This document shows positions 1-34,137 of a stretch of DNA of 34,137 nt, piece by piece; the first letter of the stretch is position 1, and every line of letters begins with the position of its first letter. Both the position numbers and the translations under genes were made by a program. The notes beneath the pieces are model-generated. The model saw nothing but the letters and a program-made list of their open reading frames with translations. It did not search any database and was not told the origin of the DNA. Source of the DNA: an uncultured Eubacteriales bacterium (GTDB lineage: Bacteria > Bacillota > Clostridia > Christensenellales > Borkfalkiaceae); contig CADBUU010000059.1 in the NCBI GenBank assembly GCA_902797945.1, positions 1-34,137 of the forward strand, read 5' to 3'.

Positions 1-1247
1 TCCCTTATCGCCCTTATTATCTCGCCCTCGGAAATTTGCTCGCATCTGCAAATTATTCTGCCGTATTCGGGGTGTTTTTTTATTATTTCGTTCTTTTCGT
101 CGTCGGAAAGATTTTTAAAGAAATAATCGGGCTTTCTAACGGGCGAAAAATTTTGTTTTTTCACGAGAGTAAATTTCTTCGAAATCAGTTCTTCCGCAAC
201 GTAAACGGCTATTGCCGGAGCGGAAGTAAGACCGGGCGACTCGATGCCGGCAAGGTTGATAAAACCTTCTTTAAACGGGCTTTCCTCTATTATGAAATCG
301 TGTCTGTCGGAATACGCCCTAACTCCCGCGAAAGAAGTTATCGTATTGAAAAGAGGAAGGTTTTTACACATTTTATTCGCCTTTTCTATTATGCTTTTAA
401 GTCCTTCTTTGGTGGTGGACTTATCCTCTTCGTCTATTTCTTCGGCGGTAGGTCCTAAGATAATATTGCCGTCCACGGTCTGTGAAACGAGTATTCCCTT
501 TCCCATTTTGGTAGGAGTGAAAAACAGCGTATGACCGACGAAATCTCCGCTTTCTCTGTCGAGAAGAATATATTCGCCCTTTCTTGCCTTTACCTTAAAC
601 GAATAATCGCCTATGAGGTTGGCTATTTTTTCGCTGCCCATTCCGGCGCTGTTTATAACGCATTTCGCCTTTACCTCTCTTTTGTCGGCGGAAAAAATCG
701 TAAAATCACCGAAATTTCCCTTTATATCGGTTACTTCGAAATCGGTTATAAGTTCGGCGCCGTTATCCATAGCGTTGCCGATTGCGGCGATAGCGAGTTC
801 GTAAGGACAGACAATTCCGCCCGTTTTGGCGTAAAGCGCCCCCTTCGCCTCGTCGGAAATATTAGGCTCGATACGGCGAAGTTCTTCGGCGGATATTATC
901 TCCATATCCGTAACTCCGTTTTTCTCTCCCCTTTTTTTGAGTTCGCCGAGTGTTTTTATGTCCTCGTCCGAAAAGGCGACTACGAGCGAACCGTTGTTTC
1001 TGTATTTGACTCCGAGTTCTTTCGCGGTCTTTTCCATCATTTTGTTGCCGAGAAGATTAAACTTGGCTTTGAGCGTTCCCTCGGCGGCGTCGAAACCGGC
1101 GTGAACTATTCCGCTGTTCGCCCTCGACTGTCCCATGCAAACGTCGTTCTCTTTTTCGAGAATACATATTTTCAAATCGTATTTCGATAATTCCCGAAGA
1201 ATAAGTCCTCCGATCACTCCTCCGCCGATAACAACTATATCGAACAT
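1..1247 (-). CDS. GlpA-like FAD-dependent oxidoreductase with BFD-type [2Fe-2S] domain (3' end off window)
   Basis: The reverse strand is open from an ATG at 1247-1245 to the window edge (about 415 codons seen). The N-terminus MFDIVVIGGGVIGG is a Rossmann FAD-binding motif (G8, G10, G13). It continues with DAO-family features: the stretch QSRANSGIVHAGFD, and INSAGMGSEKIA in the middle. The last visible residues, ICRCEQISEGEI, are the start of a BFD-like [2Fe-2S] domain, as in clostridial glycerol-3-phosphate dehydrogenase-like proteins; the rest of that domain lies outside the window. The family oxidises glycerol-3-phosphate or 2-hydroxyacids such as 2-hydroxyglutarate; which substrate applies here is not visible. 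The gene follows the HAD phosphatase by 10 bases, which contain a GGGGGA ribosome site, so it is the last visible gene of the three-gene operon read from the promoter near 3260. Confidence 0.85.
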   Translation of the reverse strand, partial: MFDIVVIGGGVIGGLILRELSKYDLKICILEKENDVCMGQSRANSGIVHAGFDAAEGTLKAKFNLLGNKMMEKTAKELGVKYRNNGSLVVAFSDEDIKTLGELKKRGEKNGVTDMEIISAEELRRIEPNISDEAKGALYAKTGGIVCPYELAIAAIGNAMDNGAELITDFEVTDIKGNFGDFTIFSADKREVKAKCVINSAGMGSEKIANLIGDYSFKVKARKGEYILLDRESGDFVGHTLFFTPTKMGKGILVSQTVDGNIILGPTAEEIDEEDKSTTKEGLKSIIEKANKMCKNLPLFNTITSFAGVRAYSDRHDFIIEESPFKEGFINLAGIESPGLTSAPAIAVYVAEELISKKFTLVKKQNFSPVRKPDYFFKNLSDDEKNEIIKKHPEYGRIICRCEQISEGEIIRAIR

Positions 1248-1257
1248 TTTTTCCCCC

Positions 1258-2061
1258 TTAAAAATAATTTTTTATATCGTTTAAACTGTCTAAAATAAAC
1301 GACGGCTCGGCGTCGCTCTTTTCAAGGTCTTTCATATTACATTCTCCGCTTAAAACGAAGAGAGAATAAAAACCGCAATTATTTCCGAATTTTATATCCG
1401 TATACAATCTGTCGCCGACCATTACGAATTTATTTTCGTCAGATTTCAGCCTTTTCATAAGCGCTTTTCCCATTCCGTCGTAAGGTTTTCCGATTATCTT
1501 CGACGGTTTTAGTCCGGTAGAGAGTTCAATCATCGCCATAAACGAGCCTACGTCCGGCACGAACACGTCGGGCGCCGGGCAATTCACGTCGGGATGAGTG
1601 GCGATATATTTCGCCCCCTTTTTTATAGCCGTCGTAAACTTGCAGAGTTTTTCGTAAGTAAGTTCCGTATCGTAAGCGAGAACGGCTATATCCGGTTGCC
1701 CCTCTTCGATAAGTTTGACGCCCTTACTTATAAATTCCTCTTTTAAAGCCTTGGTCCCGAGCAGATATACGCTTTTTTCGGGATATTTATCGACGAGCAT
1801 ATCCGCCGTCGCCATTCCCGAAGTATAAACCTCGTCGCCCTCGCCGAACAAATTCAATCTCTTTAATTTTTCTATATATTTTTCGTTGCTTTTGGAAGAA
1901 TTATTGGTCAAAAATATGAGTTTTTTCCCTTTTTCCCGTAAAAAACGGAGAGTTTTATCCATCTCTCCGATTATTTTGTCGCCGAGATAGACCGTGCCGT
2001 CCATATCGAGCAAAAAATATTCTATTTCCGAAAGCGCTCGTTTTAACTTTTCGTTTACCAT
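1258..2061 (-). CDS. HAD-IIA (NagD-type) sugar-phosphate phosphatase
   Basis: A 267-residue protein with HAD motif I LLDMDGTVYLGD (nucleophile D19, acid/base D21), motif II LTNNSS, and the late motif GDRLYTDIKFG that binds Mg. Length and motifs fit the HAD subfamily IIA (NagD, p-nitrophenylphosphatase, phosphoglycolate/glycerol-3-phosphate phosphatase). I chose ATG 2061 rather than the farther in-frame ATG at 2124: the family starts only about 15 residues before motif I, and 2061 gives a 7-base ATGGTAA overlap with the stop of the upstream alcohol dehydrogenase, typical of translational coupling. Its place between a dehydrogenase and a GlpA-like oxidoreductase suggests a three-carbon phosphate such as glycerol-3-phosphate or phosphoglycolate as substrate; that is inference. 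Confidence 0.88.
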   Translation of the reverse strand: MVNEKLKRALSEIEYFLLDMDGTVYLGDKIIGEMDKTLRFLREKGKKLIFLTNNSSKSNEKYIEKLKRLNLFGEGDEVYTSGMATADMLVDKYPEKSVYLLGTKALKEEFISKGVKLIEEGQPDIAVLAYDTELTYEKLCKFTTAIKKGAKYIATHPDVNCPAPDVFVPDVGSFMAMIELSTGLKPSKIIGKPYDGMGKALMKRLKSDENKFVMVGDRLYTDIKFGNNCGFYSLFVLSGECNMKDLEKSDAEPSFILDSLNDIKNYF

Positions 2062-3200
2062 ATCGCCCTGTAAATTTCCTTTATCTCTTCGACCGACGGA
2101 ACTCTCGGATTGGTCGCCGTGCATGCGTCCGAAAGCGCTGATTTTGCCATAATATCTATTTTTGCCTCGTAGTCCTCCTTGCTTATTCTTCCCATTTCGG
2201 AAATTTTAAGAGGAACGTTCATCTCCATCATAAGATATTGTATATAACTTACGAAAGCCCTTATGGTCGTTACTTCGTTTAAGTTGTTTACTCCCAAAAC
2301 CCTCGCCATATTGCAATATTTTCTGACGCAAGGAGGGTAAGATTTTTTACTTCTGCCGAAAGCGCCTATCTCGCTGTTGTATTCGATTATATGCGGAAGA
2401 AGTATAGCGTTCGCCCTGCCGTGAGGAATATGGAACTGCGCGCCGAGTTGGTGCGCCATACCGTGACAAAGCCCCAAAGACGCCGAGTTAAAAGCAAGCC
2501 CGGCAAGACAAGAAGCGATATGCACTTTTCTTCTGGCGTGAGCGTCGCCGTTATAATTATACGAGCGAAGCAAAAACTGACCGCAAATTTCAACGGCTTT
2601 TTCGGCAAGCGCGCCCGAAAATTCGTTGTTGTTGACGCTGACGTATGCCTCTATTGCGTGAGTTAAGGTATCCATACCCGTATCGGCAGTTATATCGGGC
2701 GGAACGCTCTTGACCAAAACCTCGTCCAAAATAGCCTCGTCGGGGACCATATCGTCCGAAGCGAGGGGAATTTTCGCATTGTTTTTTACGTCCGACAAGA
2801 CGGCGAAAGAAGTTACTTCGCTACCCGTTCCCGAAGTCGTCGGAATACACACGAGTTTAGACGTAAACTCTCCGTTTATTCTGCCGGCGAATTTCCTTAT
2901 TGCCTTAGACGTATCCATCGCCGAGCCGCCGCCGATAGCGACTATATATTCCGCTCCGAATTCGAGCGCTTCCGAAACGCCTTTCACGACCTTTTCAAGC
3001 GGAGGATCGGGAACGACGTCGCTGAATATATAATATTCTATTTTCGCCTCTTTCAAAGGGTCTACGACGTAATCGATAAGACCGCTCCTTACGACGAAAG
3101 GATCGGCTACGACGAACGCCTTATCCGTATTTAACTGCGAAAGCCTTTCAAGGGCGTTTTCTCCGAAATATATTTTTGTCTTTACGTCAAATTCTTTCAT
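2055..3200 (-). CDS. Iron-containing (group III) alcohol dehydrogenase
   Basis: A 381-residue protein, the usual length for the Fe-ADH family (FucO, DhaT, PduQ relatives). It shows the nucleotide-binding GGGSAMDTSKAI (residues 90-101) and the metal site: D177 and H181 in DTGMDTLTHAIEAY, then H246 and H260 in CHGMAHQLGAQFHIPHG. By family knowledge it interconverts an alcohol and an aldehyde or ketone with NAD(P)(H) in the cytosol. The substrate cannot be read from sequence; 1-propanol, 1,3-propanediol, lactaldehyde or glycerol are all used by relatives. It is the first gene of an operon with the HAD phosphatase and the GlpA-like oxidoreductase, with a good promoter (3233-3261) and an AAGGAA ribosome site before ATG 3200. 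Confidence 0.92.
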   Translation of the reverse strand: MKEFDVKTKIYFGENALERLSQLNTDKAFVVADPFVVRSGLIDYVVDPLKEAKIEYYIFSDVVPDPPLEKVVKGVSEALEFGAEYIVAIGGGSAMDTSKAIRKFAGRINGEFTSKLVCIPTTSGTGSEVTSFAVLSDVKNNAKIPLASDDMVPDEAILDEVLVKSVPPDITADTGMDTLTHAIEAYVSVNNNEFSGALAEKAVEICGQFLLRSYNYNGDAHARRKVHIASCLAGLAFNSASLGLCHGMAHQLGAQFHIPHGRANAILLPHIIEYNSEIGAFGRSKKSYPPCVRKYCNMARVLGVNNLNEVTTIRAFVSYIQYLMMEMNVPLKISEMGRISKEDYEAKIDIMAKSALSDACTATNPRVPSVEEIKEIYRAIW

Positions 3201-3232
3201 CGGTCAAGTTCCTTACCTTAACTATTTATATA

Positions 3233-3261
3233 ATTATACTATTATTTTCACAACAAGTCAA
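3233..3261 (-). promoter_or_regulatory. Sigma-A promoter of the alcohol dehydrogenase operon
   Basis: On the minus strand TTGACT (3261-3256), 17 bases, then TATAAT (3238-3233), about 33 bases before ATG 3200. No other gene could use it. Confidence 0.8.
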
Positions 3262-3311
3262 ATCAAGCGTATACATATTTATCAATTTGACCGTTTGCGT
3301 TCAAACGCGCG

Positions 3312-3776
3312 CTAAACAACGAGGTCGCAAAAGGTTGCTTTTGACAATCTCGCAATATCCGTCGGATCGACTTTTACCTGTTTTCCAACTTTTCCTGCGC
3401 TGACGTAAAAATCGTCGCAAATAAGCGCCGTTTCGTCTATTACCGTTTTGAATTGTTTTTTCATTCCTATCGGCGAACAGCCTCCGTGAATATAGCCCGT
3501 AAGCGGAAAAAGTTCCTTTTGCTTTATCATTTCCACGTTCTTTACTCCCACCGCTTTCGCCGCCTTTTTTAAGTCGAGTTTTTGAGCGACGGGAATTACG
3601 AAAACGTAATTTTTAAGGTCGTTCCCGACGGTAACGAGCGTTTTAAAGACGCATTCTTCATTTTCGCCGAGAATTTTGGCTATGACAACGCCTTCGGTTA
3701 TGCTTTCGTCGTATTCGAAAGGCGTATAACTCACGCTTTCGCTGTCGAGTATTCTCATTACGTTGGTTTTTTCCAT
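3312..3776 (-). CDS. ybaK: Cys-tRNA(Pro)/aminoacyl-tRNA deacylase, YbaK/EbsC family
   Basis: A 154-residue single-domain protein of the YbaK/ProX editing fold. The N-terminus KTNVMRILDSESVSY, the conserved lysine K45 in CVFKTLVTVG, and the loop TGYIHGGCSPIGMKK (from residue 93) are hallmarks of the family, whose members hydrolyse Cys-tRNA(Pro) in trans after mischarging by prolyl-tRNA synthetase. Start ATG 3776 matches the family N-terminus. There is no Shine-Dalgarno: the sequence before ATG is TATAATTTTCTT, so the promoter's -10 box ends only six bases upstream and the mRNA is probably leaderless. It is divergent from rsuA across 74 bases. Confidence 0.92.
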   Translation of the reverse strand: MEKTNVMRILDSESVSYTPFEYDESITEGVVIAKILGENEECVFKTLVTVGNDLKNYVFVIPVAQKLDLKKAAKAVGVKNVEMIKQKELFPLTGYIHGGCSPIGMKKQFKTVIDETALICDDFYVSAGKVGKQVKVDPTDIARLSKATFCDLVV

Positions 3777-3782
3777 AAGAAA

Positions 3783-3811
3783 ATTATAAAATATAACGCC
3801 AAAATAATCAA
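3783..3811 (-). promoter_or_regulatory. Promoter of ybaK, placing the transcription start at the ATG
   Basis: Minus strand TTGATT (3811-3806), 17 bases, TATAAT (3788-3783). The expected start, about 7 bases downstream, falls on the A of ATG 3776. Confidence 0.7.
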
Positions 3812-3815
3812 GCGC

Positions 3816-3844
3816 TTTACTTGAAAATTTTTTTGTGTTAAAAT
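3816..3844 (+). promoter_or_regulatory. Promoter of rsuA, placing the transcription start at the ATG
   Basis: TTTACT (3816-3821), 17 bases, TAAAAT (3839-3844). The expected start is about 3851, the first base of the rsuA ATG. A second -35-like TTGAAA at 3821 has only 12 bases of spacing and is less likely. The -35 box lies just 5 bases from the divergent -35 of ybaK. Confidence 0.55.
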
Positions 3845-3850
3845 ATATTT

Positions 3851-4552
3851 ATGAGATTAGATAAATTTTTCTCGGAAACTTCCACCCTTTCGCGTTCGGA
3901 ATGCTCTAAGGCGGTAAAAAAGGGAGAGATAACCGTAAACGGCGAAATAATTAAAAAAGCCGACTTCAAAGTCGACGAATTTAAAGACGAAATACGCTAT
4001 AAAGGCGAAGTTATAAACTACTCGAAATATATCTATATTATGCTCAATAAGCCCGAAGGCGTAGTAAGCGCGACCGAGGACGGAAGGGATAAGACGGTTT
4101 TGGACCTTCTTCCCGAAAATTATAAAAACAGAGGACTTTTCCCTTGCGGAAGGCTGGATAAAGACACTTTGGGACTTGTAATTTTAACTAACGATGGAAT
4201 TTCCGCTCACAATTCGCTTTCTCCCAAACGTCATTTTAAAAAGACGTATTATTTTAAAACTGCCGAAAAGTTTTCGGACGAGGACGTAAAAAAAATCGAA
4301 GGGGGAATTACCCTTGCCGACGGATATACGACCAAGCCCTGCGAAATAAAAAGGCTGAACGATAAAGAGGGGGAAATAATTCTCACCGAGGGAAAATACC
4401 ACGAAATAAAAAGACTTTTCGGAGCGAGAGGGAACAAGATAGTATATCTCGAACGCATAAAATTCGGGGATATTTCCTTAGGCGAACTTCAAAGAGGAGA
4501 ATGGCGGTTTTTAAGCGAGGACGAAATAAAAAAATTTACGGCGTCGAAATGA
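3851..4552 (+). CDS. rsuA: RsuA-family 16S rRNA pseudouridine synthase
   Basis: A 233-residue protein with an N-terminal S4 RNA-binding domain (about residues 1-48, MRLDKFFSE... ITVNGEIIKKAD) and the catalytic domain of the RsuA/RluB/E/F group. The catalytic aspartate is D103 in CGRLDKDTLGLVILTNDG; YIMLNKPEG and EGKYHEIKRLFGARGN are further family motifs. By homology it makes pseudouridine 516 in 16S rRNA; the RluB/RluF-type 23S activity is the alternative. The start is fixed by the family N-terminus MRLDK. No ribosome site precedes it: the upstream bases are AT-only and form the -10 region, so leaderless translation is likely. A bidirectional terminator overlaps the 3' end. Confidence 0.9.
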   Translation: MRLDKFFSETSTLSRSECSKAVKKGEITVNGEIIKKADFKVDEFKDEIRYKGEVINYSKYIYIMLNKPEGVVSATEDGRDKTVLDLLPENYKNRGLFPCGRLDKDTLGLVILTNDGISAHNSLSPKRHFKKTYYFKTAEKFSDEDVKKIEGGITLADGYTTKPCEIKRLNDKEGEIILTEGKYHEIKRLFGARGNKIVYLERIKFGDISLGELQRGEWRFLSEDEIKKFTASK

Positions 4553-4570
4553 TAGGACGCCGTATTTTTT
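4538..4570. terminator. Bidirectional rho-independent terminator between rsuA and the ynbB-like gene
   Basis: ACGGCGTC (4538-4545) pairs with GACGCCGT (4556-4563). A T-run follows on the plus strand (ATTTTTT), and AAATTTTTTT follows on the minus strand. The left arm lies inside the last codons of rsuA. Confidence 0.85.
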
Positions 4571-4587
4571 ATGCTTTTATTAAAATT

Positions 4588-5868
4588 CTATAATTTTACC
4601 AACCCGGCGTTTACCATTTCCTGCAAAGAAGCGAGGACGCCGATTTTAGCGTGATACCAAGTAAGTCCGCCCTGAAAATAAACCGCGTAAGGCTCTCTCA
4701 GGGGACCGTCCGCCGAAAGTTCGATAGACGAACCCTGTACGAAGGCGCCTGCCGCCATTATTACCTGACTGTCGTATCCCGGCATATCTCCGGGAACGGG
4801 GGTAACGTAACTGTCCACGGGCGCGGACTTTTGTATTCCTTTACAAAAAGCCGACATACCCTCCGCGCTTTTAAGTTCTATCGCCTGAATGACGTCGTAT
4901 CTCTCTTCCCAAGACGAGGGAACCGCTTTAAAACCCAATTTTTCGTATATCGCGGCGGCGAAGATCGCTCCCTTTTCGGCGCTTGCGACCACCGTCGGCG
5001 CAAGGAAAAACCCCTGATAAAAACTCTGCATAACGCCGAGGCTCGCCCCGACTTCCTGCCCGAGTCCCGGCGCCGAAAGACGATATGCGCATCTGTCTAT
5101 ATATTCTTTTTTTCCGCAAATATATCCCCCGATAGGAGCGAGTCCCCCTCCGGGATTTTTTATAAGCGACCCTACGACCATATCCGCGCCGACGTCGGAC
5201 GGCTCTCTTTCCTCGACGAATTCGCCGTAGCAGTTATCCACCATAACGACGACGTCGGGCTTTATTTTTTTGATAAAAGAAATGAGTTCCCCTATCCTTT
5301 CGACCGACAAAGTAGGTCTGACCTGATAACCTTTACTCCTCTGAATGGTAATGAGTTTAGTCTTTTCGTTTATCGCCTTTTTTATATTTTCGTAATCGAA
5401 ATCGCCGTTTGAAAGCAACTCCACCTGTCTGTAACTCACGCCGTATTCTTTTAACGAACACTTGCTATCCCTTATTCCTATTACCTCTTCGAGAGTGTCG
5501 TAAGGTTTGCCGACGGGAGAGAGAAGTTCGTCGCCGGGAAGAAGGTTTGCCGACAGCGCGACGGCAAGAGCGTGCGTTCCGCAAACTATCTGCGGACGGA
5601 CGAGCGCCGCCTCGGTGTGAAAAGTATCGGCGTATACCCTTTCTATCTTATCCCTGCCGAGGTCGTTATAGCCGTACCCCGTCGAGATATTGAAACACGC
5701 CGCGTCCACCCTGTTTTTACGCATTGCGTTTAAAACTTTTAATTGGTTGAGTTCGGCTGTTTTTTCTATTTTTTCAAATCTTTCTTTTAAAGGGGCGAGC
5801 GCTTTTTCTCCGAAATCGTATACTTTTTCGGATATTCCCGCCTCTATATATTGCTTTATAATACTCAT
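4588..5868 (-). CDS. ynbB: YnbB-like PLP enzyme (methionine gamma-lyase/aluminium-resistance family)
   Basis: A 426-residue protein of the Met_gamma_lyase (aluminium resistance protein, YnbB) family, a branch of fold-type I PLP enzymes. Visible signatures are NISTGYGYNDLGRDKIERVY (58-77), the substrate-side RPQIVCGTHA, the cofactor aspartate region VMVDNCYGEF (D211), and the Schiff-base lysine K237 in VGSLIKNPGGGLAPIGGY. Length is as usual for the family. Annotation as a C-S lyase is by homology and the physiological substrate is not established. It starts 2 bases after the alpha/beta hydrolase stop and is the last gene of the plsC-like operon. Confidence 0.88.
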   Translation of the reverse strand: MSIIKQYIEAGISEKVYDFGEKALAPLKERFEKIEKTAELNQLKVLNAMRKNRVDAACFNISTGYGYNDLGRDKIERVYADTFHTEAALVRPQIVCGTHALAVALSANLLPGDELLSPVGKPYDTLEEVIGIRDSKCSLKEYGVSYRQVELLSNGDFDYENIKKAINEKTKLITIQRSKGYQVRPTLSVERIGELISFIKKIKPDVVVMVDNCYGEFVEEREPSDVGADMVVGSLIKNPGGGLAPIGGYICGKKEYIDRCAYRLSAPGLGQEVGASLGVMQSFYQGFFLAPTVVASAEKGAIFAAAIYEKLGFKAVPSSWEERYDVIQAIELKSAEGMSAFCKGIQKSAPVDSYVTPVPGDMPGYDSQVIMAAGAFVQGSSIELSADGPLREPYAVYFQGGLTWYHAKIGVLASLQEMVNAGLVKL

Positions 5869-5870
5869 TT

Positions 5871-6722
5871 TCAGTCTTTAACGAAGATCCCCTGTTCTTT
5901 AAGCCAATTAACGCTCATATCCACCCAATACGAAACGTCTGTCGAGAGTTGCTTTTCCACCTCGTCGTAGATCGCGCCGTAAACCGTTTTGTCGGCGAGC
6001 GAAAGCCCGTGCCAACCCTGTCCGAAAACGTGAATTGAAAAATTCAACTCGTTTTCTTCGTAAGCCGCGGCGATCGCGAGCGAACTGCGGACGGGAACGC
6101 ACCCGTCGTTTCTCGTCGCCCAAATAAAGGCGGGGGAGGAATTTTTATTTACTAACTTATCCGCCGCAAGCGACTTTTTGAGTTCTTCGTTATCCCCGCA
6201 GAGGTTATCGAAACTTCCGTTATGCGACTTTTCGCCGTAAGTAATTACGGGGTAAGACAGAATAACGGCGTCGGGACGAGCCGAAACCGACGGCGTAAAG
6301 ACAGGCTTTATATCCTCACTGTCGAAAATGCTTCCGAGCATAGCGCAAAGGTGTCCGCCGGCGGAAAAGCCGACAGCCGCGACCATAGCGGGATCGGTAC
6401 CCGTTTCGCCCGCCGTAAGTCGGATATAATTCATCGCCATTACCGCTTCCGCGAGTTGATAGGGATGACGGACGGGCGCGACAGAATATTCGAGCATAAA
6501 CGCGTTATACCCGTAAGAGAGGTATTTTACGGCGACAGGCTCCTCTTCTCTGAAACTCGTCATTCCGTATCCCCCGCCGGGGATGACGAGCATAGCCGGC
6601 TTTTTTCTTTCGGGGTTTACCTCTCTGCTGTTATCGAGAATATAACAAGTGAGCGTTCCCGCTCCATTTTCGGGCTTTTTGACCCCGAAATATTCGTATA
6701 AATCTATATCGTAAACTTTCAT
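5871..6722 (-). CDS. Alpha/beta hydrolase (esterase/acetyl-xylan-esterase type)
   Basis: A 283-residue cytosolic esterase-like protein without a signal peptide. The oxyanion region LVIPGGGYGMTSFREEEP (residues 46-63) replaces the HGG of hormone-sensitive-lipase relatives. The nucleophile is S120 in GFSAGGHL, and the probable acid and base are D206 (ATRNDGCVP) and H238 (GQGWHGLSLAD). This combination is typical of the BD-FAE/AXE acetyl- and feruloyl-esterase-like group. ATG 6722 overlaps the stop of the acyltransferase by ATGA, so the two are translationally coupled. The substrate is unknown; deacylation of a sugar or lipid ester is the broad expectation. Confidence 0.85.
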   Translation of the reverse strand: MKVYDIDLYEYFGVKKPENGAGTLTCYILDNSREVNPERKKPAMLVIPGGGYGMTSFREEEPVAVKYLSYGYNAFMLEYSVAPVRHPYQLAEAVMAMNYIRLTAGETGTDPAMVAAVGFSAGGHLCAMLGSIFDSEDIKPVFTPSVSARPDAVILSYPVITYGEKSHNGSFDNLCGDNEELKKSLAADKLVNKNSSPAFIWATRNDGCVPVRSSLAIAAAYEENELNFSIHVFGQGWHGLSLADKTVYGAIYDEVEKQLSTDVSYWVDMSVNWLKEQGIFVKD

Positions 6723-7969
6723 TTTTTCTCCTTATTTAACGCATAGTCGTAAATTGCCTCGGTTGCGAAATGCAATTTAGTCAGCGGATTGAATTTATTT
6801 AGCGGAAAGACGAAATAAGTGTCTTTCAAAGTGCAGAGTTCGAGCGCTCCGCCCCTCTTTTTATAGTCGTATTCTATATGGCAGGAACGCATCGTTTCGG
6901 TGTCTCTGTGAAGATAAAAATCGCTTCCGTCGTAGAGTTTGCCTTGCATTGTAAAGCCGTCGTAGCCGTGAGTGAGTTTTACTTCGCCTATCGGAACGCA
7001 GCCTTGCGCCGAAGATTTAAGATGTTCGACTCTCACCGTGTCCTCGAAGTGGTATTTACCCGATTTCACTTCTTTTTCGACTTCGCTTCTCTCGAACCTA
7101 TACCAATCGGAAACGAGTTCGAACTCCGTTTCGCCCTCCGTCGCTTTAAGCCTTCCGAGGTTATCCATTTCGTAAGTCGCTCCGCAATCGACGCACCATA
7201 TTTTGGTCTTTTCCGACCTCGTCGTAAATTCTTTTTTGCACCTCGGGCATTGATAAAGAATTTTATGAATATTGTGCGCTCTGTATTCGCTGTCGATAAC
7301 TATTCCGTTATCTCTTTGCCATTTATATTCGTCGTAGTCGAACTTCTTTTCTATTCTTTGCTGAATTTCTTCCGCAGAGAGATTTTCGGCTTCGTCTTTT
7401 GTAACGATCTGTTCCATTACGGCGCTGACGGGAACTTTTCTATACGGGTGTTTGTTCCATTGCGGAGACATTAAGAAATTTCCCCTCATTTGTAAGAATA
7501 CGACGGGGCATTTCGCCGCTTTCGCAAGTTTTCCGAGCGCTCCGTCGACCGCCTCGTTTATCCCGGCGAGCGAAAACCTCGCTTCGGGGTAAATGATAAC
7601 TATATCCTTATGCTTCGTAAGGGCGGTCAAAATGTGTTTTACCACCATTACGTCGCTCGTGAATTTTCTCTTGTAAATACCGCCGACCTGTCTTAAAAGC
7701 CATTCCCTTCCGACAAATTCCTCGATGGATATTACCCAATTCGCGAGGTGCGGTTTTACCGCTTTCATCGCCACGGCGAAGTCTATCATCGAAGCGTGAG
7801 TGGAAAGAAGTATATACGGGGGTTTTAAACCCTCGCAGCCTATTTTTTCGACCTTGCCTCCGTGTCCCATAGTCAAAAACGCCGAGCCTATCCTTATTAT
7901 CGGTTTGGTCCAAGCCGCCGGCTTTCTGACGAGCAATGCGGTATCGAATTTTTGTTGCGCTTTTCTCAT
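6719..7969 (-). CDS. PlsC-type lysophospholipid acyltransferase with zinc-ribbon C-terminal extension
   Basis: A 416-residue protein. The N-terminal half is a 1-acylglycerol-3-phosphate acyltransferase domain: the catalytic HX4D motif is H58-ASMI-D63 in LLSTHASMIDF, and IIYPEARFS is the acyl-acceptor motif. Typical PlsC proteins are 200-250 residues; this one carries a further ~170 residues beginning with a zinc ribbon (YQCPRCKKEF ... IWCVDCGATYEMD), followed by a beta-rich region ending in FATEAIYDYALNKEKK. It probably acylates a lysophospholipid or another glycerolipid at the membrane face. It heads a coupled operon with the alpha/beta hydrolase and YnbB-like genes. A GGAG ribosome site lies before ATG 7969. 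Confidence 0.85.
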   Translation of the reverse strand: MRKAQQKFDTALLVRKPAAWTKPIIRIGSAFLTMGHGGKVEKIGCEGLKPPYILLSTHASMIDFAVAMKAVKPHLANWVISIEEFVGREWLLRQVGGIYKRKFTSDVMVVKHILTALTKHKDIVIIYPEARFSLAGINEAVDGALGKLAKAAKCPVVFLQMRGNFLMSPQWNKHPYRKVPVSAVMEQIVTKDEAENLSAEEIQQRIEKKFDYDEYKWQRDNGIVIDSEYRAHNIHKILYQCPRCKKEFTTRSEKTKIWCVDCGATYEMDNLGRLKATEGETEFELVSDWYRFERSEVEKEVKSGKYHFEDTVRVEHLKSSAQGCVPIGEVKLTHGYDGFTMQGKLYDGSDFYLHRDTETMRSCHIEYDYKKRGGALELCTLKDTYFVFPLNKFNPLTKLHFATEAIYDYALNKEKK

Positions 7970-7990
7970 AATAAATCAATCTCCTTTTAC

Positions 7991-8019
7991 ATTATATATG
8001 TTTATCTTTTTAAAGTCAA
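7991..8019 (-). promoter_or_regulatory. Promoter of the plsC-like operon
   Basis: Minus strand TTGACT (8019-8014), 17 bases, TATAAT (7996-7991), followed by AAAAGGAG and ATG 7969. Confidence 0.85.
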
Positions 8020-8065
8020 TTTTTTAAACGAGAAAAATTTTATTTTAAAAGTTTAGTTAGATAAA

Positions 8066-8094
8066 TTGCAAAATCCGAGAGTATTTGATATAAT
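8066..8094 (+). promoter_or_regulatory. Promoter of the DUF1846 gene
   Basis: TTGCAA (8066-8071), 17 bases, TATAAT (8089-8094) preceded by TG in extended -10 position (TGATATAAT). It lies about 64 bases upstream of the GTG start. Confidence 0.8.
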
Positions 8095-8157
8095 AAAAAA
8101 CGAGTTGTTTTTTAAACGCATAAATTTTATACTTTTTAATAAAAAGAGGTTACGAAA

Positions 8158-9642
8158 GTGGACAAGGTTGGTTTCGACAGCGAAAAATATCTCAAATTGC
8201 AATCCGAGAAAATTCTTGAAAGAATAGATGAATTCGGCGGAAAACTCTATATCGAGTTCGGCGGAAAACTTTTCGACGATTTTCACGCGGCGAGGGTTTT
8301 GCCGGGTTTTGCTCCCGACAATAAAATAAAAATGCTCACGAAACTTAAAGACCGAGCCGAGATAGTCATCGTAATAAACAGCAACGACATCGCCAAAAAC
8401 AAGGTAAGAGCCGACCTCGGCATTACTTACGACCAAGACGTTTTAAGGCTCATAGACGTTTTCAGAAGTTACGGTCTTTTCGTCGGAAGCATAGTTTTAT
8501 CTCAATACAGCGTCGAAAACGAATCGGCAAAAGCGTTCGGCGAAAGACTTAAAAAAGCCGGCGTCAAAGTCTACCACCACTACCACATAAAGGGTTATCC
8601 TCATAACGTTCCCCTCATCGTCAGCGACGAGGGTTACAGCAAAAACGAATACATAGAAACGTCAAGAGATTTGATCATTATAACCGCGCCGGGACCGGGC
8701 TCGGGGAAAATGGCGACTTGTCTTTCCCAACTCTACCACGAACATAAAAGAGGTCATAAGGTAGGCTATGCGAAATACGAAACTTTCCCCGTATGGAACT
8801 TGCCTTTAAAACACATGGTAAACCTCGCATACGAGGCGGCGACCGCCGACCTCAACGACGTCAATATGATAGACCCATGGCACCTCGCCGCTTACGGTAA
8901 GCAGGCTGTCAACTATAACCGCGACGTCGAGATATTCCCCGTTTTAAACGCTATTTTCGAGCAGATAATGGGAAAATCTCCCTATCAATCACCAACCGAT
9001 ATGGGCGTCAATATGGCGGGTTACGCAATTTCCGACGACGACGTATGCGTAGAGGCGTCGAGACAGGAGATAATAAGGAGATATTTTTCGGCGCTTGCAA
9101 AAGAGAGAAGAAACGGTCTTTCTTCAAACGAATCGGATAAGATAGCCCTTATAATGGAAGGCAACAACATAAGCGTTACGGACAGAAAAGTCGTAGTTGC
9201 GGCAAACGAAGAGGAGAAAAGACGGAATTGTCCGGCGGCGGCGATAGAACTTCACGACGGAACTATAATAACGGGCAAAACCAACGACCTTTTCGGCTGT
9301 TCTTCGAGTATGATTTTAAACGCGCTTAAACATCTTGCCGGAATAGACAAGGAAGTCGACCTTATAGGAAAATCGTCGATAGTTCCGATACAAGACCTTA
9401 AAATAAAATATCTCGGAAGTAAAAACCCCCGACTTCATATAGACGAAATGCTCATCGCCCTCTCCTCTTCGGCGGAAAGGGACGAAAACGCCCAGAAAGC
9501 GATAGAGCAACTTCCGAAACTTAAAGGTTGCGAAGTTCATACGACCGTTCTTCTCGCCCATAACGACGAAAAGTTCTATCGTAAACTCGGCGTAAACCTC
9601 ACTTCCAACCCAGTATTTAAAGACAAAAATCACGCTCATTAA
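8158..9642 (+). CDS. DUF1846 (UPF0371) family protein
   Basis: A 494-residue protein that matches the DUF1846/UPF0371 family over its whole length, including GFDSEKYLKLQSEKILERI near the N-terminus, HHYHIKGYPHNVP, the glycine-rich IITAPGPGSGKMATCLSQLY (a P-loop-like GPGSGK), and SPYQSPTDMGVNMAGY. The family is soluble, widespread in Firmicutes and of unknown biochemical function. GTG is the start: it follows an AGAGGT ribosome site and gives the family N-terminus. The gene is monocistronic, with its own promoter and a UUCG-loop terminator. Confidence 0.9.
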   Translation: MDKVGFDSEKYLKLQSEKILERIDEFGGKLYIEFGGKLFDDFHAARVLPGFAPDNKIKMLTKLKDRAEIVIVINSNDIAKNKVRADLGITYDQDVLRLIDVFRSYGLFVGSIVLSQYSVENESAKAFGERLKKAGVKVYHHYHIKGYPHNVPLIVSDEGYSKNEYIETSRDLIIITAPGPGSGKMATCLSQLYHEHKRGHKVGYAKYETFPVWNLPLKHMVNLAYEAATADLNDVNMIDPWHLAAYGKQAVNYNRDVEIFPVLNAIFEQIMGKSPYQSPTDMGVNMAGYAISDDDVCVEASRQEIIRRYFSALAKERRNGLSSNESDKIALIMEGNNISVTDRKVVVAANEEEKRRNCPAAAIELHDGTIITGKTNDLFGCSSSMILNALKHLAGIDKEVDLIGKSSIVPIQDLKIKYLGSKNPRLHIDEMLIALSSSAERDENAQKAIEQLPKLKGCEVHTTVLLAHNDEKFYRKLGVNLTSNPVFKDKNHAH

Positions 9643-9657
9643 AATTCTTTGACGTTC

Positions 9658-9683
9658 AAGACGCCTTCGGGCGTCTTTTTTTT
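9658..9683 (+). terminator. Terminator of the DUF1846 gene
   Basis: AAGACGCC (9658-9665), TTCG tetraloop, GGCGTCTT (9670-9677), then a T-run to 9683. Confidence 0.92.
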
Positions 9684-9775
9684 CGTAAAAAACGTTTGAT
9701 TGCAAACAAAGGTTTTGCGCAATATCACGCCGTAAAAAATATATAATAATGTATAAAAAAAACGTAATAATTTGG

Positions 9776-9804
9776 TTGATTATTTGACTTTTCTGTTGTA
9801 TAAT
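9776..9804 (+). promoter_or_regulatory. Promoter of pckA
   Basis: TTGATT (9776-9781), 17 bases, TATAAT (9799-9804). The leader is about 35 bases with a strong TAGGAGGT ribosome site at 9831-9838. A nearer TTGACT at 9784 has only 9 bases of spacing. Confidence 0.8.
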
Positions 9805-9845
9805 ATTAGACAGAAAAATTTGAGATTTTTTAGGAGGTCTAACAA

Positions 9846-11420
9846 ATGGAAACTTACGGTCTTGAAAAGTTGGGCATAATAAACCCTCTTAACGTATACC
9901 GCAATCTCACTCCCGCCGCCCTTACCGAAAAGGCGCTTGCGAGAGGAGAAGCAAAATTATCAAATACCGGCGCTCTCGTAGTTTATACGGGTAAATACAC
10001 CGGCCGTTCGCCTAACGACAAATTTATCGTCGACAGCAAGGGCGTTCACGACGATATCGCTTGGGGAAAAGTAAACGTTCCCATAGAGCAAGCAAAATTC
10101 GACGCATTATATGAAAAGGTCATCGCTTACCTTCAAAACAGAGAAATATTTATTTTCGACGGATTTGCAGGGGCTGACGTAAAATACCGCAAGGCATTCA
10201 GAATAGTAAACGAACTCGCTTCGCAGAATATGTTTATAAGAGATCTTCTCATTCGTCCGACGGCGGAAGAACTCGAAAACTTCCACGAGGACTTCACCGT
10301 TATCGCCGCTCCCGGATTCAAATGTATTCCCGAGCGCGACGGAGTTCACAGCGAAGCGGCTATCATAATCGACTACGAAAAGAAACTCGTCCTTATCTGT
10401 GGTTCGCAATACGCAGGCGAAATAAAGAAGAGCGTATTCTCGGTAATGAACTACCTTATGCCGAAAGAAGGCGTATTCCCGATGCACTGCTCGGCAAACA
10501 TCGGAAAAGACGGCAATTCCGCAGTATTCTTCGGACTTTCCGGAACGGGTAAAACTACCCTCTCCGCCGATCCCGAAAGAAGTCTTATCGGCGACGACGA
10601 ACACGGTTGGTCGGACGATTCGGTATTCAACTTCGAAGGCGGCTGCTACGCTAAATGTATCAACCTTTCCAAAGAAAACGAACCCGAAATTTATAACGCC
10701 ATCAAGTTCGGCTCGCTCGTTGAAAACGTCATTATGGACGAAAACACGAGAGAATTCGATTTCAACGACGGTTCTTTGACCGAAAACACGAGAGTCGGCT
10801 ATCCCATTTACTACATACCCAACGCTCAGATTCCGGGCGTCGGAACAACTCCCAAGGCGGTAATTTTCCTTACGGCGGACGCATTCGGCGTTCTTCCTCC
10901 CATTTCGAGACTTACTCCCGAACAGGCGATGTATTATTTCGTTTCGGGCTTTACGTCCAAACTTGCCGGAACAGAAAGAGGAATTACCGAACCTCAACTG
11001 ACTTTCTCGACTTGCTTCGGCGCTCCTTTCCTTCCTCTCGATCCGAGTATTTACGCTAAAATGCTCGAAGAGAAAATCGCTAAATCGGGCGCGAAAGTTT
11101 ATCTCGTCAATACCGGTTGGACGGGTGGCTCCTACGGCGTAGGAACGAGAATGAAGTTGAGATACACGAGAGCGATGGTTTCCGCGGCGCTCGACGGAAC
11201 TCTTGAAAATTCGACTTTCGTAAAAGATCCTATTTTCGGTATGGACGTTCCCACTACCTGCCCCAACTGCCCGGACGAGGTTATGATACCCGAAAACGCT
11301 TGGGCTGATAAGAAGGCTTACAGAGAAACGGCTGAAAAACTTGCGAAGTCTTTCGTCGAAAACTTCAAAAAGTATACTCACATGCCGGAATCCGTCGTTA
11401 AAGCAGGTCCTAAGGCGTAA
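9846..11420 (+). CDS. pckA: Phosphoenolpyruvate carboxykinase (ATP)
   Basis: A 524-residue enzyme of the ATP-dependent PEPCK family, full length. It interconverts oxaloacetate plus ATP and PEP plus CO2 plus ADP in the cytosol, serving gluconeogenesis or, in many anaerobes, PEP carboxylation for ATP gain. Motifs: [10 protein letters not shown] (R54, substrate binding), the kinase P-loop GLSGTGKTT (230-238), the metal-binding LIGDDEHGW (D250, D251), and [14 protein letters not shown]. The start is clear from a strong ribosome site and the family N-terminus. It is monocistronic with its own promoter and a strong terminator. Confidence 0.97.
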
Positions 11421-11443
11421 AAAAATTAAATATAAATTATTTA

Positions 11444-11481
11444 GCGCTGCGCTCAAAAAAAAGAGCGCAGCGCATTTTTTT
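11444..11481 (+). terminator. Terminator of pckA
   Basis: GCGCTGCGCTC (11444-11454), an A8 loop, the perfect complement GAGCGCAGCGC (11463-11473), then ATTTTTTT. Confidence 0.95.
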
Positions 11482-11656
11482 GTCCAAAATAAAATTTATA
11501 ACAAAACTTAAAAGTCTGCCGAATGAAAACGTATTGAAACACGCCGAAATTCAGTCGTTTTAACGAGTTTGATTTTTTCGGCTAAACGATCGCTCTAAAA
11601 AATATTTCGTCTTTACGCCTACGATTTTTCAGCTCGGTTATAACTTTAAGCAAAAA
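11482..11656. other. Intergenic stretch without visible gene
   Basis: Between the pckA terminator and the terminator of the convergent surface-protein gene. I see no open frame with a ribosome site, no RNA motif and no repeat. Confidence 0.5.
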
Positions 11657-11692
11657 GGACGACAGACGGAAGTTTCCTTCCGTCTGCCGCCC
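11652..11692 (-). terminator. Terminator of the first SipW-type surface protein gene
   Basis: CAGACGGAAG (11663-11672), loop TTTC, CTTCCGTCTG (11677-11686), extended with mismatches to GG/CC at 11657-11658 and 11691-11692. The A-run 11652-11656 gives a T-run on the minus strand, and TTTTT on the other side makes it usable both ways. Confidence 0.88.
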
Positions 11693-11729
11693 TTTTTATA
11701 TAGGATGATTTTGAGAATGAGCAAATTAT

Positions 11730-14702
11730 TTATTCTTCCGGAACTAAAAGATACAACTTTCCAACCCCTTCGACTTCCTTTACGGGAGTTTCTTGCGCAA
11801 CAAGTTTAGTATTAGTATCCTTAAACGTTATACTTCCGTCGTCGTTGAAAGTTGCATCATTTCCGTGTAAGAGAGAAGCTTCTACCTTATCTCCCAAATT
11901 GCCGTTGTTATAATATAATACGTTTCCGTCTTCTAAAACTATTTTATAAATATAGGTGTCGGACGTATTCAGCCCTTCAAGCAACGGCAAAGCCGATTTT
12001 TTTATTAAATATCTCGAATCTTTAACGTCGAAAGGAGTCATATTTACCATACGAGTATCCGTTTCTCCGTTCTCTTTATAAACGCTGAGCGAAACGAATG
12101 CGGTAACCTCTTCGTCGTTTATATTCGTATTGAAAAATCCGCATCTAAATTCTTTTACCATTTGAAGAACAGTGCTATAAGGAATTTTTAAGCCGACCGT
12201 ATTTAACATTCTGACTTGGTCGTAAGCGCCTATCGTTTCATGGACGAAATCGGAAGCCTTAAATCCGAGAGTGCCATAAGCATCATAAGAGCCCGCAAGA
12301 CCGAAATCGTTGGGGTTTACTGCTTTATTGAAGTAAATAGCGAAATCTGCCGTCCAGTCGAGGAATGCCAAAGCGCCGAGTTGTCCTTTTTGGTCGTCTA
12401 CTCCGAATATAGCGTTTATAATCGGGTTTTCGTGTTTGGGCAAATCTTTATAAATATTAATAACATAATCGACTACGTCGTTAGCGTAAACCATATCGAA
12501 GAGATTTACGCCCGACTTATTGCCGTTTATAAGAATATCGTTCTTCTTATCAAACGATTTAAAGGAATAAGTTACGTCCGTAACGTATCCGTTATCTACA
12601 ATAGGAGCGTCGAGTTTTTCAACGGATGCGACGGGACTGTTACATCTGGGGCAATAAGCCGAATTGAATTCGACGTCGTAAGTCGTATCGTTCGCTTCAT
12701 AAGATTTAAGACCTAAGTCGTTTAATTGTGCGCCCGTAAGCGTGATATGAACGTGGTTATCGTGTCCGTAAGCGGGCACGAACAAATCTTCCGTAAGAAC
12801 TTCTCCGCTCTTTAATTCCGAGCCTGCCAAAATAACGCCGTCTTCGAGACAACTTGCTCTGAGTTCGTGATTATTTACGGTTTTCCAGTTTATTTTTTCG
12901 AATTTATATTCGAGGAAAGCCTCGACGTCGTCTATGCCATCGAAAGACAAGTCTTCTTTGTTTTCAAAAGTTTCTTCCTTGACGGCTTCTCTTACGACTT
13001 CGCTCTTTTCCTGTTCCTTTTCGTTATTCGCCATTGCCTTTTCGCCTGCGTCGTCGGTGCTATCTATAACGAGCAATCCAAGCGCGCTCGAAACGGTAAC
13101 GTTCTGAACGTCCGTTTTTTCCGTCGTTCCGGTTTCTCCGGTGCTATCGGTATGTTGATAAACGTAAATTTCTTCGGAGTCGTCAGCCGTTTCAACGGTT
13201 ACGACGAGCGTAGGAAGGGTTACAGAGACTTTATCTCTCGTTATCGCCTCGGGCAACGCGCTTGCGCCGTTATCCCTTATTACTACGGTATCGAAAGAAG
13301 CGTCGTCTTTCTTATTTATATGAATATGCTTGATTTCCGAACTGTTTTCGAGAACTATACGCCCCGTCGAGATTTCGGCGAAAGCGATTTTTCCGTTTTC
13401 GTGATAGGACGAAGTGGCGCACTTTATAATATTCAAAGCGCCCGCCGTTCCGTAGTGATAAACGACGTCGCCGTCCTTATCGTCTTCCGCATTGACGTAA
13501 CCGTTTACGGTTAAAGAGGTGTTGGCGGAATTAGTTCTGATAATAACCGTCCTTGCGGTCGTTTGATTGCTTCTGTCGTAAACGATAGAGGTTATATTCG
13601 TATTTTCACCCGAGTCAAACCCGACCGTCAAACCTTCGATTTGAGCGTCCGTCCAACCGGTATTTGCGTAAATCGAATAACCCTTATTGTCGCTTTCCCA
13701 AGCGTTTAAACCGTTATATACCTTGAAATAATCGTATTTATTCGCTGAAAGAGGTATTTCGTCCTCATATACGAACGTATCCGTCTTACTGTTCCAAAGT
13801 ATTCCCTTTTCGGCAATAACGCCGAGGAAATCTTTTAAAACTTCCGATTCCGTATCGTTATTATACCAAGCGGTCGTTAATGCGTCGTGCATGGTAGTAT
13901 GATTTTTCATAATAAGCGTCTTATTGAGCTTATCGAGAGTAACCTTACGATTGCCGGCATTCAAATCGTCCGCTATTCCGATAGCGGCGTTAGACTGAAC
14001 GGCTTCGACGGTAATATTCAATCTGATAGACTTTTCCTGATATTCGTTACCTGCGTCGACAGGCAAAGCGATATCGACGTATAAGTCGCTTATATCGGTA
14101 GGCTCACCGTTGGAAGCGGCTGCGAGTTCCCAAGCGGTTGACTGCTCTCTGCGTTCAAGAGTATAGAGATTTTTTCTCGAATAATCGTCTCCGCTGATAG
14201 GACCTACTTTTTTGTCGAGTTCGTCGTAAAAATCTTCGTCGCCCGTATAAGAAATCACCACGCGATAAATTATGCTGACGTTACTTAAATTATCTATTTC
14301 GACTTTGAATTTAACTCTGTCGCCCGGAGTCATTCTGTCGAGCATCAAAGCGTTCCCGTCCACGCTTGCCGTTCCGCTGTTTTTGAAAACGTAATATTTT
14401 ACGTTCGTTACGGAATCGGTATAGGTCGAGTTCTGCGCTTCCCATTCGTATTTGCTCGTTACTCCGAAAGCCGTCGCCTCGCCGGCGTAAGTTTCGCCGT
14501 CAGTATCAACTTCGTCGTTAGCCTTGACCGAATAAATTTCCGGAGTAGAAAGCGCCGCGACGACTTTAACTTTACCCGAAGTTACGGCAATATTGACTTT
14601 GCTTTCGCTTGTGAAAAGGGCGAACGTGCTGCCGGCAATAAGCGAAAGGCAAAGCGCGATCACCAAAATCGAAGAAAGCAAAACTTTTTTCTTGTTCTTC
14701 AT
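11730..14702 (-). CDS. Large exported protein with SipW-type signal peptide and TasA/CalY-like N-terminal module (protein A)
   Basis: A 990-residue protein. Residues 1-30 are a SipW-dependent signal peptide: a lysine cluster, a hydrophobic core, then IAGSTFALFTSES with cleavage near the ALF/TSES boundary. Residues of about 35-235 resemble the TasA/CalY (camelysin) beta-sandwich, with MTPGDRVKFKVEIDNLSNV and LNITVEAVQSNA as in related proteins. The remaining ~750 residues are acidic and rich in S/T/D/N; they contain a CPRC pair near the middle of the C-terminal half but no domain I can name. There is no LPXTG sorting signal and no C-terminal membrane anchor, so it is secreted or assembled like TasA. 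No sipW or sortase gene is in the window. It is a paralogue of the next gene only at its N-terminus. The ribosome site is AGAGGT before ATG 14702. Confidence 0.85.
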   Translation of the reverse strand: MKNKKKVLLSSILVIALCLSLIAGSTFALFTSESKVNIAVTSGKVKVVAALSTPEIYSVKANDEVDTDGETYAGEATAFGVTSKYEWEAQNSTYTDSVTNVKYYVFKNSGTASVDGNALMLDRMTPGDRVKFKVEIDNLSNVSIIYRVVISYTGDEDFYDELDKKVGPISGDDYSRKNLYTLERREQSTAWELAAASNGEPTDISDLYVDIALPVDAGNEYQEKSIRLNITVEAVQSNAAIGIADDLNAGNRKVTLDKLNKTLIMKNHTTMHDALTTAWYNNDTESEVLKDFLGVIAEKGILWNSKTDTFVYEDEIPLSANKYDYFKVYNGLNAWESDNKGYSIYANTGWTDAQIEGLTVGFDSGENTNITSIVYDRSNQTTARTVIIRTNSANTSLTVNGYVNAEDDKDGDVVYHYGTAGALNIIKCATSSYHENGKIAFAEISTGRIVLENSSEIKHIHINKKDDASFDTVVIRDNGASALPEAITRDKVSVTLPTLVVTVETADDSEEIYVYQHTDSTGETGTTEKTDVQNVTVSSALGLLVIDSTDDAGEKAMANNEKEQEKSEVVREAVKEETFENKEDLSFDGIDDVEAFLEYKFEKINWKTVNNHELRASCLEDGVILAGSELKSGEVLTEDLFVPAYGHDNHVHITLTGAQLNDLGLKSYEANDTTYDVEFNSAYCPRCNSPVASVEKLDAPIVDNGYVTDVTYSFKSFDKKNDILINGNKSGVNLFDMVYANDVVDYVINIYKDLPKHENPIINAIFGVDDQKGQLGALAFLDWTADFAIYFNKAVNPNDFGLAGSYDAYGTLGFKASDFVHETIGAYDQVRMLNTVGLKIPYSTVLQMVKEFRCGFFNTNINDEEVTAFVSLSVYKENGETDTRMVNMTPFDVKDSRYLIKKSALPLLEGLNTSDTYIYKIVLEDGNVLYYNNGNLGDKVEASLLHGNDATFNDDGSITFKDTNTKLVAQETPVKEVEGVGKLYLLVPEE

Positions 14703-14747
14703 TTTATTACCTCTTTTTTTATTTTGTGCAAAAAAAAACTTAATTTA

Positions 14748-14800
14748 AGCATTATAGTTCTACGATTATGTATTTTAGCAGAATTATAGTTCTTTGTCAA
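14748..14800 (-). promoter_or_regulatory. Promoter of protein A with two operator-like 14-mers
   Basis: Minus strand TTGACA (14800-14795), 17 bases, TAAAAT (14777-14772). Read on the plus strand, AGAATTATAGTTCT (14780-14793) fills the spacer and AGCATTATAGTTCT (14748-14761) sits just past the start point. Their centres are 32 bases apart, as in the paralogue's promoter. Confidence 0.8.
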
Positions 14801-14814
14801 GCGTTTTTTTCAAC

Positions 14815-14856
14815 AAAAAACCGAAAGACGGAGGAAATTCCTCCGCCCTTCGGTTT
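14815..14856 (-). terminator. Terminator of the second SipW-type surface protein gene
   Basis: CGGAGG (14829-14834), loop AAATT, CCTCCG (14840-14845), with the outer stem AAACCGAA (14818-14825) pairing TTCGGTTT (14849-14856). On the minus strand it runs into T residues. It lies just upstream of the -35 box of protein A. Confidence 0.85.
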
Positions 14857-14918
14857 ATTTAATATTATAGGATTATGTGAGTGATTTTAATAATTATAGG
14901 ATGAATAAGTTAAAACTA

Positions 14919-17900
14919 TCAAAGATTCTCTACCGTATAAACCGTTATTTCCTCTTGAGCAATTACTTTTTCAGCGTCAAAATAGCCGACCCAATTATCC
15001 TCTGCATAATTATTGTCCAACCTGTTTCCCGTCGCTTCAACTTGAGCGGTGTCGGCAGCGGAATATGAAGTTATTTGAACATAGCAACCACTCATCGAGT
15101 TGTTGACAAACGTGATCTTTTCATAAGCGCTTACGCCAACGTTCGCATTAGTAAACGTATTACCGTCAATAACGACAATCTTGAAATCTTTTGCGTTTTC
15201 ATTATCTGAAACACCGCGTGTCCAATTTACAAACTTACTGTTCTTTATGGAAACGGAAGCGTTGACTTGACTGCTCGATTGCCCCTCGCCGAATATTATC
15301 GCGCGGGAATTACTACGCGAAGTCGTTCCTATAAATTTGCAATTTTCTACGGTCAGGTTGGCTTTTGCAGAAATAGCGCGAACACGGTTACCGTTGCCTT
15401 CAGGGACTTCGCTCAAATCGAAGGTAAGATTTTTAACGGTCGCGTCTCCTTCAAACCTGAATACGCTATGATAGTTTCCGCCGTCGCTTATATCCCCGGT
15501 AAATTTAATAGTATGACCAAGTCCGTCAATAATAACAGGTACCGAAGTTCTTCCGCCTTTTCTTTCATCCCAAGCGTCCGATATAACAATGTCGGATGAA
15601 AGTGCGATCATATCGTTGCTCGCGGCATTTTTAACGGCGTTTTTAAGTTCTTCCGCGTTAGAAACGCTTATGATTTCTTTAACCGTCAGATTAAGCATAT
15701 TCGGAACTGCTTGAATACGTTCTTTTACCGTTTCGTTAACAACGTAAACCGTAACGTTTTCGCTGCTACCGCTTTCGGTATTGGTAAACGTCATTTGTCC
15801 TTCAAAGGTTACGTCTTCACGATGAAGTTCAACGGTTTTAAGATTCGGACAACCTCTTGACAAATAATCCCCAAGAGTTAAAGCGTCATTGTTACCGCCG
15901 TTAAATATAATAGTCGTTAAATCAACGCAACCCGCAATCGACTGTTTCGCCGCATAGTTAAGCGACGCGGGAAGCGAGAGACTTTCGATCGCGCTTTGCT
16001 GGAAGGCTCCGACTTCAAGCGTTGTAATTCCCTCGGGAACCACAAAATCCGAAATTCCTTTGATTTTATAGAACATTCTGTTGGGAACTTTCGTCATATT
16101 ACCGAAATCAACCGATTTTACCGTCGCATTGTTTTCGAATATTTTCATAGCGTCTTTGAGATCTTTTGTAAATATAACGCGTTCGATAGTTTCGTTAAAC
16201 GAGAAAGCGTTGAAATCAATTCCGTCAACGTATTCTTTAACTGTAAACGTCGATCCTTCATAATAACTCGCGCTCTGGAGATATACGTCCCCGTCAGAGT
16301 ATACGCGATAAACGATATCGTCGGACGCTTTGCCGTCAAAATAAGTTACTCCGCCTTTCGTATGACCGTACCAATCCAAAGTCGCTTTATTTCCCTGTCC
16401 TACCGTCAACATCGTGTTTTTTGCAAATACCGGCGATTCCTCATTGTTGGAAATTACGGGTAGGTTTACATTTAACAAAATCTTATCGCCGATTTCCGCC
16501 GCATCGAAAGCGTCGACAAGGGTTTCGTAAACTACGCCGTCTTTGGTTCCGCTTATTAAAACGTAGTTGCCGGAAACGGTAGTTACGTTACCGCTTTCAT
16601 CAACGCTGACGTTTACTTTATCTCCGTCTTTATTCGTATAAACCCCCGTCGCTTCGGTCGCGTCAAGAACGACAATTCCCTTGTCGGTTTCGTAAGCGTA
16701 ATTTGCGTTATATACTACGGTATACTCGGAAAAACTCGTAGTTTCGAAAGTGATATAACCGCTTTCGCTGTTATAATCGAAGTCCGTGATTTGAGTCGTT
16801 TTGTTGGTTGCGTCGTCGTAGTGGTAAAGTTCCACGCCCATAAGTCCCGTGCCTACGAACATCGTTACTCTGATTTTTTCTTCGTTATCGTGAGATATTG
16901 CGTCACTCGTCGTAGTAGTAGTTTCTTCGCCTACCATTTCGGTAACGATTTTCAAAACGCTGACGTCGTAAGAAGCGCTCGCTTTTGCGGGATTGTTATT
17001 AAGAACGGCAATATTACCCTGCGTTTCCTGAGGAGTAACTTTTACCATAAGCGAAGTATCCGTTTCGCTCGTAAGGACCGTGTCTTTTGGTAAAACCACC
17101 GTTACGAGGTTGTCGTTATCGCTTATCTGAGTATTTTCGGCGGTAGTCTTTGAATTGGCTACGGTAGTAGCCGTAGGCTCCGTCTCGATTGCGGTAGTGA
17201 GAATTTCGTTTGTGGTTTTAGCGTTGCCCTGAACCGCTTCTACGGAAACAGTCATAGAAGTAGACTGATTCATATATTCTTCGCCGTCAAGATCGATAGG
17301 AAGATATATTTTTACGGGGATAGAGGGAATCGTTCCGTTCACTTCGAGATTTTTCCAGTTGCCCGTTCTCGAAACGCCGGTAAGCAATACGCCGTCTATC
17401 GAAACTTTCATTTTATTGAAAATTTTAAGACCGCTGTTTACGGTAACGATAACTCTGTATTGAATGTTTACGTTACTGTTGTTTGCAATTTCGACGTCGA
17501 AATCTATCCTGTCGCCCGGAGTTACTCTGTCGAGATCGAGCTTGTTCGTAGTCGCGGTATAAGTTGCCTCTCCTGTGTTTGTAAATACGCCGTTGAAATT
17601 ACCCGTGTCGCTGTCCGTCGTTACGGTAAGAGGCTCGTAATAATAGGTTGCGGCGTGATTTCCCGACGTAATTTCGCCGGCAACTTCGTAAGCGGTGTCC
17701 TGTTCGTCTTTGCTTTCTACCGTTGCGGAATATATTTTCGGATTTTTAATTTCCGCGTCCACGTTTACTTTACCCGAAGTTACGGCAATGTTGACGTGGC
17801 TTTCGCTCGTGAAAAGGGCGAACGTGCTTCCCGCAATAAGCGAAAGGCAAAGCGCGATCACCAAAACCGAAGAAAGCAAAACTTTTTTCTTGTTTTTCAT
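14919..17900 (-). CDS. Large exported protein with SipW-type signal peptide, BspA-type LRR and beta-helix domains (protein B)
   Basis: A 993-residue protein. Residues 1-34 repeat the SipW-type signal peptide of protein A with two substitutions. About 35-230 is a TasA/CalY-like beta-sandwich (RVTPGDRIDFDVEIANNSNV, TMTVSVEAVQGNA-like). About 300-400 is an acidic beta domain ending ETTSFSEYTVVYNA. About 565-700 is a BspA-like leucine-rich repeat stretch (FVVPEGITTLEVGAFQQSAI, LSLPASLNYA). About 745-970 is a right-handed parallel beta-helix (VIIDGLGHTIKF, VKNLTFDL, LTVENCKFIG, VSIKNSKFVN). LRR and beta-helix modules in secreted proteins usually bind host surfaces or polysaccharide. No LPXTG motif and no membrane anchor. 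The ribosome site is GAGGT before ATG 17900. It has its own promoter and an unusually structured leader. Confidence 0.86.
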   Translation of the reverse strand: MKNKKKVLLSSVLVIALCLSLIAGSTFALFTSESHVNIAVTSGKVNVDAEIKNPKIYSATVESKDEQDTAYEVAGEITSGNHAATYYYEPLTVTTDSDTGNFNGVFTNTGEATYTATTNKLDLDRVTPGDRIDFDVEIANNSNVNIQYRVIVTVNSGLKIFNKMKVSIDGVLLTGVSRTGNWKNLEVNGTIPSIPVKIYLPIDLDGEEYMNQSTSMTVSVEAVQGNAKTTNEILTTAIETEPTATTVANSKTTAENTQISDNDNLVTVVLPKDTVLTSETDTSLMVKVTPQETQGNIAVLNNNPAKASASYDVSVLKIVTEMVGEETTTTTSDAISHDNEEKIRVTMFVGTGLMGVELYHYDDATNKTTQITDFDYNSESGYITFETTSFSEYTVVYNANYAYETDKGIVVLDATEATGVYTNKDGDKVNVSVDESGNVTTVSGNYVLISGTKDGVVYETLVDAFDAAEIGDKILLNVNLPVISNNEESPVFAKNTMLTVGQGNKATLDWYGHTKGGVTYFDGKASDDIVYRVYSDGDVYLQSASYYEGSTFTVKEYVDGIDFNAFSFNETIERVIFTKDLKDAMKIFENNATVKSVDFGNMTKVPNRMFYKIKGISDFVVPEGITTLEVGAFQQSAIESLSLPASLNYAAKQSIAGCVDLTTIIFNGGNNDALTLGDYLSRGCPNLKTVELHREDVTFEGQMTFTNTESGSSENVTVYVVNETVKERIQAVPNMLNLTVKEIISVSNAEELKNAVKNAASNDMIALSSDIVISDAWDERKGGRTSVPVIIDGLGHTIKFTGDISDGGNYHSVFRFEGDATVKNLTFDLSEVPEGNGNRVRAISAKANLTVENCKFIGTTSRSNSRAIIFGEGQSSSQVNASVSIKNSKFVNWTRGVSDNENAKDFKIVVIDGNTFTNANVGVSAYEKITFVNNSMSGCYVQITSYSAADTAQVEATGNRLDNNYAEDNWVGYFDAEKVIAQEEITVYTVENL

Positions 17901-17965
17901 ATTTTACCTCACAAAAAATTTTTATTAAAAGGCTTTCGCCGTTTAATTCTTATATTTAAGAGTAT

Positions 17966-18068
17966 TTGTTTTTGCGTGAGCAAAAACAATGGGGTACCCC
18001 ATAAATCGACTTTGAATTTATTCGGCATTTTATCGCTCGGAATGGAGAAATTCCAAGTGATAAAATGC
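17966..18068 (-). promoter_or_regulatory. Structured 5' leader of protein B: hairpin, palindrome, hairpin
   Basis: Within the ~195-base leader there are three palindromes. (1) 18025-18068: GCATTTTATC pairs GATAAAATGC, continuing inward to GGAAT/ATTCC around the six-base loop GGAGAA. (2) 17989-18002: ATGGGGTACCCCAT, a perfect 14-base palindrome. (3) 17966-17989: TTGTTTTTGC, loop GTGA, GCAAAAACAA. None is followed by a T-run in transcript sense, so they are not simple terminators. The leader of protein A lacks all three. Confidence 0.7.
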
Positions 18069-18077
18069 AAAAATGTA

Positions 18078-18130
18078 AGAACAATAGTTCTACGATTTTA
18101 TATTGTAACAGAATTATAGTTCTTTGTCAA
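18078..18130 (-). promoter_or_regulatory. Promoter of protein B with two operator-like 14-mers
   Basis: Minus strand TTGACA (18130-18125), 17 bases, TACAAT (18107-18102). On the plus strand AGAATTATAGTTCT (18110-18123) lies in the spacer, and AGAACAATAGTTCT (18078-18091), a perfect AGAAC-N4-GTTCT palindrome, lies just past the expected start at about 18095. Centre-to-centre distance is 32 bases. Confidence 0.85.
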
Positions 18131-18140
18131 GCGTTTTTCG

Positions 18141-18173
18141 AAAAAAATTCCGACGAGAAAAACTCTCGTCGGA
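18141..18173 (-). terminator. Terminator of the GH38/SGNH operon
   Basis: TCCGACGAGA (18149-18158) pairs TCTCGTCGGA (18164-18173). The A7 at 18141-18147 is the T-run on the minus strand. It ends only about 10 bases before the -35 of protein B. Confidence 0.9.
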
Positions 18174-18192
18174 CGTTATATATAATATAATG

Positions 18193-20604
18193 TTATACGG
18201 GCATACCGTCGTAAACGACGCTAAACTTGCCGTCTTTAAAGACTACGCTCACAACTTCGCACGGTTTTGCGACGCCTTCGGCAACAACGCCGTCCAAAGT
18301 CAATTTGAAAGGTTGCTTTTCGCGCGTGGGATTGAATACTCTTGCGATATATCCTCCGTTTTCACCGTTTTTAAATACGGGAACGGTAATTTTTCCCTCT
18401 GCGGTAAGAGAGGGCTTATTCCTCTTGTTTCCGCCCGTCGGGAAGATATTTACGGCGTATGGCTTTTGATTGAACTCTTCGGCGATTTCGGATATTTCGT
18501 CGATATTGCCGACTGCGAGTCTGAAATTATAGACGTATCTTCCGCTGTCTATTCTCGGCAAATATCTGTCCTCGGGGAAAAGTTGTTTATCGTAAATGGG
18601 GTGCATACAATATCCCGAGCCTCTTAAAAGAGTAACGCATATATACCCCTCTTCAATCGTTCCCGCGTAAACGCCGTCGTTTATCACGGCGAATATTTTA
18701 TCATCTTTTCCCTTAACGCCTAAAAAGTTCCTGAAATATATCTCTCCGCTTTCAGGCTTTTCCTCTATTATAAACGGACCGTCGCCAATCGCTTTTCCGC
18801 CCTCGAAGTTTTCGGGAAGGGGAATTTTCACCCTTACGAGGCTGTCCTTTTCTCCGAATTCGACAGTAATTTTCAAATCTACGAAAGGAAAGTTATTATA
18901 CTTTTTATACTGAACGGCGGCAAAAGTCCTTTCCGACGAATAAAAGGCTTCGACGGAAGTCATAACCTTTCCGTCCTCTATCTTTCTTATAGGGGGGACA
19001 GGCGAAGAAGCGTGAATAAAATCTCCGCTCTCTTTTTCCGTCATAAGGGAGAAAGGCTTGGGATTTTTACCCATTTTTTCGAGTTGTTCTTTCGCCATTC
19101 CCCAAGGGTCGGCGTTATCCTCGTAGACGAAAAGTCCGACGGGGCTGTCCAAAAGTCCTTTGACGAAAATTTCGGACAGTCGTCCTTTTTCTATCCCCCA
19201 ACTCTTTGCCGAAACGCCCTTTAACTTTACGGTAAAACGGGTTATTCCGAGCGGTTTTAATTTAGCCTCGAAAACCGCCCTCTTTCTCCAATCGAGATTC
19301 AAAGTAGAGTCTTCTTTTATGGTCTGCGTTAAAATTTCGTTGCCGTCCTCGTCGAAAACGACGGGAAAATAGTGAGTGTTTTCATCCCAATTCTGATCGG
19401 CGAGAGAAAATTCGAACTCCACGGGAGTTTTTATTTTTATCGGTTGATAATTAAAGACGAATACGGGATATTCTCCCTCTTTCGCCTTATCGTCGCCGAC
19501 GGTAAGAAATAAAAAGCATTTCGTGCGGTAATCTTTCATTACCTTTTCGCAACTTGCCAAAAGCCCGAGACCTTCCCTTTCGCCCTCTTCGATACAAGTT
19601 CCGGGAAGAATATCGTGAAATTCGGACAAAAGAAGTTTTTTCTGCGCCCATTCGAATTCTGTTTTATCGAAATTTAAGCCGTCAGCGCTCGCTACGGCAA
19701 TCATTTTCTCGGTTGCGAAAAAGAGATTTTCCGTCCTTCTGAAAGCCTGTTTTACCTTTGCCATAGACGAATAACAACCGGGCATACAGGTTACGAGCGA
19801 AGTTTTTACTTCGCCTTTCGTCTTTATATCGTCAAAAAAGAGGTTTTCGGGGTAACTGTGAAATATATCGAACCCGTCGATTTTAAGATTTTTTATATCT
19901 CCGAGGTCCTTTCTCGACGGTCCGCCACCGTGATTTCCGACTCCCCAAAGGACGTAATCGACGTCGCCGACGTCGGCTTTATCCTCTCCGTTTTTCTCCG
20001 AACCGAGCATTCCGGCGGTAATTCCCTCGGCGCTTTCCCTTATTTTTTCCGCCGCCTTTCCGAGAGGCGAACTGTATGAAAAAGTTTCCGTAACCTTAAC
20101 TTTCGAGCCGTCGGGAGATACCCAATCGAAAAATTTCGAGGGGTAATGAAACTGCGACGTATTAGGACGGCATACCATATAACCGTTATAGCCGTTTTTG
20201 GCAAGTATCTGAACAAGCCCCAAACTGTGTCCGAACGAATCGAAGTTGGTCGCGACCGTCGGCTCTACGCCGAATTTTTCTTTAAAATATTTTTTCCCGA
20301 CCGATATTTGTCTGACGAAGGATTCCCCCGACGGCATAAGGCAATCGGGTTGAAGATACCATCCTCCCGTTATCTTCCATTTGCCTTTTTCGACGAGTTT
20401 TTTTATTTTTTCGAAAAGTTCGGGCGCGTAAGACTCTATCGCCTCATACAAAAGACTTTCGTTATGGCAAAATATATAATCGAATTCGTCGGCAAGTTCG
20501 ACGGCGCTCTTAAAAGTCGAAAGCGCTGACGATATTCCTTCGTCCCAAGTCCATTGCCATATCGGATCTATATGGGCGTTACATATAAGATGAAGTTTCT
20601 TCAT
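18193..20604 (-). CDS. Glycoside hydrolase family 38 alpha-mannosidase
   Basis: An 803-residue intracellular enzyme (no signal peptide). The N-terminus LHLICNAHIDPIWQWTW carries zinc ligands H11 and D13, and NFDSFGHS holds the catalytic nucleophile D122, also a zinc ligand. LSEFHDILPGTC later in the domain supplies a further zinc histidine. The C-terminal ~400 residues form the beta-rich middle and C-terminal GH38 domains. GH38 enzymes cleave alpha-linked mannose from N-glycans or mannan oligosaccharides with retention. It begins 1 base after the stop of the SGNH hydrolase, so the pair is an operon, likely for intracellular trimming of imported acylated mannosides (inference). Confidence 0.92.
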   Translation of the reverse strand: MKKLHLICNAHIDPIWQWTWDEGISSALSTFKSAVELADEFDYIFCHNESLLYEAIESYAPELFEKIKKLVEKGKWKITGGWYLQPDCLMPSGESFVRQISVGKKYFKEKFGVEPTVATNFDSFGHSLGLVQILAKNGYNGYMVCRPNTSQFHYPSKFFDWVSPDGSKVKVTETFSYSSPLGKAAEKIRESAEGITAGMLGSEKNGEDKADVGDVDYVLWGVGNHGGGPSRKDLGDIKNLKIDGFDIFHSYPENLFFDDIKTKGEVKTSLVTCMPGCYSSMAKVKQAFRRTENLFFATEKMIAVASADGLNFDKTEFEWAQKKLLLSEFHDILPGTCIEEGEREGLGLLASCEKVMKDYRTKCFLFLTVGDDKAKEGEYPVFVFNYQPIKIKTPVEFEFSLADQNWDENTHYFPVVFDEDGNEILTQTIKEDSTLNLDWRKRAVFEAKLKPLGITRFTVKLKGVSAKSWGIEKGRLSEIFVKGLLDSPVGLFVYEDNADPWGMAKEQLEKMGKNPKPFSLMTEKESGDFIHASSPVPPIRKIEDGKVMTSVEAFYSSERTFAAVQYKKYNNFPFVDLKITVEFGEKDSLVRVKIPLPENFEGGKAIGDGPFIIEEKPESGEIYFRNFLGVKGKDDKIFAVINDGVYAGTIEEGYICVTLLRGSGYCMHPIYDKQLFPEDRYLPRIDSGRYVYNFRLAVGNIDEISEIAEEFNQKPYAVNIFPTGGNKRNKPSLTAEGKITVPVFKNGENGGYIARVFNPTREKQPFKLTLDGVVAEGVAKPCEVVSVVFKDGKFSVVYDGMPV

Positions 20605-20605
20605 T

Positions 20606-21403
20606 TTATTTTTTCTTTTCTATTTCGTGATTGTAAGGTTTTTTATTTATAAGCGGAACTTGATAAAATTCTTCGGGCTTCTCTAAAACTATACGCGTTA
20701 TAAGAGAAGAAACGAATTTCGCCGTAAGATAATACCCCGAAGCGTTCAAATGTCCGTTATAATAAAATTTTCTCTTGAAATCCTCGTCGTATTTCGGCGC
20801 GTAAGTATATAAATCCACGACGTTGGTATGAGTAAACGCTTTTTCGAAATCAAGAATCAGCCTTCTGAATTCGGCTTTCTTTGCCTCCGACTCTTCTCCG
20901 TCTATCGACTTCGGCAAAGTGAGAAGGAAAAATCTTGCGTCGGGAGATATTTCCTTATATTTTTGTATTATCTGCGCATAGTAGCCGGCGATAGTCGGCT
21001 TGTTTTTCGTATAGTCGTCGAAGTTTACGTCGTCGACGCTTCCGATTTCCATATTCGCTCCGAACATATCGTTTACGCCGAGAGCGATTATATACGCTTG
21101 ACACGCTTTATCTTTATCCCAAAAACCGTTTTCGTCGGCGTAAGTATCTATATACCATTTCGCAGTCATTCCGCCTCTCGAAAAATTATAAACTTTACTT
21201 CCCGAAAACCTCGCGATATACTGTCCCCAGGAATATTCGTATAAATCGTGATAACTTCTCTTTCCGTCCGAGTAAAGTTGTTCTATCTCCCCCGACGAAA
21301 GGCTGTCTCCTATGCAGGCAATAGTCCTGAATATTCCTATAAGCCCGCCGTCGGACTCGAGCTTGTCCATAACTTCGGTTTTTAAAAAGTCGTTCTCTTC
21401 CAT
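20606..21403 (-). CDS. SGNH/GDSL hydrolase
   Basis: A 265-residue cytosolic esterase of the SGNH fold. Block I IACIGDSLSSGE carries nucleophile S34, block II glycine is in NFSRGGMTAKW, block III is ALGVNDMFG (N), and block V is YYNGHLNASGYY (catalytic H of a relaxed DxxH). By family it removes acyl groups, often acetyl, from carbohydrates or lipids. It is the first gene of the operon with the GH38 mannosidase, with a strong promoter. The leader includes the short palindrome ATAAAAAGTCTTTTTAT before the AAGGAG ribosome site. Confidence 0.87.
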   Translation of the reverse strand: MEENDFLKTEVMDKLESDGGLIGIFRTIACIGDSLSSGEIEQLYSDGKRSYHDLYEYSWGQYIARFSGSKVYNFSRGGMTAKWYIDTYADENGFWDKDKACQAYIIALGVNDMFGANMEIGSVDDVNFDDYTKNKPTIAGYYAQIIQKYKEISPDARFFLLTLPKSIDGEESEAKKAEFRRLILDFEKAFTHTNVVDLYTYAPKYDEDFKRKFYYNGHLNASGYYLTAKFVSSLITRIVLEKPEEFYQVPLINKKPYNHEIEKKK

Positions 21404-21441
21404 TGTATCTCCTTTTTATAAAAAGACTTTTTATCGCCTAA

Positions 21442-21471
21442 ATTATATAATACCAAAAGAAATCAAGTCAA
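21442..21471 (-). promoter_or_regulatory. Promoter of the SGNH-GH38 operon
   Basis: Minus strand TTGACT (21471-21466), 18 bases, TATAAT (21447-21442), about 40 bases before ATG 21403. It lies within 20 bases of the aspartate kinase stop, and I see no terminator between them. Confidence 0.8.
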
Positions 21472-21487
21472 GTAAAAACAAAAAAAT

Positions 21488-22711
21488 TTACGAAAACAAG
21501 GAGATTATTTTTTTATCGATTTTCCCCTCTTCCCCTTCGCTGACGGCAAGATAAAACCCGTCGGCTAAGTCGGCTGAAAAAAGATACTCGGCGCCCTCTT
21601 TCGCCTCTTTATACGCAAGCCTTGAAATTTCTCCTTTCGCAAAATAATAGAGGGTAACTCTGTCCGAAATTTTATAACTTCTGATTTTAGCGACCGAATT
21701 TATTTTCGGCAGATTTTCCGTTCCTAAAATTACAGCCGTAACTTTATCCGCCCTCGCCGAAACCGCAACTATTTTAAGTCCTTTTATTCCGCATAATTTC
21801 AAAAGAAGGTCGTATCCCTCGTTTATTCCCGTAAGTTCTATATAAGCGCAGTTCTTTTTCTTCGCTACGGCGGAGACAAAGCCCTCGCGCTCCTCCCGTA
21901 TGACCGTTCCCTCACGGTCGGGGAAAAAAGTGTTTTTTACGGTAATGGTCAGTCCCGTTCCGATAAGAGGCAGAACGCTGTCGGGATGCAAAACGCTCGC
22001 CCCGAATTCGGAAATTATTCTCGCTTCGTTAAACCCCAATTCCGAAAGGGGGGAAGCGTCGGGACATATTTTCGGATCTATCGGGTAAAATCCGTCGACG
22101 TCGGTAAAGTTGACGTAATCGGTCGCAAGCGCCGCTGAAACGACCGCCCCCGAAAAATCGCTTCCGCCTCGCCCGAAGAGTTTTATTTTCCCCTCGCCGT
22201 CCGAACCGTAAAACCCTCCGCATATAAACTTCCCTTTTTTGAGATAAAAATCTTTTATTAAAAATTTCGAAAACTCAATGTTGAACTTTCCGTCTCCGTC
22301 GAATTTCATAACGTCGGCGGCGTCGCAAAATTCATAGCCTAAATACTCGGACGCAAGAAGGGCGAAAGCGTATTCTCCTCTCGAAACGAGAAAATCGAGC
22401 GTCGGTTGTAAATTAAACTCCCGCTCGATTTTCTTTCGTAAATTCTCTATATCTATTTTTAATTTAAGTCCTTCTTTTACAGCGTATAATCTTTTATAGA
22501 AAGGCTCCGTCGCCTTAAATACGCTCTCTCCTCTTTTAAGAGAGAAAAAGGCGTTTATTAAAATATCGGTTATTTTATCCTCTTTTTCGGTCTTGCCGCC
22601 CGCCGATACGACGATCGCCGCAACCTCTTTTTGCTTTCGCGTCGCTTCCGCCGTCAGAAAAAATTCCCTCGCTCCCGCAAGAGAACTTCCTCCGAATTTA
22701 AGTGTTTTCAA
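21488..22711 (-). CDS. lysC: Aspartate kinase
   Basis: A 407-residue aspartokinase that phosphorylates aspartate, the first step to lysine, threonine, methionine and diaminopimelate. The N-terminus KFGGSSLAG is the kinase motif (commonly KFGGTSVA). VSRGEYAFALLASEYLG, KLFGRGGSDFSGAVVSAAL, NFTDVDGFYPIDPKI and GASVLHPDSVLPL complete the catalytic domain, and the last ~110 residues are a pair of ACT-like domains. The start is TTG at 22711, overlapping the TGA of the 36-residue gene by TTGA, so translation is probably coupled. No lysine riboswitch leader exists because it is internal to an operon with cdaA. Confidence 0.88.
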   Translation of the reverse strand: MKTLKFGGSSLAGAREFFLTAEATRKQKEVAAIVVSAGGKTEKEDKITDILINAFFSLKRGESVFKATEPFYKRLYAVKEGLKLKIDIENLRKKIEREFNLQPTLDFLVSRGEYAFALLASEYLGYEFCDAADVMKFDGDGKFNIEFSKFLIKDFYLKKGKFICGGFYGSDGEGKIKLFGRGGSDFSGAVVSAALATDYVNFTDVDGFYPIDPKICPDASPLSELGFNEARIISEFGASVLHPDSVLPLIGTGLTITVKNTFFPDREGTVIREEREGFVSAVAKKKNCAYIELTGINEGYDLLLKLCGIKGLKIVAVSARADKVTAVILGTENLPKINSVAKIRSYKISDRVTLYYFAKGEISRLAYKEAKEGAEYLFSADLADGFYLAVSEGEEGKIDKKIISLFS

Positions 22712-22818
22712 TAGTTCATCACCACGTATACGAAAACTGCGAGAACCGCCGCCAAAAGCGCGGTCATTATCACTCCGAAAACTTTCGACGAAACGCTCGT
22801 CTTTTTATCTTCATTCAT
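22708..22818 (-). CDS. Small single-pass membrane protein between cdaA and lysC (36 aa)
   Basis: A short frame with a strong GGAGGT ribosome site 7 bases before ATG 22818. It encodes a charged N-terminus MNEDKKTSVSSK followed by one hydrophobic helix (VFGVIMTALLAAVLAVFVYVV) and MNY. Its stop overlaps the TTG start of lysC, and it begins 14 bases after cdaA. I do not recognise the family. In most Firmicutes the gene after cdaA is cdaR, a membrane-anchored regulator with YbbR domains; this peptide has only the membrane helix. Real-gene status is supported by the ribosome site, the tight packing and a clear transmembrane helix. Confidence 0.7.
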   Translation of the reverse strand: MNEDKKTSVSSKVFGVIMTALLAAVLAVFVYVVMNY

Positions 22819-22832
22819 ATTCCGACCTCCCG

Positions 22833-23669
22833 TTATGAATTCTTCTGTCCAAGAAGTTCTTGCCAATAATATTCTTTAAGAACCTTTCTGAGCATCTCAG
22901 AATCTGCATATCTCTTTATCTTTCCGCCCTGCGCTATCGAAATAATACCGGTTTCTTCGGATACGATAAGCGCCGTAACGTTGATCGTCTCGGTTATTCC
23001 TATCCCCGCCCTATGTCTCGTTCCGAGTTCCTTGGGAATGTTCAATTCCTGAGAAAGGGGAAGAAAGCACCCTGCGGCATGTATCTTAGTGCCGTTTATT
23101 ACCATCGCCCCGTCGTGAAGCGGCGTTTTAGGGAAGAAAATACTCTCTATCAAAGCGGAAGAAATAGTCGAATCGATCGTAACTCCGCTCTCTATTACCG
23201 ACTTCGGAAGATTGCCGTTCGCAAGTATTATTATCGCCCCGACGTCGTTTTTCGACATATTTTGAAGCGCCTTTACGATTTCGTCTATACATTTCGTCGC
23301 ATTGGGATCCGTTACCCCTTTATCGACGTGCTTGGTTTCCGACGACGTTTTCTTTATCCCGAAATCCCATATATCTCTCTTAATTTCGGTGGCGAACATC
23401 GCTATTACCGCTATTACGAAAATCATCGGAACGAGAAAGTAAAACTTACTCTGAAGCGAAGTCGTTTCAAACGAAATAAATACTATTCCCGTTATCAAAA
23501 CGTATAAAACAAAGACGAAAACGAGCCATTTGGCGTTGTTTTTCACCATTATCCTTATCGTATAAAAAAACACGAAAAACAATACGATTATCGTCAAAAT
23601 GGAAGATACGACCGAACTGTGGAAATTACTTCCGAGTTTGGTAAAAAATTCCGTTATTTTTTCAAGCAT
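22833..23669 (-). CDS. cdaA: CdaA diadenylate cyclase (c-di-AMP synthase)
   Basis: A 278-residue membrane enzyme making c-di-AMP from two ATP. Three transmembrane helices lie at about 21-42, 47-67 and 76-94, a linker follows, then the DAC domain with DGA (186-188) in LHDGAMVINGTKI and RHR (218-220) in LGTRHRAGIGITE, plus the acidic SEETGIISIA. Length matches CdaA/YbbP. c-di-AMP controls potassium and osmolyte transport and cell-wall homeostasis in Gram-positives. The usual downstream partners cdaR and glmM are absent; instead orf36 and lysC follow. The ribosome site is AAGGAG. It follows holA by 62 bases without a clear promoter. Confidence 0.95.
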   Translation of the reverse strand: MLEKITEFFTKLGSNFHSSVVSSILTIIVLFFVFFYTIRIMVKNNAKWLVFVFVLYVLITGIVFISFETTSLQSKFYFLVPMIFVIAVIAMFATEIKRDIWDFGIKKTSSETKHVDKGVTDPNATKCIDEIVKALQNMSKNDVGAIIILANGNLPKSVIESGVTIDSTISSALIESIFFPKTPLHDGAMVINGTKIHAAGCFLPLSQELNIPKELGTRHRAGIGITETINVTALIVSEETGIISIAQGGKIKRYADSEMLRKVLKEYYWQELLGQKNS

Positions 23670-23731
23670 ATTTTTTCTCCTTATATATTATGCCCCTAAG
23701 CCCTTTATTATTCTCGTTTGAAATAAACCTA

Positions 23732-24712
23732 TCAGCGGTTTCCTCCGACCAAAACGTTCATTATCGCGTTCCAGACTGCGTCCTGCTGTTCTATCGCTCC
23801 GCTTTTAAAACCGAAATCGAGAGAGGACAGTTTATCGGTTATTTCCTTTATTCTCTTCGGCGAAAACGCGCTCGCCTGACTTTTGGCTTTTTTTACGGCG
23901 TATTCCTTTACTTTAAGGCTCTTCGCTATATCCGAAACGCTCATCGCCGTAGACGTGACCGAAACGTATAAAAGCCTTCTGAAATAATTATACAGCGAAG
24001 AAAAAACCCTTTGTCCGTCGCCAGCGTTTCCGACCATTCCGATAAGCGCGTCGTAAGCCTTGTCGAACCTCTTCGCGACAATATAGTCGACGACTTCGTA
24101 TAATTCGTAGTCCGTTTCCTTATGGCATATCGCCGTAACGTCCTCTTCGGTAATGACATTTCCATCGTCGCAATAGCAAATAAGTTTTTCGGTTTCGCCG
24201 TTTATCCTCGTCATATCGAATAAACAATAGTCTATAAGTCGATTAACGGCTCCCTGCGTTATGGTAAGTCCGCTTTTTTTGACTTCGTTTATCACCCAAC
24301 TCGACAACAGCGAAAAGTCGCCTTTCGAACAATCGACAACGCACACGTTTTTCTGTTTCGCAATATTTTCGCACGGCGAAGAGTTTACGATTATCAAAAC
24401 CGTGGTATCTATCGGCTCGTCAAAGTATTTTTTTAATTTGTTTATGTCCGCCGCAAGCGGATAATATTCCTTTACGACGACTACCCTTTTATCGCTTAAA
24501 AAAGGGTAACTCGAAATCGCATATATAAGTTTATCCGCGTCGCCTTTTAAATCTCCGCCCTCGAAATATGAAAGATTTAAGTCGGGTTGCTTTAAACAGA
24601 CGTTACAAATAAGTTTTTGCGCCCTTTCGAGGAAAAAAACGTCCTCGCCCGTCAATAGGTATATCGGTCGAACGTCTACCGTCAGACTTTTTTTCAGTTC
24701 TTTAAACAGCAT
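23732..24712 (-). CDS. holA: DNA polymerase III delta subunit
   Basis: A 326-residue clamp-loader subunit that opens the beta sliding clamp. The N-terminus has PIYLLTGEDVFFLERAQKLI; later come YPFLSDKRVVVVKEYYPL and TRINGETEKLICYCDDGNVI, as in Firmicutes HolA (YqeN). In Bacillus the gene is also next to comEC, so the neighbour supports the call. It has its own promoter inside the 66-base gap after comEC and a GAGGTG ribosome site. Confidence 0.93.
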   Translation of the reverse strand: MLFKELKKSLTVDVRPIYLLTGEDVFFLERAQKLICNVCLKQPDLNLSYFEGGDLKGDADKLIYAISSYPFLSDKRVVVVKEYYPLAADINKLKKYFDEPIDTTVLIIVNSSPCENIAKQKNVCVVDCSKGDFSLLSSWVINEVKKSGLTITQGAVNRLIDYCLFDMTRINGETEKLICYCDDGNVITEEDVTAICHKETDYELYEVVDYIVAKRFDKAYDALIGMVGNAGDGQRVFSSLYNYFRRLLYVSVTSTAMSVSDIAKSLKVKEYAVKKAKSQASAFSPKRIKEITDKLSSLDFGFKSGAIEQQDAVWNAIMNVLVGGNR

Positions 24713-24730
24713 ACGCTCACCTCTCGCATT

Positions 24731-24759
24731 ATTTTAACATTTTTGATTATAAAAATCAA
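24731..24759 (-). promoter_or_regulatory. Promoter of holA-cdaA-orf36-lysC
   Basis: Minus strand TTGATT (24759-24754), 17 bases, TAAAAT (24736-24731), about 20 bases before ATG 24712. Confidence 0.65.
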
Positions 24760-24778
24760 GAGTTTTCCTTATATGTTA

Positions 24779-26284
24779 TCATTTTATAATTGAAAAAACG
24801 ACCGAAACGAGCATACAAACGCCTATTATGCTTACAGACGCCCTCTTGATTTTAGCGCTTACGTTTACTCCGTCGCTTAATAAAGCCAACGCCGCATAAT
24901 ATATCCCGCCTATTATGGGCGGAATAAAGTCGATATATAATTTCATTCCGGACAGAAAAGCCGTCAGACTGTCTACGCCGACAATCAACATATTCGGCAA
25001 AAATAGGGTTATAGGTCGGATAACGGGTAAAATAGCCGATAAAATAAAGGCTATCCAAATCATATAATAAATTATCGAAACTACGGGAACAATAAAGAAA
25101 TTCGTTATTATTCCGACTATCGGAAAATACCCGAATGCGTTTACGCTCATGGGATATGCAACCAACTGTGCCGACAACGTTCCCGACAGAACGGAAGAAA
25201 TTTTTTCGTTGTAATTTATTTTTCTTTTTATAGTAGGAGCGAGAAAGACGAGAGAAAGTGCTATCGAAAAGGACAGCGCAAATCCCATTCCGAAAATCTC
25301 GGTCGGAAAAATCAAGCAGACTACTATGCAGGCGAAAGATATTGCGTTAAAAGAATCGCCCTTCTCTCCGACGACGTCCGACAGTCCGAGGATAATAAAC
25401 ATTATCGCGGCTCTAAGCGACGAAGCCGAAAATCCACACGTTCCCGAATACAAAATAAGAATTAAAGATATAATTATACTTTTTAAAAGTCTTTTGCCTT
25501 TGTTCTTTCTGAATATAAATCCGAGCGCAATATACAGCATACCGACGTGCATTCCCGAAACGGCGAAAACGTGCGCTATTCCGCCAAGTCTGTAAACTTT
25601 TAACTCTTCGCTATCGAGGTAGCCCGTATCGCCCGTAAACAGCGCCGCTATCACTCCGCCTTTCTCTTCTTTTTCGACGTTAAGCGCCTCGTCTACGAAG
25701 ATTTTTATTTTTGAAAATATACTGTCGCTTTTCCCGATAACTTTTACGCTCGTTACGCCTTGCGAATAAGAGGATATTCCGCTTAAAATATTATACGAAT
25801 ACTTTATCCCCTCTTCGTCGGTGATTTCAACAGGTTTAACTCTGCATTTTGCCGAAATAACGTCATATAGGCGGACTTCGCTATCCGTATAAAGACTAAT
25901 ATCTCCTACACTTTCCCCGCCGAGAAAACAATCGCAGAGTCTTATTTTGGCGCTGCCGCCATTTACCGATTTTTCGGAAACCACTCCGCTTATAGTGTAT
26001 TCGTCTTCGTCAAGACTTTCGTTTACGGCATTGTCCACGCTGAAATATACTCTCGAAAATCCTACGAGCATCGCGATAAAAAATGCGAAAGAGGCGACGC
26101 GAATTTTACTAAACGGAGTATCGAAACACAACAGTTTTATTATAAATGGGAATATAAGCGCCGAAACTCCGACGATCGGATAAACGAAAACGCCGAGATA
26201 TGGATAATAGGAACATAAAATTGCGCCTAAAATCACACCTATTGCGGAAAACGCTATCGGTCGGAAGTTTATTATTCTTTTCAT
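24779..26284 (-). CDS. comEC: ComEC/Rec2 DNA-uptake channel lacking the C-terminal MBL domain
   Basis: A 501-residue polytopic membrane protein. After two or three N-terminal helices an OB-like soluble region (about 90-195, DUF4131 type) is followed by the Competence domain, marked by ALFTGDTGYLDSEELKVYRLGG and HVFAVSGMHVGMLYIALG and then many helices. Typical ComEC proteins are 700-800 residues with a metallo-beta-lactamase domain at the C-terminus that degrades the non-transported strand. Here the protein ends in a short cytosolic tail after the last helix, so that domain is missing. The start overlaps the stop of a separate MBL hydrolase gene by 4 bases. It should form the inner-membrane pore for single-stranded DNA uptake. 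Confidence 0.9.
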   Translation of the reverse strand: MKRIINFRPIAFSAIGVILGAILCSYYPYLGVFVYPIVGVSALIFPFIIKLLCFDTPFSKIRVASFAFFIAMLVGFSRVYFSVDNAVNESLDEDEYTISGVVSEKSVNGGSAKIRLCDCFLGGESVGDISLYTDSEVRLYDVISAKCRVKPVEITDEEGIKYSYNILSGISSYSQGVTSVKVIGKSDSIFSKIKIFVDEALNVEKEEKGGVIAALFTGDTGYLDSEELKVYRLGGIAHVFAVSGMHVGMLYIALGFIFRKNKGKRLLKSIIISLILILYSGTCGFSASSLRAAIMFIILGLSDVVGEKGDSFNAISFACIVVCLIFPTEIFGMGFALSFSIALSLVFLAPTIKRKINYNEKISSVLSGTLSAQLVAYPMSVNAFGYFPIVGIITNFFIVPVVSIIYYMIWIAFILSAILPVIRPITLFLPNMLIVGVDSLTAFLSGMKLYIDFIPPIIGGIYYAALALLSDGVNVSAKIKRASVSIIGVCMLVSVVFSIIK

Positions 26285-27003
26285 ATCTCGAAGCCTTTTC
26301 CCTCTTCCGCGAGAATAAGACCTCGTTTTTCCACTTCGCCTTTAATAAAATCTCCGTCGTAATCGGGATTAAGATGCCCGACTATCGTCCTGACGCTAAA
26401 TTTCTCGGAATATTCTTTTATTATGTCAATACTTAAGTGAGGTTTATCTGCAGTCCAATCTTCCGGCATAAAACAGCCGTCCGCAAGAACCGCGTCGCTT
26501 TTTTCGTATATTACGGAGAGATTTTCGCAGTCGTTCGTATCTCCCGTATAGGTAAATCTCTTCTCCCCGTCGAAAACGGTTACGGCATGGGTTACCGCAG
26601 GGTGTCTGACCTTTAAAAAATCAAAGGTAAGCCCCCATTTTTTAAAAGTCCCTCCGTCCGTCAATGCAACCGAAGTAAAATACGGCGAATTTTTAAGAAA
26701 GGCAAGCGATGGATTTCCGTCGTCATAATAAATTATATACGGCTTATCGAAAGACTTGCCTTTTTTCGACAAACTTTCAAAATAATAATTAAATATTCCC
26801 AAATCGGCTATATGGTCAAAATGGGAATGGGATATAAAAATCACGTCTGTTTTTTCGGGCGGAATAATCGCCGAAAGTCTTGAAAAACTTCCCTCTCCCA
26901 CGTCGAGAAGTATATTTCTCCCTCTCGCCGTCAAAAGATATGAACTCGTTCCGCATTTCGCTTTCGGAAAGGGACCGTATACGCCTATCGCCGTCAATTT
27001 CAT
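26281..27003 (-). CDS. MBL-fold metallohydrolase (YhfI/RNase Z-like)
   Basis: A 240-residue metallo-beta-lactamase-fold enzyme. The metal motif is H59-S-H61-F-D63-H64 in ISHSHFDHIADLG, with further ligands in RHPAVTHAV, YTGDTND and IVGHLNPD. The N-terminus MKLTAIGVYGPFPKAKCGTSSYLL resembles YhfI and RNase Z-like short proteins rather than the MBL domain of ComEC. Possible activities are phosphodiester or cyclic nucleotide hydrolysis; none is proven. It overlaps comEC by ATGA and is the first gene of that transcript, with a GAGG ribosome site and a good promoter. Confidence 0.85.
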   Translation of the reverse strand: MKLTAIGVYGPFPKAKCGTSSYLLTARGRNILLDVGEGSFSRLSAIIPPEKTDVIFISHSHFDHIADLGIFNYYFESLSKKGKSFDKPYIIYYDDGNPSLAFLKNSPYFTSVALTDGGTFKKWGLTFDFLKVRHPAVTHAVTVFDGEKRFTYTGDTNDCENLSVIYEKSDAVLADGCFMPEDWTADKPHLSIDIIKEYSEKFSVRTIVGHLNPDYDGDFIKGEVEKRGLILAEEGKGFEI

Positions 27004-27034
27004 ATTTATTACCTCGAAATAGTATTACTTATTT

Positions 27035-27063
27035 ATTTTAAAACATAATAATAAATATGTCAA
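27035..27063 (-). promoter_or_regulatory. Promoter of the MBL-comEC transcript
   Basis: Minus strand TTGACA (27063-27058), 17 bases, TAAAAT (27040-27035). It is divergent from the 6S RNA promoter, with 18 bases between the two -35 boxes. Confidence 0.82.
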
Positions 27064-27081
27064 CTATTGCCTTTAAATATT

Positions 27082-27110
27082 TGCAAATAGAAAAAGGCTT
27101 TGGTATAATA
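27082..27110 (+). promoter_or_regulatory. Promoter of the 6S RNA candidate
   Basis: TTGCAA (27082-27087), 17 bases, TATAAT (27105-27110). The predicted start is near 27117, with no ribosome site or open frame behind it. Confidence 0.82.
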
Positions 27111-27116
27111 TATATA

Positions 27117-27336
27117 GAAAATCGGTTATTCCTGCGGTGTTCGAAACGGAGTTTAATTCTTTCCACAATAATAAATAAGGGAGCAGGCAGTCCTTATGCG
27201 ATACGAAATGCTTGTGGTCGTTGTCATCGAGCAGACCTATATGACAAGAAGAGGATTCGCAAGGCTCCGCACCCACCTGCAATAAAGCGGGTTGATTTTT
27301 TCTCACGAACGGCACATGCGGGAATATTTTTATTTT
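27117..27336 (+). ncRNA. ssrS: 6S RNA (RNA polymerase-binding regulatory RNA)
   Basis: A noncoding stretch of about 220 bases that folds as one long arm. ATTCC (27128-27132) pairs GGAAT (27321-27325), and GTTCG (27139-27143) pairs CGAAC (27306-27310). A large internal bubble follows, and the apical hairpin is closed by CTTGT (27211-27215) with ACAAG (27244-27248) and GGTC with GACC. The 5' CCTGCGGTGTTCG and 3' ACGGCACATGCGGGAAT resemble the conserved ends of bacterial 6S RNA, and CACCTGCAATAAAGCGGGTTGA matches the small side hairpin near the 3' side. 6S RNA mimics an open promoter and sequesters sigma-A RNA polymerase. It ends in a T-rich tract (ATTTTTATTTT). SRP RNA and RNase P RNA motifs are absent. 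Ends are approximate. Confidence 0.8.
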
Positions 27337-27376
27337 CGGCAAATTAAAAAATATTCACAAAAGTTTTTAAAAATCC

Positions 27377-27405
27377 TTGCAAAATTTACGATAATATGAT
27401 ATTAT
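27377..27405 (+). promoter_or_regulatory. Promoter of the tRNA-Glu pair
   Basis: TTGCAA (27377-27382), 17 bases, TATTAT (27400-27405), some 80 bases before the first tRNA copy. Confidence 0.65.
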
Positions 27406-27487
27406 ATACAAGCGTTGATATGTTTTTGAGTTTTAAAAAATCATATTTTTCGTTTTTGTTCGACGCGTTTTAAGCTAAAAGAAAAAT

Positions 27488-27624
27488 GGCCTCATGGTCA
27501 AGCGGTTAAGACGCTGCCCTCTCACGGCAGAAACCGGGTGGGCGTCAATATTCGTGAAACGAATATTATTGCCGAGGCTCCCGTTAGGGAAACGGCAAAT
27601 TCCCCATAGGGGAAGCGAACAATA
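27488..27624 (+). pseudogene. tRNA-Glu(CTC) copy disrupted by a hairpin-rich insertion in the T arm
   Basis: The first 47 bases (27488-27534) are identical to the intact tRNA-Glu downstream, including the CTC anticodon loop. After a CGGG remnant of the T stem the sequence diverges for about 60 bases, then ATTCCCCAT and GGGG of the T and acceptor arms reappear at 27599-27612, followed by AAGCGA instead of CTACCA. The inserted part forms hairpins AATATTCGT/ACGAATATT (27547-27567) and GCCG...CGGC with inner TCCC/GGGA (27571-27596). A third, TTCCCC/GGGGAA, spans 27600-27614. The acceptor stem no longer pairs well and the CCA is missing, so the copy is probably not a functional tRNA. Confidence 0.72.
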
Positions 27625-27633
27625 AAATATTAT

Positions 27634-27708
27634 GGCCTCATGGTCAAGCGGTTAAGACGCTGCCCTCTCACGGCAGAAACTGGGGTTCGATTCCCCATGG
27701 GGCTACCA
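27634..27708 (+). tRNA. tRNA-Glu, anticodon CTC
   Basis: 75 bases with an encoded CCA end. The acceptor stem GGCCTCA pairs TGGGGCT with G-U wobbles, the D arm is GTCAAGCGGTTAAGAC, the anticodon stem is CTGCC/GGCAG around loop CTCTCAC (anticodon CTC), and the T arm is TGGGG-TTCGATT-CCCCA. It reads GAG codons. A strong terminator follows within 6 bases. Confidence 0.95.
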
Positions 27709-27713
27709 ACGAT

Positions 27714-27750
27714 AACCCACATCCTTCATCGGATGTGGGTTTTTCTTTTT
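27714..27750 (+). terminator. Terminator of the tRNA transcript
   Basis: AACCCACATCC (27714-27724), loop TTCATC, GGATGTGGGTT (27731-27741), then TTTCTTTTT. Confidence 0.92.
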
Positions 27751-27922
27751 GCCCGTTTTCCGTAACGAACACGCTTTCAATCATTACCGTAAAATCTTTC
27801 TTGCCTTTCCCGTTACAAATTGCTTCTTGTTTAAACCCGTAACCGCTGTCATCCGTATCTATAACGTCATTTAACTCATAACCTTTCGGAATAAAGTTGA
27901 TGCTACAATTAATTAAATCTAT
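27742..27922 (-). pseudogene. Remnant of an unidentified protein gene
   Basis: The minus strand is open and protein-like from 27922 inward, with stretches such as FIPKGYELNDVIDTDDSGYG and KDFTVMIESVFVTENGQK. There is no ATG, GTG or TTG start with a ribosome site behind the upstream stop at 27923-27925. The frame runs on into the antisense of the terminator and tRNA rather than ending in a natural stop. It looks like the middle or end of a decayed gene cut off beside the tRNA. I do not recognise the family. Confidence 0.35.
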
Positions 27923-28005
27923 TCATATTCAATCACACGTTGCCTTTCTCTGATGAATATATGAAGATTAACTTATCAATTATAAATAAAACTCTTGCAA
28001 TACAC

Positions 28006-28034
28006 TTGACAACAATTACACAATTTGATATAAT
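28006..28034 (+). promoter_or_regulatory. Promoter of the AbrB-ABC transporter operon
   Basis: TTGACA (28006-28011), 17 bases, TATAAT (28029-28034) with TG in extended -10 position. This is a near-consensus promoter. Confidence 0.88.
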
Positions 28035-28105
28035 AAGAAATGTAAGAATTTTCTGATTTTATGGGAGACTCTACGAATGAGAATGATTTCACGGAGAAAA
28101 ACGTA

Positions 28106-28327
28106 ATGAAAGATATTAAAGAAGATAGATTTATTGTAAGTGTTAAAGTGGGACCAAAAGGTCAAATTACCGTGCCCGCCCCTGCAAGAAAAATGTTTGA
28201 TATTAAAGAAGGCGACACTTTAATGATTATGGGGGATAAAAATAGAGGACTTGCGATTCTTAAAGATGATGCGTTTTATGCTTTAATTGGAGGTGTGATG
28301 TCAAATGAAGGCGATAAGAATAAATAA
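28106..28327 (+). CDS. AbrB/MazE/SpoVT-type DNA-binding regulator
   Basis: A 73-residue protein with the swapped-hairpin AbrB fold: VSVKVGPKGQITVPAPARKMFDIKEGDTLMIMGD, then a short tail. Such proteins bind DNA as dimers and often regulate their own operon. I prefer ATG 28106, with GGAG nine bases before it, over the in-frame ATG 28061, whose extra 15 residues (GDSTNENDFTEKNV...) have no family match and no good ribosome site. Its 3' end overlaps the ABC ATPase gene by 23 bases, so it is the first gene of the transporter operon. Confidence 0.82.
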   Translation: MKDIKEDRFIVSVKVGPKGQITVPAPARKMFDIKEGDTLMIMGDKNRGLAILKDDAFYALIGGVMSNEGDKNK

Positions 28328-29051
28328 TTTAAGAAAAGAATATAAGGACGTCGTTGCTGTAAATGATTTAAGTTTAAATATCGAAGAAGGTGAAATATTT
28401 TCGCTTCTCGGTGTAAATGGCGCCGGTAAAACAACAACCATAAAAATGTTATCGGGGTTAACAAAAGCCACATCAGGGGACGCCTATATATACGATCATT
28501 CAATTAATAACGACATAGAAAAAGTAAAAGAATTGATAGATATATCAATGCAAGAAACAGCTATTGCAAGAAAATTAACAGTTGAAGAAAATATTGAATT
28601 TTACGCTAAACTTTCTGAACAAACAAAAGAAGAAATAGAAGAAACTAAAAAATATATTTATGATTCATTCAAATTAGACAAAGTCAGAAACAAAATAGCA
28701 TCAAAACTTTCCGGAGGCTGGCAAAGAAAAGTATCAATCGCCTTAGCGCTTGTTACAAAACCCAAAATTTTATTTTTAGACGAACCGACACTTGGACTTG
28801 ACGTTATTGCAAGACGTGAACTTTGGCATACCATAAAAGAATTAAAACAAAAAATGACGATAATTTTAACTACTCATTATATGGAAGAAGCCGAAGCTCT
28901 ATCTGATAGAATTGGAATAATGAAGGACGGTAAACTGCTTTTTGTAGGCACAAAAGATGAATTGTTTTCAAAAACTAAAAAATCTAATATCGAAGATTCG
29001 TTTATCGAGATTGTAGCCGGAGGCGATTTAAATGAAAAAATCATTATGTAG
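28305..29051 (+). CDS. ABC transporter ATP-binding protein
   Basis: A 248-residue ATPase. Walker A is GVNGAGKTTT (36-45), the Q-loop glutamine is near Q83 (SMQET), the signature is LSGGW (135-139) in SGGWQRKVSIALAL, Walker B is ILFLDEPTLGLD (155-166), and the H-loop histidine is H191 in LTTHYMEEAEAL. It resembles the CcmA/DrrA exporter group that pairs with ABC-2 permeases and handles drugs, lipids or peptides. The ribosome site GGAGGT (28289-28294) lies inside the abrB-like gene. Base composition is more AT-rich than the left part of the window. Confidence 0.93.
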   Translation: MKAIRINNLRKEYKDVVAVNDLSLNIEEGEIFSLLGVNGAGKTTTIKMLSGLTKATSGDAYIYDHSINNDIEKVKELIDISMQETAIARKLTVEENIEFYAKLSEQTKEEIEETKKYIYDSFKLDKVRNKIASKLSGGWQRKVSIALALVTKPKILFLDEPTLGLDVIARRELWHTIKELKQKMTIILTTHYMEEAEALSDRIGIMKDGKLLFVGTKDELFSKTKKSNIEDSFIEIVAGGDLNEKIIM

Positions 29052-29784
29052 AATACTCACTTTAACGAAAAGAAACATATTGGAAATAATAAGAGATCCA
29101 TTATCTTTAATATTTACATTGGCATTGCCTCTTGTTATGGAAATTCTGTTTTATTTTATATTTCATAATTTAACCGAACAATTTGAAATGAAGTATTTAG
29201 CGCCGGGAATAGTTGTTTTTTCTCAAGCCTTTTTAACGTTATTTACCGGAATGTTAATATCACTGGATAGAAACACTTCGTTTTTAACAAGACTATATGT
29301 TTCTAAGACAAAATCTTACGAATTTATATTTGGATATGCATTATCGGTTTTGCCGATAACGATAGCTCAATCAATACTATTCTTTTTAGTCGGTGGAATT
29401 TTTGATTTATCTATATTTAGTCCGAGTTTAATATTTGCCATATTATTAAGCGTTGTCACATCATCGTTTTTTATTGGAATGGGAATATTATTCGGCTCTT
29501 TATGCAATGAAAAATCTATTGGCGGTATATCGTCGATTGTAATTGTCGGTCAGTCTGTTTTATCCGGTATGTGGTTTCCCCTTGAAGGTTTAAATGAGGG
29601 AATGATTACGTTTATGAAAATATTACCCTTTAAAAATGCGACAACAATTATTCAAAATATGGTTTTAGGTATAAATAATTCATTTAATGATTTCATATTA
29701 CCTTTATTAATTGTTTTAGCCTATACCGTAGTTGCTTTCATTGTCGCAATAACGGTATTCAAATATAAAATGAAAGAAAAGTAA
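29032..29784 (+). CDS. ABC-2 type transporter permease
   Basis: A 250-residue protein with about six membrane helices. An N-terminal amphipathic stretch (LTLTKRNILEIIRDPLSLIF) leads into the first helix, LDRNTSFLTRLYVSKTKSYE marks the cytosolic loop, and SGMWFPLEGLNEGM lies before the last helices, as in DrrB/YadH-type permeases. It overlaps the ATPase gene by 20 bases and has a GGAGG ribosome site within that gene. Together they should form a two-plus-two exporter; the cargo is unknown. Confidence 0.9.
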   Translation: MKKSLCRILTLTKRNILEIIRDPLSLIFTLALPLVMEILFYFIFHNLTEQFEMKYLAPGIVVFSQAFLTLFTGMLISLDRNTSFLTRLYVSKTKSYEFIFGYALSVLPITIAQSILFFLVGGIFDLSIFSPSLIFAILLSVVTSSFFIGMGILFGSLCNEKSIGGISSIVIVGQSVLSGMWFPLEGLNEGMITFMKILPFKNATTIIQNMVLGINNSFNDFILPLLIVLAYTVVAFIVAITVFKYKMKEK

Positions 29785-29809
29785 TTATCGAGGTGAGCAA
29801 GGATTTCTT

Positions 29810-30556
29810 ATGGAATACATAAAAATTACGAAAGATAACATTGAAAATGAACATATTTGCTGCGCCATTTCAAACAACAAGGACATTCAGGTCGCATCGA
29901 AAAAGGCGTGGCTTGCCGACCGTTTTGACGAGGGGCTTGTATTTCTTAAAAGTGTGGAGCGCGGAAAATGCTTTATTGAGTATATTCCCGCTGAAAATGC
30001 GTGGAATCCGATAGATGCAGTCGGATATATGTATATTAACTGTTTATGGGTGTCCGGCTCATTTAAGGGACACGGATATTCAAACGACCTTTTGAAAGAG
30101 TGTATAAAAGACAGTAAAGCCAAAGGCAAAATCGGTCTTTGCATTTTAACTTCCGAAAAGAAAAAACCCTTTCTTGCCGATCCTAAATATTTGAAACATA
30201 AGGGCTTTACCATTTGCGATGAGGCGGATAACGGAATACAACTTGCATATTTGCCCTTTACGGCTTTTGCCGATAAACCCCACATAAAAGATTGCGCCAA
30301 ACATCCGCATATTGAAGAAAAAGGGTATGTCCTTTATTACACAAGCCAATGCCCGTTTAACGCCAAGTATGTTCCGATTGTTGAAAAGACCGCAAAAGAA
30401 CACAATATTCCCTTTAATGCAATTCATATTGAAAGTAAAACACAGGCGCAGAGCGCGCCTACGCCGATAACAACGTATTCATTATTTTATAACGGAGAAT
30501 ATATTACAAATGAGCAGATGAACGATACAAAATTCCTAAAACTGGCCGCTCGATAA
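29810..30556 (+). CDS. YoaP-like GNAT acetyltransferase
   Basis: A 248-residue protein. Residues up to about 150 are a GNAT fold with the acetyl-CoA loop in VSGSFKGHGYSNDLLKECI. The C-terminal ~90 residues (YVLYYTSQCPFNAKYVPIVEKTAKEHNIPF...) are the YoaP domain, thioredoxin-like with a CPFN in place of a CxxC. Length and domain order match Bacillus YoaP. The substrate is unknown. It lies 25 bases after the permease, within the same probable transcript, and is followed by a terminator. It is somewhat richer in GC than the ABC genes, so it may have joined the cassette separately. Confidence 0.82.
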   Translation: MEYIKITKDNIENEHICCAISNNKDIQVASKKAWLADRFDEGLVFLKSVERGKCFIEYIPAENAWNPIDAVGYMYINCLWVSGSFKGHGYSNDLLKECIKDSKAKGKIGLCILTSEKKKPFLADPKYLKHKGFTICDEADNGIQLAYLPFTAFADKPHIKDCAKHPHIEEKGYVLYYTSQCPFNAKYVPIVEKTAKEHNIPFNAIHIESKTQAQSAPTPITTYSLFYNGEYITNEQMNDTKFLKLAAR

Positions 30557-30640
30557 ATTCCGGTCTATCGTGCATCTCACCGATATCACCGTAACTTTTT
30601 CCCCTCCGTTTGGCTACACTCCTTTTACACATTAAATACC

Positions 30641-30675
30641 CCCTCTTTTGCCAACCAAGACAAAAGAGGGTTTTT
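30641..30675 (+). terminator. Terminator of the ABC-YoaP operon
   Basis: CCCTCTTTTG (30641-30650), a 10-base loop, CAAAAGAGGG (30661-30670), then TTTTT. Confidence 0.92.
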
Positions 30676-30840
30676 CTTGCATTTTAGTCAAAAATCGGGA
30701 ACATTGTGTCTTTTGGGGCAAAATGATTAGAAAATTCAAAATTTTATTGACGTGTAAAAAAATAAAAAATGATAAAAGTTGACGCATTGAAAAAAACAAA
30801 AACGGCAAATATTAAAAAAAAACAATCGAAAAGCCCAACT

Positions 30841-30874
30841 CAACAAAACGTTGAGAGCTTTCAACATTTTGTTG
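30841..30874. repeat. 34-base inverted repeat directly upstream of the XRE promoter
   Basis: CAACAAAA (30841-30848) and GTTGA (30850-30854) are mirrored by TCAAC (30861-30865) and TTTTGTTG (30867-30874), one mismatch in 14 pairs, loop GAGCTT. It ends 1 base before the -35 box. A candidate operator for autoregulation, or a protective hairpin. Confidence 0.65.
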
Positions 30875-30875
30875 C

Positions 30876-30904
30876 TTGACATTTTTTTGAGCCGATGATA
30901 TAAT
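30876..30904 (+). promoter_or_regulatory. Promoter of the XRE-lipoprotein operon
   Basis: TTGACA (30876-30881), 17 bases, TATAAT (30899-30904), followed by a GAGGA ribosome site before ATG 30937. Confidence 0.88.
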
Positions 30905-30936
30905 CGTGATAGTAAAATTAAAAACGAGGAACTAAA

Positions 30937-31776
30937 ATGGTAGCAAAAAAAATCAAAGAACTTCGCGAAAAAGCAGGCATGACTCAAAAGAATTTAGCCG
31001 AAAAACTATACGTATCACCTCAAGCCGTATCCAGATGGGAAAGCGGCGATACCGAGCCGTCAACGACAACTCTGAATGCGATTGCGGAAATATTCGGAGT
31101 TTCCCTTAATGAACTTTTCGGCCACGAGGCGCCAAAGCCGGAAGTAATAGTCGAGAAAGAAACCGTATATACCGCAACGGCTCCGGTTTTAGGTGTGTGT
31201 GAAAATTGTAAAAAAGCCATTACCGATTCTGATGACTACATAATAACACGTCACTCTCACGGACGATCAAGCTCTACTACAGGCTGTCGATGCAAAGCTT
31301 GCGACGAACGCATCAAGAAGAAGCAACACGATAATGCTGTTTCTTATGGTGTAAAATGCAGGATTCGCTCTTTTGTATGGAGCGGTATAATTACTGCTGT
31401 TGTTCTCGCAATAGCTCTTATCGTTACCATTTCGAGACAAATGGAAACAGAGGTAATCATTGGTAGCACCATTGCGTCTATATTACTGTTCCCGTTCTTA
31501 TCTTGTCTGTTCTTGAAAAATAATTTCGTCGGAGACATGGTCTTATCGATAGCGTCTTGGGGCTTTGTCAAATTTCCAGGTTTGATATTTTCATTAGATT
31601 TAGACGGTATCATTTGGCTACTGACAGTAAAACTTGCCTTTTGGATAATCGGCATAATGCTTGCCGTTGTCGCATTTAGTATAGCCATTGCTCTTGGTCT
31701 TATCGTAAGCGTTTTCGTTTACCCTTATGCAATTACTAAAAGCTTTAAGCACCCCGAAAAATCTGAAGATTTTTAA
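30937..31776 (+). CDS. XRE-family regulator with zinc-ribbon-like segment and membrane helices
   Basis: A 279-residue protein. Residues 4-61 are an XRE helix-turn-helix (IKELREKAGMTQKNLAEKLY, VSPQAVSRWESG). A cysteine-rich part follows (C88, C91, C117, C119, C122) that looks like a zinc ribbon, holding a histidine- and serine-rich loop ITRHSHGRSSS. From residue 147 there are about four hydrophobic segments (147-166, 176-194, 203-220, 226-262) and a short charged tail. A DNA-binding domain tethered to the membrane in this way suggests a one-component sensor. It precedes a lipoprotein gene by 30 bases, probably one operon. The signal it senses is not visible. Confidence 0.82.
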   Translation: MVAKKIKELREKAGMTQKNLAEKLYVSPQAVSRWESGDTEPSTTTLNAIAEIFGVSLNELFGHEAPKPEVIVEKETVYTATAPVLGVCENCKKAITDSDDYIITRHSHGRSSSTTGCRCKACDERIKKKQHDNAVSYGVKCRIRSFVWSGIITAVVLAIALIVTISRQMETEVIIGSTIASILLFPFLSCLFLKNNFVGDMVLSIASWGFVKFPGLIFSLDLDGIIWLLTVKLAFWIIGIMLAVVAFSIAIALGLIVSVFVYPYAITKSFKHPEKSEDF

Positions 31777-31806
31777 AAAAATAATAAATTAAAAAGGAAT
31801 AAAAAA

Positions 31807-33588
31807 ATGAAACAATTCAATCGTGTTTTTGCGCTTCTTTTTGCAGTCGTTATGACGTTAATGGCCTTTACGGCTTGCGGCAATAACAATCCCCCCGAGG
31901 AAAATTCCTCTGTAGAAGAATTTTCAGTAACTTTTGCTAACACTTCATTAAATAAACAAACAGTTGAAAAAGGTTCTACCGTTGCAAGGCCCAACGATCC
32001 CACTAAAGATAATTGCATTTTCGGCGGATGGTTTAACGAAGCAAACTTTCAAACCGAAGTCCAATTCCCGATCACTGTAAACTCCGACGTTACTATTTAT
32101 GCGCAATTCTTCAATTATAAAGAAGCTTTTAAAGAAGCGCGTAACAACACTATCGGAGACACGGTGCCGGGATTTGCATATAACTACACTCTTAACGTAA
32201 ATGCAACTTACAACCGTTTGAGTTTCAATGGAAATTCCGTCGGTTCTGCCAAATATAGCAAGACGGGGGACGTGAATTTTTATGACGAACACACAAACTC
32301 GGGTTCTCTCTTTTATGACGGCTCAAAATATCAGATTCGAAGAGGAACCGTCTTACAGACCATTGCATTGGACGAAAACGACAATATAAACTCTTGTAAA
32401 GTTGAGGAAGTTGATAATAATTATAAATATGATTCGTCTTCTTTTGCCAAAGCAGTTTTTACATACTCCGACGATCAATTAAAGTCCATATCTCCCACGA
32501 ATCAAAAAAATATTTACAAATTAAATACTGCATTGAATTTCTCTTCCGTAATAGCATTGGTCGGTAATTACGTTAACCACCCTATCGTGGCAAGAATTAT
32601 CGGAGAGCTTCCCGAAACATCGGTTAAGACCGGAATGTTCGTTACCTTTTCAAACGGGAAAATCGATTCTTACAGATATGAAATGACAATAGACGTTTCT
32701 AACCTTCAATTCTCTTTGGTTTATGCGTTAAACATAACAGATTCGGGCATAGCCAAAACCATCGTTCCGAGAGAATTCGCGGGTCTTGCTTTATCTTCTT
32801 CCGATATTCAAAGAGAAACCGCCACGGCTGCAGCATTTGTCAATGCTTTCAGAAATAAAACTCAATCCGGATATGATTATTTGGTAAAAACCGGCGTGGA
32901 TTATGGCGCAACCACAGGGGAAATAAATTCCACTTTCGATGGCTCCGCTTTCAGAAAGGTAGATAACGGAGAAGTATACTTCCACAATGACATAGAAATA
33001 GACAGCGATTACAAAAACTCCGATTTATACAAAAATGCCGGTATAGCCGACGTTCACGTCAAACAAACAAGACTTGCCAATGGTCAAGTTCATCTCATTG
33101 AGAAACGAGTATTGGCTGACCGCACGCAGGAGATAACCGACTTTACTCCCGGCGATAATACTTCCTACTATCTCTTCGACGTTCTTTCTCATACAGGAAC
33201 CTACACTTTTGCCAAAGAGACAACCGATAACGGCGTAACGAATTATACCTTTGGGCTCTCCAATTCAGGAGTTGCCGAATTACTAACCTGGTTGAACGCT
33301 TCTCTCGATTTGAATCCTCTTAACGTAGCTACCGCAAATGTGCTTGTATATGGTAATTTTGTTGCAAAATCCATCGATATTAATACAGGAATAATTGTCA
33401 TTAGTGTTAAAGGCGGTGTTCTTGATAGCATTAAGATTACGATTGAAGGCGACGCCACTACCGCATTTGCAGGCTCTGCCGATTTCACGGCATCACGTAA
33501 AGCGCAGATCAAACTCGACTATAAACTCACAGTTAACAGCAAAGGTGACACGTTCGAGCCATACGAAACAGTAAATGCAGCAAAGTAA
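31807..33588 (+). CDS. Lipoprotein with an InlB-type (Listeria-Bacteroides) repeat
   Basis: A 593-residue protein. The N-terminus MKQFNRVFALLFAVVMTLMA followed by FTAC is a lipoprotein signal with acylated C24. About residues 38-101 form one InlB B-repeat-like beta-grasp unit (VTFANTSLNKQTVEKGSTV, CIFGGWFNE, NSDVTIYAQF). The remaining ~490 residues alternate beta-strands and polar loops without a domain I can name; two stretches with similar wording (YDGSKYQIRRGTV and VYFHNDIEID-type segments) suggest repeated beta units. It should be anchored on the outer face of the membrane. It follows the XRE membrane regulator with an AAGGAA ribosome site. Confidence 0.82.
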   Translation: MKQFNRVFALLFAVVMTLMAFTACGNNNPPEENSSVEEFSVTFANTSLNKQTVEKGSTVARPNDPTKDNCIFGGWFNEANFQTEVQFPITVNSDVTIYAQFFNYKEAFKEARNNTIGDTVPGFAYNYTLNVNATYNRLSFNGNSVGSAKYSKTGDVNFYDEHTNSGSLFYDGSKYQIRRGTVLQTIALDENDNINSCKVEEVDNNYKYDSSSFAKAVFTYSDDQLKSISPTNQKNIYKLNTALNFSSVIALVGNYVNHPIVARIIGELPETSVKTGMFVTFSNGKIDSYRYEMTIDVSNLQFSLVYALNITDSGIAKTIVPREFAGLALSSSDIQRETATAAAFVNAFRNKTQSGYDYLVKTGVDYGATTGEINSTFDGSAFRKVDNGEVYFHNDIEIDSDYKNSDLYKNAGIADVHVKQTRLANGQVHLIEKRVLADRTQEITDFTPGDNTSYYLFDVLSHTGTYTFAKETTDNGVTNYTFGLSNSGVAELLTWLNASLDLNPLNVATANVLVYGNFVAKSIDINTGIIVISVKGGVLDSIKITIEGDATTAFAGSADFTASRKAQIKLDYKLTVNSKGDTFEPYETVNAAK

Positions 33589-33903
33589 AAAAAGGGCAAG
33601 GCAAAGCCTTGCTTCAAAGGCCCTTATATAGTTTGTAACTCAACTCAATGTTCGATTTTGTATGAATTTATTATAAACACACAAAATTAACAACTACTGC
33701 CGTGTTCGGCGGCAAACCGCGACTACAAAGCAAAATTTGGCGAAACCCTTAAAGGGCTCCCTCGGCAAGTATCTTCGCCTAACGGCGAACATAAACAAGC
33801 AGCAGTTCGCTTCTTCTCTAAAAAAACCACGAAAAAAGACGGCTTTATGCCGTCTTTTCCCGTGTCTTTGTTGACCGAAATAACTATCGTTAAATTATAG
33901 GCA
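33589..33903. other. Intergenic stretch after the lipoprotein gene
   Basis: It holds a small hairpin GCAAGGC/GCCTTGC (33596-33612) without a T-run, short palindromes such as TTCGCC/GGCGAA around 33774-33788, and the terminator below. I see no supported gene. A 63-codon frame here is low-complexity and lacks a ribosome site. Confidence 0.5.
33832..33858. terminator. Bidirectional terminator between the lipoprotein gene and the pRiA4b-like gene
   Basis: GACGGC (33838-33843), loop TTTAT, GCCGTC (33849-33854), flanked by A6 on the left and TTTT on the right. Confidence 0.85.
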
Positions 33904-34137
33904 TTAGTCCCCAAAAGTTTCTTCTAATATTAAATTGAGACCGTTTATATCTGCCGGAGATGTTTCAATTTCATTAAGTCCCATTGGTCCGCCACAATCG
34001 TCTATTACCATATCGCCTTTCGCTTGCAAAAGTTTAGGACATTCGTAAGACTTAATATCTTCAATTTGCTTAACGACTATTTCAATCTCCCAACCATCCC
34101 CATAATCGTATTCGTATAAAATTTTCTGCATATTCAA
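33904..34137 (-). CDS. pRiA4b ORF-3-like protein, 5' part beyond the window
   Basis: The visible 77 residues read ILYEYDYGDGWEIEIVVKQI, SYECPKLLQAKGDMVIDDCG and GGPMGLNEIE. YxYDxGDxWE and the later D-CGG-P are the signature of the plasmid pRiA4b ORF-3 family (PF07929), of unknown function and often on mobile or accessory DNA. Family members have sequence ahead of this motif, so the first bases of the gene lie past 34137, and the TTG at the window edge is not taken as the start. The stop is at 33904-33906. Confidence 0.75.
   Translation of the reverse strand: MNMQKILYEYDYGDGWEIEIVVKQIEDIKSYECPKLLQAKGDMVIDDCGGPMGLNEIETSPADINGLNLILEETFGD

Follow-up and report, generated by a model that had tools for sequence, protein, structure and literature searches.

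The question raised by this locus is what occupies the position directly behind cdaA, the gene encoding a membrane diadenylate cyclase, in a member of the Borkfalkiaceae in which an open reading frame (ORF) of only 36 codons stands between cdaA and the aspartate kinase gene lysC. The stretch of DNA analyzed, called the window below, comprises 34,137 nucleotides and belongs to a 1.55-Mb MAG of 155 contigs (92.7% complete). The relevant features, in the order in which they are read, are the following.

23732-24712, minus strand: holA
22833-23669, minus strand: cdaA, membrane diadenylate cyclase of 278 amino acids with three transmembrane (TM) helices and a DAC domain (PF02457, E = 8.5e-40)
22826-22831, minus strand: GGGAGG, Shine-Dalgarno sequence of the 36-codon ORF, read from the sequence 7 nt upstream of the ATG
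22708-22818, minus strand, stop included: 36-codon ORF encoding the TM-only peptide MNEDKKTSVSSKVFGVIMTALLAAVLAVFVYVVMNY, assigned by slot, codon bias, pN/pS, and profile search via intermediates
21488-22711, minus strand: lysC, aspartate kinase with a TTG start (PF00696, 2.2e-20; PRK09034, 2.9e-56)

A sequence-only reading of the window had placed a 36-residue frame 14 bases behind cdaA, overlapping lysC, and these coordinates were confirmed: the ATG lies at 22818, after a gap that spans 22819 to 22832, and the TGA, which ends at 22708, shares 4 nt (22708 to 22711) with the lysC start, with the GGGAGG site in place upstream. The same TTGA junction was found again within the window's genus, in which most of the 13 members also have a purine-rich site ahead of the small ORF's ATG. 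The upstream gene product has the hallmarks of a CdaA-type enzyme, namely, three hydropathy windows, the DAC domain, a DGA motif (LHDGAMVIN), and an RHR motif (GTRHRAGIG), and it scored 181.5 bits against TIGR00159, slightly below the cut-off of 188.8. The peptide had no match in Pfam or NCBIfam. Elsewhere in the window, a 6S RNA gene (RF00013, 57.8 bits) is located at 27126-27328 on the plus strand and a tRNA gene at 27634-27705, and the minus strand encodes two neighboring proteins of approximately 990 amino acids (11730-14702 and 14919-17900), only one of which has a Pfam match (LRR_5). Their near-identical 34-residue N termini end in ALFTSES and presumably resemble the signal peptides of SipW-dependent proteins.

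Judged by its pattern of conservation, the small ORF is a genuine gene that is subject to purifying selection and holds a fixed place beside cdaA in the Borkfalkiaceae and several related families. Between the window and its nearest relative, L002, 13 of 108 positions of the peptide gene differ, distributed over the three codon positions as 1, 1, and 11, which corresponds to a pN of 0.04 and a pS of 0.40. Column entropies by codon position among the 13 genus members (0.79, 0.68, and 1.48 bits) show the same bias, pN/pS lies far below 1 in close pairs, and pN was smaller than pS in all 152 peptide pairs chosen at an identity of at least 50%. Conservation and selection of the frame, on which the sequence-only reading depended, were thereby borne out. 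A chance ORF, which has nothing but the small size in its favor, was ruled out by the conserved slot, the codon-position bias, and the pN/pS values; its remaining probability is negligible.

CdaA is present in 138 of the 151 Borkfalkiaceae genomes, and a single-TM peptide is encoded directly downstream of cdaA in 106 of the 110 loci of this family that were read (the exceptions being L028, L240, L244, and L254), as well as in all 20 of the loci read in six other Christensenellales families (f9, f18, f19, f20, f29, and f32). In the loci read of the order families f3, f6, f8, f10, f14, f16, f24, and f30, no peptide was found, and in those order families that do have PF07949, the defining domain of CdaR, full-length CdaR occupies the peptide's slot. 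An ORF of 28 to 80 amino acids with a TM-like stretch, starting between −45 and +50 relative to the cdaA stop, was found in 124 of 126 peptide-bearing loci, compared to 0/24 and 0/20 in the other two locus classes and 2/169 at control gene ends; since the locus classes are partly defined by this very ORF, the control gene ends provide the independent comparison. The peptides have a median length of 39 residues (32 to 62 as a rule) and a median start at +1 nt relative to the cdaA stop. Across all 126, hydropathy and charge counts yielded a single N-terminal TM helix with positive charge before it and almost none after it, so that a cytoplasmic N terminus is predicted, as in CdaR. The peptide of L161 (family f32), 75 amino acids long with 24 residues past the TM helix, is a possible intermediate in CdaR shortening. 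Outside the order, no TM-only CdaR was found in the 19 cdaA loci of the class that lack a PF07949 match and could be read (four f74 loci aside); one Clostridia record, L067, does carry a TM-only CdaR.

Could a full-length CdaR be encoded elsewhere in the genome? PF07949 found no match in the window's genome or in any of the 151 Borkfalkiaceae genomes, with matches in 75 of 200 genomes of the order and 202 of 245 of the class. Since PF07949 misses divergent CdaR in other Clostridia, where a long CdaR-like ORF could be recognized by eye in families f40, f41, f59, f61, f76, and f89, a profile built from an alignment of 18 CdaR sequences of the order was run together with positive controls. It recovered all 11 controls, including five that PF07949 had failed to detect at the threshold applied, and gave no match in the 37 genomes that either bear the peptide or lack CdaR. 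Within the sensitivity of these searches, and of a MAG that is 92.7% complete, we ruled out relocation of CdaR, and a cdaR gene elsewhere, against which the sequence-only reading had asked to be checked, was thus not found.

What that reading did not contain is the most likely identity of the peptide, namely, a CdaR of which nothing but the N-terminal TM helix is left. The following sequences, the last four of them given up to the stop codon, illustrate the likeness.

L168, N terminus of a full-length CdaR of the order: FVQNWKMKLIALIFAFILWSFV
L147 (f19), peptide: FVNNIVLKLLALLAAVVIWLLVGYLFV
L149 (f20), peptide: LTKNWGLKCIALATAFVIWIVAKGIYGV
L206 (family of the window), peptide: FIDNVPIKLLAVVLAVVVFVVTNYGG
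Window, peptide: KVFGVIMTALLAAVLAVFVYVVMNY

An HMM built from the N-terminal TM segments of 20 full-length CdaR proteins was scored on the 126 peptides, on shuffled sequences, and on 544 native TM decoys. With this model, 46% of the peptides scored above 99.9% of the shuffles and 50% above every native decoy, figures whose weight is limited by the shortness of TM helices and the little information that they carry. The window peptide received 4.5 bits and its genus stayed at noise level (4.5 bits and below), so that homology in this genus would rest on intermediates, position, and synteny. A second HMM, built from 74 clear peptides with the window's genus left out, gave the window peptide 25.0 bits, a score reached by none of its 200 shuffles and compared to a maximum of 15.7 among native TM decoys. 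TM similarity to CdaR thus appears to be direct in roughly half of the peptides and indirect, via intermediates, in the window's genus. The motif N-x(2-3)-K-hydrophobic at the start of the TM helix is kept by the peptides of f18, f19, f20, f32, and many f1 genera, several of which also keep the TM tryptophan; this residue is invariant in full-length CdaR, and its absence from Borkfalkiaceae peptides speaks against a CdaR origin.

On these grounds, the peptide is probably derived from a full-length YbbR-domain CdaR by loss of all extracytoplasmic YbbR domains. An ancestral CdaR would have been trimmed to its short cytoplasmic tail and single TM helix, and in some lineages the truncated form would then have disappeared altogether. 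The retained helix may still pack against the membrane domain of CdaA and serve as a constant subunit for its assembly or activity, uncoupled from any outside sensor. We infer such a role because the retained piece is the very one that is reported to mediate contact between CdaA and CdaR: published work locates this contact in the TM domains (PMC10243994), also in Listeria monocytogenes (PMC8573169), and a further paper cites two-hybrid data for it (PMC6368335). The effect of CdaR on CdaA has itself been described as unclear, with both activation and repression reported (PMC8573169). We propose more tentatively, giving it not quite even chances, that a TM-only CdaR is the working partner of CdaA throughout the family and its relatives, that the helix by itself supports CdaA assembly or activity, that c-di-AMP synthesis is no longer coupled to extracytoplasmic sensing, and that the CdaA membrane domain has been released from a constraint exerted by full-length CdaR. 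The earlier suggestion of a minimal membrane partner of CdaA stands as the best reading of a candidate role. Counted against descent from CdaR are the lineages that dispense with the peptide, i.e., the eight order families and four Borkfalkiaceae loci named above.

Two other accounts of the peptide were weighed against this one. An unrelated small membrane protein might have replaced CdaR in the cdaA operon and come to resemble it because both converged on one and the same surface of CdaA; TM helices do converge easily, and the window's genus, taken by itself, has no direct similarity to CdaR, but the TM-start motif kept in f18, f19, f20, f32, and many f1 peptides, together with the tryptophan in several of them, goes beyond the native TM decoys, and the peptide gene occupies precisely the slot of cdaR and is read in its direction, which makes convergence unlikely. 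Alternatively, the peptide could be a decaying remnant of CdaR without a present role. While its repeated loss and the less conserved CdaA membrane domain in those lineages would agree with decay, its retention in nearly all family loci and the pN/pS values of close pairs, with pN below pS in every pair compared, would not, and we consider a mere remnant quite improbable.

The phylogeny of CdaA bears on when the shortening took place. In a tree of 108 CdaA rows without an outgroup, full-length CdaR formed a single clade (support, 100), outside of which the shortened and lost states fell; the three states required five changes, most losses occurring in one group. Since full-length CdaR occupies the same slot after cdaA in loci of Oscillospiraceae and Planctomycetota, it is likely ancestral, and the simplest history seems to be one truncation of CdaR, followed by losses. 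Across CdaA of loci L001 to L030 and L126 to L265, at equal DAC-domain identity (0.55 to 0.65), identity in the TM region of CdaA was 43% among CdaR-bearing members, 21% among peptide-bearing members, and 25% among those with neither, a comparison of unequal groups and nonindependent pairs. The membrane domain of CdaA thus appears to evolve faster in lineages that lack the YbbR domains, which fits a former constraint imposed by full-length CdaR. A mirror-tree signal between the peptide and the CdaA helices, strongest for TM1 and weakest for TM3, has no clean null and is suggestive at best. In family f28 of the order (G177, G200, G220, and others), near-complete genomes of 0.8 to 1.3 Mb had no detectable CdaA, and no c-di-AMP riboswitch (RF00379) was found in the window's own genome and 20 relatives.

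The part of the sequence-only reading that concerned lysC fared less well. Adjacency of cdaA and lysC does recur, namely, in the window, L141, L144, L145, L157, L163, and several of L228 to L244, both with and without the peptide, but it is confined to some genera, and the genes that follow the peptide vary (DUF1015 [PF06245], lysC, an hsp20-like gene, and others). Since the peptide stays by cdaA whatever gene comes next, a special tie to aspartate kinase is unsupported. The peptide was accordingly rejected as a lysC accessory, and lysC is probably a neighbor rather than a part of the CdaA-peptide partnership. A leader or coupling peptide for translation or regulation of lysC would account for the 4-nt overlap and for the recurring TTGA junction, but it is very unlikely and largely refuted by the many loci in which the TM peptide is kept without lysC next to it; in addition, selection acts on the amino acid sequence, beyond the overlap. 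Less probable still is a unit of CdaA, peptide, and aspartate kinase tying c-di-AMP to diaminopimelate or aspartate supply, the mechanism that had been proposed from the sequence. Adjacency in several genera and families, and the fact that no second lysC was found in the genome, speak for such a unit, whereas lysC is missing from most peptide-bearing loci, the cdaA-lysC loci L141, L157, L240, and L244 have no peptide, and none of the 10 papers that a search for c-di-AMP together with aspartate kinase brought up names the two in its title or abstract. The observation that glmM is not next to cdaA was correct, GlmM being encoded on a separate contig of the genome (C9, 502 bits). However, this absence is not special, since the CdaR-bearing members of the order likewise have no glmM-like gene downstream of cdaR, with up to ~900 bases read.

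Lineages in which CdaR consists of the helix alone would allow helix contact and outside sensing to be told apart, and they offer ready-made minimal partners and a natural experiment on the helix. In the Borkfalkiaceae, CdaA has been kept without any detectable YbbR protein, in uncultured gut bacteria, and a gene of ~35 codons that escapes both Pfam and NCBIfam may encode a central signaling partner. In the open-access literature, to which our search was mostly confined, we found no earlier report of a CdaR limited to its TM helix or of a small partner of CdaA.

Compared to known systems, the peptide shares with CdaR/YbbR proteins (PF07949) the position directly downstream of cdaA, a short N terminus predicted to be cytoplasmic, and the single N-terminal TM helix. 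However, CdaR proteins of the order comprise ~350 to 470 residues with YbbR domains, whereas the peptides have neither that size nor such a domain, the 36 residues of the window peptide leaving none after the TM helix to form one. The peptide is most likely derived from CdaR yet, having no YbbR domain, falls outside the family that this domain defines. Likewise, the locus resembles the cdaA-cdaR-glmM operon of Firmicutes in having cdaA first and the CdaR slot second, but differs from it in that CdaR would be represented by the helix alone and glmM is unlinked. Fusions of CdaA and CdaR, which occur in streptococci (PMC10243994), are another rearrangement that ties the CdaR TM helix to CdaA; two natural fusions, with open frames of 512 and 533 amino acids, were also seen in the class-level family f56 (L286 and L291). 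Unlike the peptides, such fusions keep the outer YbbR-like part of CdaR.
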